This document shows, in pieces, positions 1-64,000 of a stretch of DNA of 64,000 nucleotides. The stretch's first letter is position 1. The number at the start of each line of letters is the position of its first letter. Origin of the DNA: a virus; IMG/VR virus record IMGVR_UViG_3300008450_000020, positions 1-64,000 of that record; one strand, 5' to 3'. The notes beneath the pieces are model-generated. The model ran no database searches. It worked only from the letters and a program-made list of their open reading frames with translations, and had not been told where the DNA came from. Made by a program: the position numbers and the translations under genes.

Positions 1-2
1 GA

Positions 3-1511
3 TCAGGAGGCTCTGCTCATGCAAATGTGGTGGCTTCCGGTGCTGCAGGTTTTATGACTGGTGTAGATAAGGCTAAACTTGATGGTGTGGCTTCTGGTGC
101 AAATAACTACACCCATCCTGCAACACATGATCCAAGTGTCATTACACAAGATTCTTCTAATCGTTTTGTGACTGATGCTGAAAAAGCTGCATGGAACGCT
201 AAACAACCTGCAGGTACTTACGCCGGTGGTACAGGTACTGCTGATGGTACTAACACGGGCGATGAAACTGCTGCTACTATTAAAAGTAAATTGGGTATCA
301 GTACCCTATCTGGTGTAAATACAGGAGATCAAGTAATCCCAACTACTCTTCCTGCAAGTGATGTATATGCATGGGCTAAGGCGGTAAGTAAACCTACTTA
401 TACTGCTAGTGAAGTGGGTCTTGCTAATGTAGATAACACTAGCGATGCTTCTAAGCCAGTGAGTACTGCTACTCAAACTGCTTTGGACAATAAGCAAGAT
501 ACATTAGTATCCGGAACAAACATTAAAACTGTTAATGGTAATAGTATTTTAGGTACAGGGAATATTGTAATTTCCACAGGTCCAACAAATACTGATGGAT
601 TAACCGAAGGTGCGACGAACCTTTACTTTTCCACAGCTCGCGTTTCTGGTAAACAAGATACGTCAGGCAAAGATGCTACAGGTGGTTATGTTGGCATGAC
701 ACTCTTCAAGATTAACTTCAAGAACGCAGCTAATTCATTCACTAGCTTTCTTACCAACGCGAACACTGCGGCTAGAAATTATCTGTTCCCCGATAAAGAC
801 GGGACAGTGGCAATGCTGTCCGATATTACAGGTACAAACTCCGGTACAAATACCGGCGACAATGCAAATAATACACAGTATGTGAGCGACTACCGTGCAG
901 CTAATTTTATTGCAGGTACACACTACTTAGCACCGAATGGTAGCGCAGCGTCACTCACAGGATTCCCTACACTAAACCAGAATACTACTGGTACAGCATC
1001 AAACGTAACTGGAGTAGTCGCAGGAGTTAATGGTGGTACTGGGGTTAATAATTCTGGCAAGACTATTACCCTTGGCGGCAACCTAACTACGTCTGGAGCG
1101 TTCGCCACAACTGTTACTGTTACAGCAGCCACAAGCGTAACGCTACCTACAGCCGGAACGCTTGCTACTAGAGCTGGTATTGAGACACTTACAGGTAAAA
1201 CGCTACAAGGTGCAAAGGAGGTTAGTGCTACGTTGTCCGGTACAACACCCGTAATTACCGCAGCAAATGGTTCGTTATTGACGTGGGCTTTAACTGGCAA
1301 TTCGACCCCGACTTCAACCCTTGCAGATGGCGAGTATGTACTTCTGAAAATATCAGATGGAACGGCGTTCACAATTACTTGGACATCGGTAGGCGTGGTT
1401 TGGAAAGACGGTGCCGTACCTGCTTTAGCGACTACAGGCTTCACCGAGATTGAACTATGGCGGCAAGGTTCGGTTACGCATGGAGCTAAGGTTGGAGATT
1501 TCGCATCATGA
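3..1511 (+). CDS. Tail fibre / receptor-binding protein, C-terminal part (5' truncated by window edge)
   Basis: The reading frame is open from the first bases, so the gene begins before the window; the first GTG at 27 lies inside an ongoing Gly/Ser/Ala-rich repeat and is not a real start. The visible 503 residues are low-complexity, threonine/glycine/asparagine-rich and rich in tail-fibre phrases such as VDKAKLDGV, FVTDAEKAAWNAKQ, NTGD (three times) and GVNGGTGVNN, which are typical of trimeric beta-structured phage fibres. The C-terminal 120 residues (LTWALTGNSTPTSTLADGEY onward) look like a compact beta domain. The role would be host recognition on the virion. The stop overlaps the next start (ATGA), so the two genes are translationally coupled. 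The fibre assignment is secure; the receptor is unknown. Confidence 0.85.
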   Translation, partial: SGGSAHANVVASGAAGFMTGVDKAKLDGVASGANNYTHPATHDPSVITQDSSNRFVTDAEKAAWNAKQPAGTYAGGTGTADGTNTGDETAATIKSKLGISTLSGVNTGDQVIPTTLPASDVYAWAKAVSKPTYTASEVGLANVDNTSDASKPVSTATQTALDNKQDTLVSGTNIKTVNGNSILGTGNIVISTGPTNTDGLTEGATNLYFSTARVSGKQDTSGKDATGGYVGMTLFKINFKNAANSFTSFLTNANTAARNYLFPDKDGTVAMLSDITGTNSGTNTGDNANNTQYVSDYRAANFIAGTHYLAPNGSAASLTGFPTLNQNTTGTASNVTGVVAGVNGGTGVNNSGKTITLGGNLTTSGAFATTVTVTAATSVTLPTAGTLATRAGIETLTGKTLQGAKEVSATLSGTTPVITAANGSLLTWALTGNSTPTSTLADGEYVLLKISDGTAFTITWTSVGVVWKDGAVPALATTGFTEIELWRQGSVTHGAKVGDFAS

Positions 1512-2107
1512 TCAGTCATCATCTACGCCGCTCAGTCGATCAAAAACCCGCCCCTGTAGTAGCTTCATTTGTTGACCAAGGGGCAGATACAGCCCCCGGT
1601 GCTACGTATTCAGTACCAGTACCTTCTGGGACTACTGCGGGAGATTTACTTCTAATGTACTTTTGGTACAAGGGTGATAACGGTTTTGATTTGCAGTCTT
1701 CTGGATGGTCTATTGGTTATGGGTACTATTTTAAGTACGCCGGGGCTGGAGAAGTTAGTTACGATTTTTCCTCTCTAAATACAGGTTCAACAGGAACTTA
1801 TAGGGTGGTCATACTTCGAGTTACAGGTGGGACTTTAACTGTTGGAGGTGCTGAGGTGGGGCCATCGGGTACATCTTTTTCAGTACCAGCAATTACACCT
1901 TCGGCAGCTAACTCATTAGTAATTTGTAGGGCGATTGATAGGGTCAATTATGCTGGGTTTGATATTCCGGGTTTCACCAGCATAACAAATGGTGCAGAGC
2001 GTAGATTTTCATGGAAGGTATTCTCAGCAAATACAGGAACAGTTTTAGTTAATGCTAGCTCAGGAACAGATAACTACGGACAGCTAATTGGAATCGCACC
2101 AGCTTAG
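1508..2107 (+). CDS. Small beta-rich virion protein, probable tail-fibre accessory
   Basis: A 199-residue protein whose ATG overlaps the stop of the fibre gene. It is rich in Gly, Ser, Thr and aromatic residues, with alternating hydrophobics (for example GATYSVPVPSGTTAGDLLLM and GTYRVVILRVTGGTLTVGG), as expected of a beta-sandwich. I see no catalytic motif, signal peptide or membrane segment. Its position directly after the fibre gene suggests a fibre tip, a receptor-binding subunit or a fibre-bound accessory. I do not recognise a named family. Confidence 0.6.
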   Translation: MISHHLRRSVDQKPAPVVASFVDQGADTAPGATYSVPVPSGTTAGDLLLMYFWYKGDNGFDLQSSGWSIGYGYYFKYAGAGEVSYDFSSLNTGSTGTYRVVILRVTGGTLTVGGAEVGPSGTSFSVPAITPSAANSLVICRAIDRVNYAGFDIPGFTSITNGAERRFSWKVFSANTGTVLVNASSGTDNYGQLIGIAPA

Positions 2108-2119
2108 GAGAAATAAATT

Positions 2120-2626
2120 ATGCAAAGAGTAAAAGTAAATACGGGTGAAGTTTTAAGCCTTTTCCAACTTTCTCAAACAGAAAACATATCGCTCAACCTG
2201 CAAGGCGACCCTGATTTAAGTTTCTTGGGTTACGAACGATTTGTCGAAACACCGATGCCGACAGTGTCCAATGCCATCGTTGACCGAGACGGCGTAGAGC
2301 TTGTTGATGGGGTATGGCAGACAAAGTGGAAAGTGACTCCATTCACGACAGAGGAAATCGCATATAGGCAGAGAGTCATAGCTAAGGCTTCAAGACAAGC
2401 GCAAGTTGATGCGATCAAGGTTACAACGTCAACAAATAAAACGTTTGACGGTGATGAGACTTCTCAAACGCGAATGGCGCGAGCAATCATTGCCATGCAA
2501 GCGACAAATACAGAAACGGTAACTTGGGTATTAGCTAATAACACACCTACACAAGCTACGGTAGCAGAATTGGTAGAAGCACTGGCTTTAGCTGGTGCAG
2601 CACAAGCAGCGATATGGGTGATCTAA
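2120..2626 (+). CDS. DUF4376-like tail fibre assembly / accessory protein
   Basis: A 168-residue protein with an AGGAG Shine-Dalgarno 8-9 bases before the ATG. The N-terminal half contains FVETPMPTVSNAIVDRDG. The C-terminal half (RQAQVDAIKVTTSTNKTFDG, then QTRMARAIIAMQAT, then a VTWVLANN segment and an Ala-rich helix) matches the DUF4376 pattern commonly encoded next to phage fibres. Function in that family is inferred from context: chaperone or fibre-bound protein. The stop overlaps the next ATG (TAATG). Confidence 0.7.
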   Translation: MQRVKVNTGEVLSLFQLSQTENISLNLQGDPDLSFLGYERFVETPMPTVSNAIVDRDGVELVDGVWQTKWKVTPFTTEEIAYRQRVIAKASRQAQVDAIKVTTSTNKTFDGDETSQTRMARAIIAMQATNTETVTWVLANNTPTQATVAELVEALALAGAAQAAIWVI

Positions 2627-2871
2627 TGAAAAGACTACTAAATTTACTTATAGCTCTGGATCAACTGGTTTATGTAATCATTACCTTTGGTTCAGGTAAT
2701 CCAGATGAAACCTGTTCTAGTGCAGCTTATCGTATGGAGATGAAAGGTAAGTTCTTTGGCTTCTGGCGACCAATCATAGATGGTATCTTCTTCTTTGATA
2801 ATAATCATTGTAAAGAAAGCTATGAAAATGAATTGTTACTAAAAGAATTCAGATTAGAAAAAACCAAGTAA
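2626..2871 (+). CDS. Small phage protein of unknown function before the lysis genes
   Basis: An 81-residue protein. I chose the ATG at 2626, which overlaps the previous stop (TAATG), over an in-frame ATG at 2614. It has a hydrophobic N-terminus (LLNLLIALDQLVYVIITFG), then SGNPDETCSSAAYRME and FWRPIIDGIFFFDNNHC. Proteins with this D-E-T-x-S-x-x-A-x-R plus I-I-D-x-x-F-F-x-x-x-H-C pattern often sit beside lysis genes in phages and prophages, but their job is not known to me. Confidence 0.6.
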   Translation: MKRLLNLLIALDQLVYVIITFGSGNPDETCSSAAYRMEMKGKFFGFWRPIIDGIFFFDNNHCKESYENELLLKEFRLEKTK

Positions 2872-2960
2872 ATTACTTTATCATCGGTAATTGTTTAGCT
2901 GGTTTGTTGTACAATCTTCCGTACTCAGAGCCTTTTAAACTAAACGCTTATAAAACTGAA

Positions 2961-2988
2961 TAGAGGGCTTAAATTGCCCTCTATTTTT
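2961..2988 (+). terminator. Rho-independent terminator
   Basis: The stem AGAGGGC / GCCCTCT has a 7-base loop TTAAATT and is followed by ATTTTTAT. It sits between the tail-fibre genes and the lysis genes and ends the fibre transcript on the + strand. Confidence 0.85.
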
Positions 2989-3025
2989 ATGATTAACTGA
3001 ACTATTTATTAATAAGAGGCTCTAT

Positions 3026-3427
3026 ATGTCTGATCCTGAAAAAACATTTACCCAAGATGAGCTTAATCATATTGTGGCTAGAGAGACGGCTAAATTACAG
3101 TTATCTGACTTCAAGAATAACTTGGCGTTAATGAATCAATCTAACACGCAAGCTCTTGCAGATATCAACGCTAAGATAAATCAGATATTTAATATGATCT
3201 CCGAACAGAACAAAGAACAGCGTGAAGACCAAGAGAAACTCATTGAATCTTTAAAAAAAGAAATAGAAAAGGACTTCGCATCAAAGATTGATATGATCAA
3301 TATTTCAAATCGTCTTGATCAACTTTGGATCAAGATATCGGTAGCAATCATGACCTCTATCACATTGGGAGGAATCATTGGTTGGGTAATCACTACTGCT
3401 ATTAGTGCTGCGGGGATAAACAAATGA
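3026..3427 (+). CDS. Coiled-coil protein with C-terminal membrane anchor, lysis cassette
   Basis: A 133-residue protein with an AGAGG ribosome site. Residues about 8-100 are highly charged and helical (QTLADI, EQNKEQREDQEKLIESLKKE), predicting a coiled coil. Residues about 105-128 form one hydrophobic helix (ISVAIMTSITLGGIIGWVI). The gene overlaps the holin-like gene by four bases (ATGA). Tail-anchored coiled-coil proteins of this size before a holin could act as holin partner or antiholin; that is inference from position only. Confidence 0.6.
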   Translation: MSDPEKTFTQDELNHIVARETAKLQLSDFKNNLALMNQSNTQALADINAKINQIFNMISEQNKEQREDQEKLIESLKKEIEKDFASKIDMINISNRLDQLWIKISVAIMTSITLGGIIGWVITTAISAAGINK

Positions 3428-3672
3428 TAAAAAGAATTCGTAAACCAAAATTAATAGCTGATTGGAAACAGGTGCTGAAACACACCTTAGCAGTCAAATT
3501 TGTAATCATCTCAGGCATTTGCTCTGTAGGTGAAATCATTATTGCATATTATCCTGATCTATTTCCTCGTGGAGCTATGGCAGGCTTATCAGGTACATTT
3601 GCTTTGCTTGGTTTGATATCTCGTTTTTATTTGCAAAAACAATCTGGGGATGATGATGGCGATCCAAGATAA
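3424..3672 (+). CDS. Putative holin, two membrane segments
   Basis: An 82-residue protein with a basic N-terminus (MIKRIRKPKLIADWKQ), a first hydrophobic helix at about 24-43, a short PDLFPRGAM connector and a second helix at about 52-70 ending in a charged tail. The layout LIxDWKxxxKxxxV followed by two helices matches small phage holins that lie directly before a lysozyme. It overlaps the coiled-coil gene upstream and the lysozyme downstream. It would permeabilise or depolarise the inner membrane to trigger lysis. Confidence 0.65.
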   Translation: MIKRIRKPKLIADWKQVLKHTLAVKFVIISGICSVGEIIIAYYPDLFPRGAMAGLSGTFALLGLISRFYLQKQSGDDDGDPR

Positions 3673-4138
3673 ATCTAAACGTATAGGAGCAGCAACTCTT
3701 ATTGCGTCAGCAATAGCAATTCCTGCAGAAGGTTTGCGTCAATTTGCTTACTATGATCCTCCGGGTATTCTTACTGTATGTTATGGCTCAACAACGAATG
3801 TTGAGAAAGGTAAGAAATACAGCCTAGAAGAGTGTAAGAGCCGTTTAGATTCAGATATGCTATATGCGGTCAGTACTGTTGAAAGATGCGTTCCTGGGCT
3901 TCCTGTAGAGGTCCTAGCTGCATTTGGAGATGCAGTGTATAACCTAGGCCCAAGCATTGCATGTGATCAGAAGAAATCTACTGCTGCAAGATACCTGTAT
4001 AAAGGTGAATTACTTCAAGCGTGTAATCAATTACCAAGATGGAATAAAGCTAAAGTTATGGGGGTATCGATAGAACTCCCTGGACTTACTACAAGACGTT
4101 CTAAGGAGAAAGATTTATGTATAAGTGGGCTATCTTAG
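3650..4138 (+). CDS. Endolysin, GH24 lysozyme with hydrophobic N-terminus (SAR-type)
   Basis: A 162-residue muramidase that cleaves the peptidoglycan glycan strand. The N-terminus contains a weakly hydrophobic Ala/Ile-rich stretch (IGAATLIASAIAIPA, about residues 12-26), as in signal-anchor-release endolysins. It is followed by the GH24 catalytic core: AEGLRQFAYYDPPGILTVCYG, giving the Glu, Asp and Thr triad. The central helix AAFGDAVYNLG is also typical of the family. Six cysteines could form regulatory disulfides. Three consecutive ATG codons (3650, 3653, 3656) are possible starts, all inside the end of the holin gene. The last 22 bases overlap the Rz-like gene. Confidence 0.9.
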   Translation: MMMAIQDKSKRIGAATLIASAIAIPAEGLRQFAYYDPPGILTVCYGSTTNVEKGKKYSLEECKSRLDSDMLYAVSTVERCVPGLPVEVLAAFGDAVYNLGPSIACDQKKSTAARYLYKGELLQACNQLPRWNKAKVMGVSIELPGLTTRRSKEKDLCISGLS

Positions 4139-4614
4139 CTATTGGTTTAATCGCAGGAGGCTACGGAGTAGCCCAGCTTCCTGATTATTATCGTAATCAA
4201 GGTGCTGTAGCAGAGCGTACTAAAATCAATAAAGAAATTGCTGCTGCAGTTGATAAAGCAAAGCTTGAAGTTCAGTTAGAGAATGCTGAATTAAAACTTA
4301 CTTATGAAAAGAATTTTAATGAATGGAAGGTGAGTTATGCTAAAGAACTTGATCGTATTAATGCTAATCGTAATCCTACAGGGTTGTTGTTCAACGCAAG
4401 TAAAATATGTGCCGGTTATACCAGAGGAGAAACCAAAACAAGTAGTACCGAAGGAAGCAATGAATCCTCCACCAGAATCCGGTTACTTCCAGAAGAAACT
4501 TCAAAAGATCTTGATCAATTAGTTTATGAAGCTGAACTTATATCTGCATCGTTGAGACTGGCTCAAGAAGCAATAAATAAGAGTTCTTGTATGATTGTTG
4601 AGGGAAAAGAATAA
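4117..4614 (+). CDS. Rz: Rz-like inner-membrane spanin
   Basis: A 165-residue protein beginning MYKWAILAIGLIAGG, a type II membrane anchor at residues about 3-20. A long charged helical region follows (AAAVDKAKLEVQLENAELKL). This is the architecture of i-spanins, which fuse inner and outer membranes after peptidoglycan loss. The gene overlaps the lysozyme and wholly contains an Rz1-like lipoprotein gene in the +1 frame, the classical embedded arrangement, which strengthens the call. Confidence 0.85.
   Translation: MYKWAILAIGLIAGGYGVAQLPDYYRNQGAVAERTKINKEIAAAVDKAKLEVQLENAELKLTYEKNFNEWKVSYAKELDRINANRNPTGLLFNASKICAGYTRGETKTSSTEGSNESSTRIRLLPEETSKDLDQLVYEAELISASLRLAQEAINKSSCMIVEGKE
4337..4522 (+). 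CDS. Rz1: Rz1-like outer-membrane spanin lipoprotein, nested inside Rz
   Basis: A 61-residue gene wholly inside the Rz-like gene in another frame. It begins MLKNLIVLMLIVILQGC, a lipoprotein signal peptide with lipobox LQGC and acylated Cys17. The mature part is short and proline-rich (VPVIPEEKPKQVVPKEAMNPPP), as o-spanins are. It would sit in the outer membrane and bind the C-terminus of Rz. Confidence 0.85.
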   Translation: MLKNLIVLMLIVILQGCCSTQVKYVPVIPEEKPKQVVPKEAMNPPPESGYFQKKLQKILIN

Positions 4615-4829
4615 TGGATGTTATTGACGTAGCCAGTGAACAAGAAGCAGTAATGCTTTCTGCACAGATTCAACAAGCTAGTAAGACAAGAAATAAAATT
4701 ACCCCTAAAGGTAAATGCCATTTTTGTGATGAGGATGCAGAAGAACAGAAACTATTTTGTAATAGTGACTGTTCTTCTGATTATGAGAAGGAACAAAGAA
4801 TGTTACAACGTAAAGGCAGAGAAGCTTAA
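4614..4829 (+). CDS. Small C4 zinc-finger protein
   Basis: A 71-residue protein starting on the last base of the spanin stop (TAATG). The C-terminal half holds C-H-F-C, then F-C-N-S-D-C about 13 residues later, followed by a charged helix (YEKEQRMLQRKGREA). Four cysteines spaced this way resemble small zinc ribbons of the DksA/TraR kind in phages, but the Asp-rich tip of DksA is not evident. It is the last gene of the rightward unit; its stop shares bases with the stop of the opposite-strand gene. Confidence 0.6.
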   Translation: MDVIDVASEQEAVMLSAQIQQASKTRNKITPKGKCHFCDEDAEEQKLFCNSDCSSDYEKEQRMLQRKGREA

Positions 4830-5044
4830 TGATCTTCTAAAGACTGTAAGACAGCCAAAGATTTAATAGTCAAATCACTTACTGGAAGATGTTTTAATGT
4901 TTGTGCATCTAAAATTGCTTCTTTACACTTTCTGTAATCGTCCATATTGAGTATGGGCGAAGAAAGATTTAATAAGCCATCTATTAAAATACTTCTACCA
5001 TACCCATTAGGGATTTCTGCAAAGTAATGGTAGAGAGTTCTCAC
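4826..5044 (-). CDS. Small conserved-looking phage protein, unknown
   Basis: A 72-residue protein at the end of the leftward unit. Its TAA uses 4826-4828, so the two convergent genes overlap by four bases. The sequence has an aromatic start (TLYHYFAEIPNGYGRSILID), a GLLNLSSPI stretch and a DYRKCKEAI helix. No domain recognised. Confidence 0.6.
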   Translation of the reverse strand: MRTLYHYFAEIPNGYGRSILIDGLLNLSSPILNMDDYRKCKEAILDAQTLKHLPVSDLTIKSLAVLQSLEDH

Positions 5045-5045
5045 A

Positions 5046-5696
5046 TTACACCTTAACTTTCTTAGTCCTTGGTTTCTTTGCTGGAGTTACAGGAACAACT
5101 GCTTTAGTTACTACAGCAGGTTTGACTGTAATATCAAAACCAGCTTTCATCAGCTTTAAAGCTACCCGTTCAGGGTTAACTGTGAGTGCATACACAGGTC
5201 TGTCAGGACAGTGTTTAGCAAACTCAGGAAAGTCTTTAAGTAACTTTTCTACTGTATTGTATGCAGCCAAAGTAGAAGCTAATTCAGCTTCAATTTCTTT
5301 TTTCTTTTCTCGCCAAACAACTACCTCAGCAAGCATTTCTTGTAATTCCGGATGTTTTTTCAAATCAGCAAGGGTAAACTCTTTGAATTGAAAATCATTA
5401 GGTACTGCAATAGTGTCATTGAATGTAACATTCGTTGACCAGCTATGAGGTGCCACCACAGGATTATAGAAGTTGGTTCCAGAAACTGCACTAATGTTAC
5501 TGCGCACTGCTAGCCAATTTTTTGGCAGATGCTTTGTAGCATCTGTGAATTCTTTTGGTACTTGGTTCTTTGCAATCTGAGTAAAGAAAGCTTTGATATC
5601 TTTTTCAAGCTGATCTAATTTACCTGGAATTTCAGTTGCTTTGTAGATTGCTGATTGAATTACTTTACGAGATTCATTGGTTAAACGAATTGACAT
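5046..5696 (-). CDS. Unknown protein, possible Nmad5-like domain, basic tail
   Basis: A 216-residue protein. The N-terminus (IRLTNESRKVIQSAIYKATE, then a charged helix and HLPKNWLA) resembles the start of Nmad5, a nucleotide-modification-associated phage domain, as I remember it; I cannot confirm this by search. A Glu/Lys-rich helix occupies about 125-165. The last 25 residues are Val/Pro/Lys-rich and end in TPAKKPRTKKVKV, a basic tail also seen in the first early gene (33355-33672). It lies one base upstream of the 4826-5044 gene. Confidence 0.6.
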   Translation of the reverse strand: MSIRLTNESRKVIQSAIYKATEIPGKLDQLEKDIKAFFTQIAKNQVPKEFTDATKHLPKNWLAVRSNISAVSGTNFYNPVVAPHSWSTNVTFNDTIAVPNDFQFKEFTLADLKKHPELQEMLAEVVVWREKKKEIEAELASTLAAYNTVEKLLKDFPEFAKHCPDRPVYALTVNPERVALKLMKAGFDITVKPAVVTKAVVPVTPAKKPRTKKVKV

Positions 5697-5697
5697 G

Positions 5698-5994
5698 TTA
5701 TTTACCTTCTTTCTTTGGTTTTGGTTTAAAAGAATTGCTGTGTACGTTAGAGCACATACGTTGCCTTACCGTTTCCATCTCATCGGAACCTACCCACCAT
5801 TTAAGAGCAAGTTCTACTTGATCTGATTTGAGGGTGTCTTTAGCAAGGTTTACACCAGCTACAACACCCTCTTGGTATGCTTCCTCAGATTTGTAGTCAA
5901 AGTAAGTTAACGCAACTCCTGACCATATTAGGAGGATTCCAAATAGGTATGCATAGTGAAGTCGATTAGGGGTGACTTTGTTCGTTGGAAGCAT
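5698..5994 (-). CDS. Small single-pass membrane protein, unknown
   Basis: A 98-residue protein with one hydrophobic helix at about residues 15-33 (YLFGILLIWSGVALTYF). The remaining part is soluble and ends in a basic tail (KPKPKKEGK). The start lies 29 bases inside the end of the preceding gene. No family recognised. Confidence 0.55.
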   Translation of the reverse strand: MLPTNKVTPNRLHYAYLFGILLIWSGVALTYFDYKSEEAYQEGVVAGVNLAKDTLKSDQVELALKWWVGSDEMETVRQRMCSNVHSNSFKPKPKKEGK

Positions 5995-6268
5995 TTAGTT
6001 CCCCTTTAGTCTTATTAAGCAAATCAATCTTGCGCAGTAACTGTGTTTCAGTAGTTTGCGCTTGAGTTTTTGCTACATTAATAAGGGACTCTAAGTGAGC
6101 AATTTCATGATCGATATTATCTAAATCACGTAACTCAACTTCTACTTCCATGTCAACTTGACCAAGTTCAGTGTAACCGTGTGGACGCATATCCACTGTC
6201 ATGAATTCAGTCTTTTTCATGTTTGGGTTATAAAGTACCCAACCTTTGATTTGAATTTTTTGTTTCAT
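5966..6268 (-). CDS. Unknown protein with C-terminal coiled coil
   Basis: A 100-residue protein. I chose the ATG at 6268, which overlaps the previous stop (ATGA), rather than an upstream in-frame start inside that gene. The first half contains WVLYNPNMKKTEFMTVDMRPHG. The second half is helical with leucine heptads (HLESLINVAKTQAQTTETQL). Function unknown. Confidence 0.6.
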   Translation of the reverse strand: MKQKIQIKGWVLYNPNMKKTEFMTVDMRPHGYTELGQVDMEVEVELRDLDNIDHEIAHLESLINVAKTQAQTTETQLLRKIDLLNKTKGELNASNEQSHP

Positions 6269-6471
6269 TCTGGAATCCAGTTTTGTTGAATGTGGCACCA
6301 AGATATTTGGCAAGAATCTGTAATTACAAAACCAGGAACAATATCATTAAGTTCTCCCCCTAAACGATAGAAGAGGGATTCATTAATAGATATAAGTTGT
6401 TCATTGGTATCTACAATTACAGTCATTTGTTTCTTCCCATTAGGGAGAATTCTTTGGTTTTTGATTTGCAT
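6265..6471 (-). CDS. Small hypothetical protein
   Basis: A 68-residue protein (MQIKNQRILPNGKKQM ...). It is coupled to the next gene by ATGA overlap and lies two bases after the preceding stop. No recognised domain; support is its tight fit in the operon. Confidence 0.55.
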   Translation of the reverse strand: MQIKNQRILPNGKKQMTVIVDTNEQLISINESLFYRLGGELNDIVPGFVITDSCQISWCHIQQNWIPE

Positions 6472-6473
6472 GA

Positions 6474-6878
6474 TTAGTGAACAGTCATGTTTGGTTCAGA
6501 TACGTGTTCCATTGCATTATCATGCATGAATTGGATGCGTTTAAACCCTTCTTTATCAATGAAAGCAAAGTCTGTAGTTGGGACAGGAATATCAAAGATA
6601 TCTTCCCATGCAGATTTTCGGATAGCAATTAATTCGCCGGTACGATCTGCTTCATGTAATTTGATGTGAGCATGTTCTCCTCCGTTATCTACAACGATTA
6701 AGAAGAAGTAACCTGCTTCTTTCTGTTTAACATGTTCAGGGCATAGTGAGTACCCTGTGAAAGATTTGGGTTCTAATGAATTGCGCATTCGTCTATCTAG
6801 CAAAACAGTTTCAGTATGTTCTATCCCACATACAGGGCAAACTTCAAACCCCATTCCTACATGTGATTTTTCTGTCAT
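6474..6878 (-). CDS. Zinc-binding small phage protein, unknown
   Basis: A 134-residue protein with C-P-V-C-G-I-E-H near the N-terminus and L-C-P-E-H about 30 residues later, a plausible zinc site. A beta-rich segment follows (GYFFLIVVDNGG), then HAHIKLHEADRTGELIAIRK. It overlaps the previous gene by four bases (ATGA). Function unknown. Confidence 0.6.
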   Translation of the reverse strand: MTEKSHVGMGFEVCPVCGIEHTETVLLDRRMRNSLEPKSFTGYSLCPEHVKQKEAGYFFLIVVDNGGEHAHIKLHEADRTGELIAIRKSAWEDIFDIPVPTTDFAFIDKEGFKRIQFMHDNAMEHVSEPNMTVH

Positions 6879-7213
6879 ATTGATTTTCCTTTTTTGAATT
6901 GGAGTGAGACATAGATATCAACTGCTTTATCCATATCTTTTTTTGAGTGACTTATGCCCATTAAATTTAAATCCCATAAACTGAAATTACTTGGAGAGAA
7001 TTTTTTGGATTTGATTAGGGTTTTATATCTGGCTTGATCTCTAAGAGCTTCAGTAATTCCAGCTCCTTTAATAACATTGCCCTTATTAACACCTAATTGA
7101 AATGCGTGTGCAAATAAATCATACTCAGTATAATTTTTATTTGCTATCTTAAAATCTGTTAAGGCTCTTTTTATTCTAATGGGAAAAGTTACCTGTTTTT
7201 TTAAGGGCTTCAT
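6875..7213 (-). CDS. Hypothetical basic protein
   Basis: A 112-residue basic helical protein (MKPLKKQVTFPIRIKRAL ...). Overlapping start and stop with its downstream neighbour show that it belongs to the leftward operon. No motif recognised. Confidence 0.55.
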   Translation of the reverse strand: MKPLKKQVTFPIRIKRALTDFKIANKNYTEYDLFAHAFQLGVNKGNVIKGAGITEALRDQARYKTLIKSKKFSPSNFSLWDLNLMGISHSKKDMDKAVDIYVSLQFKKGKSI

Positions 7214-7215
7214 GA

Positions 7216-7470
7216 TTAAAAATTGAGTAATTTTTTTGCTGCAATTATTTGAGGAGGAATATTATCTGCGAATATAGGACTCCAACAAGAATATGTTGAG
7301 TCATTTGAAACTGTGAATGCACCACATTGATACCATACACCCTCATAAATAGAATATACAATGGAATTGATTGGGTATCTATTTGCATTAACAGAGTCGT
7401 CATCAGGAAGGGTTTTTAATACATAATCAGGGTATTCCCATAACAGAAACATAATGTCTTTATTGTCCAT
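7216..7470 (-). CDS. Distant member of the early tandem small-protein family
   Basis: An 84-residue protein. I chose the ATG at 7470, preceded by AAAGGAAAATT, over an upstream ATG at 7509. The end NIPPQIIAAKKLLNF matches the shared C-terminal pattern Pro-x-x-hydrophobic-x-Ala-hydrophobic-x-x-Leu-Leu of the eleven tandem genes at 25873-29240. The middle (NSIVYSIYEGVWYQCGAF) resembles their beta-rich region. It lies about 18 kb from the array, in the middle-type region. Function unknown. Confidence 0.6.
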   Translation of the reverse strand: MDNKDIMFLLWEYPDYVLKTLPDDDSVNANRYPINSIVYSIYEGVWYQCGAFTVSNDSTYSCWSPIFADNIPPQIIAAKKLLNF

Positions 7471-7514
7471 AATTTTCCTTTCTAAATATGTGGATACTTT
7501 AAAATACACACATA

Positions 7515-7540
7515 TTTAGAGCTTCTTACGAAGCTCTAAA
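7515..7540 (-). terminator. Strong hairpin, probable terminator
   Basis: A perfect 11-bp stem (TTTAGAGCTTC / GAAGCTCTAAA) closes a four-base loop that reads GTAA on the - strand. It lies between the VWA gene and the next leftward gene. There is no immediate U-run, so it could stabilise or process RNA rather than terminate. Confidence 0.6.
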
Positions 7541-7552
7541 ATAAACTAAGAA

Positions 7553-8845
7553 TTACTTCTTAGCTGGTTTGGTTACAGACCAACGGTAACTTTTTGTTGT
7601 TTTGTCATTAACAATAAGTGTTTGAGGAATACCTTCATTACGACAGTACATACGAGCATCATCACGAGTCTCAAAGTAAACTGTACGAGGTGTCACAGGG
7701 ATTGGTGACTTTGTTGGTTTGTTTGTAGGAGCAACTTTAGGCAATTCAACCACTGCTGGTTTAACTGCTTTAGGTGTTGCTGGCTTAGTAAACAAATCAA
7801 TTTCAGCTTGGGTAAATTCAACGCCCAAAGAAGCCATGTAAGCTACACCATAACCACCGACCAATTTACGATTGATAGATTCACTTTGGATGAACAAATC
7901 GAAGTTAGCATGATCGCCTGGGTGTAAACGTACATTCTGATGTGTTGGCAAACCCAGCATAGAACGTGCATCTGGGCCACTGAAGAACTTACCAGTTTGA
8001 CGATCACGAATCAAAATCAACTTGTGTGGGCCTACCTTAGCCTCAGTTTTGGACAACTGATAGAAAGCAGCACCTTTCAAGTATTTTTGACGATGACGCA
8101 AGATGAATGTTTGAATTTGGATACCATTGTCTTCTGCCGGCACAACATACAAGGAGATGTCTTTTGCCGGTACTTCGTTCAATGCAGCTACATTGACTTG
8201 AGTAGCATTTGCATAGAATGAGGAAGAAGCAGAAGCACCGCCAGCACGAGAACGGAAGTAACCAGTCATTGCAGTTTGTGTTTGAGCAGAAGATGCTGCC
8301 ATACCTGCAGATGTGGTTTCCCATTCTTGTACATTGTCTTCAGGCACACCAAGATTTTGTACGTACTTACGACCGCCTTTTGGTACACGGAAAACAAATG
8401 TCCATTTGCCTGTCGCTTGTTTGTCCTTGATTAACTTAGCAATGCTTTGGGCATTATAAGTTTTTGAACCGTTTTCTTCACCATCAGTGGTAATCATGAC
8501 CAAGAATGAGACATGATCTTCGCCAGCATCAGGTAAAGAACTGAATAATTCAACCATGTTACCAATACCATCGTACAAAGGAGTATTTCCAGGACAATCC
8601 CATTCAGTTACTTCTTTTAAAACATGTGGATTAGAAATAACTACTTGACGCATAACACGGTTATTTGTATAACCCAAGCCGATACCGACTACAGAAACTA
8701 CTGTGTCTAACATTTCTGCAGAAGCAGCCTGTTTGATTGCAGAGATATTTGCATTGTAGTCAGAGATTGCTGCTTTGCGCAAACTTTCCATTGAACCTGA
8801 GTGATCATTGACAAAGCCAATGTAATTCTTTGATTGTTTTTTCAT
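7553..8845 (-). CDS. VWA-domain protein with metal-binding MIDAS motif
   Basis: A 430-residue protein. The N-terminal VWA fold starts FVNDHSGSM, giving the MIDAS Asp14-x-Ser16-x-Ser18. A Thr in the NTPLYDGIG segment and MITTDGEENGS complete the site. A beta-rich region (about 215-340) and a Lys/Pro/Thr linker follow, then a C-terminal segment (TVYFETRDDARMYCRNEGIP). VWA proteins bind partners through a metal ion and usually work with MoxR-type ATPases, one of which is encoded at 15294-16367. The start overlaps the stop of an upstream 48-codon membrane gene. The partner is not evident from sequence. Confidence 0.8.
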   Translation of the reverse strand: MKKQSKNYIGFVNDHSGSMESLRKAAISDYNANISAIKQAASAEMLDTVVSVVGIGLGYTNNRVMRQVVISNPHVLKEVTEWDCPGNTPLYDGIGNMVELFSSLPDAGEDHVSFLVMITTDGEENGSKTYNAQSIAKLIKDKQATGKWTFVFRVPKGGRKYVQNLGVPEDNVQEWETTSAGMAASSAQTQTAMTGYFRSRAGGASASSSFYANATQVNVAALNEVPAKDISLYVVPAEDNGIQIQTFILRHRQKYLKGAAFYQLSKTEAKVGPHKLILIRDRQTGKFFSGPDARSMLGLPTHQNVRLHPGDHANFDLFIQSESINRKLVGGYGVAYMASLGVEFTQAEIDLFTKPATPKAVKPAVVELPKVAPTNKPTKSPIPVTPRTVYFETRDDARMYCRNEGIPQTLIVNDKTTKSYRWSVTKPAKK

Positions 8846-8988
8846 TTGGTTTCTTTCTTAGAGAATTTTTGTTTGATGCTACGGATTATGGAATTAGTCT
8901 TGTAACCAAGAATAAATCCAAGAACAAGTGCTAAAGCCATGGCAAGTACAACATCACCACGGCCAGCAAAGATGCCGACGGTTGCCAT
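8842..8988 (-). CDS. Short membrane protein (48 residues)
   Basis: A 48-codon gene, below usual length cut-offs. It starts two bases after the lipoprotein gene and its TGA overlaps the ATG of the VWA gene (ATGA). The protein begins MATVGIFAGRGDVVLAMALA, contains one membrane helix (VVLAMALALVLGFILGY) and ends in a basic tail (SIKQKFSKKETK). The tight spacing on both sides supports it being real. Function unknown. Confidence 0.65.
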   Translation of the reverse strand: MATVGIFAGRGDVVLAMALALVLGFILGYKTNSIIRSIKQKFSKKETK

Positions 8989-8990
8989 GA

Positions 8991-9407
8991 TTATTTTTCG
9001 ATTTTAGGAATCGGGAATGGAACCTTAGTCACTGGTTGACATTGACCGTCATCTGATGCATAAGTTTTCTTAGCAAAATCTGTATCAGTGAGACAACCAA
9101 CTGTCCCACTTACTGTTGAACATTTAAGTCCTGCCTTGACAGCAGGATTTTCTTTGCTTACCAATTTTGCAGATGCCCAACCATCACCTTGAGGACAAGA
9201 AGAAGACTGGGTTGAATCACCCTGGGTTTCTAAAGACCAGCCAGCATACTGAGTGATTTCAGAACGGAATTTCTTTGCGTTGTACTCAGCATTAGCTTTA
9301 GCTGTAGCACGGTTCAGTTCCGTTGTGTCAAAAGATGCTTCATTTTTACTGCAAGCTGAGAAAGCTACAACAGCCAGTGCTACAAGGAAAATACGATTAA
9401 ATTTCAT
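8991..9407 (-). CDS. Lipoprotein, unknown role
   Basis: A 138-residue protein. I chose the ATG at 9407; an upstream in-frame start at 9467 would run through the tRNA gene. MKFNRIFLVALAVVAFSAC is a lipoprotein signal peptide with lipobox FSAC and acylated Cys19. The mature protein has five further cysteines (SSCPQGDG, LKCSTVSGTVGC, GQCQPV) that could pair. Phage lipoproteins expressed before lysis may act at the outer membrane, for example in superinfection exclusion; that is only a possibility here. Confidence 0.7.
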   Translation of the reverse strand: MKFNRIFLVALAVVAFSACSKNEASFDTTELNRATAKANAEYNAKKFRSEITQYAGWSLETQGDSTQSSSCPQGDGWASAKLVSKENPAVKAGLKCSTVSGTVGCLTDTDFAKKTYASDDGQCQPVTKVPFPIPKIEK

Positions 9408-9439
9408 TTTATTTCTTTCAAAAGTTGAGGTAAAAAGAA

Positions 9440-9519
9440 TGGTATGCCTTGAGGGATTTGAACCCATCTGTCTATCGATTATGAGTCGATTGCTTTTACC
9501 GGACTTAAGCTAAAGGCAC
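9440..9519 (-). tRNA. tRNA with anticodon CAU (Met or Ile2), CCA encoded
   Basis: Read on the - strand. The acceptor is GTGCCTT / AAGGCAT (first pair G-U), the D arm GCTT...AAGC contains GG, and the anticodon stem is ATCGA / TCGAT with 7-base loop CTCATAA. The T loop is TTCAAAT, followed by the discriminator A and encoded CCA at 9442-9440. The T stem pairs as GAGGG / CCCTC only if one T is bulged out of the 5' strand. CAU could be elongator Met or, if modified to lysidine, Ile for AUA codons. Confidence 0.85.
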
Positions 9520-9526
9520 ATTCAAA

Positions 9527-12169
9527 TCACTTCCCGGAGGGAAGATTGTATTTCTCTTTGTGGGTATCACATAAAGAAACGATTTCTTCCCGTGAAGCAT
9601 TATTAGGAAGAGTTAATGGAGTAGCCCAAGATGGAAAATAAATATCCAGAGCTGCACCAAGTTTGACAGTGTCATGTTTTATTTCAGGAAGTTCTTGCCA
9701 TTGCATCGACTTGATTAATTCCCTATTTACCCATTCCACTACTTCTACCTCATCAATAATCAAGAGGTAAATTGCATCATGAATTAGAGCCACTGGGAGC
9801 ACTTTTTCTCTGTAAGGAGAGTTGTGTACCTTCTTCATGAAATCATTCGCTGCACGGTTGTTTAGTAAGCCGTATGACTGTCCTAAAGCATTCCCTGCAG
9901 TACGTCCTTCTGCTGCTGCTGCAAAAGGCATTTTCTTTGTATTAAACAAAACTTGTTTAAGCAAAGGAGTTCTTACACGCAAACCAAAAGCTACGGTTAC
10001 ATACCCATCTTTACTGGCTTGTATTAGCTTGTCTTGAACGTATTGATCAGATACCTTATACAACTCATGGTAATTCTTTTCAATGGCTTTAGCTTTCTCT
10101 TCTGAGAAGCCAAGGTTATTCATTAAAGTAATGTAAGTACCTTGATAGGTAAGAGCAAAGGTAGGTGCTTTTGATTCTTGCCTTAGTTTAGGGTGAGTAT
10201 CTTTAAGGGAGTTAACTGATACAGGATCAGTTACATCTACATGAAGCAATTCATCTCTAAAATAATAAGCAGCACGTAAGCAATGTCCGTCAAAACCTTG
10301 TTCATATACAGCTAACTTGTTTGGGTCTTTGGTAGTTAAGGCAGAAATGTAATCCTCAAGAGAATTAAAATCTGCACCAACATATAACCAACCAGGTGGA
10401 GCTTGGAAACATGATTTGATTAATTTACCAAATGTAGAACCACTAGGTAAATTTTGAAGATTCGGGCTACTACTACTAAGTCTTCCTGATACAGTCCCTC
10501 CTAAATTGAAGTTACCGAACAGGAAAACATAAGGACTGCTACTTATCCCATCTTTGTTAATTGCATTTTCAAAAGCAGGAATAAATGTAGTAAGTATTTT
10601 ATTGGTTTTGCCATAGTTGATAATGGCACTAAGCAATTCCTTATCTTCTGGTTTGTCAGTATGATGAATCAACTTTTCTAAAGTATCTGCACCAGTAGCA
10701 GGCTGTTTCTTATCAGTGTAATCAATGACAGGAAGTTTCAGAATGTCATAAAGTAGCTGCTGAAGTTGAGGCCCGCTATTAGGATTGAAAACAGAATCTT
10801 TAAAATGCTCTAAATTATGTTGCTTGGTTTTGAGTTTTGCATTTGCTTTCTGCATTAACGTATTCTGCAATAAAAAATTCATTGCCTTAATTACTGAAGA
10901 ATTATTAATGGTATCTACATGTGCTTCTCTTTGAGCAGCTAAATCATTCCTTACATTTATTACTTGATCACGATTCATAGGCATACCAGTTAACTCAAGT
11001 TGAATGATGGTCCTTAGACTCGGTAACATGATTACTTGATAGATTTGTTCCTGTTGGTCTGCAATCATTATTGGTGTGTATTTGTCCTTCACATACCAAG
11101 TAGATAATGCATCTATCAAATTGTATTCAAGTAATTCAGGAAGAGGAATTTTCCGAATATCCTTGATATCTGATTTAGCCCAATTACCGGCAAACTCATG
11201 TGCAAGATCTTTTAAGCCCAGCGTATTGCCGGCAGTAGAGTTAGTCGCAAGATAGCTAATGATTTTTGTATCATCAAAGTTATTATCTTTGGTGAATACA
11301 TCCAGACCTTCTAACAAACCTTTTGTGTCATTCATCCCTAATAACATGTATAGAGAATAGATGAGTACTTTCACATCGTAGGGTGCATTATGCCAAGTAA
11401 TCTTTCCAGTGTAAGTAGTAAAGAAATTACGTAACAAATCCCTTATACCAAAATTGGAATTTCTTCCAAGATACTCCCCGCCTACAACATTGTTGAATGC
11501 ATAGGCATCACAGGAAAATGCAATACCATTGTGTTTATCCCACGCAAAAGAAATAGTTCCAATACCTGCTCCATGAAACAAGAGAGAGAATGTTTCTATA
11601 TCACAGGTAAGTTCAGGATACTGATGCAAGCTTCTTAAAGCGTGATCAATTTCATGATACGTTTGTGGGTAATAGGCTGAATGGATAATGTTACTTCCTA
11701 ATACAACATGGCTTCCTGAATAGGTATTTGAAAGTGCTTCCAAACCAAGGATTAATTTATCTTTCAAGCCAGGGTTATAAATTAGTGCTTGATAATTAAT
11801 CCCCAGCACTACTTTCATATTTTCATACCCAGCTATTGCGCAAGGCAAGACATACCCATAATGAGGGTCTGCTTTAGTGCTCTTGGTTAATAGCTTAAAA
11901 TAAGTAGAATCACAAACGTATAAATACTCAGTGTGAATACTACTTAATGCAGGAAGCAATTCTTTCAAATATTCTTTGGCAAAGCTAACTGGGATTTTCC
12001 CATGTTCATCATAAGCCAGTGTGATGGCTACTACATCATTGGAAGATATTCCTCTCTGGTTTAATGGTTCAATGTAGTTGCTCAATAACTGTTGTTGATT
12101 AAAAGAAGATTCCTTTATCAAAACAGCTATTGGATATGTATTAGAGTTACCAAATGCAATATGCTTCAT
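9527..12169 (-). CDS. DNA polymerase, family A with 3'-5' exonuclease (N4 gp39-like)
   Basis: An 880-residue replicative polymerase. The exonuclease domain has CDIETF (Asp190, Glu192) and WHNAPYDVKVLIYSL (Asp265). The polymerase domain has a GRLSSSSPNLQNLP segment and motif A YVGADFNSLEDYI (Asp600). Motif B is RQESKAPTFALTYQG (Arg663, Lys667, Phe671, Tyr675). Motif C is ALIHDAIYLL (His797, Asp798), where the usual HDE is HDA. Length and motif set match N4-like phage polymerases. It follows a 205-residue gene and the helicase gene, the same local order I recall in N4 (gp37-gp38-gp39). Confidence 0.95.
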   Translation of the reverse strand: MKHIAFGNSNTYPIAVLIKESSFNQQQLLSNYIEPLNQRGISSNDVVAITLAYDEHGKIPVSFAKEYLKELLPALSSIHTEYLYVCDSTYFKLLTKSTKADPHYGYVLPCAIAGYENMKVVLGINYQALIYNPGLKDKLILGLEALSNTYSGSHVVLGSNIIHSAYYPQTYHEIDHALRSLHQYPELTCDIETFSLLFHGAGIGTISFAWDKHNGIAFSCDAYAFNNVVGGEYLGRNSNFGIRDLLRNFFTTYTGKITWHNAPYDVKVLIYSLYMLLGMNDTKGLLEGLDVFTKDNNFDDTKIISYLATNSTAGNTLGLKDLAHEFAGNWAKSDIKDIRKIPLPELLEYNLIDALSTWYVKDKYTPIMIADQQEQIYQVIMLPSLRTIIQLELTGMPMNRDQVINVRNDLAAQREAHVDTINNSSVIKAMNFLLQNTLMQKANAKLKTKQHNLEHFKDSVFNPNSGPQLQQLLYDILKLPVIDYTDKKQPATGADTLEKLIHHTDKPEDKELLSAIINYGKTNKILTTFIPAFENAINKDGISSSPYVFLFGNFNLGGTVSGRLSSSSPNLQNLPSGSTFGKLIKSCFQAPPGWLYVGADFNSLEDYISALTTKDPNKLAVYEQGFDGHCLRAAYYFRDELLHVDVTDPVSVNSLKDTHPKLRQESKAPTFALTYQGTYITLMNNLGFSEEKAKAIEKNYHELYKVSDQYVQDKLIQASKDGYVTVAFGLRVRTPLLKQVLFNTKKMPFAAAAEGRTAGNALGQSYGLLNNRAANDFMKKVHNSPYREKVLPVALIHDAIYLLIIDEVEVVEWVNRELIKSMQWQELPEIKHDTVKLGAALDIYFPSWATPLTLPNNASREEIVSLCDTHKEKYNLPSGK

Positions 12170-12171
12170 AA

Positions 12172-12789
12172 CTATCCTATTAAAGCATTGAGGGAGAGTT
12201 TCATTGAAATGAGATCAAAGAAATGTTTCGAGCTATCTTGGAATGGTTTTACTTCTTCATTAGAGATTTCAGTTTGCTGTTTTTCAAGAAATCCAATATT
12301 TAATCCTGTTTTCCCAAAGTAAATGGAAGCTTGAATAATATTCTTATTCATGAAGCTTTCTAAAGAAGTTCCTGTAACCAGCTTAAGCCAGTCAGGAGGA
12401 TAATTGGATTTGTTTTGTACAGAAGAAATAAAGCTGGATATTGCTTTATTATCTTTATCTGCTTGTGCGATAAAAGATAATAAGGAATCCATTTCACTCC
12501 TAAGTTCATCTCTCAACTCTGGAAAATGAATTCTGGTATGTACAGCCAAAGGGATATGCATAGAAGAGTGAGGGTAAACATTTCCTTTGTAACGAAAAGC
12601 AAGAATTAAAGGGGTTTCCCCTCCATTTTTAATAATTAAATCATCCATTCTTTTTATGATTAAATTATTTTTCTGAGGAAAAATATCATCCATAATTAAA
12701 TTAAGAACAGTAGCAGTAAAGCGTTGCCGTTCTCTTCTTACCATTAGAGTATTCTCTAAATATTCACTACTTTCCTTGAGGCTTGTCAT
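12172..12789 (-). CDS. Unknown protein between helicase and DNA polymerase (N4 gp38 position)
   Basis: A 205-residue, mainly helical protein (RRERQRFTATVLNLIMDDIF near the start, then FPELRDELRSEMDSLLSFI). It overlaps the helicase stop by four bases and ends two bases before the polymerase ATG. Conserved position between a RecD-like helicase and a polymerase suggests a replication accessory role, but no motif supports a specific activity. Confidence 0.65.
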   Translation of the reverse strand: MTSLKESSEYLENTLMVRRERQRFTATVLNLIMDDIFPQKNNLIIKRMDDLIIKNGGETPLILAFRYKGNVYPHSSMHIPLAVHTRIHFPELRDELRSEMDSLLSFIAQADKDNKAISSFISSVQNKSNYPPDWLKLVTGTSLESFMNKNIIQASIYFGKTGLNIGFLEKQQTEISNEEVKPFQDSSKHFFDLISMKLSLNALIG

Positions 12790-14048
12790 ACAAAATCTCC
12801 AGTGAAATAAACTTTATCAGTTGCACGAGAAGTACCTACATAGAGCATACGTGCTATCTGATTTCCCTGACTGCATTTACTGATGTCGTCAAGATCAATG
12901 AATACTTGCTTGTACGTAGAGCCTTGAGCTTTATTGATCGTACAAGCAAAGGCAGATCTTAAATCAATCCACTCACGATTGATAACCCCTAACCGTTGGA
13001 TGTCATTGTTCTGTTGAAGTTGCTTTATTAAAGCCTTCTTTTCTGCCAAACTCGATGGCATAAAAGTTGTGGTGTCATTATTGAGTTCTACAGAATACCC
13101 TTGCAATCCATATTGGACTGCTGGAGTAATATTGGAGATGTAAACATCTTCGTCTGCTTTGAATCCCTTTTTGCCAGCCATACAGAATGCATTATTTACC
13201 GCATAATCACCTGGTTTGAAGTTAGGACAACCGGATATGTATTGTACAAGCCCTTGGTTATATTTAATGACAGTTTCATTTCTCCAAGCCAGAAATTTAG
13301 AATGGTTTGAATGCCATTCAGGTAACTGAACTGTAGCCAGTAAAGCATTATTGAAATCCCTTCTAGGAAGGTGAATAATACTTTCTCCATCTGGTTTAAA
13401 TTGTGGAAATACGCCAGAGGATACCGTCTCTCTAAAGAGTGTGGACAGCTCTAAAATAGCTCCAGTGTTTCTGACTACTTTAGTCAATTTTGCGGTAGTA
13501 AAACCTGCTAAAAACACTGGGCATACTGAAGACATCACAGGAGTCAATTGAGCTGGATCTCCCATAAAAACAATCTTACATCTGCGCACTGAGCCAAAGA
13601 TAAGATTTAATAATTCTGAGTCGACATAGCTTGCTTCATCAATGAAAATGATTGCATTTTCAATTGGTTCTTTGAGTGCTGAAATCAAAGTAGTTTTGCC
13701 GGTTTTAAGATCCTTTATAGGACGTATGGCAAGCAAACTATGGATGGTTCTAGTTTCCTGTTTACTGAGTCCATAAAGGGCTTGTGCAGCCTTATTTGTG
13801 GTTGCAGTAAGGTGTACTTCGTAATCTACAAAGGAAGGGTTAATTCCTCTGATTGCACGAAGTATTAAAGGAAGCTCGTTTAACAAGTGTTTAACTAAAG
13901 TTGACTTCCCTGTTCCACTATAACCTTCAATTACAAATGCTGATTCTTTCGGATCAGTAATGAATTTAACAAACATGTTTGAAGCTGCTTGTTGATCATC
14001 GGTTAATTTGAATTGGGTAGTGTTATTAGTATTAATGAGGGAAGTCAT
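12786..14048 (-). CDS. SF1 DNA helicase, RecD/Dda-like
   Basis: A 420-residue motor. Walker A is GYSGTGKST (about 42-50), Walker B is IIFIDEASYVD, motif III is MGDPAQLTPV, and the C-terminal motifs are INKAQGSTYKQVF and MLYVGTSRATDKVYF. Together these identify a superfamily 1B helicase that unwinds or clears DNA during replication. It lies in one operon with the polymerase. Confidence 0.92.
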   Translation of the reverse strand: MTSLINTNNTTQFKLTDDQQAASNMFVKFITDPKESAFVIEGYSGTGKSTLVKHLLNELPLILRAIRGINPSFVDYEVHLTATTNKAAQALYGLSKQETRTIHSLLAIRPIKDLKTGKTTLISALKEPIENAIIFIDEASYVDSELLNLIFGSVRRCKIVFMGDPAQLTPVMSSVCPVFLAGFTTAKLTKVVRNTGAILELSTLFRETVSSGVFPQFKPDGESIIHLPRRDFNNALLATVQLPEWHSNHSKFLAWRNETVIKYNQGLVQYISGCPNFKPGDYAVNNAFCMAGKKGFKADEDVYISNITPAVQYGLQGYSVELNNDTTTFMPSSLAEKKALIKQLQQNNDIQRLGVINREWIDLRSAFACTINKAQGSTYKQVFIDLDDISKCSQGNQIARMLYVGTSRATDKVYFTGDFV

Positions 14049-14059
14049 TTTTGTTTACC

Positions 14060-15226
14060 TTAAATTTTGAAATGAATTACTTTTCCAAATGGAGCAGTAA
14101 ATGTTGGGTTGTTATAAATCAACCAGATGACTGGAACTTTTGTATGGACTTTCGGTGGAGAGAATTCTCCATCAGAAAAGATCAAACCAAATTCAGGTTT
14201 ATTCTTTTCAATCCATTGGATAACAGGAGTAATATTTGTACCTCCTCTTCCATGGAAATCCAGTCGACGTAACTCTTGTAATGAACGCACTTTAATGTCA
14301 TCAAGAATTCTTGTATCAAAAGGCACCATACGTACTTCTTCTGGTTTTAATACTTTAAAGATTTTGGATACTTCAGAAATCATTACACTGACTTCATGAT
14401 CTGAAGTTGATCCAGAAAGATCGGGGAATACTGCAAAGTTTGGAATTGCTTCTGCAAACAAAGATGGTAAGAAGTGTCTTGGAAAGTGCCTACGATTTGG
14501 TTTTCTGAAACTGTAATCAGTCTTAGAAAATGCACTCAGAAACTTTTGTAAAATGCGATGCCAAGGTAATTTTGGATTGATCATACTATCCAATAATACA
14601 CCTGCCATACCTGGGATATTTCCAGCTTCTTTACCTGCTTGTTGAGCAGTTTGTACTGCGCGCATTAAAGCTTCTTGAATCTGTTGTTTAACATGTGCTG
14701 GTGTAGTGGAGCTTCCGTCTGAAGGATTATTGCCATCAGAATTGCTATTACCTTGTCCTTCACCATCTTCTTCTCCATCACCGCCAGGATCACCTAGATC
14801 CATTTGATCTGGGTTGCTTGGGGAATCTTCAAGAAGATCATAAACTTCTTCTGCTGATTTACCAGCATACTTACGATCACAATATCCTCCCGGAGGGATT
14901 TCAAATCCACCATCAATAAGCATGTTATTGATTACGTGATCACAAGCTTTGTTATAACGCTCTTTGTCCTTGGAGCCTCTTCTACCTGCATGATCGAAAC
15001 CAACGTGTAATGCTTCGTGGGTTAATAAACCAATTTGCTGTGGTTGAGTAAGCTTTTGAAAGTAATCAGGATTTAGTTTAATTTCAATACCATTGGTTTT
15101 AGCAATAGGTGTTGAATCATCCCATGTTTGACGTAAGCCCATAACAAGGGTAGAAAAAAATACTGAATTACTCTTAGACATTAGAGCAATTTTTGCTTTA
15201 CTCAAAGCCAGTACATGTGGTTCCAT
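14060..15226 (-). CDS. VWA protein with N-terminal metallopeptidase-like domain (N4 gp25-like)
   Basis: A 388-residue protein. The N-terminal domain has THEALHVGFDHAGR, an HExxH site (His70, Glu71, His74) with a further His. An acidic Gly/Asp/Glu/Ser linker spans about 140-175. The C-terminal VWA-like domain has FPDLSGSTSDHE (MIDAS Asp269, Ser271, Ser273). This two-domain layout matches the DUF2201/COG3864 family. It follows directly the MoxR ATPase gene, the usual partner. N4 has the same ATPase/VWA pair. Whether the HExxH site is catalytic is not known. Confidence 0.88.
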   Translation of the reverse strand: MEPHVLALSKAKIALMSKSNSVFFSTLVMGLRQTWDDSTPIAKTNGIEIKLNPDYFQKLTQPQQIGLLTHEALHVGFDHAGRRGSKDKERYNKACDHVINNMLIDGGFEIPPGGYCDRKYAGKSAEEVYDLLEDSPSNPDQMDLGDPGGDGEEDGEGQGNSNSDGNNPSDGSSTTPAHVKQQIQEALMRAVQTAQQAGKEAGNIPGMAGVLLDSMINPKLPWHRILQKFLSAFSKTDYSFRKPNRRHFPRHFLPSLFAEAIPNFAVFPDLSGSTSDHEVSVMISEVSKIFKVLKPEEVRMVPFDTRILDDIKVRSLQELRRLDFHGRGGTNITPVIQWIEKNKPEFGLIFSDGEFSPPKVHTKVPVIWLIYNNPTFTAPFGKVIHFKI

Positions 15227-15237
15227 AAATACCTTTC

Positions 15238-15275
15238 AAAATAAAATAGGAATAGAAATAGATCTCTATTCCTAT
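15238..15275 (-). terminator. Rho-independent terminator between ATPase and VWA genes
   Basis: An 11-bp stem, ATAGGAATAGA / TCTATTCCTAT, is followed on the - strand by TTTATTTT. It lies between the MoxR ATPase gene and the VWA gene, so it may set their ratio by partial readthrough. Confidence 0.8.
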
Positions 15276-15293
15276 ATCAGTTTGTTTGTTAAA

Positions 15294-16367
15294 TCAAAAG
15301 AATGCTTTGCCTTCTTTTACCAACCAGCTTTGTAATTCTGGAGCAGTAATCAAAGTCAAATCACGTTGCACTGCATTACGCAAAGTCACCACTTGGAACT
15401 CTGGTAAGAAGCGTGTAACGTATTTTGCTATGTTACTGATGTTATCTTTGTCTGCTACTTGAGAGAGCATAGAAGAAACCAAGAACATAATTCCTGGGGA
15501 TTGTGGTACAGGTACTGTATCTGGTGCTGTGATGATTGTCTTCAATGAAGGGATTTCATTTGCTAAACGCGTGTATCCAACGAATTCTGCTGCGATACCT
15601 TCACCGATAACACCGGCAAATACTGCAATCGCGTTAGCATCATTGACATCGAAACCAGTTTTCAAAATACGGTTTGTGAACTCCCATGTACGAGGACATG
15701 CGTAAGTACAATCAGTATGATCTGGATCGAATGTGTACAGCTTGCTTGGGTTGTTACGCAAGTAAGCCATGATACGGAAATCATAGTTTGCTTTGTTTGC
15801 GTACTCTAACCAGTCATCTGTAGTGATGCTCAACTGAATATGAGCAAGACGAGATTGCAATGCCGTGCTCATCTCTTCAACGATAGCATTGTCAGTTGCC
15901 ATGTTACCTGCACAGACTACTTTGACTTTGTCATGCAAATGGTATTGGCCTACCATACGATCCAAAGTCAGTTTGTATGATGCTGCTTGTACTGCACGAG
16001 ATGCTGATGAGAACTCATCCAAGAACAGTAACCAACCTGAGTAACGTAATTCTTTGCCTTCTGCATCGCGCAAAGCTTGTCCATTGCTATCGAGTTTGAT
16101 AGGCAATTCATCACCTTGGATTGGGAATGTAGCCATAGGCACATATACAGCTTTTGAACCAGACATATTAGGAAAGCCTAATAAGTCTGTTGGATCGCAC
16201 TGGGACAAGCGCAAATCGATAACCTTGAGGTTGTACTCTTCTGCAATTGAGTGAATGATTGCAGACTTACCTGTACCTGGGCTACCTACCAACATTGGCA
16301 CAAGATTTGCCAACATGTAAGTAATGATGTTTTTACGAGCTTGTGAAAGTGAGCATGTGATATTCAT
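15294..16367 (-). CDS. MoxR-family AAA+ ATPase (N4 gp24-like)
   Basis: A 357-residue ATPase with Walker A GSPGTGKS (28-35), Walker B LLFLDEF (Asp117, Glu118) and a sensor region AGNMATDNAIVEEM. Such ATPases remodel proteins together with VWA partners. The next gene downstream is that partner. An AAGGAAAAT ribosome site precedes the ATG. The target during infection is unknown. Confidence 0.9.
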   Translation of the reverse strand: MNITCSLSQARKNIITYMLANLVPMLVGSPGTGKSAIIHSIAEEYNLKVIDLRLSQCDPTDLLGFPNMSGSKAVYVPMATFPIQGDELPIKLDSNGQALRDAEGKELRYSGWLLFLDEFSSASRAVQAASYKLTLDRMVGQYHLHDKVKVVCAGNMATDNAIVEEMSTALQSRLAHIQLSITTDDWLEYANKANYDFRIMAYLRNNPSKLYTFDPDHTDCTYACPRTWEFTNRILKTGFDVNDANAIAVFAGVIGEGIAAEFVGYTRLANEIPSLKTIITAPDTVPVPQSPGIMFLVSSMLSQVADKDNISNIAKYVTRFLPEFQVVTLRNAVQRDLTLITAPELQSWLVKEGKAFF

Positions 16368-16394
16368 GGAAATTTTCCTTATTGAAAATGTAAG

Positions 16395-16916
16395 TTAATT
16401 TTTGGAAGTTAAAAACTTTTGTGCGGCAATAATGCCAGTGAGATCCGGGGTTGGAATAGCAGCTTCTAAGAGAGTCTTAGCATCTTTTTCTGCTTGAGCA
16501 AAAACTAAATCTCTTAATTTCATTTTGATTCTATGAACGTATTCAGCTCTTAAAGATTTAGTGATTTCATCTAACTCTTTTTTAGTAAGTTTGGGAATTT
16601 CACATTGGTCTAACCAAGCTTCTATTGATTCTTTTTGAATCCGTTGTAAGTAATCCCCTGCAATAGAATTTCCAGATCTACCATTGCAATGATCCAATTT
16701 AAATTCATTGTGCCAATCTTTATCAAAGCCCATGAGTTTAAGAAGAATTTCTTTCTTCTTTTTATCCATGTCATTGAATACCATATCCCGAATTTGTTCA
16801 GGAGTTTGTTTGGCTTTCCACTGATTAACATAAATGTTAATCATAGAAATATATTCTTCCATTGGATTCAATGAAGGAATAATCTCTTCAGGATCTTCTT
16901 GAGTTTCTAATGGCAT
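16395..16916 (-). CDS. Unknown helical protein in ATPase operon
   Basis: A 173-residue, charged, mostly helical protein. It overlaps the end of the AAA+ gene by ten bases, implying coupled translation. Segments such as YISMINIYVNQWKAKQTPEQ and AEYVHRIKMKLRDLVFAQAE show no motif I recognise. It may be an adaptor or substrate of one of the neighbouring ATPases. Confidence 0.6.
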   Translation of the reverse strand: MPLETQEDPEEIIPSLNPMEEYISMINIYVNQWKAKQTPEQIRDMVFNDMDKKKKEILLKLMGFDKDWHNEFKLDHCNGRSGNSIAGDYLQRIQKESIEAWLDQCEIPKLTKKELDEITKSLRAEYVHRIKMKLRDLVFAQAEKDAKTLLEAAIPTPDLTGIIAAQKFLTSKN

Positions 16917-17713
16917 GATAATTCCAGTGTTTTTTGAAAGGTAATTTTCTTGGCTTGTTTTTCACCAAGATTACCGTTAATGAAAAATTGGTGAATTAAC
17001 GTATTAATCATACGAATACCAATCGTATTTTTTTCAAAAGAGTCTGTGAGAATTTTCATGATTGGATTCACTACATCTGCTTTTTTGGTTTTTGGAAATA
17101 GCGTTAAATATGTCTGCAACAAAACACTGTTTATCAGAATATTCTTCAAGTCTGCAAGAGTTACTTTTTCTAGACCATAAACTAAACCAACACGCCCTAA
17201 AAATTCAGTTTTAACACCGAATTCACGAAGACGATCGATATCAATGTTCTCTTCGCCATTGAATGCGCCGGCAAAGATGAATAAGACATTGTCTGTCTTG
17301 ATATTGATGTATTTACCAAAATCACCATAAACGGAGGCGGAGCCTTCTAATACTTTTAGGAATTCGTTTTGAACTCCGTTAGTAGTTTCATGGGCTAATG
17401 CGGAATTTGAATTTCCACTGATGAATAACTTATCGAATTCATCAACGAAACAAATCACAGGTTGTCCACCAAGTTGAGTTAGTGGAGCTAATGCTTTTGA
17501 TACGCTGTTACCAGCAGTACCTTCTTTTGTTAAGGCAGCAGCATTGACTTCAATAAAAGCCAACTTAAATTCTTCTGCCAAGGTTTGAATGATGTGGGAT
17601 TTCCCACTACCACTTGGTCCAGTAATAATGAAGTGAGGACGGATCATCGCTTCACTTGATTCAAATATACTGAGGATTTTGCGAATGCTATTGACGGTTT
17701 GTTCTGAAGACAT
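16907..17713 (-). CDS. AAA+ ATPase
   Basis: A 268-residue ATPase with Walker A TGPSGSGKS (31-39), Walker B VICFVDEFDKLF (Asp91, Glu92), and a pore-type and sensor region, FIFAGAFNG. The ClpX-like subtype (FVDEFDK) points to protein unfolding rather than DNA unwinding. It heads the unit after a terminator and is followed by an overlapping unknown gene and the MoxR gene, making two distinct AAA+ proteins side by side. Confidence 0.85.
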   Translation of the reverse strand: MSSEQTVNSIRKILSIFESSEAMIRPHFIITGPSGSGKSHIIQTLAEEFKLAFIEVNAAALTKEGTAGNSVSKALAPLTQLGGQPVICFVDEFDKLFISGNSNSALAHETTNGVQNEFLKVLEGSASVYGDFGKYINIKTDNVLFIFAGAFNGEENIDIDRLREFGVKTEFLGRVGLVYGLEKVTLADLKNILINSVLLQTYLTLFPKTKKADVVNPIMKILTDSFEKNTIGIRMINTLIHQFFINGNLGEKQAKKITFQKTLELSCH

Positions 17714-17731
17714 GATAGCCTCTAAAAAGAA

Positions 17732-17763
17732 TAAAAAAAAGCTTCCTACTCATAATAGGAAGC
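17732..17763 (-). terminator. Rho-independent terminator
   Basis: The stem GCTTCCTA / TAGGAAGC with a 7-base loop is followed on the - strand by eight T. It separates the 669-residue protein unit from the AAA+ operon. Confidence 0.9.
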
Positions 17764-17781
17764 CATGTAAACCAGGAAGAA

Positions 17782-18192
17782 TTAGTTGAGTTTTTTCAAT
17801 TCTGCAGCAATTTCTTCTTCAGACAAGCCAGCCAACTTTTCAGTTTGCTTCTGTGCCAGCAAATCAGTCAACTGACGTTTACGTTCAGCATTTTGTTGTG
17901 CATTCACTTTTGCAGCATTTTCTGATTGCTTATGTTCGATTACTGCTTTAACGATTTCCAGTTTGTTTTCCAGATCTTGTTTTGCAGGATTACGCGCAGA
18001 GTTAACAAAATCTTCTTCAGCAAATGCTTTGATAGCGCGATTGATTGTTTTCGCCAATGTGTTGAGGTCGTCACTGGAACGAGATTCTAAAGGCAAATGA
18101 AACAATTGTTCTACAGTCAATTGACCAACCTTAGAATCGAAGCGATATTGTTTTACTGCAGCGATGAAAAATAATTGATTTATGTTTTCCAT
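17782..18192 (-). CDS. Small helical protein, unknown
   Basis: A 136-residue protein. The second half is coiled-coil-like and Gln/Lys/Glu-rich (ENAAKVNAQQNAERKRQL, KLAGLSEEEIAAELKKLN). It follows the 669-residue protein and ends just before a strong terminator. No domain recognised. Confidence 0.6.
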   Translation of the reverse strand: MENINQLFFIAAVKQYRFDSKVGQLTVEQLFHLPLESRSSDDLNTLAKTINRAIKAFAEEDFVNSARNPAKQDLENKLEIVKAVIEHKQSENAAKVNAQQNAERKRQLTDLLAQKQTEKLAGLSEEEIAAELKKLN

Positions 18193-18203
18193 GATTTTCT
18201 TTC

Positions 18204-20213
18204 TTAGAAAGTTACGTTGTAAATACCTTGAATTTCTTTTCCTGTAGCCCGGATAATTACTTTATCTGAGCGTGTGGAAGAGAAGCCTAAACCACTCAAT
18301 TGATCTTGAGTAGGTTCGCATTTGATCTTGCTACCCAAGATTTCAAATGTTTTACGATGTTGAGTTAATGCAGTGTTCAAGAATTCATTAAAGAATCCTC
18401 GAACAGGTTGATCATTCTTGCATTTATCAATGAAGAAGAAATGATGCAAATTGCCTTTTGCTTCTTCGCTATCCCAGTGATTAGGAGAGAACATAATCGT
18501 ATTTACTTTCGTAAATTGATTTGTAGAGATACCCCATTTATCTTGAGAGATGGATGAAGAAGTTAATCCTTTTGTTGGGATGAATTCAGTAACTACACCA
18601 TTTTTTATTTTGAATGTAGCAATTGATTGATTACCAGAAAAATCACCTTGTTTAGACAACGTATGTACTACACCGGCATTAACCAATTCAAACGAAAAGC
18701 CTTTGTTTTCATTGGAACGCTTGGAATACATATTGCTCCAGATAGAATATTCCCCATCTTTAGGGTTATCCCATGTGATATTTTCTACTGGCTCAGTAGT
18801 ACGAGAACCTGGGCCATTGGCATCAATGTCCAAGAAACCGCCATCTCTTCCACGAGAATTATGGAAGCAGATAATCTCACCTGAAGGTGTTTTTACATGT
18901 AAATCTTGGTCATCGATATTGAACCACGCCAGTGAACAACGTAAGGTAGCATTTGTTTTGCCTCCTTTAGCTTTCACACGAGTTTCAATTAATGAGTCAG
19001 TTACCCCACCTTCGTATGCCCAACCAAACTCATTTTTCCATTGGAAGAGAGGAGTGGCACCTACAGGATGTTGTGGAGCAGTCAAGGTTACAAAGTTACC
19101 TTGATGACGGTTTTCAACGTACAGCTCGATTGAAGAAGCTTTAGGTAAGATGCTCACCATAAAGTCAGCAATCTTGATATCTTTGGCTTTAGTGATATCA
19201 ACTGGTTTCTCTTTCATGTCAGCTAAAGCTAAGCCAAGCAAACCCTCTTTAAGCTGGTTTTGAACAGAGTTATCTACCCAGAGAACATTCTGAACACTGA
19301 TGTCAGAAAGATTCGCCATACGGCGCTCTAGGCTCTCTTCCAAACCTAGAGATTTGATTGTATCAACGGCTTGCTTTGCCATTGTCGGTGTGACCAATGA
19401 TGTTGGATGCTTGTAATTTACAGGATCAACTTTGACACCATAAGCACGTACAGCTACGTCCAAGTCCATACCATCAGATAGATCAACTGCTAATGTGCCG
19501 ATCACTGTATTGCGGAAGCGTGCAGAAGGTTTATTGTAGTTTTCCCAAACAAACAAATCCTTGTTAGTTGCTTTGATGAATTCTTTTTTCAAACCAATGA
19601 ATTCATCTACTGCGCGTTTGAATTCTTCACCACGATAAAGAGGTTTGTTTTCTTTATCGTTAATCATGTCCATGATGTCAACTAAGACATCCAAAGTGAT
19701 TTCTGTTAAACCACGTTTCATGACTTGAACGATTGCATTAATACTGCCTGTTTCTTCACCTACTTTTTGTGTGTAAGCATGTGCAGGAACTACACCATGA
19801 AAGTGTTTCCAAGTCTTTACAGCACCGGACTCCAACAATTGTTTTGTTGATTCATTGCCATAAGTCTTTTCGTTAGAGAAGAATACTTTTTCAATTGGTT
19901 TAGATAAGACCAATTCATGTAAAGCTTTGGCAACTACATCATAAGGATATTCCAAACCAGGAACATCCCAGATTGTGCTCACAACACCATCTTTGATAGT
20001 AACTAAGTTGCCCAAGTTACGGATGAAGTTACTGCAGCAATTACAAGAATGCTCTGTACGAGTCAAGTAGATTGGATCAGTACCTTCAGGAAATGCTTTG
20101 AGATAAGCATCAAACAATTCATTACGATCTGCTGTCACTTCATACAAAATGTTCTTTGCCATTGCAGAGTATTTAGTATGGATTGCTTTAGCAAAAGAGG
20201 AAAAATTAGACAT
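18204..20213 (-). CDS. Large unknown protein with cysteine cluster and YfaP/DUF2135-like beta domain
   Basis: A 669-residue protein. The N-terminus has TRTEHSCNCCSNFIRNLG, a Cys/His cluster likely to bind metal. The middle is helical. Residues about 395-500 form a beta domain starting RCSLAWFNIDDQDLHVKTP, followed by FLDIDANGPGSRTTEPVENI, the pattern of DUF2135/YfaP domains. The last 150 residues include FSPNHWDSEEAKGNLHHFFF. Proteins of this size lie near the AAA+/VWA genes in N4-like phages. Function unknown. Confidence 0.7.
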   Translation of the reverse strand: MSNFSSFAKAIHTKYSAMAKNILYEVTADRNELFDAYLKAFPEGTDPIYLTRTEHSCNCCSNFIRNLGNLVTIKDGVVSTIWDVPGLEYPYDVVAKALHELVLSKPIEKVFFSNEKTYGNESTKQLLESGAVKTWKHFHGVVPAHAYTQKVGEETGSINAIVQVMKRGLTEITLDVLVDIMDMINDKENKPLYRGEEFKRAVDEFIGLKKEFIKATNKDLFVWENYNKPSARFRNTVIGTLAVDLSDGMDLDVAVRAYGVKVDPVNYKHPTSLVTPTMAKQAVDTIKSLGLEESLERRMANLSDISVQNVLWVDNSVQNQLKEGLLGLALADMKEKPVDITKAKDIKIADFMVSILPKASSIELYVENRHQGNFVTLTAPQHPVGATPLFQWKNEFGWAYEGGVTDSLIETRVKAKGGKTNATLRCSLAWFNIDDQDLHVKTPSGEIICFHNSRGRDGGFLDIDANGPGSRTTEPVENITWDNPKDGEYSIWSNMYSKRSNENKGFSFELVNAGVVHTLSKQGDFSGNQSIATFKIKNGVVTEFIPTKGLTSSSISQDKWGISTNQFTKVNTIMFSPNHWDSEEAKGNLHHFFFIDKCKNDQPVRGFFNEFLNTALTQHRKTFEILGSKIKCEPTQDQLSGLGFSSTRSDKVIIRATGKEIQGIYNVTF

Positions 20214-20442
20214 GTTTATTTCTTTCGTTATTTAATTGGTTTAGAAGAGTGTTGTGATACATCATCAGGATGGATACCAATTCATTTTTGTCTGTAATTG
20301 GTAATTTAGATTCAGCAAGAGAAATAACTTCTTCCAGTGAATCCATTGAAGGAAAGAGACTCATTTGTACCGCACGGAGTAGCGGGTCAAGTTCTTTCTT
20401 TTCTGGGGTGCTTTTGTTGTTAGACAATTGTTCTTGGGTCAT
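20206..20442 (-). CDS. Small acidic/helical protein
   Basis: A 78-residue protein with an AAGGT ribosome site. Its start lies inside the end of the HTH gene and its end overlaps the 669-residue gene. A helical stretch (SMDSLEEVISLAESKLPI) is visible, but no family. The coding sequence contains the element GCACGGAGTA (on the + strand) also found at 30582-30591. Confidence 0.55.
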   Translation of the reverse strand: MTQEQLSNNKSTPEKKELDPLLRAVQMSLFPSMDSLEEVISLAESKLPITDKNELVSILMMYHNTLLNQLNNERNKHV

Positions 20443-20773
20443 GAATAGTTACCTTGTTATTTTTATCCAATAACAGAGGTAATTGCTGCGTATTTGCTAT
20501 TGGTTTGTTTTTGTTAGTGGAAGTAAAATCTTCAAGTATTTTTTTGAGTTGATTGTAAGTAACTTGATGTTTTACCGTGAGTTGATAAATGGCATATTGC
20601 ATACCTTGATAACGCTCTTGATGAGTCGCTACACCGGCTTCGATAAGCACACGTTGGATTGTTCTAGATGAAGTGCTATAAGCTGCTGCAAGCTGTTTCA
20701 TGTTCATCTGATGGCTTTGCCATTGATAAACAATATTCTTCTTTTGGAGAGGGGTTAAAGATTTAACAGTCAT
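20420..20773 (-). CDS. HTH DNA-binding protein, probable regulator
   Basis: A 117-residue protein. I chose the ATG at 20773, preceded by a strong CGGAGGAAG site, over an upstream start inside the neighbouring gene. LTPLQKKNIVYQWQSHQMNM, then KQLAAAYSTSSRTIQRVLIE, is a homeodomain-like/resolvase-type helix-turn-helix at about 10-45. It probably binds DNA to regulate middle or late genes; no target is known. Confidence 0.7.
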   Translation of the reverse strand: MTVKSLTPLQKKNIVYQWQSHQMNMKQLAAAYSTSSRTIQRVLIEAGVATHQERYQGMQYAIYQLTVKHQVTYNQLKKILEDFTSTNKNKPIANTQQLPLLLDKNNKVTIHDPRTIV

Positions 20774-21026
20774 CAGGATCTTCCTCCGGAGAGTGGGCGG
20801 GTTTGTTGATTGAATACAAATGAGGGAATTGAGTGGCATTGCCAAAATGTCCTCTTTTTTTATCTAAAGAAACAATTACAGGCCCCTCACTACAATTCCA
20901 CCAAACAGAATCGGTAATATTGACTACGCCATCTGCAATAAGTAACTCATCAGGATTTAATAGTAATGGGCCTATATCCTTGGTTTTGTGAATCAACTTT
21001 GCCTGTTCTGGTGTAAATATGATCAT
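20763..21026 (-). CDS. Small hypothetical protein
   Basis: An 87-residue protein (MIIFTPEQAKLIHKTKDIGP ...). It contains SVWWNCSEGPVIVSLDKKRG and an acidic end that carries the ribosome site of the HTH gene. First gene after a 94-base spacer with direct repeats and a hairpin. No family recognised. Confidence 0.55.
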   Translation of the reverse strand: MIIFTPEQAKLIHKTKDIGPLLLNPDELLIADGVVNITDSVWWNCSEGPVIVSLDKKRGHFGNATQFPHLYSINKPAHSPEEDPDDC

Positions 21027-21039
21027 AAAAAGTCCTTAC

Positions 21040-21059
21040 TATATAGTCTTTATATAGTC
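21040..21059 (-). repeat. Direct repeat TATATAGTC x2, possible promoter/operator
   Basis: Two copies of TATATAGTC (21040-21048 and 21051-21059) lie eleven bases apart, just upstream of the 20763-21026 gene. With the hairpin at 21092-21112 they suggest a regulatory region for the following leftward genes. No known consensus could be assigned. Confidence 0.4.
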
Positions 21060-21091
21060 AAAAATTGAAAATTGGAGAGGTTAGAATATCG

Positions 21092-21112
21092 TACTTGTCA
21101 GTTTGACAAGTA
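21092..21112. promoter_or_regulatory. Perfect 8-bp inverted repeat
   Basis: TACTTGTC / GACAAGTA with a 5-base spacer. There is no following T-run on the - strand, so it fits an operator or RNA-stability hairpin better than a terminator. Confidence 0.4.
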
Positions 21113-21120
21113 TAAAAGAA

Positions 21121-21981
21121 CTACTTAGAAGTATTTACTTGTGCTGGTGGTAGTGGTAAAGGCATCCAATGGCTTACATAACATGCCGAAGGCATTGATG
21201 AAAGATCAAACTTACCGTTGATAAATCTAAACTCAGTAAATCTAGTGCCGTAAGATAAGTTACTTCTTGATTTCACAAAGACATCAACAAAACGGTCACC
21301 TTCTGGCAAACGATCTTCAACGCTAATCCAACTCTCTTGCTTCACTGGCTCAATGAATGGCGGCTCAAAACCTGCATCAATCATCAATTTCTGAACATTC
21401 ACAGGAATTGCTCGGAAGTCATGCGCACAGTTTGGGCAAATAACGTGATCGTCGTTAGGCGTCTTGCTCACTGGCTCTTGTGTTTGAGCACTCAGTTTTC
21501 CCATGCGGCTCAACCACTCATTATGCCTAGCAGTGTCTGAATCAGTTTGGGTATCTTGCTCTTGTGCTGGCGATGGGCAATCAGGCTTTGGCGCACCAAA
21601 ATCATGCAGATCCCATGCTTGACCGCAATCTGAGCAAGTATCTTTGCTTTTTTGTTTCACTGGTCGTTGAGCCTTGAAAACAGGATTCGGAATATCGCCA
21701 ACTGCATGAGTTCCGCAATTCTTTGCTCCACACCCTTGGCACTGTGTTTCGTGTTCGCAAGTGCATATCACGCAACCGCATGGCTGATATTTAGCCATTT
21801 CGTTACCGTAACCAATATGGTTTGCTGATAGTGCAGCACCTTCTTTAAACCAAGAAAATGCTGTGCTAGTATCGTCATTAACATAACTTCCATCTTGGTG
21901 TGTAGAAAAATCATGACCAGTTATGCCGCGATCAAGATTTGAATATCGCGCTTCAAACAATTCTCTTATCTGTTCTTCCAT
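21121..21981 (-). CDS. DUF551-type protein with cysteine clusters
   Basis: A 286-residue protein. I chose the ATG at 21981 (GGAGAA before it) over an upstream start in the neighbour. The C-terminal 65 residues start WISVEDRLPEGDRFVDVFVK and end near SHWMPLPLPP, the DUF551 signature, a phage domain of unknown function. The N-terminal part has many cysteines (CGCVICTCEHETQCQGCG, then CSDCGQAWD, CPNCAHDF), suggesting several zinc sites. Function unknown. Confidence 0.75.
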   Translation of the reverse strand: MEEQIRELFEARYSNLDRGITGHDFSTHQDGSYVNDDTSTAFSWFKEGAALSANHIGYGNEMAKYQPCGCVICTCEHETQCQGCGAKNCGTHAVGDIPNPVFKAQRPVKQKSKDTCSDCGQAWDLHDFGAPKPDCPSPAQEQDTQTDSDTARHNEWLSRMGKLSAQTQEPVSKTPNDDHVICPNCAHDFRAIPVNVQKLMIDAGFEPPFIEPVKQESWISVEDRLPEGDRFVDVFVKSRSNLSYGTRFTEFRFINGKFDLSSMPSACYVSHWMPLPLPPAQVNTSK

Positions 21982-21983
21982 GA

Positions 21984-22265
21984 TTATTCTCCAAAATATT
22001 GCCAAGCTATTGCATTACATTTTGCATGTACTGCACCTATGGTCATGCTTGTCTTGTGATTGTGATGTAAGTGAATTGGGTTGTTGAAGAAGCCAATTGG
22101 GAAGAGTGCCTTATTAATTGTAAAGTCAAAGTGTCTTGCCGGCCCGGATAACGGATGTCCACATTCAGAACACTTGCCTTCTTGTTCTTCAACGTATTGC
22201 TCACGTACAGCTTTACGCTGCTTAGTTGTGAGCTTGGTGTAATCAATTGGTAGAGTGAATTCCAT
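21984..22265 (-). CDS. HNH-endonuclease-like zinc protein
   Basis: A 93-residue protein with CSECGHPL, then IHLHHNHKTSMTIGAVHAKC. It shows a Cys2 knuckle, an HHNH run and a second His/Cys pair, the arrangement of small HNH nucleases or their inactive phage relatives. It overlaps the previous gene by 23 bases and lies two bases upstream of the next ATG. A nuclease activity is plausible but not shown. Confidence 0.6.
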   Translation of the reverse strand: MEFTLPIDYTKLTTKQRKAVREQYVEEQEGKCSECGHPLSGPARHFDFTINKALFPIGFFNNPIHLHHNHKTSMTIGAVHAKCNAIAWQYFGE

Positions 22266-22473
22266 ATTTAACTTTCAGTTTAATCTTTGGTTTAGGATTT
22301 ACCCAAACACGGGTAGTTGAATGAATAGTTAAGCAGTGATTGTCATATAAGCGTTTGCAAATTATTGTGATTCGATTTTGTACAACAGAATTTCTGATGA
22401 CTTTATATCGTTCACCATAACGCAAAACAGTCACGTAACTCCCTACAGGTACTTTACCTAATCTAGTGAGCAT
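22243..22473 (-). CDS. Small basic beta-rich protein
   Basis: A 76-residue protein (MLTRLGKVPVGSYVTVLRYG ...). The repeated beta pattern and basic charge suggest an SH3-like or nucleic-acid-binding fold, but this is a guess. It lies between two overlapping neighbours. Confidence 0.55.
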   Translation of the reverse strand: MLTRLGKVPVGSYVTVLRYGERYKVIRNSVVQNRITIICKRLYDNHCLTIHSTTRVWVNPKPKIKLKVKYGIHSTN

Positions 22474-22475
22474 GA

Positions 22476-22826
22476 TTAACCTTTGGGAAGGGTATCTTCA
22501 AAAGACTCATGTTGTTCTCCTATTGTTCTGATTTGATTACTGTTACTACAGTTCATCATATGTAAACGTAAGCCAATGTTGTTACCTCGTCCTAGTTGAT
22601 GATCTAACCAACCAATACAGTGAGCATCGTCAGTTTCATGACAAGCCATAGCAGATAATGGTTTATTTAGATCAGGTAAAGATCCTGACTCAGCAATTGT
22701 GCTACTGAGATTAGCGTGTTTGGTTTCACAGTAACCGTTAGGAATGTCATGAGGATTTACCCCCACTTTCCAAGGACATTTTTTACACTGCACTGTGCGT
22801 TTGAGATTCCATGATTTAGTCGACAT
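22476..22826 (-). CDS. DUF6283-like cysteine-rich protein
   Basis: A 116-residue protein. I chose the ATG at 22826, which overlaps the stop region of the 43-codon gene, over one at 22847. The sequence has CKKCPWKVG, GYCETKHA, MACHETDDAHCIGWL and GRGNNIGLRL, resembling DUF6283 phage proteins (C-x-x-C-P-W ... C-H ... C-x-G-W-L). Metal binding is likely, function unknown. Confidence 0.6.
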   Translation of the reverse strand: MSTKSWNLKRTVQCKKCPWKVGVNPHDIPNGYCETKHANLSSTIAESGSLPDLNKPLSAMACHETDDAHCIGWLDHQLGRGNNIGLRLHMMNCSNSNQIRTIGEQHESFEDTLPKG

Positions 22827-22947
22827 ATAGATACATAGCTCCTGCAAAGATTACCCATCCTGAGTATTCGACTTTAAAGTAAACACCAATTAAACCAGTG
22901 ATTACTAAAACTGTTGCACAGATAGGTTTGATGATTTCTTTTCTCAT
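22816..22947 (-). CDS. Short membrane protein (43 residues)
   Basis: A 43-codon gene. Its ATG overlaps the previous TGA (ATGA), and its end overlaps the next start by eleven bases. It is hydrophobic almost throughout: IKPICATVLVITGLIGVYF, then WVIFAGAMYLYV, giving two short membrane segments. Coupling on both sides supports it. Function unknown. Confidence 0.6.
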   Translation of the reverse strand: MRKEIIKPICATVLVITGLIGVYFKVEYSGWVIFAGAMYLYVD

Positions 22948-23144
22948 TTCATACTCACTAAAAAAGGTGAATTGTGATAAGCCCAGTTGAGAATTCCATA
23001 AGCTGCAATAAGCAGGATAAAGACAGTGAGTAAATCCCCTTTCTTATTTCCTCCTAATACTGAGTTAACAAACAGCACGATTAAACCAATGAGAAAAAAG
23101 AATAGTCCTATGCAAACTAAAACTAAGAAGTCAATGATTGCCAT
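22944..23144 (-). CDS. Small two-helix membrane protein
   Basis: A 66-residue protein with membrane segments at about 4-28 (DFLVLVCIGLFFFLIGLIVL) and 38-58. It is followed by the short 43-codon membrane gene. Unknown role. Confidence 0.6.
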   Translation of the reverse strand: MAIIDFLVLVCIGLFFFLIGLIVLFVNSVLGGNKKGDLLTVFILLIAAYGILNWAYHNSPFLVSMK

Positions 23145-23146
23145 GA

Positions 23147-23629
23147 TTAATCCTTATGATCCATGAGTTTTACGTCGTTATTTCCATCTTTCCAGCCTTG
23201 CTCATAAGACTGTCTTTGGAGATAAGCTACTGCAGAGCGTTCACTGAAGTAAGGTGAATTTGGGTTAGGTACTTCTAAACCAGCACTGATTGCCATATTA
23301 TTGATACGATGCATCTCAGCTACGTATTCTTGGTTTATAGAAGCAGCTTGCTCAAGTTCTTTAACCCTTGCTTCTTCCAGGGTTAACAATCGATGCCATG
23401 TTGAATTGGATTCTTGTAATATCCTTTCAGCATCAAGAAGTTTTTGATCATAAGCTTTTACTAAGTCAGCTATCCGATTTACCTGTGATTGCGCGGTAGG
23501 CATCTCTCTCCACATTGCCAGAAATACTTTTCTCCATGTGTCCGGTGTACCTCTACGATATAGATCTTCAACAGCTTCTGCTGCTGCAATCATTTTATCT
23601 GTAACGATAGGCTCTTGATGGTTATTCAT
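23147..23629 (-). CDS. Unknown helical protein
   Basis: A 160-residue protein. I chose the ATG at 23629 with a GAGGAAAAAG site over an earlier start inside the previous gene. Residues 10-40 (VTDKMIAAAEAVEDLYRRG) and a central coiled coil are followed by SERSAVAYLQRQSYEQGW. Similar small helical proteins are common in phage accessory operons. No function recognised. Confidence 0.6.
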   Translation of the reverse strand: MNNHQEPIVTDKMIAAAEAVEDLYRRGTPDTWRKVFLAMWREMPTAQSQVNRIADLVKAYDQKLLDAERILQESNSTWHRLLTLEEARVKELEQAASINQEYVAEMHRINNMAISAGLEVPNPNSPYFSERSAVAYLQRQSYEQGWKDGNNDVKLMDHKD

Positions 23630-23840
23630 CTTTTTCCTCATAAAGTTTACGAGTCCATTCAATGGAAAATCCTGCGTAGTCATAACAACGCAAAGTAAAT
23701 TCAGGACTCAGAGTAGTAACTTTCTTGTTACGTATCCGAGATAAAACTGCCGGGTTTAGACAGGGCTTATTACAGAGATCTGAATCATTTCTCGGTTTCA
23801 GTTCTCGGTATAAAGCATTTAAAAGTGTGCGCATTGTCAT
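23622..23840 (-). CDS. Small basic protein with HTH-like helices
   Basis: A 72-residue protein. The segment CLNPAVLSRIRNKKVTTLSP looks like the recognition helix of an XRE-type helix-turn-helix (Asn/Pro-A-x-x-S-R-I-R-x-x), as in small Cro-like regulators. It is first in its unit after a terminator. Two starts are possible (23840, 23834). Confidence 0.55.
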   Translation of the reverse strand: MTMRTLLNALYRELKPRNDSDLCNKPCLNPAVLSRIRNKKVTTLSPEFTLRCYDYAGFSIEWTRKLYEEKDE

Positions 23841-23880
23841 GATTAGGGTCTTTATTTTTTACATCTAATTATCTTAGAAA

Positions 23881-23913
23881 GAAAAAATAAAGCCTCTAAT
23901 TAAAGAGGCTTTA
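23881..23913 (-). terminator. Rho-independent terminator
   Basis: AAAGCCTCT / AGAGGCTTT with a 6-base loop is followed on the - strand by ATTTTTTC. It ends the single-gene unit 23942-24457. Confidence 0.9.
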
Positions 23914-23941
23914 TTGTGTTTTATAAAGTCAAGTGACTTTA

Positions 23942-24457
23942 TTATTTTGCGTTGTTACGCGCATTGAATGCATCTACCAAATGTAACAAAGTAGAAATAG
24001 AATGCATTGCTGTTGTTTCTTCTGTGGTAGCTTCATTAGCATCACGCATAAATACTTCACCACCGATTTGGTGGATTTCAATCAGATTTTTGCAATCTAC
24101 CGGTGTGAGGTTGTTGAGTGCTGGATGTATATCTGTCGCTCTTGCAGGCAAGAATTTTTCCAAACTATCTAAAGTAGATGTGAGTTCTGCTTTATGTTCT
24201 TGGCATTCACCACAACAATCTTTTTCTTGCGCTTCATCTGGAATGGTTTCGCCAGATTCAAATTGTTTTATCGCAGCAGCAATTGCAGCTTCAATGCCAC
24301 CGGCTTTTTGTACATCTTCATCTGAAAGTATGATGGATTGCACTTTAGCGCCAGAATTGTTAATTTGAGATTTAAGGAATTTTTTGAAAAGAGCTTCAGT
24401 TAAAGCTGCTTTAGCTAATTCTTCTTTAGTTGGCTCTGTATTTTTTGAGTTTGACAT
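23942..24457 (-). CDS. Unknown protein, first gene after the early terminator
   Basis: A 171-residue protein bracketed by two strong terminators, hence probably its own transcript. It has a helical N-terminus (TKEELAKAALTEALFKKFLK), a CCGECQEH cysteine cluster near residue 85, and a C-terminal helix (SISTLLHLVDAFNARN). Not recognised. Confidence 0.6.
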   Translation of the reverse strand: MSNSKNTEPTKEELAKAALTEALFKKFLKSQINNSGAKVQSIILSDEDVQKAGGIEAAIAAAIKQFESGETIPDEAQEKDCCGECQEHKAELTSTLDSLEKFLPARATDIHPALNNLTPVDCKNLIEIHQIGGEVFMRDANEATTEETTAMHSISTLLHLVDAFNARNNAK

Positions 24458-24483
24458 ACAATTTCCTATAGGATTGTGAGGAA

Positions 24484-24520
24484 TAAAAAAAAATGAGACA
24501 CCTCAATTAAGAGATGTCTC
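24484..24520 (-). terminator. Strong terminator closing the early region
   Basis: On the - strand, GAGACATCTC / GAGGTGTCTC (10 bp with one G-T pair, 6-base loop) is followed by A and nine T. It lies directly after RNAP2. In N4 the early transcript also ends after the RNAP2 gene, so this is the likely end of vRNAP-driven transcription. Confidence 0.9.
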
Positions 24521-24571
24521 GGCACTACTACTTCAAAATAGGGGCAGGATGCCCCATGAAAGTTAATTGAA

Positions 24572-25822
24572 TTATGTTAAAGCATAATTAGACTTAAGAA
24601 TCAAACTAGATAAGTTGTTTGATTTCTTGGTGTAAGTTCCTTTGACACCATGAATCTGACTGAGGATATCTGAGAGTATTTCACTATCAGCTAATTCAGC
24701 AAAGATTTCAATGTAATGCTTACGTAACTGTTCCATATATTTAGGAGAACATTTATATTCATCATGAATAGTAATAATCTCAAATGGAGCATGTTCATTC
24801 ATACTCATACAGATCTCACGTAACTTAATCAACAATGAAGTAGGAATTGCTTTTGCATCTTCATAAGTCAAATAAGGAATCATTGTGATGTCTGTCATCT
24901 TGCTGCGTTCATACTGCTCCAAGTAGTAAGCCAACTTAGGAGAAGGTGTGCGGCCATGATAGCTAGTTGCGTATGTATTGCGATAATTAATCTCTGCATT
25001 AAGGATACTCAGTGCATTAATTAATTCATTTGGTTTGTAGTTACAACGACGGTGCATTGAACGTAAGATGTAAGCATCAATAGAGTGAATCACATTAGCT
25101 GCATTACTTAAACCAGATTTAGTACCTTCATTCTCATAATAATAATAAGTGAAAGTAGCATGATCCAATTCATCAACTTCAATACGAGCTTCCTTTTTCT
25201 GCATTACTTTTACACGCGCATAGAAGCCATCAGGAAGTGTCCATGCATGTACTTTAGCATTTGCTTGCCATGAACTCAAAAGCTCTTGGAGAAGCTCCCA
25301 TGCACCCGGAGCTACAATATTTGCAGCTTGATAGAATGCATTCAATTCAGGGGTATCTTCACCGAAGACTTCTTTAGGTACAAGATTTGAACCATAGAAT
25401 GAAGTCATCATAGCGCGCTTAGCATTATCTCTTGAAATATCAACTGATAAGCCTTGTTGAATAAGGATATTATTCATGGCTTGGGTTAATGAGGAATACG
25501 CATCTGCACGTACATCAGGATCAACTAAACCAGTTGCAGTAGCGCCGGCTATACAGCCTGTTATGGCACTCATGATTTGGATACCTGAGCATACTGAGTC
25601 TAGTCCTACAAGGTGCCCTGTAGGTTTTCCTGATTGAACCTGACGGATAGCTAAAACAGCTTTTTTGTACAGAGGTACTGTTTCTGCTTGAGCCGATAAA
25701 GCTTCAAGATTTTTGATGTTATCTGTAGCCCATTGAATACGTTCTTCAAATGTGACTTTATCTAAACCAAAGTGATTGGCTAAGTCGATGAGCATGTATT
25801 GAAATGGTGTATAAGATTTCAT
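24572..25822 (-). CDS. RNAP2, catalytic subunit of the split N4-like RNA polymerase (N4 gp16-like)
   Basis: A 416-residue T7-family palm/fingers subunit. Motif A is GLDSVCSGIQ (Asp75). Motif B is RDNAKRAMMTSFYG (Arg131, Lys135, Tyr143, Gly144). A VIHSIDAYILR segment and motif C TIHDEY (His353, Asp354) complete the active site. It lacks the N-terminal DxxGR part, which is in RNAP1, so the two must combine into one enzyme, as in N4, to transcribe middle genes. In N4 the two genes are adjacent; here about 3.4 kb of small genes separates them. Tyr143 is the normal residue, unlike Phe in vRNAP. Confidence 0.93.
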   Translation of the reverse strand: MKSYTPFQYMLIDLANHFGLDKVTFEERIQWATDNIKNLEALSAQAETVPLYKKAVLAIRQVQSGKPTGHLVGLDSVCSGIQIMSAITGCIAGATATGLVDPDVRADAYSSLTQAMNNILIQQGLSVDISRDNAKRAMMTSFYGSNLVPKEVFGEDTPELNAFYQAANIVAPGAWELLQELLSSWQANAKVHAWTLPDGFYARVKVMQKKEARIEVDELDHATFTYYYYENEGTKSGLSNAANVIHSIDAYILRSMHRRCNYKPNELINALSILNAEINYRNTYATSYHGRTPSPKLAYYLEQYERSKMTDITMIPYLTYEDAKAIPTSLLIKLREICMSMNEHAPFEIITIHDEYKCSPKYMEQLRKHYIEIFAELADSEILSDILSQIHGVKGTYTKKSNNLSSLILKSNYALT

Positions 25823-25872
25823 GGAAATGTTCCTATTAGATTGAGGGTAACTAAAAGAGATTTATTTAATGA

Positions 25873-26133
25873 TTAATTGCCTATTAAGGCAATGAGTGCT
25901 TGAACTTGTGAAGGTAATTGTTCTAGTTGAGCAGTTTCCCAATTTGAACCCCCATTAGACATAGGGACGTACACATAGTAAATATGTTGTTCTCCGTCTC
26001 TATCTAAATATTGCCAGATAGAACCGTGTTCACGTTCATTAATATCTTCATGTACATCGTAATAAAGTATTTTTAATGTATCCGGAAATATCAATCTACC
26101 TAATAAATTTGGTTTTCTATGAAGGGTTGGCAT
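25873..26133 (-). CDS. Tandem early paralogue 11
   Basis: An 86-residue protein nearest RNAP2. It ends LPSQVQALIALI, the shared C-terminal motif of the array. The middle has YYDVHEDINEREHGSIWQYL and HIYYVYVPMSN, paralleling its upstream neighbour (ENIHDKQIGDIWTYIRG), so the two are sister copies. Unknown function. Confidence 0.65.
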   Translation of the reverse strand: MPTLHRKPNLLGRLIFPDTLKILYYDVHEDINEREHGSIWQYLDRDGEQHIYYVYVPMSNGGSNWETAQLEQLPSQVQALIALIGN

Positions 26134-26141
26134 GTACTTTC

Positions 26142-26399
26142 CTATTCTATTAGAGAAATTAAAGCTTTAATCTCAGGAGGAATATCTGTATAAGAGATGT
26201 CTCTCCATGACTCGATTATCTCTACAGAATGACAAATAAGGTGCAAACTATCCCCATATTGATGTCCTCTGATGTAAGTCCAAATATCCCCTATCTGTTT
26301 ATCATGAATGTTTTCCCCGCTATCAAAGAATAAAACTTCTTTGGTTGAGGGTCTTACAGTGAATCCTACTGTTTTAGGAGTTGGGTTTGTTGTAGGCAT
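26142..26399 (-). CDS. Tandem early paralogue 10
   Basis: An 85-residue protein ending DIPPEIKALISLI. The body (STKEVLFFDSGENIHDKQIG, then DIWTYI) aligns by eye with paralogue 11. Short intergenic gap with its own ribosome site. Unknown function. Confidence 0.65.
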   Translation of the reverse strand: MPTTNPTPKTVGFTVRPSTKEVLFFDSGENIHDKQIGDIWTYIRGHQYGDSLHLICHSVEIIESWRDISYTDIPPEIKALISLIE

Positions 26400-26408
26400 A
26401 AAGTTCCT

Positions 26409-26681
26409 TTATTTAATTAAGGTAAATGCAGCAAGTACATGAGAAGGAACTTCTGACTTATTGCGCAATAACCATCGAAAAGTTTTTGCAGAATTATTTG
26501 GAGTATGGAAATGATTCAATACTGCTTTATAAAAATACTCTTCTGTATTGGTGTGAACTCCGCATAACCATTCATGTTCTGATGAAGGAGATCTTGTATA
26601 AAAATATTCATTTTTATCCTTATGATCTACAACACATGCATTGGTTACAGAATCTACGATAATTATTTTTTCAAGGGTCAT
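26409..26681 (-). CDS. Tandem early paralogue 9
   Basis: A 90-residue protein with an AACAGGAATAACT leader before the ATG. Begins MTLEKIIIVDSVTNACVV and ends EVPSHVLAAFTLI. An aromatic middle (EYFYTRSP, EYFYKAVLNHF) fits the family's beta-rich region. Confidence 0.65.
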   Translation of the reverse strand: MTLEKIIIVDSVTNACVVDHKDKNEYFYTRSPSSEHEWLCGVHTNTEEYFYKAVLNHFHTPNNSAKTFRWLLRNKSEVPSHVLAAFTLIK

Positions 26682-26683
26682 AG

Positions 26684-27064
26684 TTATTCCTGTTGTATAT
26701 CTAATTTAATGCCTAGTAAATTCAATAAAGATATATGTATATCAGGGATGTCTTTTGTTTCACGAATATACGTGTACATACGTCCAAAGGCATTAGCAAT
26801 AGCATTAGTTTTGATAGCGAATCCTGAAGGAGAAATAAATAAAGTATCAGGAGGGTATAAAATAGATACGTCAATACACTCATTAGGATTCATCACCGCG
26901 TTATACATGTGAACACCGTGCCCAATCATAGGTAATTGATCGGGTTCTATCACAATGATGAATTTAGTGTCTCCCCCAATTGGATTATCAAGACTTGGGA
27001 TAACATCTAAAATAATTAAGTTTTCCTTGAATTCTTCAAGAAATTTGACAGGTGTTTCTAACAT
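26684..27064 (-). CDS. Tandem early paralogue 8
   Basis: A 126-residue protein. I chose the ATG at 27064 after AAAGGAAAATT over a start further upstream. It belongs to the longer subgroup: FIIVIEPDQLPMIGHGVHMY, DVSILYPPDTLFIS and a hydrophobic end DIPDIHISLLNLLG. The I-E-P-x-x-x-P ... D-hydrophobic-S-I-x-Y-P pattern is shared with paralogues 5 and 6. Confidence 0.7.
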   Translation of the reverse strand: MLETPVKFLEEFKENLIILDVIPSLDNPIGGDTKFIIVIEPDQLPMIGHGVHMYNAVMNPNECIDVSILYPPDTLFISPSGFAIKTNAIANAFGRMYTYIRETKDIPDIHISLLNLLGIKLDIQQE

Positions 27065-27074
27065 AATTTTCCTT

Positions 27075-27338
27075 TTATAAATCAAGAAGTTTAATGATAT
27101 TTTTGATGTTGTCTGGAACATGTAATGCTTGTACGTGTGACCATCTGTAAATGTAAGTAACCTCTGCATTCTTACCTAAAGAAGATATTCGTTTACTTGG
27201 GTAATAAGCTCTGCACCCTACATCAACATCAAACAACCATTGATCTTTATTGGTTGCTCTTGGTGTTCTAGATTCATTGATTAATGTAACTGCCATATTC
27301 TCATCGATGATTACAAATCGAGTGTCTTTATTATTCAA
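27075..27338 (-). CDS. Tandem early paralogue 7 (probable TTG start)
   Basis: About 87 residues. No ATG fits: alignment with paralogue 9 needs the segment TRFVIIDENMAV, which lies before the first ATG (27296). A TTG at 27338 follows TTGGAG with good spacing, inside the end of the previous gene. The protein ends VPDNIKNIIKLLDL. The start is the weakest part of this call. Confidence 0.55.
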   Translation of the reverse strand: MNNKDTRFVIIDENMAVTLINESRTPRATNKDQWLFDVDVGCRAYYPSKRISSLGKNAEVTYIYRWSHVQALHVPDNIKNIIKLLDL

Positions 27339-27693
27339 GATCAAGCTCCAATCCAAGTAAGGAAATCATTGCTCTGTTTTCTGCAGAAACATATTCAAAA
27401 TAATCTGCTTGAGTCCAGATCTCTGTCCAATGTTCTTCTGTTTCTTTATACACACGCATAACAAAACCATATCCATTAATGAATACAGTGTCTTCTGGAA
27501 ATAAGATAGAGATATCAATATACTTATTTTGACTGGGGTTAAATAAAGCGTCATACATCGATTCAGAATTACTGAATCTAACTGGTTCATTTGGCTCAAA
27601 TACCATAAAGAAAAATTCACCTATTTCAGAACACTTAAGAAGTAAGTCTTCTTTAAAGTATTCAAGCGTTCTATAAATTTTACGGTCAGTCAT
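27331..27693 (-). CDS. Tandem early paralogue 6
   Basis: A 120-residue protein from the ATG at 27693 with CGGAG eight bases upstream; other in-frame starts lie at 27699 and 27702. Longer subgroup: FFFMVFEPNEPVRFSNSESM, DISILFPEDTVFI, ending AENRAMISLLGLELDLE. Overlaps both neighbours slightly. Confidence 0.68.
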   Translation of the reverse strand: MTDRKIYRTLEYFKEDLLLKCSEIGEFFFMVFEPNEPVRFSNSESMYDALFNPSQNKYIDISILFPEDTVFINGYGFVMRVYKETEEHWTEIWTQADYFEYVSAENRAMISLLGLELDLE

Positions 27694-28045
27694 TTTCATC
27701 ACTCCGTTGAAATGATATGTTTAATAAAGACAAGGTTGCTTTAATTTGAGGAGGTAACTCCTTTAGCTTTTTAAGTGCTCTCCATTCACCACAAACAACC
27801 TTCATTGCATAAGGGAATCTACTATCTACTCCACTAAAGAAATATGTACCACTTGGGTAACGAATACTCATGTCATAAGTAGGATCATCATTACCAAATA
27901 TTGCGTAATATTGTTCTTCAGTATTACCAAATACAGGGGGTTTATTTGGTTCAAAGACGATTAAAAAATGCTGAGATCTCTCATCTGGAAATTGAATAAG
28001 TAAATCTCTCTTAAAGTGATTAAAACAGTTATACGTAAATTTCAT
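27686..28045 (-). CDS. Tandem early paralogue 5
   Basis: A 119-residue protein of the longer subgroup: HFLIVFEPNKPPVFGNTEEQ, DMSIRYPSGTYFF, ending LPPQIKATLSLLNISF. Side by side with paralogue 6 it shows the clearest pairwise similarity in the array. Confidence 0.7.
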   Translation of the reverse strand: MKFTYNCFNHFKRDLLIQFPDERSQHFLIVFEPNKPPVFGNTEEQYYAIFGNDDPTYDMSIRYPSGTYFFSGVDSRFPYAMKVVCGEWRALKKLKELPPQIKATLSLLNISFQRSDEND

Positions 28046-28062
28046 AATCTTCCTTATGTGAG

Positions 28063-28329
28063 TTATTTAAGCAAAGCAAGTAATGCTTTGTATTCAGGGT
28101 TGATATACCTGTCTGGTAATACTTGAGTTCGTGAATTAGATTTCACACCAATCCAGCTATTATTTCTGAAGCAGAAATATAAATCACCGGCTTGAATAGG
28201 CGAGTAACTTCCTCTTGCTACTCCATAAAGCAAATAGGGTTCTCTTCCATTACAAGGAATAATTAGCTTTTTGAATTTAGGATCTAATGGAGGAGAATTT
28301 TCATATTCTCCATTGTCAATAATTACCAT
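28063..28329 (-). CDS. Tandem early paralogue 4
   Basis: An 88-residue protein (MVIIDNGEYENSPPLDPK ...) with AGDLYFCFRNNSWIGVK in the middle and the end INPEYKALLALLK, a shortened form of the family motif. Overlaps the previous stop by seven bases. Confidence 0.62.
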   Translation of the reverse strand: MVIIDNGEYENSPPLDPKFKKLIIPCNGREPYLLYGVARGSYSPIQAGDLYFCFRNNSWIGVKSNSRTQVLPDRYINPEYKALLALLK

Positions 28330-28607
28330 ACGGTCCCCTCTATAAAATTTAATGGGTGTTCTGGAAGACCCCCCACATACAAAGTTAAAAATGCTTTTAT
28401 ATGTTCAGGGAATTCTTTAACAGGATTCTCTATGAAGTAATAAAATACATCTCCATCGGAATACCAAATAGTATAAAAAGGTTTTTTATCGTCACCAAAA
28501 CTATCCCATTCAGTACTAATAGGTTTATTTAGTGTGGTCATACCACAAGGAATGGTCATCATTTTAGTGAGATCATCTGTTATACGTATTTTACGAATGT
28601 TTTGCAT
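28323..28607 (-). CDS. Tandem early paralogue 3
   Basis: A 94-residue protein. It has the aromatic middle DGDVFYYFIENP and then EFPEHIKAFLTLYVG, the family motif, followed by a 15-residue extra tail. Unknown function. Confidence 0.62.
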   Translation of the reverse strand: MQNIRKIRITDDLTKMMTIPCGMTTLNKPISTEWDSFGDDKKPFYTIWYSDGDVFYYFIENPVKEFPEHIKAFLTLYVGGLPEHPLNFIEGTVW

Positions 28608-28616
28608 GTAGTATCC

Positions 28617-28928
28617 TTAAGGAAAATATGAAGATAGTTCATTAAATTGTGCAGTAGTTATTGCACCTATTAAGAATAAATAATTTTTGAAGATTTCAGG
28701 AACTTCTTTGGGAGATATAACGCTTCTTTTAGAAGTGAAATTACTTAAAGTAATTCTTTCATTCTCTTTGAAGGCATAATAAATAATCCCTGCACTTGTG
28801 TAACCAACAGTAAGATTTTCTATAGCTCTATAATCTCTTGTACCTGACCCATGCACAAGGATTTCAAACCTATCTTCAAGCACTCCCTTATCTATTTGCT
28901 GTGGTACATAAACATAAAATTTAAACAT
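28617..28928 (-). CDS. Tandem early paralogue 2
   Basis: A 103-residue protein. FKFYVYVPQQ at the start, GIIYYAFKEN in the middle and VPEIFKNYLFLIGAI near the end pair it with paralogue 1. A short tail follows the motif. Confidence 0.65.
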   Translation of the reverse strand: MFKFYVYVPQQIDKGVLEDRFEILVHGSGTRDYRAIENLTVGYTSAGIIYYAFKENERITLSNFTSKRSVISPKEVPEIFKNYLFLIGAITTAQFNELSSYFP

Positions 28929-28931
28929 ACA

Positions 28932-29240
28932 TTATCCTTCAATATTTCTAACACGTTTATTAATGTAATCAAGATCCTCTTTGTTTAACTCCCCTAGTAA
29001 CAATAAATAGTTTATGAAAACTTCTGGGAAATACTTAGGAAGCAAAGTCTTTCTATTAGCAGAAAATGAGTATTCACCAGCAGGTGTAGAATTGAGAAAA
29101 CAATAATAATCAATACCTTCTGCAACTAATTCATTTGTGACTTGATAAAGAGATTTTGGGTCATTCATGTCGAGTGAGTAATCAATAGTAAAATAGTGTT
29201 CTTGGCTTGGTATGTAAACGTAATACTTAAGATTGCTCAT
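28932..29240 (-). CDS. Tandem early paralogue 1, coupled to RNAP1
   Basis: A 102-residue protein whose ATG overlaps the RNAP1 stop (ATGA), so it is translationally coupled to the polymerase subunit. LKYYVYIPSQ, GIDYYCFLNS and FPEVFINYLLLLGEL make it a sister of paralogue 2. Expression should match RNAP1, that is early. Confidence 0.68.
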   Translation of the reverse strand: MSNLKYYVYIPSQEHYFTIDYSLDMNDPKSLYQVTNELVAEGIDYYCFLNSTPAGEYSFSANRKTLLPKYFPEVFINYLLLLGELNKEDLDYINKRVRNIEG

Positions 29241-30166
29241 ATAAATACTCCATCAATGTATTCTTCCTTATGCAATTCAATCATTGCTTTCTTGAATGCA
29301 GTCCCTTGTGGATTAATGTGATAGCCTTGAGAGTAAATTCTTCCTCTCTTATCTACCTTGTGAGTTAAATGAAATTGGTTATCTTGTTCTGCAATGAGGC
29401 TGTAGAAGCGATAACTAATCTCTTTGTGTTTCTTCCATTGGTTTCGTTTATCTGGAGTATCCAAAGTAAATGTAGGATCTTCAGATACCTTACAAAGGAA
29501 CTCTGTACATAACTTCAATTTCACTTGGTTCATCGTATTGAGAACATCAATACAGATATCCCCATTGTGATGATTGTGGGGGCCTAGGATCAATGAATCA
29601 TCATGAGTGAGATAACCACTCGAATAATTATTGATGAGCTGTCTAGGCTCACAAACCATGGGTGGAAGATATTGTGTATTTTCGATGAAACCTACAAGTT
29701 CTTCTGAGATAGGGATTCTTGAGACAATAACCAAGGAAGCATACTTATTCATTTTAAGAATATCGAATGCATCTGTGGAACATAGAACTGCTACTAGCTC
29801 TGCAACAGTTTTAATACTGTCTGCCTTGTCACTGAATTTGAGTCTTCCTGCCAACTCACCAGTGATACTGGTAAACAGCTCAGGTGTTTGGCAATAAGAA
29901 ATACCAACATAAATATCAATCACAAGCTCTCTAATATTCAAGGGTTTCAATTGCGCTACACGAGCATTCTTTGATTTGTATGAATAAGTCTTACTCATAT
30001 AATCTTTGATTGCTTGTACACCTTCATCAATCTTACCAATCATAAATGTATTACTAAGAATCTCTTTTCTAATTTTCTGGTCAATATGCTTTCTGTTATA
30101 ACGAAGTTCAGTCCATTCTTGACGGACGACATTGAGCATTGGCTCATAGGAAGTATCCTGATCCAT
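29237..30166 (-). CDS. RNAP1, N-terminal subunit of the split N4-like RNA polymerase (N4 gp15-like)
   Basis: A 309-residue protein. The C-terminal part has DKRGRIYSQGYHINPQG, the DxxGR motif (Asp272, Gly275, Arg276) with the INPQG that follows it in T7-family enzymes. Motifs A, B and C are absent and are found in RNAP2. The N-terminal two thirds are helical, corresponding to the promoter-handling part. RNAP1 and RNAP2 form the middle-gene polymerase in N4. The gene starts a leftward unit after a terminator and is coupled to the first of eleven small paralogues. Confidence 0.9.
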   Translation of the reverse strand: MDQDTSYEPMLNVVRQEWTELRYNRKHIDQKIRKEILSNTFMIGKIDEGVQAIKDYMSKTYSYKSKNARVAQLKPLNIRELVIDIYVGISYCQTPELFTSITGELAGRLKFSDKADSIKTVAELVAVLCSTDAFDILKMNKYASLVIVSRIPISEELVGFIENTQYLPPMVCEPRQLINNYSSGYLTHDDSLILGPHNHHNGDICIDVLNTMNQVKLKLCTEFLCKVSEDPTFTLDTPDKRNQWKKHKEISYRFYSLIAEQDNQFHLTHKVDKRGRIYSQGYHINPQGTAFKKAMIELHKEEYIDGVFI

Positions 30167-30193
30167 ATTAATAAAATCCTTGATTATCTTACT

Positions 30194-30238
30194 GAGAAAA
30201 AAAGAGTTACTTACCCTTGGATAACCAAAGGTAAGTTA
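30194..30238 (-). terminator. Rho-independent terminator before RNAP1
   Basis: On the - strand, a 12-bp stem (ACTTACCTTTGG / CCAAGGGTAAGT) with loop TTAT is followed by AACTCTTTTTTTC. It lies between the 95-residue gene and RNAP1, so RNAP1 expression must come from readthrough or an unrecognised start. Confidence 0.85.
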
Positions 30239-30245
30239 TTTGAGT

Positions 30246-30533
30246 TTAAATTTGAGACTTTAATTCTTTGATGACTGCATCACGTTCTTCGATTGTGATT
30301 TGCCTTGCTATATGATATTTCATATAAGCTATGTAAGCTATATCGATTAATGTACTAATACGTTCATGATTGGGTGAGCCACTCAATAAACGCATGTGTA
30401 AAAGTTCATCATCAATATTTTTATTGATTACAAATTCATCTGAACCTTCACACATGGACAGGTATTTCCAGTTCAACTGATTCATAAGATTAATTGCAAT
30501 ATCAAAGTTGTTTTTAACTGTTGGCTTATTCAT
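30246..30533 (-). CDS. Small hypothetical early protein
   Basis: A 95-residue protein (MNKPTVKNNFDIAINLMNQL ...). Helical; it contains DIAYIAYMKYHIARQITIEE and a charged C-terminus. Not recognised. Confidence 0.55.
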   Translation of the reverse strand: MNKPTVKNNFDIAINLMNQLNWKYLSMCEGSDEFVINKNIDDELLHMRLLSGSPNHERISTLIDIAYIAYMKYHIARQITIEERDAVIKELKSQI

Positions 30534-30576
30534 CTGGTTTCCTATCTAATTAAATGAGTTATTGAACCCAGTCATC

Positions 30577-30597
30577 CTAGCGCACGGAGTACGCTAG
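30577..30597 (-). promoter_or_regulatory. Hairpin with GGA triloop, possible promoter-like or RNA element
   Basis: On the + strand (template for leftward genes), CTAGCG / CGCTAG encloses CAC-GGA-GTA, giving a nearly perfect 9-bp stem with one C-A mismatch and a GGA triloop. The N4 P2 promoter hairpin, as I recall it, also has a GGA triloop. It lacks the conserved TTA of the four GCGAAGC sites, so promoter function is doubtful. Confidence 0.35.
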
Positions 30598-30612
30598 TGA
30601 AGATTGATCAAC

Positions 30613-31128
30613 TTATGGTGTAAAGGTATAACAGGTGAACCGATCATTCAGTATCTTTTCAAGCACCGGTTTGACGACAGTCCACTCTAACTCACCAGCA
30701 CCACAGCCCGGCCTAGGCAGGATTACATTATTCCAACCAAAGGCATCAGTAAGCTTTACCAATTGTTCAGCAGACTGCTTGATAATTTTAAGTTCTGCTT
30801 TAGCATGAAAGCCTGGTACAGTTTCACCAATGGCATAACTATTTTGGACATGGCTTACAATATTATTCCCTTGGTTTACTGTATAAATAGGTTTAACAGG
30901 AAATGCAATCAATTGAATATTGTTGTATTCCATAATGATCTGAGTGACATTACCATTCTTCAACATGAGCTTACCTAGTGTGTTATGTATGTCTGGGATA
31001 GCACGAGCTATACTCAATGCAATACCTCTACCCATAACTGCAGTACCCTTGCTAGTAACAAATCCATTTGTTGTGACACATAAAGCATCACAATCAACAT
31101 GCAACATATTTCCAAATGCTTCTTTCAT
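30613..31128 (-). CDS. Macro domain protein (ADP-ribose binding/hydrolase type)
   Basis: A 171-residue protein. I chose the ATG at 31128 with a perfect AGGAGTTAAAA site over starts inside the terminator upstream. VTTNGFVTSKGTAVMGRGIA matches the macro-domain start (N-G ... G-x-A-V-M-G-x-G-I-A), and ILPRPGCGAGELEW is the phosphate loop. Macro domains bind or hydrolyse ADP-ribose and its derivatives. Early expression suggests a role in host takeover or in blocking NAD/ADP-ribose-based defence; that is inference. Confidence 0.85.
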   Translation of the reverse strand: MKEAFGNMLHVDCDALCVTTNGFVTSKGTAVMGRGIALSIARAIPDIHNTLGKLMLKNGNVTQIIMEYNNIQLIAFPVKPIYTVNQGNNIVSHVQNSYAIGETVPGFHAKAELKIIKQSAEQLVKLTDAFGWNNVILPRPGCGAGELEWTVVKPVLEKILNDRFTCYTFTP

Positions 31129-31153
31129 TTTTAACTCCTGTTTATCTTTAATA

Positions 31154-31193
31154 AGAAAAATAAAGCTCATCATCCAATAAGGATAATGAGCTT
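31154..31193 (-). terminator. Rho-independent terminator
   Basis: On the - strand, AGCTCATTATCC / GGATGATGAGCT with a 5-base loop is followed by TTATTTTTC. It closes the 31202-31486 unit. Confidence 0.85.
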
Positions 31194-31201
31194 CTTTGAG
31201 A

Positions 31202-31486
31202 TTACAGACCGAAGCCTGGGAGAGCAAACTCTGCCGGAGCAGAATTGACTGCCGTGTATTCCAAGATCAACGCAGAGAGCAAGATCGCTACGTTATTCTC
31301 GTCTGCGTCTAGCCACTCACGTAAGTGTTTCTGATCTATGTTGGAATCTTTTAAACCGATTGCACCCAACTTTTTACGACTACCATCCTTCTTTGGGATG
31401 TAGAAATTCAAATAACCGGTTGGGTTATCTTTTACTGCATTTGCATTGTTACCAGAATCAGATTGATTGTCTTTGTTAAAGGCCAT
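31202..31486 (-). CDS. Small early protein, unknown, own promoter
   Basis: A 94-residue protein. The N-terminus is polar (DNQSDSGNNANAVKDN). Then PTGYLNFYIPKKDGSRKKLG, AIGLKDSNIDQKHLREWLDA and a hydrophobic end follow. It sits alone between a GCGAAGC promoter and a terminator, implying strong early expression. I think similar proteins occur in other N4-like phages, but I do not know a function; nucleic-acid binding is possible. Confidence 0.65.
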   Translation of the reverse strand: MAFNKDNQSDSGNNANAVKDNPTGYLNFYIPKKDGSRKKLGAIGLKDSNIDQKHLREWLDADENNVAILLSALILEYTAVNSAPAEFALPGFGL

Positions 31487-31537
31487 GATAAAACTCCATT
31501 GAAATAATTAAAGGGAAAAGGGATATATTAGAAATCC

Positions 31538-31553
31538 CCAATTAGGCGAAGCC
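31538..31553 (-). promoter_or_regulatory. Early vRNAP promoter hairpin, site 1
   Basis: The template (+) strand reads C(31538)-CAATTAG-GCGAAGC(31546-31552)-C. The mini-hairpin GGC-GAA-GCC has a GNA triloop. C lies eight bases before GCGAAGC, the expected +1, so the transcript would start with G and give a leader of about 50 bases to the 31202-31486 gene. Confidence 0.75.
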
Positions 31554-31594
31554 ATAACAGCAACGCCTCAACAACACGGGAACGCAGTGACCTA

Positions 31595-31810
31595 CTAGCT
31601 TAAGATAAACAAATAAGACAGTAGCCACACCACAAAGCTAATGATTGCAGCAGTAACCATAATTAAACCCACTCGTACATATAACTGGTTTGGATTAAGG
31701 ATGAAGTATCGCTTACGGTATGCCTGTTCAGCAAACCACTCAGCTACAAAGTAACCAACCAATATTGGTATGGCTACCAATAGTCCAACAAGAGCATGAT
31801 AGATATGCAT
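31595..31810 (-). CDS. Small two-helix membrane protein
   Basis: A 71-residue protein with membrane helices at about 5-25 (ALVGLLVAIPILVGYFVAEW) and 47-69, separated by a basic loop (AYRKRYFILNPNQ). Early gene of unknown role at the membrane. Confidence 0.6.
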   Translation of the reverse strand: MHIYHALVGLLVAIPILVGYFVAEWFAEQAYRKRYFILNPNQLYVRVGLIMVTAAIISFVVWLLSYLFILS

Positions 31811-31817
31811 ATATCAC

Positions 31818-32048
31818 CTATATAAAGTAAAACACTGTTGATCCAATAACCCATACAACTACTATTAAGAAGTTATGTATTGGGAAGTTCTTTAATATAT
31901 ATGCACAACAATGAACAATCTTCTGTGCATGAGATAATTCAGTATTCTGATCTAGTTTAAGAATATGGTTATCTACAGCCCGTTTAAAAGCAATGATCAT
32001 CCATATACTAATGAAGATCATTACAGCTAAATAGATTACTATTTTCAT
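31818..32048 (-). CDS. Small two-helix membrane protein
   Basis: A 76-residue protein with an N-terminal helix IVIYLAVMIFISIWMIIAF, a polar loop with KLDQNTELSHAQ, and a C-terminal helix ending in VVVWVIGSTVFYFI. It lies seven bases before the 31595-31810 gene; both may act at the inner membrane. Confidence 0.6.
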   Translation of the reverse strand: MKIVIYLAVMIFISIWMIIAFKRAVDNHILKLDQNTELSHAQKIVHCCAYILKNFPIHNFLIVVVWVIGSTVFYFI

Positions 32049-32072
32049 TTGAATCTCCTAGGGTAACTACGA

Positions 32073-32279
32073 TTAAAAGAAAGCTTGAATAAAATATTCT
32101 GTGCCTTCAGAGAAATAGATACTCTTGATACCCTTACCCAGTAAGGTAGCAGCACCAATAATTGCTGAACTACGGTCATGTACGCTCCATGTAATATGAC
32201 TAGCGGAAAATTGCATTACTTCTTTGGCTTCATCTTCGAGAAGCACACACACGTTTATTGAACTGGTATTCATATTCAT
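32073..32279 (-). CDS. Small early protein, unknown
   Basis: A 68-residue protein (MNMNTSSINVCVLLEDEAKE ...) coupled by overlap to the preceding 120-residue gene. No motif recognised. Confidence 0.55.
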   Translation of the reverse strand: MNMNTSSINVCVLLEDEAKEVMQFSASHITWSVHDRSSAIIGAATLLGKGIKSIYFSEGTEYFIQAFF

Positions 32280-32638
32280 TCTGTGAATCCTTTAATAGCT
32301 TCAGAGTACATAGTGATTTGATCCTCAAGCATCTGCAACACCAAAGGATTAGTTGTCGTAGGTTTGAGATTCATTACATGCTCCAATTCACCTGTAAAGA
32401 ATTGAATAGCATCCTTTTGACGTTTGATTAGCAAGAACACATCATAGAATTTCTCAAGAGGGAAACAGGCATCAAACTGTTCTTTATCTTGAGAATTTGT
32501 AATAGAAGATCTCCATAACAGGAGTTGCTTCATAGTGATACCGATACCAAACACACTAGAGTGCAAGAATTTAGATTCGCTCCTCATAGTTTGCTTCATA
32601 AATTGATCATCATTCCACATAACTGTATATATATTCAT
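32276..32638 (-). CDS. Helical early protein, unknown
   Basis: A 120-residue, mostly helical protein (EQFDACFPLEKFYDVFLLIK) with a short MNIYTVMWNDDQ start. First gene downstream of promoter site 2, with a leader of about 215 bases. Not recognised. Confidence 0.58.
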   Translation of the reverse strand: MNIYTVMWNDDQFMKQTMRSESKFLHSSVFGIGITMKQLLLWRSSITNSQDKEQFDACFPLEKFYDVFLLIKRQKDAIQFFTGELEHVMNLKPTTTNPLVLQMLEDQITMYSEAIKGFTE

Positions 32639-32852
32639 TTTAATAACTCCTTAAGGTCGAGCATAGTTAATAGAAGTATTGAGATGAACTCAATAAACTT
32701 CTACAAGGGATAGGTATAACAAGAGGATAGTTTGAGGAAGTACTAAAGAAGTACTAGTAAACTACTTAGAAGGAAGCAGTATTCACAGGAATATATAGAT
32801 TCATTAGTAAAGTACTAACAGAATTATATATCGGGAATATATCGGAATGCTT

Positions 32853-32868
32853 CATGTTAAGCGAAGCT
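32853..32868 (-). promoter_or_regulatory. Early vRNAP promoter hairpin, site 2
   Basis: The template strand reads C(32853)-ATGTTAA-GCGAAGC(32861-32867)-T. AGC-GAA-GCT forms the mini-hairpin, and CTTCA / TGAAG could add outer pairing. The C eight bases before the hairpin and the TTA are conserved with the other sites. Confidence 0.72.
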
Positions 32869-32983
32869 AGTGAAGGAGGAAAGTAAAGAAGTATTGAGAA
32901 GAGAGAGATAATGAATGAGAGTAGTAAATGTAAACTAAAACTATGAACTAGTACTCATATTTAACTATCTTCTACAACCTTAT

Positions 32984-33016
32984 TATATAAATTCTCTTAT
33001 ATATAAATTCTCTTAT
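32984..33016. repeat. Tandem duplication of TATATAAATTCTCTTA
   Basis: Two exact copies with a 16-base period, 32984-33000 and 33000-33016 (each TATATAAATTCTCTTAT, sharing one T). In the gene-free early region; could be a slippage product or a binding site. Confidence 0.8.
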
Positions 33017-33315
33017 TAAGATCTATTATCTTATATAGATATATTAATATATTTCAGGGTTTATGGTCTTTAAGAAAGAATAAATAATTATATAAGAGCA
33101 TTCTACATAATCATTTATAAGAAAGAAGACTGAACAATACAGAACTTTACAATTAAAGGCAAATAGATTTTTCCTATTGAATGGAATTAGGCGATAGATT
33201 TTAACTATCACGAGTGAAGGATTGATAAATTAATCTTACCTCTATGATTTCTATCTTGGATTTTTGTGTGAAGTTTGTGTGGGTTTGATCTTGATGTTTG
33301 TGTGAAGTAAAAGGT

Positions 33316-33345
33316 AAACCATACCCGATATTCTGGATATGGTTT
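33316..33345 (-). terminator. Hairpin after first early gene, possible terminator
   Basis: AAACCATA / TATGGTTT with an 8-bp stem extended by CC/GG inside. The - strand continues ACCTTTTACTTC, a weak U-rich tail. It lies ten bases after the 33355-33672 gene, so it may attenuate transcription from sites 3 and 4. Confidence 0.55.
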
Positions 33346-33354
33346 AAACCTGAT

Positions 33355-33672
33355 TTAAGCTACCTTCTTGGCTCTTGGCTTACGAGTAGCTGGTTTGGTA
33401 CTAGGTAATGCAGGAACAGGCTTAGAACGTACTATAACTGGTTTGCTGGCTTCATAATGAGCACGAGCCTTATCAAGTTTCTCTTGTGATGCGAGGATAC
33501 GTTCTTGTAAGTCATGTTGATTGAGCTGCTGCTTGAACTCTTGCTCTGCCTTGAGAGAGACTGATGCTGCTTCTAAACCAAGGGCTGCATTGTTAGCTGA
33601 ACGACCTACTGACTCCAAGGTAGAGAACCAGATAGTGATCATATTGAAGAACTGTTTAAACATTGCGAACAT
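33355..33672 (-). CDS. First early protein at the genome end, unknown, basic tail
   Basis: A 105-residue protein. It has a hydrophobic/amphipathic N-terminus (MFAMFKQFFNMITIWFSTLE), a charged coiled-coil middle (LKAEQEFKQQLNQHDLQERI) and a Pro/Lys/Arg tail (KPATRKPRAKKVA). It is the first gene read from promoter sites 3 and 4, so it should be among the earliest and most abundant products. Function unknown; the membrane-active N-terminus and basic tail are the visible clues. Confidence 0.65.
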   Translation of the reverse strand: MFAMFKQFFNMITIWFSTLESVGRSANNAALGLEAASVSLKAEQEFKQQLNQHDLQERILASQEKLDKARAHYEASKPVIVRSKPVPALPSTKPATRKPRAKKVA

Positions 33673-33724
33673 GGTGATACTCCTTAAGGGTAAATGAATG
33701 AAGGTGCATGAGATCTACACACAC

Positions 33725-33740
33725 CAAGTTATGCGAAGCA
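33725..33740 (-). promoter_or_regulatory. Early vRNAP promoter hairpin, site 3
   Basis: The template strand reads C(33725)-AAGTTAT-GCGAAGC(33733-33739)-A, hairpin TGC-GAA-GCA. It is preceded by ACACCA as in site 4. It would drive the 33355-33672 gene. Confidence 0.78.
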
Positions 33741-33773
33741 CAGGACAGAGAACTGTGAGGTACGGTAAGACAC

Positions 33774-33789
33774 CAGATTAAGCGAAGCT
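33774..33789 (-). promoter_or_regulatory. Early vRNAP promoter hairpin, site 4
   Basis: The template strand reads C(33774)-AGATTAA-GCGAAGC(33782-33788)-T, hairpin AGC-GAA-GCT. It is tandem with site 3 (49 bases apart) and shares ACACCA upstream. Confidence 0.78.
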
Positions 33790-33895
33790 CATGAGAGGTG
33801 GGGTAGGTAGGTAGGAAAACGTAAATAAACAAAAGGTAGGGGGGGATATTTGGAAATTTGAATGGGTGAAGGTAAGTCCTACCTCTATACCCAGA

Positions 33896-33969
33896 TTATA
33901 AAAATTACTAAAATCCAAAGTTGCTTTTTAGTAACTAACCGATTGCCCATTTTATAAAAATTACTAAAA
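33896..33969. repeat. 18-base direct repeat near the late-gene start
   Basis: TTATAAAAATTACTAAAA occurs exactly at 33896-33913 and 33952-33969. The first copy also forms an inverted repeat with TTTTAGTAA at 33926-33934. Possible late promoter control or terminal-repeat element. Confidence 0.75.
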
Positions 33970-34118
33970 GTTTTCTTGCAAAAATTATAATAATTTCCCT
34001 AAACCTTTGTTTATCTAAAAGATAACACTACATACCTCTATTCAATTCCTCTTGTTTACTTGGTTTGGTTTACCATATACTCCCTATAAATTAACTTAAC
34101 TTAGTCAGGAGAAGAATC

Positions 34119-34940
34119 ATGTCACTATTCAATCAAGAAGATAAACCAAGCCAAGAAGATAATGATGATAAGGATCAAGGGAGTCTTGTTGGTAAAATGT
34201 CTAGTAATCCTGTTAAGGTAGAAGAGGATTATAGTGGGCATCCTATGGCTATGACTGTGGAACAGTTTAGGCACGCATTACCGGATAAGATTAAGAAGTC
34301 TGTGAATCAGGAGTTGATTGATCAGATTAATAAAACTCTAAGTGACCCGGATATGTATGAAGCTTACCGGGATAACCTGTTAAGTTATACAAGGGTAATG
34401 GCAGATGGAAGATTTAAGGTAGATGGTTACATTGCTGCAGTTAAGTATGTAAGCCATAAGCTGATGGGGTGTACTAACATTGATGCGTACATTAAAACCT
34501 TTCCGGATAAGTATGCAAGGTTTGTAGCGCAAGGTGTTGAGGCTAAAGATATAGCTAGTTATGTGACTGCGTACAATAAGAGTAAGTTAGTGAACCTTAT
34601 TTATGAACAGACTCTTATTCCTAGTTATGTATTGAATCAAGATCTTTATCAGAAGGCTTTGAACCAACAAGCTTACTTAATGCTTCATGCTAAGAGTGAA
34701 AAGGTACAGAGTGACGCAGCTAATAGTTTACTAGTGCAGTTGAAGATGCCGGAGATTAAGAAGGTTGAATTGGATATTGGTATTAAGGAAGACAGTTCAA
34801 TTAGTAAGTTAAGACAGGCTACTTTAGAGTTGGCTAGACAGCAGAGACTTATGATTGAAGCTGGGGTTGCTACAGTGTTACAGACCGCACATAGCAAGAT
34901 CATTAATGATGTTGAAGATGTAGAGGTTCATGGTGAGTAA
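34119..34940 (+). CDS. N4 gp69-like virion/packaging-region protein
   Basis: A 273-residue protein with a good AGGAGAAG ribosome site. It has an acidic N-terminus (NQEDKPSQEDNDDKDQGS), then a helical body (PDKIKKSVNQELIDQINKTL) and LARQQRLMIEAGVATVLQTA near the end. It is the first late gene, just ahead of the terminase, the place and size of N4 gp69. Its length suits a small-terminase or packaging accessory, but no motif proves it. Confidence 0.65.
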   Translation: MSLFNQEDKPSQEDNDDKDQGSLVGKMSSNPVKVEEDYSGHPMAMTVEQFRHALPDKIKKSVNQELIDQINKTLSDPDMYEAYRDNLLSYTRVMADGRFKVDGYIAAVKYVSHKLMGCTNIDAYIKTFPDKYARFVAQGVEAKDIASYVTAYNKSKLVNLIYEQTLIPSYVLNQDLYQKALNQQAYLMLHAKSEKVQSDAANSLLVQLKMPEIKKVELDIGIKEDSSISKLRQATLELARQQRLMIEAGVATVLQTAHSKIINDVEDVEVHGE

Positions 34941-35184
34941 TTTAAGAAATAAAGTACTTGATTCAATAGTTACTATTGAGTGTACTTATCCTGATGGGAG
35001 TATTAGAAAACATACTGATACTGCTTTTATTATTCGGCATAGATTTACTCTTAAACAGAATAATATACGCCCAACAGATATAGTTTTTTATATTGATAAC
35101 CCAGATGTAATTGAATACTTTGGTACAGTCTTTGAGATGTCAATACATCCTTTTTATCACGGTAAAGTTACTTACATATATTAA
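34930..35184 (+). CDS. Small hypothetical late protein
   Basis: An 84-residue beta-rich protein (TIECTYPDGSIRKHTDTAFI). Overlaps the gp69-like gene by eleven bases. Not recognised. Confidence 0.55.
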   Translation: MVSNLRNKVLDSIVTIECTYPDGSIRKHTDTAFIIRHRFTLKQNNIRPTDIVFYIDNPDVIEYFGTVFEMSIHPFYHGKVTYIY

Positions 35185-35196
35185 GTGAAAAATGCT

Positions 35197-35493
35197 ATGA
35201 ATAAACTATTTGAGTATTTTAGTAGGTGGTATAAGAAAGTCTTTAATATCGACCTAATAGAGAAATATGAAAGACGCATCCATAGTCTTGAGCAACATAA
35301 TAAATATCTTGTGAGAAAGAATACGTTGTTATTAGAAATGTCTTTGGTAGAGCAATTAGAAAGCCCAACAGAAACTAATATTTCTATAAGGCAGGTTGCT
35401 GAAGAATCTGATGTAAGCGGTAATAGGCAATCTGAAGTATTTGAAATGTCTGATGAAGATTTTATGAAAGTTAAAAATGGATTACGTATCTGA
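35197..35493 (+). CDS. Small coiled-coil protein before the terminase
   Basis: About 98 residues from the ATG at 35197 (a GTG at 35185 is an alternative; neither has a strong ribosome site). Basic N-terminus (YFSRWYKKVFNIDLIEKYER), a coiled coil (SLEQHNKYLVRKNTLLLEM) and an acidic end. Overlaps the terminase start by 17 bases. It could be a terminase partner; not recognised. Confidence 0.5.
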   Translation: MNKLFEYFSRWYKKVFNIDLIEKYERRIHSLEQHNKYLVRKNTLLLEMSLVEQLESPTETNISIRQVAEESDVSGNRQSEVFEMSDEDFMKVKNGLRI

Positions 35494-37093
35494 CCCAGTA
35501 GGACAAGCACTTGCACCTTGGAAGGTAGAAGATTATTTGAATAATCTTTCTTATGCTGAGGATGCGAGTTATGTACCAAGTGATTTTGCTTTGGAGTTTG
35601 TGAGCTTTATTAAGCTGGTGAACGGGGGGAAGGGGGAGGAGAACAAGACACCGGTAGTTCACTACCGGATGTTGGATACCTTGACGAATAGGGGAGAGAG
35701 GATCATTAACCTATGTCATCGGGGTATTGCGAAGACTACGGTGATGGGTGAGTACTTGTTTTTATACATTGCTACCTATGGTGAGATTCCTGGTTTCGGT
35801 AGGATTGATTTGGCTATTTACGTTTCTGACTCTATTGAGAACGGGGTTAAGAACATGAGAAAGAATTTGGAATTCCGTTGGGAGAATTCTGAATTTTTAA
35901 AAGAGTACATACCGAAGATTCACTTTACAGATATCCGGTGGGAGTTTGTGAATGCTGATGGTAAGGTATTTATTGTGAAGGGATATGGTGCTAAGACTGG
36001 TGTGCGTGGAGCTAAAGAGTTAGGTATCCGTCCTCAATTAGCTGTGCTTGATGATTTGATTAGTGATGAAGATGCGCGCTCTGCTACTGTGATTAGTGCA
36101 GTAGAGGATACGGTGTATAAGGCAGTTGATTATGCTTTGCATCCAACAAAGAACTTAATCATTTGGAGTGGTACTCCATTTAATGCTAAAGATCCTTTGT
36201 ATAAAGCAGTTGAGAGTGGTGCATGGAGAGTTAATGTATTTCCGGTGTGTGAAGCATTTCCATGTTCAAGGGAAGATTTTAGGGGGAGTTGGGAGGATCG
36301 ATTCACGTATGACTACGTGAAGAATAAGTATGACAAGGCTGTGCTTGGTGGGAAGGTTGAGACGTTCAATCAAGAATTGATGTTGAGGATTATGAGTGAA
36401 GAAGATCGATTAATCCAAGATGGGGATATTGCTTGGTACAAGGTTGATAATGTAATCAAGAACAAAGGTAAGTTTAATTTCTATATTACGACTGACTTTG
36501 CTACGAGTGAAAAACAGAAGGCTGACTTTTCTGTGATCAGTGTATGGGCTTACAATAATAATGGGGATTGGTTCTGGGTGGATGGGATTTGTAAGCGACA
36601 GCTTATGGATAAGAATGTGGATGATTTGTTTAGATTATCCCAGATGTATAAACCCCAATCTGTGGGGATAGAAGTATCTGGGCAACAGGGAGGGTTTGTT
36701 ACTTGGATTCAGAATCAGATGATGGATAGGAATATTTACTTTAATCTGGCTTCAGAGAATAATACTAATAATCCCGGTATCCGCCCTAATACGAATAAGC
36801 TTGTACGGTTCAATACTGTAGTTCCTTGGTTTAAGGCACGTAAGATGTATTTCCCTATAGAACGGAAGAATGATCCTACAATGCAGGAATGTCTTAATGA
36901 ACTTAGTTTGGTGTCTCCTTCAGGTTTTCGTAGTAAACATGACGACTTTATTGATACTATATCTATGTTGGCTTCATTAACCCCATGGAAACCTTCAGAA
37001 GAAACTGTGTTTGCTAGTTCCGATGGAAATGATATGTGGGAAATGCAAACAGATAAAAGTTCTTTTGATAGAATCTCTTCCTATATTGTTTAA
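35477..37093 (+). CDS. terL: Terminase large subunit (N4 gp68-like)
   Basis: A 538-residue packaging motor. The ATPase part has LCHRGIAKTTV as a variant Walker A and LAVLDDLISDEDA as Walker B. The nuclease part has TTDFATSEKQKADFSVISVW (first acidic residue) and SKHDDFIDTISM (last acidic pair). Length matches N4 gp68 as I recall it. It translocates DNA into the prohead through the portal and cuts it. The gene begins within the preceding small gene. Confidence 0.93.
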   Translation: MDYVSDPVGQALAPWKVEDYLNNLSYAEDASYVPSDFALEFVSFIKLVNGGKGEENKTPVVHYRMLDTLTNRGERIINLCHRGIAKTTVMGEYLFLYIATYGEIPGFGRIDLAIYVSDSIENGVKNMRKNLEFRWENSEFLKEYIPKIHFTDIRWEFVNADGKVFIVKGYGAKTGVRGAKELGIRPQLAVLDDLISDEDARSATVISAVEDTVYKAVDYALHPTKNLIIWSGTPFNAKDPLYKAVESGAWRVNVFPVCEAFPCSREDFRGSWEDRFTYDYVKNKYDKAVLGGKVETFNQELMLRIMSEEDRLIQDGDIAWYKVDNVIKNKGKFNFYITTDFATSEKQKADFSVISVWAYNNNGDWFWVDGICKRQLMDKNVDDLFRLSQMYKPQSVGIEVSGQQGGFVTWIQNQMMDRNIYFNLASENNTNNPGIRPNTNKLVRFNTVVPWFKARKMYFPIERKNDPTMQECLNELSLVSPSGFRSKHDDFIDTISMLASLTPWKPSEETVFASSDGNDMWEMQTDKSSFDRISSYIV

Positions 37094-37101
37094 GGTTTAT
37101 T

Positions 37102-37824
37102 ATGAAACTCTCTGAAATCTTTACCCAGCTATCTTATGGTGAGTTATCTCAAGTAAGTATTGGTGGTGGTAGTGTTGGTCAAATTGATGATAGTAATTAT
37201 GAGCAAATACTCGCGCATATTAATCTTGGTTTGACAGCATTGTATAAACGCTTTCCTTTGAAAGAGAACAGCTTTAAGTTATTGATCCAAGAGGGTAAGA
37301 TTACTTATCCTTTACAAAGTAAATATTCTATAAGCAATACGGCTTCTACTGAGTTGGTTAAGTACATTGAAGATACCGGTAATCCTTTCTTAGATGACAT
37401 TCTTAAGATTGAACGTGTGTACACTGATTATGGTTATGAGCTTGGTTTGAATGATTTAGAAGATCCTGACTCAGTAAGAACTCCTAGCGCAAATGTATTA
37501 CTTGTTCCTACAAGTTTAAGTTCTACACTTACTGATGGTAAAATTGAAGTAGTTTACCGCGCTAATCATCCAATTATTAAAATTGGTATGTCGCCATTTA
37601 ATCCTGAAATGATTGAATTGGAATTACCATACACTCATTTAGAACCTTTATTGTTGTTTGTAGCCAGTCGAGTACATAACCCCATAGGCATGACTAATGA
37701 GTTTAATTCTGGTAATAACTATGCAAGCAAGTATGAATTATCTTGCCAACAGTTAGAGATGGTTAACTTACGTGTAGATCAGGGAAGTCAAATTAATCGT
37801 TTGAAGCAAAACGGTTGGGTATAA
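37102..37824 (+). CDS. N4 gp67-like connector/tail protein
   Basis: A 240-residue protein between terminase and portal. It starts MKLSEIFTQLSYGELSQVSI and contains FLDDILKIERVYTDYGYELG and ELPYTHLEPLLLFVASRVHN. The size and position match N4 gp67, a structural protein of the tail/connector. Similar proteins are widespread in N4-like phages. Confidence 0.75.
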   Translation: MKLSEIFTQLSYGELSQVSIGGGSVGQIDDSNYEQILAHINLGLTALYKRFPLKENSFKLLIQEGKITYPLQSKYSISNTASTELVKYIEDTGNPFLDDILKIERVYTDYGYELGLNDLEDPDSVRTPSANVLLVPTSLSSTLTDGKIEVVYRANHPIIKIGMSPFNPEMIELELPYTHLEPLLLFVASRVHNPIGMTNEFNSGNNYASKYELSCQQLEMVNLRVDQGSQINRLKQNGWV

Positions 37825-37848
37825 AGATATTTTATTATAGGCAAATCT

Positions 37849-40041
37849 ATGAACATACTAGAACAGACTCAATCAGAAATGGCTGAAAACGAAGAGAAAG
37901 CTTTGACGAATTGGAAGAAACAACCTTCCATTCGTGAGCTTAAAGAAAACCTCAGTGAAGCTAAGCCTTCCCATGATGCACATAAAACGAAGGTAAATGC
38001 TTGGTTGGATAACTTGAATGTTACTGGCTCAGCGAAGTTAAAAACAGAAGCTGGTCAAGAAGGTAGAAATTCTACGATAGTTCCTAAGCTTATTCGTAAG
38101 CAAGCTGAATGGAGATACGCTGCATTATCAGAACCTTTCTTGAGTACCAGGGATGTGTTTAATGTGTATCCAGTAACCTGGGAAGATAAAGAAGCTGCTA
38201 TTCAAAACCAGTATGTACTGAACAACCAATTTAATACGCAATTGGATAAGGTCAATTTGATTGATACTTACGTTCGTGCAGCAGTAGATGAAGGTACAGT
38301 CATCACTCGTGTAGGTTGGGCATTTGAAGAAGAAGAACAAGAGAAGTCTTACCCAATTGTTCAGTTCGTAGAAGATCCTTCATTGGGGCCATTGCATGAA
38401 CAACTTATGCAAATGCAACAAGAATCCCCAAGCCAATATGATACTGATGTTCCGGAAGAGTTAAAGCAAGCTCACCAGATGTCTATGCAAATGGGAGTTC
38501 CTATTGCTGCTATTGTCACTGGTTCAGAGGTACGAAAAGAAATGGTCACAACAAAGAATATCCCTACTGTTGAAGTCTGTGATATTCGTAATGTGATTAT
38601 TGATCCTACTTGTAATGGGGATATTGATAAAGCCAGTTTTGTTATTTACAGCTTTGAGAGTTCTAAAGCCGAGTTAACTAAGGACGGTAAGTACAAGAAT
38701 CTTGATAAAATTCAAGTAACGAATAATAGTCCTTTATCTGTACCAGATCATGCTATCAGTGGCTCAGTAAATAATTTTACTTTTAATGATGAGCCTCGTA
38801 AGAAGTTTGTGGTTTATGAGTATTGGGGATATTGGGATATTGATGGCAGTGGTACAGTAAAACCAATCGTAGCTTCTTGGGTTGGTGATACGATTATTCG
38901 TATGGAAGAAAACCCATACCCTGATAAGAAAATCCCTTTTGTCTTGGTTCAGTACTTACCAGTCCGTAAGTCAATTTATGGTGAGCCAGATGGTGCATTG
39001 CTTGAAGATAATCAGAAGATTATTGGAGCAGTTACACGAGGGATGATTGATATCATGGGCAAATCTGCTAATGGTCAAACAGGTATGCGTAAAGACATGC
39101 TTGATATAACCAATCGTAGAAAGTTTGATCGTGGTTTGGATTATGAATTTAATCCTTCTGTTGATCCTAGAGCCGGTGTACACATGCACACTTATCCTGA
39201 GATTCCTCAGTCTGCGCAGTTCATGCTGAACTTACAGAATATGGAAGCAGAATCTTTGACTGGGGTTAAGAGCTTTAGCCAGGGGGTATCAGGAGCAAGT
39301 TTAGGGGAAGTAGCTGCCGGTATCCGAGGAGCTTTGGATGCAGCATCTAAACGTGAGTTAGGTATCTTGCGTAGATTGAGTGCCGGCATGACTAAGATCG
39401 GTAGAAAGATCATGAGCATGAATGCACAGTTCTTATCTGAGACTGAAGTAGTTAGAATTACCAATGAGCAGTTTGTAAAAGTTCGTAGAGAAGATTTAGC
39501 TGGTAATTTTGATCTTGAATTATCTATTTCTACTGCAGAAGAAGATAACAATAAAGCGCAAGAATTAGCATTTATGTTGCAAACCATGGGGAATACACTT
39601 CCACAAGAGATGTCACAGATGCTATTATCCGACATCGCAAAACTGCGTAAGATGCCAGATCTTGCAGAGAAGATTGAGAACTATAAACCACAGCCAGATC
39701 CTTTAATGCAGAAGAAAGCTGAATTAGAGATACAATTATTGGAAGCGCAGATAGCTTCTGAGATGGCTAAGGCTCAAAGTTTAGGTGCAGGAGCAGGATT
39801 GGCAAGCGCAAAAGCACAAACAGAGGGGGTTAAACAAGGAAATATTCAATCTGATACAGATCAGAAGAATCTTGACTTTGTTGAACAAGAATCTGGAACC
39901 AAACAAGCAAGGGATTTAGAGAAATCTGGAGAACAAGCTCGTAGTCAGGCTCAGTTAAAAGTTTTGGACATGGAAATGAATCGAGAAAAACAGAAATTTG
40001 ACTTGATTAAGACTTATGTTCAGAAAAAAGTAACTGAATAA
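37849..40041 (+). CDS. Portal protein (N4 gp59-like)
   Basis: A 730-residue protein, close to the size of the N4 portal. The body has VEVCDIRNVIIDPTCNGDID, FVVYEYWGYWDIDGSGTV and KKIPFVLVQYLPVRKSIYGE, a pattern typical of podovirus portals. SGASLGEVAAGIRGALDAAS lies in the stem/crown region. The C-terminal 120 residues are helical and Gln/Lys-rich. It forms the twelve-fold ring at one vertex through which DNA passes. Confidence 0.9.
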   Translation: MNILEQTQSEMAENEEKALTNWKKQPSIRELKENLSEAKPSHDAHKTKVNAWLDNLNVTGSAKLKTEAGQEGRNSTIVPKLIRKQAEWRYAALSEPFLSTRDVFNVYPVTWEDKEAAIQNQYVLNNQFNTQLDKVNLIDTYVRAAVDEGTVITRVGWAFEEEEQEKSYPIVQFVEDPSLGPLHEQLMQMQQESPSQYDTDVPEELKQAHQMSMQMGVPIAAIVTGSEVRKEMVTTKNIPTVEVCDIRNVIIDPTCNGDIDKASFVIYSFESSKAELTKDGKYKNLDKIQVTNNSPLSVPDHAISGSVNNFTFNDEPRKKFVVYEYWGYWDIDGSGTVKPIVASWVGDTIIRMEENPYPDKKIPFVLVQYLPVRKSIYGEPDGALLEDNQKIIGAVTRGMIDIMGKSANGQTGMRKDMLDITNRRKFDRGLDYEFNPSVDPRAGVHMHTYPEIPQSAQFMLNLQNMEAESLTGVKSFSQGVSGASLGEVAAGIRGALDAASKRELGILRRLSAGMTKIGRKIMSMNAQFLSETEVVRITNEQFVKVRREDLAGNFDLELSISTAEEDNNKAQELAFMLQTMGNTLPQEMSQMLLSDIAKLRKMPDLAEKIENYKPQPDPLMQKKAELEIQLLEAQIASEMAKAQSLGAGAGLASAKAQTEGVKQGNIQSDTDQKNLDFVEQESGTKQARDLEKSGEQARSQAQLKVLDMEMNREKQKFDLIKTYVQKKVTE

Positions 40042-40050
40042 TGTATAGTG

Positions 40051-40074
40051 AAGGGGCATTCGCCCCTTTCTATT
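40051..40074 (+). terminator. Terminator after the portal gene
   Basis: AAGGGGC / GCCCCTT with loop ATTC, followed by TCTATT. Lies between portal and the next gene. Confidence 0.7.
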
Positions 40075-40104
40075 AACTTTTTGAAAGCAATGGTAGATAA
40101 ATTT

Positions 40105-40440
40105 ATGAATACAGACCTCCAACAATTAGAACAAGGCTTAGAGAACGCTAAGAAATTAGTGGATCTAGGCAATGCTCTTGACCGTCTCAAAGCGAATAAA
40201 GATTTTCAGCTTTTGATTACTAATGGATACTTGAAAGATGAAGCAGTTCGTCTTGTACATCTCAAAGCAGACCCAAATATGCAAACCCCTGAACGTCAAG
40301 CAAGTGTAATTCGGGATATCGATTCTATCGGTGCTTTGACAAGTTATTTAAACTTGGTTTACCTGAATGCAGACCGGGCATTACGTCAAATCGACGTGGA
40401 TAGTGTCACACGGGATGAAATTTTATCGGAGGGTAACTAA
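40105..40440 (+). CDS. Small helical late protein, unknown
   Basis: A 111-residue protein. Starts at 40090 or 40105 are both possible; an earlier GTG at 40048 would run through the terminator hairpin. Helical (QQLEQGLENAKKLVDLGNAL) with RQASVIRDIDSIGALTSYL. Its stop overlaps the next ATG (TAATG). Between portal and scaffold-like genes, so probably morphogenetic. Confidence 0.62.
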   Translation: MNTDLQQLEQGLENAKKLVDLGNALDRLKANKDFQLLITNGYLKDEAVRLVHLKADPNMQTPERQASVIRDIDSIGALTSYLNLVYLNADRALRQIDVDSVTRDEILSEGN

Positions 40441-41645
40441 TGAAAGACGGAACCACTCCAGATTTTTTGAATATGTCTGATGAAGACATAATGAATTTTG
40501 ATCCTTCTAAAATTCCTACAACACCTGAAACCATTACAGATAATTCTACTGGCTCAGACGAAGTAATTACTGATTCTACTAACAATGTAGACCCAGATGA
40601 CTTGCCTAATGATGCTGCACCAGAGGTTGAAGGCACAGACAATACTTCTGACGATGCTGATGATAAAGATGACGACAAAAGTGGTGATGCTACTGTCGTT
40701 ACTCCAGTTACTGCTCCAACTGAGACAAAACAAAATGAGCAAACAAGTCAAGAAACAAAAAATCCAAAGGTTCCGGATAATTCCCCAGTTGATCCAAAAG
40801 TCGAAGCCAATAAAACTAAGGATATTGACTATAAAGCAGTTTGTGATAAACTCTTTACGCCATTCAAAGCAAATGGGAAAGAGATTGCAGTATCTAATGT
40901 GGATGATGCAATTTCTCTTATGCAGATGGGAGCCAATTACAATAAAAGGATGGCTGCGTTAAAGCCTAATCTTAAATTGTTAAAGCTCTTAGAGAATAAT
41001 GATCTCTTGGATGAAAACAAAATTAGTTTCTTGATTGATCTGGATAAAAAGAACCCAGAAGCAATTAAAAAGTTAATGCAAGATAGTAAGATAGATCCTA
41101 TGGATTTATCTGGCAGTACAAATGAATACGTTCCACAAAAACGTGAAGTCAGTGACAGTCAGGTTGAGTTTGATAATGTAATAGGTGAGATCGAAGACTC
41201 TCCAACATTTAACAAAACAATTGATGTTGTGGTTAAGCAGTGGGACAGTACAAGCAAGCGTATTATTGGGGATCATCCTCATATCTTGAAAACTATAGAC
41301 AGCCACATGCAAAGTGGAATCTATGACATGATCATGAAGGAAGTTGACTCTGAGCGTACATTTGGTCGTTTGAAGGGTTTAAGTGACATTGAAGCTTATC
41401 GGCAAGTTGGAGATGCTATTGATGCTCGTGGTGGTTTTAACTCCTTAGCGCAAAAGGAGAACTCCATTATTGAGACTAAAGTAATATCCCCGAAACCAAA
41501 AGTAGAAGATGATCCTAAGCTAAAAGAACAGAAGAGAGCTGCAAGCTCAAGTAAGCCAAGCGTTACCCAAGGTAAACCGGATTTCAATCCGTTAGCTTTG
41601 TCTGATGAAGAGTTTGCTAAATTAGGTAATCCCAAATTTTTGTAA
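40440..41645 (+). CDS. Acidic scaffold-like protein (N4 gp57 position)
   Basis: A 401-residue protein just before the capsid gene. The first 135 residues are very acidic and Asp/Thr/Asn-rich (DDADDKDDDKSGDATVV). The rest is helical with DAISLMQMGANYNKRMAALK, which resembles helical scaffold cores, and a conserved-looking end (NPLALSDEEFAKLGNPKFL). Acidic, disordered and helical proteins directly upstream of the capsid gene usually guide prohead assembly. Confidence 0.75.
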   Translation: MKDGTTPDFLNMSDEDIMNFDPSKIPTTPETITDNSTGSDEVITDSTNNVDPDDLPNDAAPEVEGTDNTSDDADDKDDDKSGDATVVTPVTAPTETKQNEQTSQETKNPKVPDNSPVDPKVEANKTKDIDYKAVCDKLFTPFKANGKEIAVSNVDDAISLMQMGANYNKRMAALKPNLKLLKLLENNDLLDENKISFLIDLDKKNPEAIKKLMQDSKIDPMDLSGSTNEYVPQKREVSDSQVEFDNVIGEIEDSPTFNKTIDVVVKQWDSTSKRIIGDHPHILKTIDSHMQSGIYDMIMKEVDSERTFGRLKGLSDIEAYRQVGDAIDARGGFNSLAQKENSIIETKVISPKPKVEDDPKLKEQKRAASSSKPSVTQGKPDFNPLALSDEEFAKLGNPKFL

Positions 41646-41666
41646 CAAAACTAAAAGGTAAATATC

Positions 41667-43085
41667 ATGCAATTTAATAACCCAAAAGGCGGTACTCCTT
41701 CCAGTGTTGGTAATCAACTGGTCAATGAGTTCTATCAAAAGCAAGCCCTGATTGAAGCGCGTAAGGAACAGTACTTTACTCAGTTGGCAGACGTGACTTC
41801 CATGCCTAAGAACATGGGTAAGAAAATCGTTCGTTATCACTACATCCCAATGTTGGATGATGCTAACTTGAATGATCAAGGTATCGATGCTGCTGGTGTC
41901 GTAATCTTGAGTACTCAGCGTTACATCACATATCCAGCTTTGACTTTTGCTGTTGCCAATGCAGGTAAAGCTGCTGCGGTTGCTGCAATCAACGATAACA
42001 TCGATGCGAATGGTTCTGCTGCAGTGATTGCTTCTGCTGGTGCAGATGGTTCTGGTGGTTCTGGTTTGGCTACTATCACTTTGACGAAACGAGTCATCAA
42101 GTACGCTACTGCTGCTAAGGCTGCTGTAGTTGAAGCTTTGAGCTTGGGTACAGTTACACAGGTTGGTTCTGGTAATTTGTATGGTTCGTCTAAAGACGTT
42201 GGTGCTATCTCCGGTAAGTTGCCATTGTTGTCTGAAACTGGTGGTCGTGTTAACCGTGTTGGTTTCAAGCGTAAAGAACTTGAAGGTACTTTTGAGAAGT
42301 TTGGTTTCTTCGATGAGTACACACAAGCCTCCATGGACTTCGATTCTGATGCAGATTTGATGATGCACATTAACCGTGAAATGATTAACGGTGCTAATGA
42401 AATCACTGAAGATGCTTTGCAAATCGATTTGTTGAACTCTGCTGGTGTCATTAAGTATGCTGGTGACGCAACTACCAATGCAGAAATCGGCAGTGCTGAT
42501 TTGGTTTCTTATGGTGACTTGATGCGCTTGAGTATTGACTTGGATAACAACCGTACTCCAAAGCATACCAAGATTATCACTGGTACTCGTCTGGTCGACA
42601 CTAAAGTTTTGCCTGCATGTCGTGTTGCTTATATTGGTTCTGAATTGCTTCCTACATTCAAAGCCATGGTAGATTTACACAACAACCCAGCATTTATCCC
42701 AGTTGAGAAATATGCTTCTGGCGGTACATTGTTGGTAGGTGAAGCAGGTTCAGTGGATAACTTCCGTTTGGTAGTTGTTCCTGAAATGATGAAATGGGCT
42801 GGTGCCGGTGCAACTACTACCGATGCAATCAACTACGATACAGGTTCACGTTATGATGTGTTCCCAATCTTGGTTGTTGGTGATGAATCCTTTACTACTA
42901 TTGGTTTCCAAACTGATGGTAAAACAGTGAAGTTTGATATCACTCATAAAGCACCGGGTAAGGAAACTGCAGATCGTACTGATCCATACGGTGAAACTGG
43001 CTTCATGAGTATCAAGTGGTTCTACGGTTTCATGGTATTGCGTCCAGAACGTATTGCTTTGATCAAAACTGTAGCGCGCATGTAA
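41667..43085 (+). CDS. Major capsid protein (N4 gp56-like)
   Basis: A 472-residue protein, the HK97-fold capsid subunit by context and pattern. It has [60 protein letters not shown] and [20 protein letters not shown], followed by [20 protein letters not shown]-type elements typical of N4-like capsid proteins. Codon choice is strongly biased towards a few codons (GGT, GCT, AAG), as expected for the most abundant virion protein. Confidence 0.92.
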
Positions 43086-43103
43086 TTAGTAATTAAGTAG
43101 TAC

Positions 43104-43130
43104 GGGGGGAAGAGAAATCTTCCCTTCTTT
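43104..43130 (+). terminator. Terminator after the capsid gene
   Basis: GGGAAGA / TCTTCCC with loop GAAA, followed by TTCTTTC. It may lower transcription of genes after the capsid gene. Confidence 0.65.
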
Positions 43131-43155
43131 CAATCTAATGTAATATTTTGAGGAA

Positions 43156-43737
43156 ATGAAAATGAATGAACTGAACGATGATACGGATTTGCCAATGGTA
43201 GATGAATTGACTGCACTGAAGACACGCGCAGATCAATTGGGTATTACATACCATCCGTCTATTGGTGTAGAGAAGTTGCGTGAAAAAGTAACTGCAGCTT
43301 TGTCAGGAACAAAAGAAAAAGAAGATACTGCAGAAGCTCCCGTAAGTACTCCTGCTGTTGAGACAGAATCAGAACGTCGTTATCGTAAGCGGCAAGAAGC
43401 CAATGAACTGATACGTGTGAATATCACTTGTATGAACCCAGCTAAGAAAGAATGGGAAGGGGAAATTATCACTGCAGGTAATTCTCTTGTTGGATCGTTT
43501 AAAAAATACATCCCTTTCAATACTGTCGATGGTTGGCACGTACCGCGCATTATCTTGAATCAGTTACGTGATCGTCAGTGTCAGATCTTTTATACACACA
43601 AAGATCCTGTATCAGGGCAATCAACCCGTAAAGGTAAGTTGATTAAAGAATTCGGTATTGAAGTACTTCCTAACCTTGCAGGACAAGAATTACAAGACTT
43701 GGCACAGCGTCAAGCATTAGCAGGTACAGTAGCTTAA
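43156..43737 (+). CDS. Virion-region protein with SAP/HeH-like helical motif
   Basis: A 193-residue protein with a GAGG site before the ATG. ELTALKTRADQLGITYHPSI, followed by GVEKLREKVTAAL, is a helix-extension-helix (SAP/HeH-like) motif, often found in phage structural accessory proteins. A Glu/Thr-rich linker leads to a compact domain (VNITCMNPAKKEWEGEIITA). It could bind capsid or DNA; function unknown. Confidence 0.65.
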   Translation: MKMNELNDDTDLPMVDELTALKTRADQLGITYHPSIGVEKLREKVTAALSGTKEKEDTAEAPVSTPAVETESERRYRKRQEANELIRVNITCMNPAKKEWEGEIITAGNSLVGSFKKYIPFNTVDGWHVPRIILNQLRDRQCQIFYTHKDPVSGQSTRKGKLIKEFGIEVLPNLAGQELQDLAQRQALAGTVA

Positions 43738-43758
43738 TTTAATAAACCAGGATAAGCC

Positions 43759-45318
43759 ATGACAGCAATAACAATAGATCAGCTAACGGAAGGTAGCCTT
43801 ACTGGGGATGGTATTTTTGATGCTCTTATGCGAGCAAATAAAGTACACCTAGATGAGCAGTTTTCCCAAAACAGAATTAGAGGGCCTGAGTACGCTTCGG
43901 TTTATCTTGGTTCATTAAATGCAGTAATGGGTGCTTCTATTCAACTTTTGCTTCAAAAGCAAAGGACAGATTTAGAAGCACAGTTACTCGCCCAACAGAT
44001 TTTATTGACTCAAGTAGAAGTACAAAAAGCTAATGCAGAGCTTGCGATCATCACTGCAAACTTGCCTAAAGTGACTGCTGAGATTGCTCAGTTAAATGCA
44101 CAGACAGCATTGACTGCGCAACAAAAGTTGAACTTAGAAGACGAGCTTTTAACTGCTACAAAACAGCGTGAAAAGATTGATCAAGATATCTTGAGTGCTG
44201 CTGCACAAGTATTACAAATTACGGCTCAAAAGGATTTAGTAGTACAACAAAAAGCTAATTTAGTAGATGAACTCTTAACTACAGCAAAACAACGCTTAGT
44301 TATGGATACAGAGATTGATGTTAAAGAGCGTCAGATTATTGTTACTGAAGCTCAATCTGCTAAAGATTTATTAGTTAAAGCAGCTCAGATCATTAGCATG
44401 GGCAAAGAGGATTTGGTTAAAGATGCTCAAGCTTTAATGATCGGTCAACAAAGAGCTAATTTAGTTGATGAGTTATTGACCTCAACAAAACAGCGTTTAA
44501 AAATAGATCAAGAAATCTTGAATCTGTCTGCTGAAGAAGATCATAAGATTGCTCAAACTTCTTTAGTTACTCAACAAGAATTAAATCTTGAAGATGATTT
44601 GTTGACTGCAGCTAAACAACGTCTAAAGTTAGATCAAGATATTGCTACTGCAACTGCTCAAGCAGCTTTGGTTACGCAACAGAAGCTGAATTTGATTGAT
44701 GAGTTGCTGACTACTGCAGCTCAACGAACCAAGTTGGCTCAAGAGACAGAAAACTTAGTAGCACAAGAAGCTCACACAGTTTCTCAAACTGCTATGGTTA
44801 CTCAGCAGAAGTTAAACCTTGAAGATGAATTATTAACTGCACTTGCTCAACGTAGTAAGATTGATCAAGAAGTCGTTAATCTGGCTACACAGAAGTTGCA
44901 GACAGAGGCACAAACTTTGTTGGTAACTCAACAGAAAGCAAATGCTATCTTGGAAGGTACTGTACTGGTCGCTCAAGAATGTAAGTTACGTGCTGAGTTT
45001 GAATTGTTGAATAGTAATACTCTCAAATCAAATGCAGAAACTACCTTGCTTACTCAGAAGACTGCTACAGAGCGCGCTCAAGTGATTCAAACAGGTGTTG
45101 ATGAAAACAGTGTAATTGGTCGTCAGAAGAATTTGTTCTTAGCTCAATCGGATGGTTTTAAACGAGATGCAGAACAGAAGGCAGCTAAGATCATGGTAGA
45201 TGCTTGGAGTATTCGCAGAACAACGGATAGCCAAGAAGAAGCCAATACGTTGAATAAGCTCGATAATACTAGTATCGGTACTTTTGTAACTAAACTGGCT
45301 GCTGGTGTTGGGGCTTAG
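43759..45318 (+). CDS. Repetitive coiled-coil virion protein
   Basis: A 519-residue protein, nearly all helix. From about 120 to 400 the segment Q-Q-x-x-N-L-x-D-E-L-L-T-x-x-x-Q-R-x-K occurs six times with a degenerate seventh copy, at intervals of about 40-45 residues or multiples, joined by Ala/Gln-rich helix. The N-terminal 80 residues ([20 protein letters not shown]) and the C-terminal 100 are non-repetitive. A long fibrous or tube-lining protein is likely; it lies in the internal-protein part of the late operon. No named family. Confidence 0.75.
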
Positions 45319-45349
45319 TTGGATTAACCGAGTAAGCATGTAATAATAA

Positions 45350-45376
45350 AAAGAGGAGCAATGCTCCTCTTTTTTG
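45350..45376 (+). terminator. Strong rho-independent terminator
   Basis: AAGAGGAGC / GCTCCTCTT with loop AAT, followed by TTTTG. On the - strand A-rich sequence also precedes it. Confidence 0.9.
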
Positions 45377-45389
45377 TATAGGAAATACC

Positions 45390-47651
45390 ATGTCAATATT
45401 AAAGAGCTTATTAGGTGGAATTAATTTTCTTACTGGTAGAACTAAAATTACTGTCAGCACTACTGTATCTCGTGCAATCTCTGATGAGATGCTTCCTGAT
45501 TCTAAAATGAAGGGAATGCTAAATGCTTTGATGAAGGATGAAAGTGTTGTTGATAATATTCTAGAAAATTCTGTCCAATCTATTGGTTTACGGACTGAGC
45601 GTATGCATCGCTATGCTCAGAATGATTATGCTTATGGCTTGCCGTCAGGAAGCTTCTTCAGCGCGTCTGCAGGTAACGATGAACTAGAAAGTGTGCTTAT
45701 AGGCTTAGACGGCCCTACAGCCCATTTAGAGTACTTTAAAGTATGTCCTGCAAATTCCCTTCATATAGGATGGATGGAGATTGTGAGTAGGTATAACTAT
45801 AACCAAGCCACAAATGAATTACCTGGTTTGAGTGCTATAAAGCTTTCGCCGGTTTATCTAGTAGACATGGTTGTTCATGTGCCGGCAACTCTATGGGAAA
45901 CCTTGGATAAGACTGTTGTAGAGCAGTGGGGGGATTCTCCTAAGAGTGGGTACACCCCTAAAAGACCATTATTTCAAGCTACTAATTCCATAAGTAATTA
46001 CACCCCTTTCGTAGTCGATCCTGCAATCACTGAGGATTTTATTAAAGTAACTTACGCTTGGGTTACAACAAGCACTGCGGGAGGGATAACTACTAAAACT
46101 CATCATGAGGAAAGTGTAAATATTCCTTTGACAGATTATGTAAGCACGTCTGCTTATTATCATGTGAAATACAGTGTAGGCTCAGTTATTAAGTATTGGA
46201 TGTATGAAGTAGGTTCTGGAGTACATCCTACATTGGATGATGCTTTAACCCCTGATCAAAACACTGCAGGAACATTTTTTCCTATTTTTCATTTTAGGGA
46301 TAAAGGAGTTTCTCTACTTACTAACTCATTAAGTGATGAGTATAAATCTTCTGTACGTGCAGCTAGGGTGCTTGGTTTAGATTTTGGAACAATCGCAGAA
46401 GAGATTGATAAGAATCCTGATATATCTCAAGTTGAACAAGCCATGATGATGTTTGCTGTACCAGCAAATACTGATAACGAAATTGAGATTAATTATTTAT
46501 TTGATTTCTTTGAGAATGTTTATTATGCCAATGGGATAACTACAACCCATGAAACTGTAAATGGTATTTTAGAGAAGCTTCTTAAAAATCCAATTAAAGG
46601 ATTACAGTCTATTGTTATCGAAGACAAGTTATTCAGAATGACTTTGCAATATGACGATATCTTTAAAAGGAATAAAGCTGGGAGTATTGGAGCAATTGGT
46701 AAATGTACTTCAGACGTATTATCTTTACTTGCACCGATAACTTACACAGATCCTTTAGGGACAGTAATCACGGAGAATTTGCCTGCTACTAAACATATTT
46801 ATAGAAAACAGATAACTGATACTGTTTATACAGAGCTGGTTATTACCAATTTGAAGATGACCTATTTTATCTATAATGGTTATAACGTAACTGCAGGAGA
46901 AAATGAAGATATTCTTTTAATTCCTATCGATTATTCAATTACAGAAGATTATGATTTAAGTACTAAAGAAACTTTGTATGCGCGATCTTTGCACTATGTT
47001 TTTAATAGCAAAAATATTTTACATATCAAATGGTATCAAACTGGGGTATTTAAAATATTTGTCATTATTGTGGCAATCGTAATTACTATTTTAAGTAAAG
47101 GAGCTACTTGGCAAGCATTGGTTGCAGCTATTGCTGCGGGAGAAGTTGTTACAGTTCTTTTGATCATTTTAGAAATAGTACTTACACAAATTGCAGTAAA
47201 TTTAGTATTCAAATTATTTGTAAAAGTATTTGGAATTAAGTTGGCTTTTTTAGTTGCCATCATTGCCGCAATTGCTGGGGTAGTTAACGTAATTGATTCT
47301 GGTTCTTTGGCTAACGCTCCATGGGCAACTGAACTTTTACAGATTTCATCTGGGTTATCTGCAGCAGGAAGTAAGAAGATTCAAGAAGGTATTGAAGATC
47401 TATTAAAGGACTTCAATGATTTATCCAATTATATGAAAGAGCAAACCAAGTTATTAGATGATGCTAATGATTTGTTAAACCAGAATGTAAAACTAGATCC
47501 TTTTATTATTCTTGGAGAAAAGCCAAATGACTTTTATAATAGGACTGTACACTCTGGTAATGTAGGAATTCTTGGTATAGATGCAATTAGCATGTATGTA
47601 GATAGTTCTTTAAGATTACCTCAAATAAGCGATTCAATTTCTCAGGAGTAA
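45390..47651 (+). CDS. Large virion protein with central membrane helices, possible ejection protein
   Basis: A 753-residue protein. Residues 1-545 are soluble and rich in Tyr and Thr. Three hydrophobic segments follow at about 553-572 (IFVIIVAIVITILS), 578-600 (ALVAAIAAGEVVTVLLIIL) and 615-640 (KLAFLVAIIAAIAGVVNVI). The last 100 residues are helical. A virion protein with hydrophobic helices just upstream of vRNAP could form part of the channel that passes DNA and vRNAP into the host. Not recognised by family. Confidence 0.7.
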   Translation: MSILKSLLGGINFLTGRTKITVSTTVSRAISDEMLPDSKMKGMLNALMKDESVVDNILENSVQSIGLRTERMHRYAQNDYAYGLPSGSFFSASAGNDELESVLIGLDGPTAHLEYFKVCPANSLHIGWMEIVSRYNYNQATNELPGLSAIKLSPVYLVDMVVHVPATLWETLDKTVVEQWGDSPKSGYTPKRPLFQATNSISNYTPFVVDPAITEDFIKVTYAWVTTSTAGGITTKTHHEESVNIPLTDYVSTSAYYHVKYSVGSVIKYWMYEVGSGVHPTLDDALTPDQNTAGTFFPIFHFRDKGVSLLTNSLSDEYKSSVRAARVLGLDFGTIAEEIDKNPDISQVEQAMMMFAVPANTDNEIEINYLFDFFENVYYANGITTTHETVNGILEKLLKNPIKGLQSIVIEDKLFRMTLQYDDIFKRNKAGSIGAIGKCTSDVLSLLAPITYTDPLGTVITENLPATKHIYRKQITDTVYTELVITNLKMTYFIYNGYNVTAGENEDILLIPIDYSITEDYDLSTKETLYARSLHYVFNSKNILHIKWYQTGVFKIFVIIVAIVITILSKGATWQALVAAIAAGEVVTVLLIILEIVLTQIAVNLVFKLFVKVFGIKLAFLVAIIAAIAGVVNVIDSGSLANAPWATELLQISSGLSAAGSKKIQEGIEDLLKDFNDLSNYMKEQTKLLDDANDLLNQNVKLDPFIILGEKPNDFYNRTVHSGNVGILGIDAISMYVDSSLRLPQISDSISQE

Positions 47652-47654
47652 ATC

Positions 47655-48125
47655 ATGACAACATGGAATAATGGACAATTTTCAAATGGACCCGCTGCAT
47701 ACGGTTCTATGGTGAATTATGGTATGGGTAATATGAGTTCTTTCTTAGGGAATTCTCCTGAAAGCTACATAAATCCTAAAGCAGATTTTGCGCCTTTTAA
47801 TTTTAATATGGGGAGTATTCCAAATGTTAAAACAGCAAATTCTCCTAGTTTTTTAGATGGGATGATTGGCTCTAAAGATGCACCTGGTTGGGGAGGTTTA
47901 GCTTTGAATGCTGCACAAGGTTTAGGTAATATGTGGATGGGTTATAAAGGGTTAAAGAATGCCCAAGATACTCTTAAAGAGAACCGTAGACAGTTTGATT
48001 TAAATTGGGGTGCTCAAGCTAAGACTACTAATGCTCAACTTGCTGGACAACATTCTGCACGCTTAGCTGCAGGTGGGGTTAATTACAGTAGCTTGAATGA
48101 TTACATGAAAAAATACGGGATCTAA
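47655..48125 (+). CDS. Small Gly/Asn-rich virion protein
   Basis: A 156-residue protein (TTWNNGQFSNGPAAYGSMVN). The middle has GWGGLALNAAQGLGNMWMG, like small internal or tail proteins of podoviruses. The end is RLAAGGVNYSSLNDYMKKYG. It overlaps neither neighbour (three bases from each). Probably an internal or tail protein. Confidence 0.62.
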   Translation: MTTWNNGQFSNGPAAYGSMVNYGMGNMSSFLGNSPESYINPKADFAPFNFNMGSIPNVKTANSPSFLDGMIGSKDAPGWGGLALNAAQGLGNMWMGYKGLKNAQDTLKENRRQFDLNWGAQAKTTNAQLAGQHSARLAAGGVNYSSLNDYMKKYGI

Positions 48126-48127
48126 TT

Positions 48128-49480
48128 ATGGGACAGCCTATTACATGGAGAACAATCATGGGACCTTCACCTGCTGAAGCTACCCGTGGTTTAGAACTTG
48201 CCCAACGAAGCATTAATGCTGGTTTTGGGAATTTTACTAACGCTTTTAACCAAGCAGAGGATCGTAATACAACGATTCTCAATACAGAGAAAGCTGCTAA
48301 TTTACTTGGTTTAAAGAATGCTTTAAAAGAAAAATACACTACTCCGGAAGCGTATCAACAAGCAGTAGCTTCAGGTGAGATAGGTAGAATGGTTGGTCAG
48401 TATGGTAATCAAATTAACGGAGAAGCTGCTGCACAGTTTACAGATGGGCGCTTAAAAGAACTGCGCACAGGTGTATTAGATAATATCAATTACACTGATA
48501 AAACTACAGAAGCTGCTCAACGACCTGTTGTAGAGTCTTTGTATGCACGCTTATATGCTGGGGATAAAACTGCTATAGCAGATGCACAAAAGCTAGGCAT
48601 ACGTAATTTAAGTAAGCTTGCAGAAACCAACTACAACATAGGAAATAATGCTTTTGACCAAAGTATTAAAGGGGCAAACTTAGGTATTAATGCTGCTGAA
48701 CTGGGAATGAAGCAACAGACTTTACCACATCAAATAAATCAGATGAAGGCTAGTGCTGCAGCAGCCAATGCCGGTGTAAAGCTGTCTAGAGATATCTTCA
48801 ATATGAATAAGGCAGATAAAGAAGCTGACAACATAAGACAGGTAGCTGAATTTTTATCTGGAGATTCTTCTTCTGGTAGTAGTGGTAGTGCTGGAAAATC
48901 TGGAGCCAGCAAAGGTAAATTATCAGACAACAACATGTTTAATTCAGGTACTCTAGATACTGAAGAAGGACGAAGGAATTTGATTAAAGGAATTGAGGCT
49001 CGTAAATTACCTCCTAATGTTGCTCAAGATATTCTCGATCAAGATTGGACAGAATTAACCGGACCGGATGGGAAAAAGTCTAAACAACCAATTCCAGTTT
49101 CGTTGATTCTTTCTAAATTGGATAATACTTCTGAACTAGGTAGTGGTAGTTTTTGGAGTACTAGAGGGGATAGCGCACGTTCTTTAGTTAAAAACATGTT
49201 TAAAGGAGATACCCAAGTAAATAGAATTGAGCGTGATCAGTTAATGGCTGATTACACAGAATACCTTAAAGCTACTTCAGGTAAAAATGGAACAGGGGTG
49301 TCTGAAACACGTAACTTGGATGCTTTACGCGCTGCTATGGGGTATTCAATATCCGGTAAAAACACAAAAGATGTAACTCCTGAAGATATGATGTTGCTTA
49401 AATTTTTAGATAAGTTAAAAGAAAGTAAAACTCCATTACCTGCTGGTATCCCCCCAAATATTCCGGAATACCAACAATAA
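48128..49480 (+). CDS. Virion protein before vRNAP, probable internal protein
   Basis: A 450-residue helical protein. The N-terminal half (ARRGLELAQRS-like region, ATRGLELAQRSINAGFGNFT) is Ala/Asn/Gln-rich, the middle has a Gly/Ser linker (SGDSSSGSSGSAGKSGASKG), and the C-terminal part is charged. Such composition suits proteins ejected with the DNA. It is the last gene before vRNAP, in the position of N4 gp51. Confidence 0.65.
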   Translation: MGQPITWRTIMGPSPAEATRGLELAQRSINAGFGNFTNAFNQAEDRNTTILNTEKAANLLGLKNALKEKYTTPEAYQQAVASGEIGRMVGQYGNQINGEAAAQFTDGRLKELRTGVLDNINYTDKTTEAAQRPVVESLYARLYAGDKTAIADAQKLGIRNLSKLAETNYNIGNNAFDQSIKGANLGINAAELGMKQQTLPHQINQMKASAAAANAGVKLSRDIFNMNKADKEADNIRQVAEFLSGDSSSGSSGSAGKSGASKGKLSDNNMFNSGTLDTEEGRRNLIKGIEARKLPPNVAQDILDQDWTELTGPDGKKSKQPIPVSLILSKLDNTSELGSGSFWSTRGDSARSLVKNMFKGDTQVNRIERDQLMADYTEYLKATSGKNGTGVSETRNLDALRAAMGYSISGKNTKDVTPEDMMLLKFLDKLKESKTPLPAGIPPNIPEYQQ

Positions 49481-49497
49481 GTAGTACAACAAAACAG

Positions 49498-49527
49498 AAT
49501 AGGGGCTTAGGCCCCTATTTTTATTTT
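49498..49527 (+). terminator. Rho-independent terminator before vRNAP
   Basis: TAGGGGC / GCCCCTA with loop TTAG, followed by TTTTTATTTTG. It lies 60 bases before the vRNAP start, so vRNAP needs readthrough or its own promoter. Confidence 0.88.
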
Positions 49528-49588
49528 GAGACATCTAAAAGGTAATCTGATAAAGTAACAACCTATTAAATCTTACCGGAAAAATACT

Positions 49589-52500
49589 ATGGATATTTCT
49601 CGTTTAGGCCAATTAATGACCCTTCAAGACTCTTTCAATAAAACTCAAAGAGAGAAAACGAGAGGTAAATTAGGGCAGCTAGATGAAGCAAGTGCAACTA
49701 AGCTAGCGGCATTACAGTACACCATCGATAAAAATAATGAAGAAGTGTCTGCATATAAGAATACATGGGCAGCCGGTGTACAAGGTGCTTTAGGATTAGA
49801 ACAAAAGAGATCTGGTGCTTTATATCAAGCGATTAACTTGCCAGCTACAGCACTGTATGCATTATCTGACAAGGGTATTGGTAATGCTGTAACCAGCACA
49901 ATGCAATCTGGAGATGTAATTAGCCCTGCTGAACGTGATGCTTACAATCGTGAATTAGCAGGTAAAGCTACCCCTGAAGATACTGCTTTATTGAATTCTT
50001 CTGACAAAATAGCATTAGGAGGTATGATTGACCATGTCACTAAAATGCCTATTCATCAGCCTATCTCAGGCACTGTTAGAGATAAAATCAAAATTGATTT
50101 AGGGGTAAAAGAGTCATCTAAAAAAGTTACAGACTTTTTTGATATTAAATCTATTCGTGATACTGCAGACCAAGAGGCATTCAGAGCAGGCATTACTGAA
50201 AATTTTGATCTCGGTTGGGATAAAGTTAAAAAAGGGTTTAGTCAAGATTCCAAAGCATCTACTTGGGAAAAAACTAAAGATATTTTTTCTGGTTTAGATC
50301 AGATTGTTTCAGATGTTGGGTCAAGTGCTGCTAACAATAAGATGGGTATTGTAAGTTACGCAGCGGAAAACTTACACAACCTATTTCTACCTGCAGGTAT
50401 TAATGTTGCTTCCAATGCTGGGTATGCAAACAGAGAATACAGAGATGCTTACTTAGATAAATTGAAAACTACAGGGCAATTACCTAATGCCTCTGAACAA
50501 GCAGGTATGGTGGGTAATGCTGCTTTAGCCTTTGGCGTTGAATACATGGGTGATCATGTATTACGTAAGTTATCTGGTTTAGGTGGGAAAAAGATTATCA
50601 ATTCAATTGATGAAATCGTTCCTGCTACTGCTATACAAAAAGCTTTACGTGTTACTGGGGCTACTACAGGAAGTATGGCTTCTGAAGCAGGTACAGAAGG
50701 CTATCAAACTTACCTTGAGGAAAAGATCAAAGGTAAAGAAGCCTCTGCAAAACAGATCTTTGAAGGCGCTGTAATTGGCGCATTCTCTTCTGGTGGTATG
50801 ACTGCGCCTACAAGTATTGCAAGTAACTTTTTAGGCAAGTCTCCGGAACAACAATTAGAAGACCAATTCAAAGCCAATAAAGCAATGGATATTGAGACTG
50901 CTGTTCAGGCTAAAGATGTTTCTGCATTCATAGATCCAGCTTCTCCTAAATACGCTCCTGATACTGCTATGGTGGCATTGAGTGCATTGGTTCAATCTGC
51001 TGATATTACCCCAGAAGAGAAAGCTTCTTTTGTAGAACAAAGTAATGCCATTGCACAACAGATAGAAGATCAGAAAGTAGAGGTAGGTGCTAAGTTAAGT
51101 GGTGTTGGTATGACACCAGAACAAGTACAGGAAGCTGAAGCTAATATTCAAGATTACACTGCTGCACTTGCAACAATACCTGAAACTGAGACTCAGTTAA
51201 TTCAGGATATTAATAATCAAATTCAAGTAGAAACATTGAAGCTTGAGGCAGCATCATATTCTCAAGAACAGATAGATTCTTTGAATACAGAAGCTAAAGC
51301 ATTGTCTCGTATTAGTGAAGAAGTATCTTCTGCTAAAGCACAGATATCTTCTATAGCAGCTCCAATTGATACTGAGATCAATGTTGATGAAGCAATCAGT
51401 AATATTTCAACTGAACCAGCAAACGTATCCAAAGTAATTAACTTGTCTATGGCAAGTAGAGAAGCTTTATCTGATATGCAGGTAAGTCAATTAGAGCAGC
51501 TTGCAAATGACACTACATCTCCAATGACAGAAGGTGAGCGCACTTATTTTAAAGTGATGGCTACTACTCGTGCTTTAGAAAACTCACTAAAGACAGCTAA
51601 TCAAGTTAGTGAAGAAGTGCTTTATGGTAGCAAACCAAAAGCAAAGACTTACTTTAAAGGTACTACACAATATCGTGAAGAGATTGCTAATGCATTGAAG
51701 ACTGGTAGCCCAGAACTCGCTACTAAGCTTATTGGTTCATTAGAGACATTTGCTAAAGACCATGCTGAGAAAGCGCGTGTGTATGCTAAGGCGATGTCAC
51801 GAGGTCAAGAGCAAGGTGCTAATGTATCCATTACTCGTTACAACGGTAATTGGAAAATTGTACCTAATGGATACAAGCTTGAAGGTAAACAGAAAGCAGA
51901 AGCTTTGGTTGCAGCTAGTCCTAAGTTTCAAGAGAAGATCGCGCAAGAAAGTAATCTGATCAATAGTACATTAGGTGAGATGAAAGCTTTGGTCGGTGCT
52001 TATAGTAATCCTGGTTCAGTAAGTGTTGCCCCAGTTACTGAGACTGCCTCTGTTGTACCTACTCAAAGTATTGAACAAACTCCTTTAACAGGGAATACAG
52101 AAGTTATTCCAGAAGTTTTATTTCAAGATCAACTAGCGCAGCAAGAACAACAAGATGTACAACCTACTTTAGAAGGAATTCAAAATGAGTCTCAAGCCAT
52201 TGAAGCCAAGCAAACAGAAGCGCAAGGACAAGAATCAAAACAAACTACCGAAGGTAGTAATGTAAACCCAAGTTCAGAGATTTCTCTTGCAACCCAAGAT
52301 AATCCTTCTGAAGCAATACAAGACGGATCAAACATTCAAGAACCAAGCGTATCTGAGGGTGTCTCTACAGGCACGCCTACAGAAGCCCCAAACGAGGCTA
52401 CAGAGACTTCTTTGCCTACAGACGGTAAGTTATCCTACTTAGTTCCGGAAAGCTCTCTGGGAGCTTTAGGAGTGTCCCAAAGCCAAGGTAATAAAGCAGG

Positions 52501-55500
52501 TTCTGTACGTCCTTTGGTTGTGGTTAAAGATTTCCTGTCTAAATGGCTAGGAGGTGAGATTGACCCTGCTCAGTATTTGACAGAAGGAGCTTCCCAAAAC
52601 ATCACAGAAGCGCAGCAGAATACTTTGAATAGTGTTCGTACATTGCTTCCTAATTGGGTATCTGCAGTTGTCGATAACTTCCGTTACAACGAAAAAGCAA
52701 AGAATAATTTTGATGATTACACACAATTCTTTATTGATGAGAGCGGTGTATCTGAAGAGAACTTTGCTACTGCAATCGCATTTGCAGCTTACAGCTTTGT
52801 GAATATGCAGGCTAATCGTCCTTTAGTAAATAAACGTGAAACAGTCATTGAATTGTTTAAAGGTGAAATTGGTGTACTTACTCCAAAAGGAGAGAAGCTA
52901 TTAAACACATTGACTAATACTAAAGCAGAAGCAATTGATGCTATTGGTTCATTGGCTTATCGTGCATTAGGTTTAAAGATTACTGAAGATACACCAAGCA
53001 ATGTAGAGCCAATGATTAAAAGCGCATTAGGCGTACATGGTTTACTCTTGCTTGAGCGTAAAGGAATTGTTGAACGTATCAATTTGAAGCGTAAGACAAT
53101 TGAATCTGCTTTTGATCGTTCTGTTTTGAGCGCAAGAGTTCCTACAGATAAGCAAGTGTATGACAAGGAATCGGTAGTTGAATTTGTTCGTATGGTTTCT
53201 GTTTTAGATGACAAGAAACAAAAGACAATCACATCTATCGCTAAGTCGATTAAAGATAATAATGTTGAGAGCCGTGACATTGTTAATCGTTTATTTGGTG
53301 CTGAGAAACTAGGTGCAGTTGCATCTACTAAGCCGTATAAATATACTCAAGTAACTGCTAAACGACGTACATTAGGTATTCCTAATTCTCAACGTAAAGT
53401 GATTGAAGCTAATCATCAAATAGGTAGATATGTAAATCCAACGATGTTAGAAGCTATCAATGTATTCGGTAAAGAAGCTATTTTGCGTATGGCAGGATTT
53501 AAAGATATCGTTATTGATCGCGTACAAGCCATGGCTCGTGATAGTGTCATTGCTCAAAACGAAAATCTTGAATTGCAGTTGTCTCGGTTTATGGCGGCTA
53601 AGGATTTAGCTTTTAATCCTAATGCTGAATCAGATCAAGATACTTACAGCAATCCTTTATATGTGGCTCAAGAAGTATTAGGCAATCAACGTGCCGGTTA
53701 CTCTACGCTTGATCTAAATCAACAGACTTCAAAGATTGCTCGTGCTTCCCTATATCATAAAGAATGGGAATCTACAGTTGATATGAATGATATGGATCAA
53801 TTCTTTATTGCTGTAGCAAACGGAATTGGCATCAAGATTGATAATCAAAACAATGCTAAAACCATTGTTATATTAAAAGAAAAATTGACTAAAGATCGTC
53901 AATTGGCTTCAACAGTTACTTTATTACGTCAAGGGTTCTTTGAAGGTAAGCCTGTATTTGATCAAACCGGAAACGTAGAAACTGTAGTTCAGCAAGTAGC
54001 TAAAGAAGGAATCATGTCTCTTCCTTACTTATTAGCATTGGCTCAGTATGGGTACGCAAAGCAAACAGGACAAACATCATTCAAGGTTAATTTCCCTGTA
54101 GGTAGTGATGCTAAGAATAGTGGCCCAGCTCTCACCAATTTTTTCCTTGGTGCTGCTGATTATGACCGTCTTAACAAAACTGGATTCTACAGCACAGAAC
54201 AAGGACAAGCAGATCACTTTTCTCAGTACCGTGAGCAACCAGATAGTATGGATTTGTATGAAGATTTATTCTCTAAAGTAATTTCTACTATGTGGGGCAT
54301 GGCTTACAGTGCTAAACACCCATGGTTTAACAAAGCTGACTTGCAGAACATGCTAGTGATCACCGGTGAATTTAAAGATCGTAAAACAGGTAAGGTAACT
54401 AGCAAAGGACGTAACTATGCTAAGACTCCTACTACTGGTTTTAACTTTGGTTCCTCAGTACAGAAAGCTGTACAAGGTATGTATGAATACTTTTTAGAAG
54501 ACATCTCTAAGACGATAGAAGATATCGTTAAAGGGGATAATAAAGATGTCTCTTTAAAGAATTATTTAGCTGCTTTGAACAAGGCAATTGTGTTTGGTAA
54601 TAACAATCCTTTAGCGGAATATAAAGCTTCATTATTAGATTTGAATATGGATGAAGATGCTGCTTTGGATTTGGTATTAACCGATGATCAGTTAGCTGCT
54701 TTACAGTATGCGTTTATCCAGATGATAGGTAATCCTGCTACCTCTGCTATGTATGCTTACTATAAGACTTTCTTGGGGCGTAGAAACAAGTTAAGTGCAA
54801 CTATCAATTCTACTTTTGTTATTTATGATGAAGCCCGTAAAGCATTACATGTAGCTAAGCTTAAAGAATTGGTCGACGCAGGAACTATTCCTAAAAAAAC
54901 CTACTTGAATAAAGCCGGTGAAATTGTAGTGACTGAAGAACCTATGTTTGATTTGTCAGCAAATCAAATGAAGGAAATCGACAATACTCTGAAAGATTTG
55001 TTTCCTGCGGTGCATTCCTACATGAGCGCTCTGGAAAACAACCCAGATGCAAAAGTGTCTTTAGTGAAAAATGATAAAGCCCGTGAAAAGAGTTCTCCTT
55101 ACAAAGCCAAGGTACAGACTAAATACACGTTAACAAATGCACAGTATAAAGATTCTAAGCAATTGATTACAGATAGTTATGTTCCTAGCTTACAAGCACC
55201 TGGGGCAGGAGGCACACCTTACATCATTCACTCAAGTGAATCTTCAATCATGCATTTTGCACTGGCTCAGGTAGATGGTGCTTTAGGTGTCCATGATGAA
55301 GGTAACTCTGGTCTGAAAGATGCAGTAAAAATGTCACAATCTTTGAACCAAGGAGCAGCAGATGTATTGCTTAAGTATTCTCCATTAGGACAAACCGAAG
55401 CACTCTTAAATAACTCATTATTTAATTTTGCTAAGTTGATCCATGAAGGAAAGATCCCTAAAGAAACAGCAGATGCTGTGAATAAAGGATTGGCAGAAAT

Positions 55501-58500
55501 AGCACAACGATTGAATAAAGATGCTCCTATTACTTCTGGTTTCTCTGCAATGACCCAAGTGACTTTTAATAATACTTGGGATGGGGAATACCAACGTCTG
55601 AGTGTTTTAAAGGAGCTTAAGAGCGTAGATCATTATCCATTAGAGGGTGGACAATATGAAGTACCACAAGCTAATCGTGATTATGCAAAAGCAAAAATAG
55701 ATCAACTTAAGAAACGTACTAAACTTTCTGGACGTACTAAAGAAGTAAACAGATACTTAAACGATCTGACTAAAGAATCACAAAAAACATTAGTAACTAC
55801 AGAACAGTTGAAGACAAAGATGTGGGAAATTATTCGTGCATTTAAAAGCGGAGAAGTTACACAGCAAGAATATGAAATTGCTAGGGAAGCTTTGATTAAT
55901 CAAAATTCTGGTTTTGAAAATGTGCTTAATGAAGACATGGCGCAAGGTATTAAAGATCTGAATGACTTCATTAATCAAGATGTTGAGCTTGCTCGTGCAG
56001 TGGCTATTGCATTTAATCAAGAAGAAATTTCAGGTAAATTATCTATTCCTACAAAGGAGGATACCGGCACATCTCCTGTAAAGCAGGATCAGGAATTGGT
56101 TGACTTTTTAGAAGCAAACAAGGAAACAACCACAACTGAAGTGAAAGCAAAGTTAAAAGAAATTCTCTCCAAGAAAAAAGGAAATGAATTTTTATTAGCT
56201 CTGTTAGATAAGCTGACTGCAAATGTAAAGGTGATTTATGCAGAACCAGGAACTCCGGTATTAGAGAATCCTTTGGTTCCTTCTCGTGGATGGTTTATCA
56301 CTAAGCATAATCAAGAAGCTATTTATATTACTTCTGCTGATCAAAAACACTCTGGCATTACTGCAGAGGTATTGGTACATGAAATGCTTCATGCAAATCT
56401 TGCTTATTTAATCCAAACAACCAAAGCACAGCAAATCAAAAATCCAAACTACACAAGTTTGACTCTTGATTTGATTAAGGATCTAGAAGCTTTATTTGAG
56501 CAAGCAAAGCAACAAGAAACTTTTGAAGTATTTGCTAATGAAGTAAACAGCTTAGATGAGTTCATTTCTTATGGTTTAACGAATCAAGAATTTATTGATG
56601 CTGTAATGTCTAACGTAACTTTTGAAAGCACACAGAAAGACAATGCATTAGTTAAGCAAACTTTAGTACAAAAATTCATCGATACACTGGTGAAAATATT
56701 CTTTAGAAAATCTGATGCAACAGCTAATGCAGGCATGACTACGCTCATTACTAATGTATCTGGTTTGCTTCAAATAGTTGCTGATGTAAATGAAGAGTCT
56801 GCAGAAGATATCAATCTTTCTATGGCTGCTAAGCAACGCAGAAAAATCTACAATTACACTACTTTGGATATCTTCTCTGCTTTGGAGAATTTTGGTAATA
56901 CAAAGGTTTCTAGTGCGTTCCAAGTACGGATGAATAATGTTCTTTCTTCTATCGTAGGAAAAGTGCTTACTCCTTCTGGATCATTAGGTGAATCTTTAAT
57001 GAAGAATCAACCTATTGGTCCAGTGAATGTATGGATGCGTGCTTTGAATACCGGTAAAGCTGCATTAGCTTATGAAGCACACAAAGCAACATTCCCAGTT
57101 TCACACCAAGAATTATTTGTTATGGAACAGGTAGAAGCTGCTTTTGAGGAAGCATCTAAAGTACAAGCAAACGATGGCAGCATTGTTATGCGTGAACTTG
57201 AGTACGTATATAACCGGGCTGAAGGTTTATTGAAAGTTGAAGATTTCTTAGAAGATCAAGTAAATCCTACTGCTCAAGATAAAGCACGCGCACGGGAGTA
57301 CTATGACTTTTTATTCAAACTTACTCCAGATGCTAATGGTGTATCCCATCACTTGAGTAGATTTGCTGCTGCTGTATTAGGTAATGAGAAGATCAATTCT
57401 GTATTGGATATCCGTGGTGATTTACAAGATCAGGATACTTATGGTCTAACTTTTGCTGAAAAGATCCAACGTCTTTTTGAACGTGCATTAAGTATGTTCA
57501 CTGGTTTGATCACGAAGTCAAAACGTGATGATCCTTTGAATGTTCGTGTAGAAGCCTTGGTTTCTCGCTTAGTAGATATCGAGGCTAAGCGTAAATCATC
57601 CTTGTTACATCAAAATAAGATTGAAGCTACTTTAGGCATCCCAGATGACCTCGCACAGAAAGGTGCAATGGGAATCAAGGAAGCATTAAACAAACTCTCT
57701 AAAACATCTATGATCACAAATAGTAAGTTTGCTGCTATCCGTGCTTCAGGGCAGTTTGCAGAGCTATTGGCGAATGATCGTGTAAAGAATGCTGTGGACG
57801 GTTTAACGGTGATTAGAGATCAATTGGTAGATGGTAAGCATGGATTTATCATGCAGCTTGTCGACACGGTTAAAGGCCCTGCAAATTGGGCGCAAGCACT
57901 GTTGCGGCATAACAAGCATCTTCAGAACTTAAAAGTAACAATGAAGAACCAAACAGCAAAGAATGTACTGAGCAGTTTTGTTAATGAAGGGAAAGATTTA
58001 ACAGACAACGATAAGGCTACTATTACTCAAGTATTTTTGCGTACCGGTGCTCATCATTTATTTGATAAATTTGGCATTTCCGGAATCTATGAATTACTCA
58101 CAGATTCTACAAAATTGAATAATGAAATCTCTGCTTTAGAAACTTTATTAAATCAATTTGATTTGCCTGGGACTAAATACAAAACCAGTGAGTATTACAA
58201 GATGCAAGCTAGTTCTTTGGCTTCCTATAAACTTACAGGAGTAAATACTTTGAGTGGTGGTTTGTTATTGAATGCACATAACATTGCTTTCAAAGCTGGG
58301 TCACCAATTCAAGGCGTAACAACTGCGCAAGCTGATCAAGCAATTCCTATGTTGGAATCCTTGATTACTTTGTATGGCTTACGTATGTCAACTGAGAAAG
58401 CAGATGCTGCGCGTATCCTTAAAACTGAAATGGATCGTAATGGTTTGAATGGTGTAGAGGTTGTATTGCTTTACCATAAAAAATTCGATAAGGACTCTCG

Positions 58501-60376
58501 TGAAACTTTGTTCAAGAATAATCCTTATTCAATGATTCATGGTTATGTGCCGGATATTCTAAATCCTAATACAACACACGCAGAAGCGATTGTAGGTAGC
58601 CCACAAGCACAGATGCTACGTGACATGGGTTACGAACAGAAAGATATGGTAGGTGCTGATAAAACAGATCCTGAACAAGCCAAGAAAGCTATGTTTGTAT
58701 TGCGCGATGGTGCTCCATTACCATGGGTTACTACATCAACAGATCTTGCTGATAACCATAGTAAAGGACATACATTATTCAATGGTTTCACAAACACAAA
58801 TCATTCTATAGGTATGAATAATGCCGCTGAGTTAGCACGTATTAACAAACTTAAAGAAAGAGATATTGTATTGATGCATCAAGGCATCTTTGTTAATAAG
58901 AAGCCAGATGAATCTTTTATGGTTCCAATCGTTAATTCCAAAGGTCAATTTGCTGACTGGAGATATGTGATGAACGATAAAACACGTAATGATGTTTTAG
59001 AACGTGATAATCGTATGGAAGAAATATTAGGTGTAATGGCTGCTGAATTGTTTAGTAAGGTAAATGTCAAAGGACAAAACACTAATGTAGTTAACGCACT
59101 CAAAGAAGATTACGATAATTACTTTACCAAGATTCCATCATCATTCTTACGTATTTCTGCTACAAGTTCTGATCCAGAATTGAGAGAAATTTGGGCATTG
59201 CTTCCTGATGCTATGAAGCAAGATGCTATAAAGACTTTTGGTGGTAGAGAGTTAATGATTCGTAATGAATTACTTACTCCTATATTTGGATACCGTAAGA
59301 AGTCATTGAGTACTTTATTCAATAAAGAACAAAAGAAAGCACATGAATTAGCAATCACAATTACTGTTGAAAAGATCTTGTATTTGTATGCTCGCACTAA
59401 GTTGGGTAAATCTATGCTTGCTGCAGAAGAGTACACAAAACAAGCTGCAATTAAAGTCCGTAGAGCAGAAAATATCTGGAAGACTTTAGTTGATATTACC
59501 AAGGATATTATTGTTATTCGTACTGGTTTTGTTTTGTTAGATAACGTGAAGAGTAATATTTCTCAATTGATGATTAAAGGAATTCCTGTATCTAGTATTG
59601 CTAAATACCATCATGTTGCTTCTGTTAGTTTACGTAATTGGGAAGAAGACACAGAGCGATTGAATTTGTTAAAAACAAATTTAGCTGCTGGGTACACTCA
59701 GGGTAAGAACGCTGAAATGCAGAGAGAGATAATTAAATTAGAGAATTCACTTGCTCGTAATCCAATTAAAGATTTGATCGATGGGGGCTTGATGCCAGCT
59801 ATCGTTGAAGATGTAGGATTGGAAGAAGACAAGTATTCTCAGAAAACTCTGTTTGCTAAGAAGGCAGAGCCTTATGTCAGTAAAGTTCCTGTAGGTATTC
59901 GTAATGCTGTAAAGGTAGTTACGATGTCTCGCGGTACTACAATACATAATGCAATGACTACTGCTACTCGATATTCTGATTTCTTGGCTCGATACACTAT
60001 GTATCAAGAGTTGGTAAGTCGTAAGACAAATCCAATGACCAAGGAAGAAGCGATTCAAGAAGCTAGTGAATCTTTTGTGAACTATGACTTACCTATGCCG
60101 GCATATTTGCAGTATACAGACGATATGGGGATCACAATGTTTACTAAATATTTCTTACAGATTCAAAGGGTGTTGTTTAAGATGAGTAAAGAAAACCCAG
60201 GTAGAGTTTTACTGGCTTATTCTTTAGGAGAGTATTTCAATTCTTCTGGAGTAGTTACTCAAGCATCAGTATTCAATCACATGTTTAATAATCCGTTTAA
60301 CACTGGGCCATTACAATTACCTGGTGCTGTGGATGAGATTGCTACTGTAGCTGCTGCAACTTCAATAGTTAAATAA
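49589..60376 (+). CDS. Giant virion RNA polymerase with internal metallopeptidase-like domain (N4 gp50-like)
   Basis: A 3,595-residue protein. Residues 1-620 and 2410-3595 are helical flanks; a Ser/Thr/Glu/Gln linker spans about 820-950. The T7-family core is at about 950-2020. R1368 with LNQQ nine residues on matches the position of DxxGR. Motif A is VGSDAKNSGPA (D1507). Motif B is RNYAKTPTTGFNFGS (R1608, K1612, F1620, where Tyr is usual). Motif C is VHDEG (H1902, D1903). Spacing agrees with N4 vRNAP as I recall it. A further site VHEMLH (H2264, E2265, H2268) with LDEFISYGLTN (E2324) looks like a zinc peptidase. INLSMA occurs at 617-622 and 2408-2413. It is packaged in the virion and transcribes the early genes after injection. 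Confidence 0.93.
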   Translation: MDISRLGQLMTLQDSFNKTQREKTRGKLGQLDEASATKLAALQYTIDKNNEEVSAYKNTWAAGVQGALGLEQKRSGALYQAINLPATALYALSDKGIGNAVTSTMQSGDVISPAERDAYNRELAGKATPEDTALLNSSDKIALGGMIDHVTKMPIHQPISGTVRDKIKIDLGVKESSKKVTDFFDIKSIRDTADQEAFRAGITENFDLGWDKVKKGFSQDSKASTWEKTKDIFSGLDQIVSDVGSSAANNKMGIVSYAAENLHNLFLPAGINVASNAGYANREYRDAYLDKLKTTGQLPNASEQAGMVGNAALAFGVEYMGDHVLRKLSGLGGKKIINSIDEIVPATAIQKALRVTGATTGSMASEAGTEGYQTYLEEKIKGKEASAKQIFEGAVIGAFSSGGMTAPTSIASNFLGKSPEQQLEDQFKANKAMDIETAVQAKDVSAFIDPASPKYAPDTAMVALSALVQSADITPEEKASFVEQSNAIAQQIEDQKVEVGAKLSGVGMTPEQVQEAEANIQDYTAALATIPETETQLIQDINNQIQVETLKLEAASYSQEQIDSLNTEAKALSRISEEVSSAKAQISSIAAPIDTEINVDEAISNISTEPANVSKVINLSMASREALSDMQVSQLEQLANDTTSPMTEGERTYFKVMATTRALENSLKTANQVSEEVLYGSKPKAKTYFKGTTQYREEIANALKTGSPELATKLIGSLETFAKDHAEKARVYAKAMSRGQEQGANVSITRYNGNWKIVPNGYKLEGKQKAEALVAASPKFQEKIAQESNLINSTLGEMKALVGAYSNPGSVSVAPVTETASVVPTQSIEQTPLTGNTEVIPEVLFQDQLAQQEQQDVQPTLEGIQNESQAIEAKQTEAQGQESKQTTEGSNVNPSSEISLATQDNPSEAIQDGSNIQEPSVSEGVSTGTPTEAPNEATETSLPTDGKLSYLVPESSLGALGVSQSQGNKAGSVRPLVVVKDFLSKWLGGEIDPAQYLTEGASQNITEAQQNTLNSVRTLLPNWVSAVVDNFRYNEKAKNNFDDYTQFFIDESGVSEENFATAIAFAAYSFVNMQANRPLVNKRETVIELFKGEIGVLTPKGEKLLNTLTNTKAEAIDAIGSLAYRALGLKITEDTPSNVEPMIKSALGVHGLLLLERKGIVERINLKRKTIESAFDRSVLSARVPTDKQVYDKESVVEFVRMVSVLDDKKQKTITSIAKSIKDNNVESRDIVNRLFGAEKLGAVASTKPYKYTQVTAKRRTLGIPNSQRKVIEANHQIGRYVNPTMLEAINVFGKEAILRMAGFKDIVIDRVQAMARDSVIAQNENLELQLSRFMAAKDLAFNPNAESDQDTYSNPLYVAQEVLGNQRAGYSTLDLNQQTSKIARASLYHKEWESTVDMNDMDQFFIAVANGIGIKIDNQNNAKTIVILKEKLTKDRQLASTVTLLRQGFFEGKPVFDQTGNVETVVQQVAKEGIMSLPYLLALAQYGYAKQTGQTSFKVNFPVGSDAKNSGPALTNFFLGAADYDRLNKTGFYSTEQGQADHFSQYREQPDSMDLYEDLFSKVISTMWGMAYSAKHPWFNKADLQNMLVITGEFKDRKTGKVTSKGRNYAKTPTTGFNFGSSVQKAVQGMYEYFLEDISKTIEDIVKGDNKDVSLKNYLAALNKAIVFGNNNPLAEYKASLLDLNMDEDAALDLVLTDDQLAALQYAFIQMIGNPATSAMYAYYKTFLGRRNKLSATINSTFVIYDEARKALHVAKLKELVDAGTIPKKTYLNKAGEIVVTEEPMFDLSANQMKEIDNTLKDLFPAVHSYMSALENNPDAKVSLVKNDKAREKSSPYKAKVQTKYTLTNAQYKDSKQLITDSYVPSLQAPGAGGTPYIIHSSESSIMHFALAQVDGALGVHDEGNSGLKDAVKMSQSLNQGAADVLLKYSPLGQTEALLNNSLFNFAKLIHEGKIPKETADAVNKGLAEIAQRLNKDAPITSGFSAMTQVTFNNTWDGEYQRLSVLKELKSVDHYPLEGGQYEVPQANRDYAKAKIDQLKKRTKLSGRTKEVNRYLNDLTKESQKTLVTTEQLKTKMWEIIRAFKSGEVTQQEYEIAREALINQNSGFENVLNEDMAQGIKDLNDFINQDVELARAVAIAFNQEEISGKLSIPTKEDTGTSPVKQDQELVDFLEANKETTTTEVKAKLKEILSKKKGNEFLLALLDKLTANVKVIYAEPGTPVLENPLVPSRGWFITKHNQEAIYITSADQKHSGITAEVLVHEMLHANLAYLIQTTKAQQIKNPNYTSLTLDLIKDLEALFEQAKQQETFEVFANEVNSLDEFISYGLTNQEFIDAVMSNVTFESTQKDNALVKQTLVQKFIDTLVKIFFRKSDATANAGMTTLITNVSGLLQIVADVNEESAEDINLSMAAKQRRKIYNYTTLDIFSALENFGNTKVSSAFQVRMNNVLSSIVGKVLTPSGSLGESLMKNQPIGPVNVWMRALNTGKAALAYEAHKATFPVSHQELFVMEQVEAAFEEASKVQANDGSIVMRELEYVYNRAEGLLKVEDFLEDQVNPTAQDKARAREYYDFLFKLTPDANGVSHHLSRFAAAVLGNEKINSVLDIRGDLQDQDTYGLTFAEKIQRLFERALSMFTGLITKSKRDDPLNVRVEALVSRLVDIEAKRKSSLLHQNKIEATLGIPDDLAQKGAMGIKEALNKLSKTSMITNSKFAAIRASGQFAELLANDRVKNAVDGLTVIRDQLVDGKHGFIMQLVDTVKGPANWAQALLRHNKHLQNLKVTMKNQTAKNVLSSFVNEGKDLTDNDKATITQVFLRTGAHHLFDKFGISGIYELLTDSTKLNNEISALETLLNQFDLPGTKYKTSEYYKMQASSLASYKLTGVNTLSGGLLLNAHNIAFKAGSPIQGVTTAQADQAIPMLESLITLYGLRMSTEKADAARILKTEMDRNGLNGVEVVLLYHKKFDKDSRETLFKNNPYSMIHGYVPDILNPNTTHAEAIVGSPQAQMLRDMGYEQKDMVGADKTDPEQAKKAMFVLRDGAPLPWVTTSTDLADNHSKGHTLFNGFTNTNHSIGMNNAAELARINKLKERDIVLMHQGIFVNKKPDESFMVPIVNSKGQFADWRYVMNDKTRNDVLERDNRMEEILGVMAAELFSKVNVKGQNTNVVNALKEDYDNYFTKIPSSFLRISATSSDPELREIWALLPDAMKQDAIKTFGGRELMIRNELLTPIFGYRKKSLSTLFNKEQKKAHELAITITVEKILYLYARTKLGKSMLAAEEYTKQAAIKVRRAENIWKTLVDITKDIIVIRTGFVLLDNVKSNISQLMIKGIPVSSIAKYHHVASVSLRNWEEDTERLNLLKTNLAAGYTQGKNAEMQREIIKLENSLARNPIKDLIDGGLMPAIVEDVGLEEDKYSQKTLFAKKAEPYVSKVPVGIRNAVKVVTMSRGTTIHNAMTTATRYSDFLARYTMYQELVSRKTNPMTKEEAIQEASESFVNYDLPMPAYLQYTDDMGITMFTKYFLQIQRVLFKMSKENPGRVLLAYSLGEYFNSSGVVTQASVFNHMFNNPFNTGPLQLPGAVDEIATVAAATSIVK

Positions 60377-60380
60377 AAGA

Positions 60381-60416
60381 AAAAAGGCTTACTCGGTAAT
60401 CTGAGTAAGCCTTTAA
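60381..60416. terminator. Bidirectional terminator between late and replication genes
   Basis: AAGGCTTACTC / GAGTAAGCCTT with a 6-base loop. The - strand has TTTTTTCTTTTATTT after it; the + strand has TTTAATC. It serves the convergent vRNAP and replication units. Confidence 0.88.
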
Positions 60417-60422
60417 TCAACA

Positions 60423-60602
60423 TCAGTGTCGACTTTCTATTGCTTCTTTAATGAGACAAGCAACTAGCCACACTACAAAAGCTACTATTGCAAGTCCCGC
60501 TAAAATCATTCCAATAGATGCAATGAACATCATTGCACCGACAATGAATGTGATTACTAAAATCGCAGCTATTGTATAGCCAATGTTTTTTAGTAACCCC
60601 AT
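60423..60602 (-). CDS. Short membrane protein (59 residues)
   Basis: A 59-codon gene just past the SLFS-tailed protein gene. MGLLKNIGYTIAAILVITFI continues hydrophobic to about residue 50 (two helices) and ends EAIESRH. It is the last gene of the leftward unit before the bidirectional terminator. Small hydrophobic products at the end of replication operons could act as holin-like or membrane-anchoring proteins; function unknown. Confidence 0.6.
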   Translation of the reverse strand: MGLLKNIGYTIAAILVITFIVGAMMFIASIGMILAGLAIVAFVVWLVACLIKEAIESRH

Positions 60603-60607
60603 AATGA

Positions 60608-60919
60608 TTAAGAGAACAAGCTAGGAGTGCTTGGGGCTGTAGTACTGTAGCCTGGATCTGTTTCAGGTTCAGGTTCAGCTACTGCAGGTGTTTCAGTGAC
60701 CAAAGGCAATTCCGCTTGGACTGCTTGAACAACTGGAGTAGCTTCTACTACAGTCTTTTGGGCAAAATCTTCAATTGAAATATCTGCAGTCAATCCACCG
60801 TTTTTACGTCCTGCTGTAAAATCGATTTTTACTTCTTTCCCTACCAAGCTAATTCCTTGGTTTGAGATGAAAGAACGGATTGCTGATTCAATCTCAGCTT
60901 GTTTGATTTGTACTTGCAT
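60608..60919 (-). CDS. Small protein with SLFS C-terminus, replication operon
   Basis: A 103-residue protein. I chose the ATG at 60919 (AAAGGTAATACC site) over an in-frame TTG at 60934. N-terminal domain: VQIKQAEIESAIRSFISNQG, then VKIDFTAGRKNGG and ADISIEDF. An acidic Pro/Glu/Val linker then ends TPSLFS. The last four residues equal those of the SSB-like protein (SLFS), suggesting that both bind the same partner. Function unknown. Confidence 0.62.
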   Translation of the reverse strand: MQVQIKQAEIESAIRSFISNQGISLVGKEVKIDFTAGRKNGGLTADISIEDFAQKTVVEATPVVQAVQAELPLVTETPAVAEPEPETDPGYSTTAPSTPSLFS

Positions 60920-60930
60920 GGTATTACCTT

Positions 60931-61524
60931 TCAATTTAAAAGAGACAGCAATTGTTTAAAAGCATTTGTTTCTAAACCGGCATATATTGCAGCAGTTGCA
61001 TCAGCTTGATGTTCTACTTTCCCGTCAACTGGGATAAGTACACCACCACGTTTTTGCATAGTCCAAGGAGCTTCAGGATGTTTCTCTATTGCCCATTTGA
61101 TCATCTGTGCTTTAGTAGCTGTTTTAGAGCCTACAGACGCTTTTTTAACTTCGATAGGGGTAACTTCAAAGAATGGAATTCCAGTAGCTCTGAGTGCTCC
61201 TAAAATCCCTACACAGATCCCATACGAAGCCATGGCTCTTGCCGATTGACTTCCTACAGGAACTTCAACAAATATTGCCTGTGCATCTTTGGAGAACTTA
61301 AATACATCTTCTGCTAATTGCTTTGCACATTCTAAATCGTTACTGTTATTTCTAACTTGTTTGCCTTCTAATTCTGAAGGACAAATAGTACCGACTTCTT
61401 GAATGACAAGTTTATCAATAGAAGGTGTATAGACTCCTTTGCTCATACCCCAATTGCGCAAAGAAGGATCAAATCCAACTACTCGGATTTGTTTAGGCTG
61501 GGTCGTTAGAAACGGATTTGACAT
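60931..61524 (-). CDS. RuvC-like Holliday-junction resolvase/nuclease
   Basis: A 197-residue protein of RNase H fold. GFDPSLRNWG (D19) is the RuvC start, AIFVEVPVGSQSARAMASYG has E88 with the RuvC-type helix, and VTPIEVKKASVGSKTATKAQ follows. EHQADATAAIYAG gives H173 and D176. It resolves branched DNA before packaging or cuts recombination intermediates. It overlaps the upstream gene by 32 bases. Confidence 0.85.
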   Translation of the reverse strand: MSNPFLTTQPKQIRVVGFDPSLRNWGMSKGVYTPSIDKLVIQEVGTICPSELEGKQVRNNSNDLECAKQLAEDVFKFSKDAQAIFVEVPVGSQSARAMASYGICVGILGALRATGIPFFEVTPIEVKKASVGSKTATKAQMIKWAIEKHPEAPWTMQKRGGVLIPVDGKVEHQADATAAIYAGLETNAFKQLLSLLN

Positions 61525-61909
61525 CTTCTGCCTCCACCGTTACTGGCAACTCTTCTGGAAACTTTGAAGGTTCAAAACCAGTAGAGAAAGGTAATTTACC
61601 AATCTCAGTAATTGCGATTGCTAAACCAAATTGGAAACCTTTTTTAAGATCTCCTTCCATTACGTAATCTTCAGTTGCTTGTCCATCATCTGAGATTACT
61701 TTCATGGATACCCCATCTGGGATAGTGCTTAAATGGTTAAGCAGATCAACTTTATCTTTCAACCAAACTGCCATTAAATCCGCTAATTGTGCTGGATCAG
61801 TTACTTCTACATAACCAGTTTCAGGAGAAATTTCTGAAACTATATCTTGTGTAGTAACTTCAACAGCAGCCATTAATGGAGAAGTCAGTTCTGTTTTATT
61901 ATTTTCCAT
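61493..61909 (-). CDS. Unknown small protein in replication operon
   Basis: A 138-residue acidic protein (TELTSPLMAAVEVTTQDIVS). It contains LKKGFQFGLAIAITEIGKLP and an acidic end. It overlaps the RuvC-like gene and follows a terminator. Not recognised. Confidence 0.58.
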   Translation of the reverse strand: MENNKTELTSPLMAAVEVTTQDIVSEISPETGYVEVTDPAQLADLMAVWLKDKVDLLNHLSTIPDGVSMKVISDDGQATEDYVMEGDLKKGFQFGLAIAITEIGKLPFSTGFEPSKFPEELPVTVEAEDVKSVSNDPA

Positions 61910-61921
61910 ATTTACTTTCGG

Positions 61922-61958
61922 TAAAAAAATAAGGATACCTCCTTGTGAGAGGTATCCT
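61922..61958 (-). terminator. Rho-independent terminator after SSB
   Basis: AGGATACCTC / GAGGTATCCT with a 7- to 8-base loop, followed on the - strand by TATTTTTTTACC. It lies between SSB and the next leftward gene, letting SSB be made in excess. Confidence 0.9.
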
Positions 61959-61972
61959 ATGAGTGGAACTAA

Positions 61973-62713
61973 TTAAGAGAAGAGACTTTGTTTTGGTTTT
62001 GCCATACCACTTGCAGGAGATGGAGCACCAGCAACACCATTACCTTTTGGAGCTTTGCCAGATTTGTCTTTAGTTTTACCTGTCCACTTGTCTGACCAAG
62101 TTTTGTGAAATTCAGCATCAGTTGCTTTTGCACGAATCTCAGCAGTAGTCATGTTATCTGAAGCGCGGAAGAACTTTTCAATCTCATTAACTTCACGAGT
62201 TTCGCCGGTAGCTTCATAAACATTTGTTGCTTCATTTTTCTTGGTTTTGTCTTCAATCTGCTTGATGAGAGCAAATGTGATTTCTTTACCAAGCAATTCA
62301 ACAAGAACCATTGTTTTGGTAGGAACTTCTGCTTTAGCTGCGGAAGAGTAAATATTGATTACTTTCTCTTCTTCTTCTACATCAGAAATTTCTTTACCAA
62401 CAGTAAGCAAGGCTAAACTGTTTGCCATAACAAAGCCAGGTAAGTATTGCTTATTACCGTCTTTGTCCAAGAAGAAATTATTTCCTCCTTTTGCTGTACC
62501 GCCCGTCATCCAGAATGTTTGACGAACTTCTTTGTCATCAGAAGTTTTCAAATCCAATACCAAACCAAGAGCACCAGATGTTGCTTTGTTCAAGTAAGCC
62601 ATTTCGATCTTACCTGTATAAACACCAGATTCCAATGCTGCACGGCTTGAGCCAATGGAATCTTTTTCATCTGCGATACTGGTATCTGTTTTTAGGTTTT
62701 TTAATAGTGACAT
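61973..62713 (-). CDS. ssb: Single-stranded DNA-binding protein (N4 gp45-like)
   Basis: A 246-residue protein with no RecA or nuclease motif. The N-terminal 150 residues form a beta-rich core (VYTGKIEMAYLNKATSGALG, FWMTGGTAKGGNNFF) resembling N4-like SSBs. A helical segment and a basic Lys/Gly/Pro-rich tail follow, ending KPKQSLFS. In N4 the homologue also activates the host RNA polymerase at late promoters, so it may do the same here. Its 5' neighbour is the Sak4-like ATPase. Confidence 0.75.
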   Translation of the reverse strand: MSLLKNLKTDTSIADEKDSIGSSRAALESGVYTGKIEMAYLNKATSGALGLVLDLKTSDDKEVRQTFWMTGGTAKGGNNFFLDKDGNKQYLPGFVMANSLALLTVGKEISDVEEEEKVINIYSSAAKAEVPTKTMVLVELLGKEITFALIKQIEDKTKKNEATNVYEATGETREVNEIEKFFRASDNMTTAEIRAKATDAEFHKTWSDKWTGKTKDKSGKAPKGNGVAGAPSPASGMAKPKQSLFS

Positions 62714-62753
62714 GTTTCTCTTTCAGTTGTTGTTTGGGATTTAGATTATAAGA

Positions 62754-63494
62754 CTAATTGTAGTACTCAACCAGCCTATCCAGTACGTTCTGCATATTAT
62801 TATCAATGAAGGTTTCCTTCGTATCAAATATACCCAGTGGACCTCGTAAACGCTCGTTTACAGTGTCCTTTGTGTTCTTGGTTTGGAATACATATTTAAA
62901 ACCAAGAGCTTCCTCTTCAGGAGTAATGTTCAGTAAAGCAGAACCGTATTCCTTCAAGGTTTTTAATGGTACTTTTTTAGAAGCCAGTACTAATGAAAAA
63001 TAAGCTTCAACACCATTATTCTTCAATGCGCCTTTGATAGGTACTTTAGTTTCAACTATCATTTCAGACTCATTATGTGAATCCAATGTATGTGCAATAA
63101 AGATCACATTCTTGGTAGAACGTGCTGAATACTGTTGCAACAGATTCTTGAAGTATTGTGCAAAGTCTGCCCAAGCTTGCATACCGTTTGCTGATTTATT
63201 TACATAAACCGATTCAAACATATCCATCAAGAAAGTTAAACTATCTACGATGATTGTATGTATTCCTTCTTGGGTTTCTGCATGATCAAATGCTTCAAAA
63301 ACCTGATATGGATCAGTGATAACAAATTCCTTAAACTTGCTCCGGAAGGGAAGCTTCTTCCCTGCCTCACAATTCAAGTACATTACCCCTTCTGGGTTTT
63401 TGATCCCCATCAATGATGCTGATTTACCTGTAGAGGATTTCCCCACAAGTAAAACCATATTGTCATTGATAGGTGTAGGTGCTGCTGTTGCCAT
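62754..63494 (-). CDS. RecA/Sak4-like ATPase
   Basis: A 246-residue ATPase. I chose the ATG at 63494 (GGAGAATCC before it) over a TTG at 63506. Walker A is GKSSTGKS (18-25), Walker B is IHTIIVDSLTFLM, and LKEYGSALLNITPEEEALGF follows later. The RecA-like fold of about this length is that of Sak4-type phage recombination or replication ATPases. Position beside SSB and a primase/helicase fits replication. Confidence 0.8.
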   Translation of the reverse strand: MATAAPTPINDNMVLLVGKSSTGKSASLMGIKNPEGVMYLNCEAGKKLPFRSKFKEFVITDPYQVFEAFDHAETQEGIHTIIVDSLTFLMDMFESVYVNKSANGMQAWADFAQYFKNLLQQYSARSTKNVIFIAHTLDSHNESEMIVETKVPIKGALKNNGVEAYFSLVLASKKVPLKTLKEYGSALLNITPEEEALGFKYVFQTKNTKDTVNERLRGPLGIFDTKETFIDNNMQNVLDRLVEYYN

Positions 63495-63514
63495 TGGATT
63501 CTCCAAAAGAAATG

Positions 63515-64000
63515 TTAATGTTTACTGGCTAAAGATTTCATTACGGATACCATAATGGTACTCATAATTTCTGCTTCATCCAGCTTATCTGGAATTTTAT
63601 CGTTAAGATCAATTACTCTGGATCGGATGTTTTCAAAATCGAATCCACCGTCTAACAGAATCATTGCATAACGTAAGAGCATGTTGTTTCTATTCCCGTC
63701 ACCAATGTTAGTGATGACCCAACGCTCAAGTTTGTCCAGTGACTGTTGAGAGTCAATAGCTTGTTTACGTTCTTCATTTTTACTGGTTTTAGGAATGAAA
63801 GGTAATGCGTCCAATAACTCACCATCGTTGTATTCATAGTGACCTTCACAGGTTAGCCATTTACGAGCACGTTGGTTCACTGCAGTGTCTACATCAAATG
63901 GAAGCCACTCACAAATGTTATTCATAAACTCTTTGTAGTCTTTTGCATCCATTGCTAATTCATAATTCAATGGAAGGATTAGACGGAATCTATGCTCTTC
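63515..64000 (-). CDS. C-terminal part of a primase/helicase-type protein (5' end outside the window)
   Basis: The frame is open to the last base, so this is the end of a longer gene. The visible 161 residues start EEHRFRLILPLNYELAMDAK and end with RNNMLLRYAMILLDGG, ENIRSRVIDLNDKIPDKLDE and EIMSTIMVSV, the pattern I associate with the C-terminal region of N4 gp43-like replication proteins. The catalytic part is not visible, so function rests on context (next to the Sak4-like ATPase and SSB). Confidence 0.6.
   Translation of the reverse strand, partial: EEHRFRLILPLNYELAMDAKDYKEFMNNICEWLPFDVDTAVNQRARKWLTCEGHYEYNDGELLDALPFIPKTSKNEERKQAIDSQQSLDKLERWVITNIGDGNRNNMLLRYAMILLDGGFDFENIRSRVIDLNDKIPDKLDEAEIMSTIMVSVMKSLASKH

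What the first reader, a model, noticed from the sequence alone, without database searches (positions are those of the whole stretch)
25873..29240. Eleven tandem, diverged small paralogues between RNAP1 and RNAP2
All eleven proteins are 85-126 residues long, run in one direction with tight or overlapping spacing, and end in a common pattern Pro-x-x-h-x-Ala/Tyr-h-x-Leu-h (for example LPSQVQALIALI, IPPEIKALISLI, VPSHVLAAFTLI, LPPQIKATLSLL, FPEHIKAFLTLY, FPEVFINYLLLL). Aromatic beta segments (xYxYxP, GxxYYxF) recur before it. Two subgroups are visible: 5/6/8 share hEPxxxP plus DhSIxYP, and 1/2 share YVYxP plus NYLxLxG. Repeated duplication and divergence in the early region suggests an arms race, for example inhibitors of variable host targets. 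I know of no described family.
Basis: partly seen in the sequence, partly recalled or inferred. Interest (0 to 1): 0.85.

Follow-up and report, generated by a model that had tools for sequence, protein, structure and literature searches.

The report
Swappable small-gene array between phage RNAPs
Between the two halves of its RNA polymerase this bacterial virus carries eleven small, distantly related genes of an undescribed, rapidly shuffled protein family found at the same spot in many related viruses, most likely a changeable toolkit for acting on the bacterial host.

Summary
Eleven one-direction ORFs (85-126 aa) fill the gap between RNAP1 and RNAP2 of a 73.6 kb N4-like (Schitoviridae) phage. 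Within the window only 1/2, 5/6/8 and 10/11 are significantly similar. A profile built only from other phages ranks nine of the eleven, plus an extra copy at 7216-7470, as the top ten of the window's 249 ORFs. The same family sits at the same locus in 53 of 118 non-redundant related loci (1 to 14 copies, the window among the largest), including cultured Pseudomonas phages LIT1, PEV2 and MAG4. AlphaFold2 gives one relative a confident compact fold (five strands, C-terminal helix) with no significant Foldseek match. No function is assigned anywhere I looked. Near-identical phages differ in which genes fill the array while both RNAPs stay 94-99% identical; homologues show dN/dS below 1. So the locus exchanges cassettes of real proteins; it is not a site of recent duplication with fast amino-acid change. 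Best guess: a panel of early host-takeover or counter-defence proteins on one scaffold (function inferred, untested). A tempting further claim, one shared C-terminal tag on unrelated bodies in other phages, largely dissolves when ribosome-binding-site overlap is removed.

The parts
29237..30166 (-). RNAP1, N4 gp15-like subunit of RNA polymerase II; upstream border of the array
   Evidence: phrog_2166 E=1e-97; synteny in relatives
28932..29240 (-). array gene 1 (102 aa), subgroup 1/2; overlaps the end of RNAP1 by 4 nt
   Evidence: blastp to gene 2 E=1e-11; family profile E=0.022 over 249 ORFs
28617..28928 (-). array gene 2 (103 aa), subgroup 1/2
   Evidence: E=0.52 directly; linked through gene 1
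28323..28607 (-). array gene 3 (94 aa)
   Evidence: family profile E=0.057; best window hit of the body-only profile (E=0.1)
28063..28329 (-). array gene 4 (88 aa)
   Evidence: family profile E=0.061; tail PSSM 15.7
27686..28045 (-). array gene 5 (119 aa), subgroup 5/6/8
   Evidence: blastp to 6 and 8; family profile E=0.003 over 249 ORFs
27331..27693 (-). array gene 6 (120 aa), subgroup 5/6/8; start corrected to the ATG at 27693
   Evidence: family profile E=0.012
27075..27338 (-). array gene 7 (87 aa, TTG start); weakest member
   Evidence: family profile only E=2.5, rank 13 of 249; found with a profile that contains it
26684..27064 (-). array gene 8 (126 aa), subgroup 5/6/8; member through 5 and 6
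   Evidence: blastp to 6 E=2e-14; the outside-family profile alone does not find it
26409..26681 (-). array gene 9 (90 aa)
   Evidence: family profile E=0.022
26142..26399 (-). array gene 10 (85 aa), subgroup 10/11
   Evidence: blastp to 11 E=6e-12; hhalign of 10/11 with the family P=2.6e-6
25873..26133 (-). array gene 11 (86 aa), subgroup 10/11
   Evidence: family profile E=8.5e-4 over 249 ORFs; AF2 C-terminal half hairpin + helix at pLDDT 77-86
24572..25822 (-). RNAP2, N4 gp16-like subunit of RNA polymerase II; downstream border
   Evidence: phrog_2051 E=4e-149, Pfam RNA_pol
7216..7470 (-). twelfth member of the family (84 aa), outside the array
   Evidence: best of the 249 window ORFs against the outside family profile (E=3.9e-4); only non-array hit in the 73.6 kb record
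30209..30236 (-). intrinsic-terminator-like hairpin upstream of RNAP1
   Evidence: 12-bp stem then T run (fold z=-3.2)
24495..24520 (-). intrinsic-terminator-like hairpin downstream of RNAP2; none on this strand between the two, so RNAP1, the array and RNAP2 look like one transcription unit
   Evidence: pattern scan only

Best explanation
The array is a hypervariable accessory-gene locus of Schitoviridae that is built mainly from one protein family. Each gene encodes a small soluble protein on one compact scaffold (five beta strands and a short C-terminal helix, V-P-x-x-h-K/R-A-x-x-L-L) whose beta2-beta3 and beta4-beta5 loops vary in length and sequence. The genes lie in the RNAP1-RNAP2 transcription unit and so are probably made early in infection. 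Phages gain, lose and swap single members by recombination around the conserved RNAP genes. Shown by computation: family, locus, scaffold in a relative, cassette swapping and purifying selection in relatives. Inferred: early expression, and that each member binds and blocks or redirects a different host protein (takeover or counter-defence), which would explain why the repertoire, and not the scaffold, changes. Confidence is about 0.85 for family, locus and exchange and about 0.45 for the host-directed function; the single figure is for the whole.
For: Family: HMM from 57 and then about 159 sequences outside the window; nine of eleven array genes and 7216-7470 are the top ten of 249 window ORFs; hhalign P 2.6e-6 to 1.6e-4 for the three subgroups. 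Locus: 144 of 270 distinct small ORFs in RNAP1-RNAP2 gaps belong to the family against 15 of 1235 upstream of RNAP1; 53 of 118 loci carry 1-14 copies. Scaffold: AF2 pLDDT 88.9, pTM 0.78 for L019:9758-9988; conserved core columns, with large insertions confined to the N-terminus and the beta2-beta3 and beta4-beta5 loops. Exchange: Litunavirus with RNAP1/RNAP2 94-99% identical carry different genes in slot 2 and an optional extra slot 3; in L136/L137/L140 one slot is 98% identical and another unrelated between close relatives, with raised dS in swapped slots. Function: omega 0.03-0.66 for most pairs, never above 1; soluble, varied charge; dispensable, since 18 loci have RNAP1 abutting RNAP2 with no member between them.
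Against: No member has a known function or partner, and no sequence or fold match points to a defence system. No positive selection was seen. The window's own early expression is inferred from gene order and terminators only; no early-promoter hairpin set was recognised. Membership of genes 7 and 8 by the outside profile alone is not shown. The HMM seeds were chosen with a regular expression inspired by the tail pattern, so part of the tail signal is circular; the body-only profile ranks only genes 3, 1 and 7216-7470 high. Exchange and dN/dS are measured in relatives, not in the window's own genus.
Confidence: 0.5

Rival explanations
1. The array proteins serve the phage's own RNA polymerase II: small accessory or specificity factors, made together with its two subunits, that change which phage promoters it uses.
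For: Strict position between the two subunit genes in many phages; apparent single transcription unit; N4-like RNAPII is known to need helper proteins (N4 gp2; Drc, whose likely homologue is at 31202-31486, phrog_6271 E=1e-7; roles from my own knowledge and PMC9729221).
Against: 18 loci have RNAP1 and RNAP2 adjacent with no member between them; copy number runs from 0 to 14 while the polymerase stays conserved; cassettes swap between phages whose RNAPs are 97-99% identical; a twelfth copy lies at 7216-7470; no co-variation of the tail with the RNAP1 C-terminus.
Confidence: 0.15
2. The proteins act against competing phages (superinfection exclusion or inter-phage conflict), and the repertoire follows the competitors rather than the host.
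For: Turnover between near-identical phages of one host species fits any frequency-dependent conflict; early position.
Against: Overall hydrophilic proteins (GRAVY mostly negative), unlike typical membrane exclusion proteins; no data on competitors.
Confidence: 0.1
3. The RNAP1-RNAP2 junction is mainly an insertion hotspot, kept open by homing endonucleases, and the small ORFs are dispensable passengers.
For: HNH-like endonuclease ORFs sit in the same gap in L015, L077, L081 and L090 (by eye), and a homing endonuclease interrupts RNAP2 in phage VL1.
Against: Homologues have omega well below 1 and intact frames; one family dominates the gap; orderly slots across L116/L136/L137/L140.
Confidence: 0.1
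4. The shared C-terminal pattern is not a protein feature but a by-product of tight gene packing: the last codons must hold the Shine-Dalgarno site and start of the next gene.
For: Largely true for arrays of other clades: Vibrio phage L008 falls from z=7.8 to 3.0 and L077 from 2.1 to 1.0 once such residues are dropped, and the L008 tails contain GGAG and the next ATG.
Against: For the window the signal is z=5.6 and for L019, L002 and L131 it stays at 5.8-11.3 after the same removal; in the window the pattern lies up to 20 residues before the stop.
Confidence: 0.05

Closest known systems
Litunavirus ORFs between RNAP1 and RNAP2 (LIT1 gp20-22, MAG4 020-022; PHROGs 8597 and 8144; also 8585 just upstream of RNAP1)
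   Same: Same locus, size, N-terminal strand, conserved Trp and C-terminal P-x-x-h-K/R-A helix; found by the same profile
   Different: Three or four copies instead of eleven; no detectable tblastn similarity to the window proteins; annotated only as hypothetical, PHROGs 'unknown function'
T4-like internal-protein (IP) locus (own knowledge; PMC12373910 describes anti-restriction functions of injected phage proteins)
   Same: A hypervariable locus of small, exchangeable accessory proteins between conserved genes, some shown to counter host defences
   Different: T4 IPs share an N-terminal capsid-targeting peptide and are packaged and injected (own knowledge); nothing here suggests packaging, and no sequence or fold link was found
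SPO1/T7-type early host-takeover gene clusters (own knowledge)
   Same: Many small early proteins with unknown or host-inhibiting roles
   Different: Those clusters are mixtures of unrelated proteins; here one scaffold is repeated up to 14 times
LUZ7 cluster of 29 small genes near the right terminal repeat (PMC3715699)
   Same: Large accessory cluster of small genes of unknown function in an N4-like phage
   Different: Other location; no paralogy reported there

Membership tests
RNAP1-RNAP2 interval family defined here (Litunavirus and IMG/VR relatives) | Position between RNAP1 and RNAP2, same strand, about 50-130 aa | tested here: met
RNAP1-RNAP2 interval family defined here (Litunavirus and IMG/VR relatives) | Profile similarity to members from other phages | tested here: met
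   nine of eleven array genes in the top ten of 249 ORFs; not met directly for gene 7; gene 8 only through 5 and 6
RNAP1-RNAP2 interval family defined here (Litunavirus and IMG/VR relatives) | Fold: five strands plus C-terminal helix | tested here: inconclusive
   core relative confident; window gene 11 agrees only in its C-terminal half, N-terminal half mostly below pLDDT 60
Any described family (Pfam-A, PHROGs with a function, PDB) | Significant profile or fold match | tested here: not met
Counter-defence or host-takeover proteins | Shown to block a host defence or host enzyme | not testable with these tools
   needs expression or deletion experiments
RNA polymerase II cofactors (gp2/Drc-like) | Needed for RNAPII in every phage that has it | tested here: inconclusive
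   18 loci have no member between RNAP1 and RNAP2, which speaks against it; a copy elsewhere in those genomes beyond the held flanks is not excluded
T4 internal proteins | Shared terminal targeting peptide on unrelated bodies | tested here: not met
   in this family the bodies are related too; in other clades the shared tail mostly reflects ribosome-binding-site overlap

The most novel reading that the evidence does not exclude
The array works like a recognition repertoire: one fixed mini-scaffold whose variable loops have been retuned in up to 14 linked copies to bind different host proteins, and which phages trade as ready-made binders at one genomic address. This would be a phage counterpart of a binder library on a previously unseen fold.
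Probability: 0.3. Interest if true: 0.85.

Novelty: new variant of a known kind. Interest (0 to 1): 0.6.

Why it matters
It gives a family, a predicted fold and a genomic address to a large pool of phage 'hypothetical proteins' and shows that they are one family exchanged as cassettes. The address makes it predictive: about half of the related N4-like phage loci examined hold members between RNAP1 and RNAP2. LIT1, PEV2 and MAG4 give a tractable cultured system. If the members bind different host proteins, each array is a ready list of host targets or defences and of small protein inhibitors.

Tried and rejected
(1) RNAP1 mimicry: the tail (K-A-x-x-x-L) resembles FKKAMIEL near the RNAP1 C-terminus, but the tail varies between phages while that RNAP1 stretch does not; rejected. 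(2) A universal C-terminal docking tag on unrelated bodies: suggested by Vibrio phage arrays and by enrichment of the tail score in non-family interval ORFs, but most of the signal there disappears when residues coded within 16-22 nt of the next start codon are dropped; kept only as a weak possibility. (3) tblastn of the concatenated array, and of concatenated relatives, against 50,697 phage records: nothing. (4) RNAP2 single-sequence scan of IMG/VR: nothing; the profile scan worked. (6) Early-promoter hairpins: no convincing set. (7) Literature: the papers on LUZ7/LIT1/PEV2, on the virus family and on other N4-like phages that I searched do not mention this family; subscription papers are not held.
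Full report
What is there. The window is 64 kb of a 73.6 kb IMG/VR virus record. Genes at 29237-30166 and 24572-25822 on the minus strand are the two subunits of N4-like RNA polymerase II (phrog_2166 E=1e-97; phrog_2051 E=4e-149); the best RNAP2 hits in named phages are N4-like phages of the Schitoviridae, 48% identity at most. Between them lie eleven minus-strand ORFs of 85-126 aa. A terminator-like hairpin precedes RNAP1 (30236-30209) and another follows RNAP2 (24520-24495), with none on that strand in between, so RNAP1, the array and RNAP2 look like one transcription unit. The scan is a pattern match, not proof.

Internal similarity. Direct comparison supports three subgroups: 1/2 (E=1e-11), 5/6/8 (2e-14 to 3e-8) and 10/11 (6e-12). 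Genes 3, 4, 7 and 9 have only marginal matches. No array protein tested has a significant hit in Pfam or PHROGs, and tblastn of the concatenated array finds nothing in 50,697 phage records.

The family elsewhere. The clue was Pseudomonas phage MAG4 (Litunavirus), which has three ORFs of 86, 93 and 90 aa at the same place, ending in LPADLKAMLVIWSL, PPPTLRALVIVWGI and IPKELQALLTIYGL motifs. Profile scans with RNAP2 and RNAP1 then brought about 150 IMG/VR loci, partly from the same contigs. The RNAP1-RNAP2 gap ranges from 0 to 3.9 kb and often holds tandem small ORFs with the same tail. An HMM built from 57 such ORFs, none from the window, grew to 159-167 members: 144 of 270 distinct small ORFs inside the gap belong, against 15 of 1235 upstream of RNAP1. 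Of 118 non-redundant loci, 53 hold 1-14 members, and in 18 of the other 65 the two RNAP genes abut.

Does the window array belong? Searched over the window's 249 ORFs of at least 45 aa, the outside profile ranks first 7216-7509 (E=3.9e-4), then genes 11 (8.5e-4), 5 (0.003), 10 (0.011), 6 (0.012), 1 (0.022), 9 (0.022), 3 (0.057), 4 (0.061) and 2 (0.52); gene 7 is 13th (2.5) and gene 8 is not among the top hits. Profile-profile comparison of the window subgroups with the family gives single-comparison P of 2.6e-6 (10/11), 3.2e-5 (5/6/8) and 1.6e-4 (1/2), the aligned part being the last strand and helix. A profile that includes window members finds exactly twelve places in the whole record: the eleven and 7213-7452. 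Caveats: seeds were picked with a tail regular expression, so the tail part is partly circular; a body-only profile is weak.

Fold. AlphaFold2 on a 90-sequence alignment gives, for a 76-aa relative, pLDDT 88.9 and pTM 0.78: strands 4-8, 11-16, 28-31, 43-49, 52-56 and helix 63-71. Window gene 11 on an 82-sequence alignment is poor overall (62.7), but its C-terminal half shows the same hairpin and helix at 77-86. Conserved columns are core-like (aromatic 7, Gly10, Gly26, aromatic 28, Trp44, hydrophobic 61-Pro62, Leu70, Leu/Ile/Val71); insertions concentrate near the N-terminus and in the beta2-beta3 and beta4-beta5 loops. Foldseek found nothing significant in PDB (best E=1.0) or BFVD (best 0.59). 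Small folds give Foldseek little power, so 'new fold' is a suggestion only.

How it evolves. In Litunavirus the flanking RNAPs are 94-99% identical while slot 2 holds one of at least three different genes and an extra copy of the slot-4 type is present or absent. Between L136 and L140 one slot is 98.5% identical and the other slots 55-76%; between L136 and L137 (RNAP2 97.6%) that same slot has no counterpart. Swapped slots show raised dS, the mark of exchange between diverged lineages. Omega never exceeds 1, so the genes encode maintained proteins and no whole-gene positive selection was seen. Most members are closest to one in another phage (121 of 144), and identity within an array is at most 54%. 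For the window no close relatives are available, so this is carried over from relatives.

The tail. Similarity of the last 12 residues exceeds control sets in the window (z=3.4) and strongly in relatives. Arrays of unrelated bodies in Vibrio phages (L008) also seemed to share a tail (z=7.3). Much of that comes from the Shine-Dalgarno site and start codon of the next gene being coded in the last codons: dropping such residues lowers L008 to z=3.0 and L077 to 1.0, while the window stands at 5.6 and L019 at 11.3. So the tail is a protein feature in this family, but the wider idea of a common tag on unrelated proteins is not supported.

Mechanism. Position, size, dispensability, cassette exchange and scaffold-with-variable-loops fit an early accessory repertoire acting on the host. 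The step from repertoire to 'each binds a different host target' is inference. The main rival, RNAPII cofactors, is weakened by loci without any member between the RNAPs and by swapping next to unchanged RNAPs.

Novelty. Hypervariable accessory loci are known in phages; this one is distinctive in being built mainly from one undescribed family, repeated up to 14 times, at a fixed address inside the split RNA polymerase. PHROGs covers only a few Litunavirus members, without function. I rate it a new variant of a known kind, interest 0.6.

Noticed in passing
window 7216-7470 (-): A stray twelfth family member (MDNKDIMFLLWEY...IPPQIIAAKKLLNF) in another gene cluster, about 18 kb from the array.
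   Followed up: yes
window 31202-31486 (-) and 30613-31128 (-): Upstream of RNAP1: a likely homologue of Drc, the ssDNA-binding RNAPII cofactor of LUZ7 (phrog_6271, labelled 'toxin' in PHROGs; Drc identity from my own knowledge), and a phrog_335 'phosphatase' that reads like a macro domain.
   Followed up: partly
L008, L175, L176 (Vibrio Nahantvirus-type phages), RNAP1-RNAP2 gap: Arrays of four to seven tiny overlapping ORFs with unrelated bodies (zinc-ribbon-like, helical, beta); 96% identical RNAP2 but seven versus four ORFs. Their shared KMxxLxDE ends mostly reflect the ribosome-binding site and start of the next gene.
   Followed up: partly
L077, RNAP1-RNAP2 gap (6395-9999): Ten or so ORFs, many looking like coiled coils ending in xxLIG, plus an HNH-like endonuclease: a different array type at the same address.
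   Followed up: partly
L015, L081, L090 and phage VL1: Homing-endonuclease-like ORFs in the RNAP1-RNAP2 gap or interrupting RNAP2.
   Followed up: no
L003 (PP852688, 'Photobacterium phage TEMp-D2', unverified record): RNAP region about 94% identical to Pseudomonas Litunavirus phages; the host label may be wrong.
   Followed up: no
L043, L046, L058 downstream of RNAP2: A few weak family-like small ORFs also downstream of RNAP2 (..TQELRALLLLQQ, ..LMPQLRAALLLQT).
   Followed up: partly
window 24541-24555: GC-rich perfect hairpin with a 3-nt loop just after RNAP2, reminiscent of an N4 vRNAP promoter hairpin; no comparable set was found elsewhere.
   Followed up: partly
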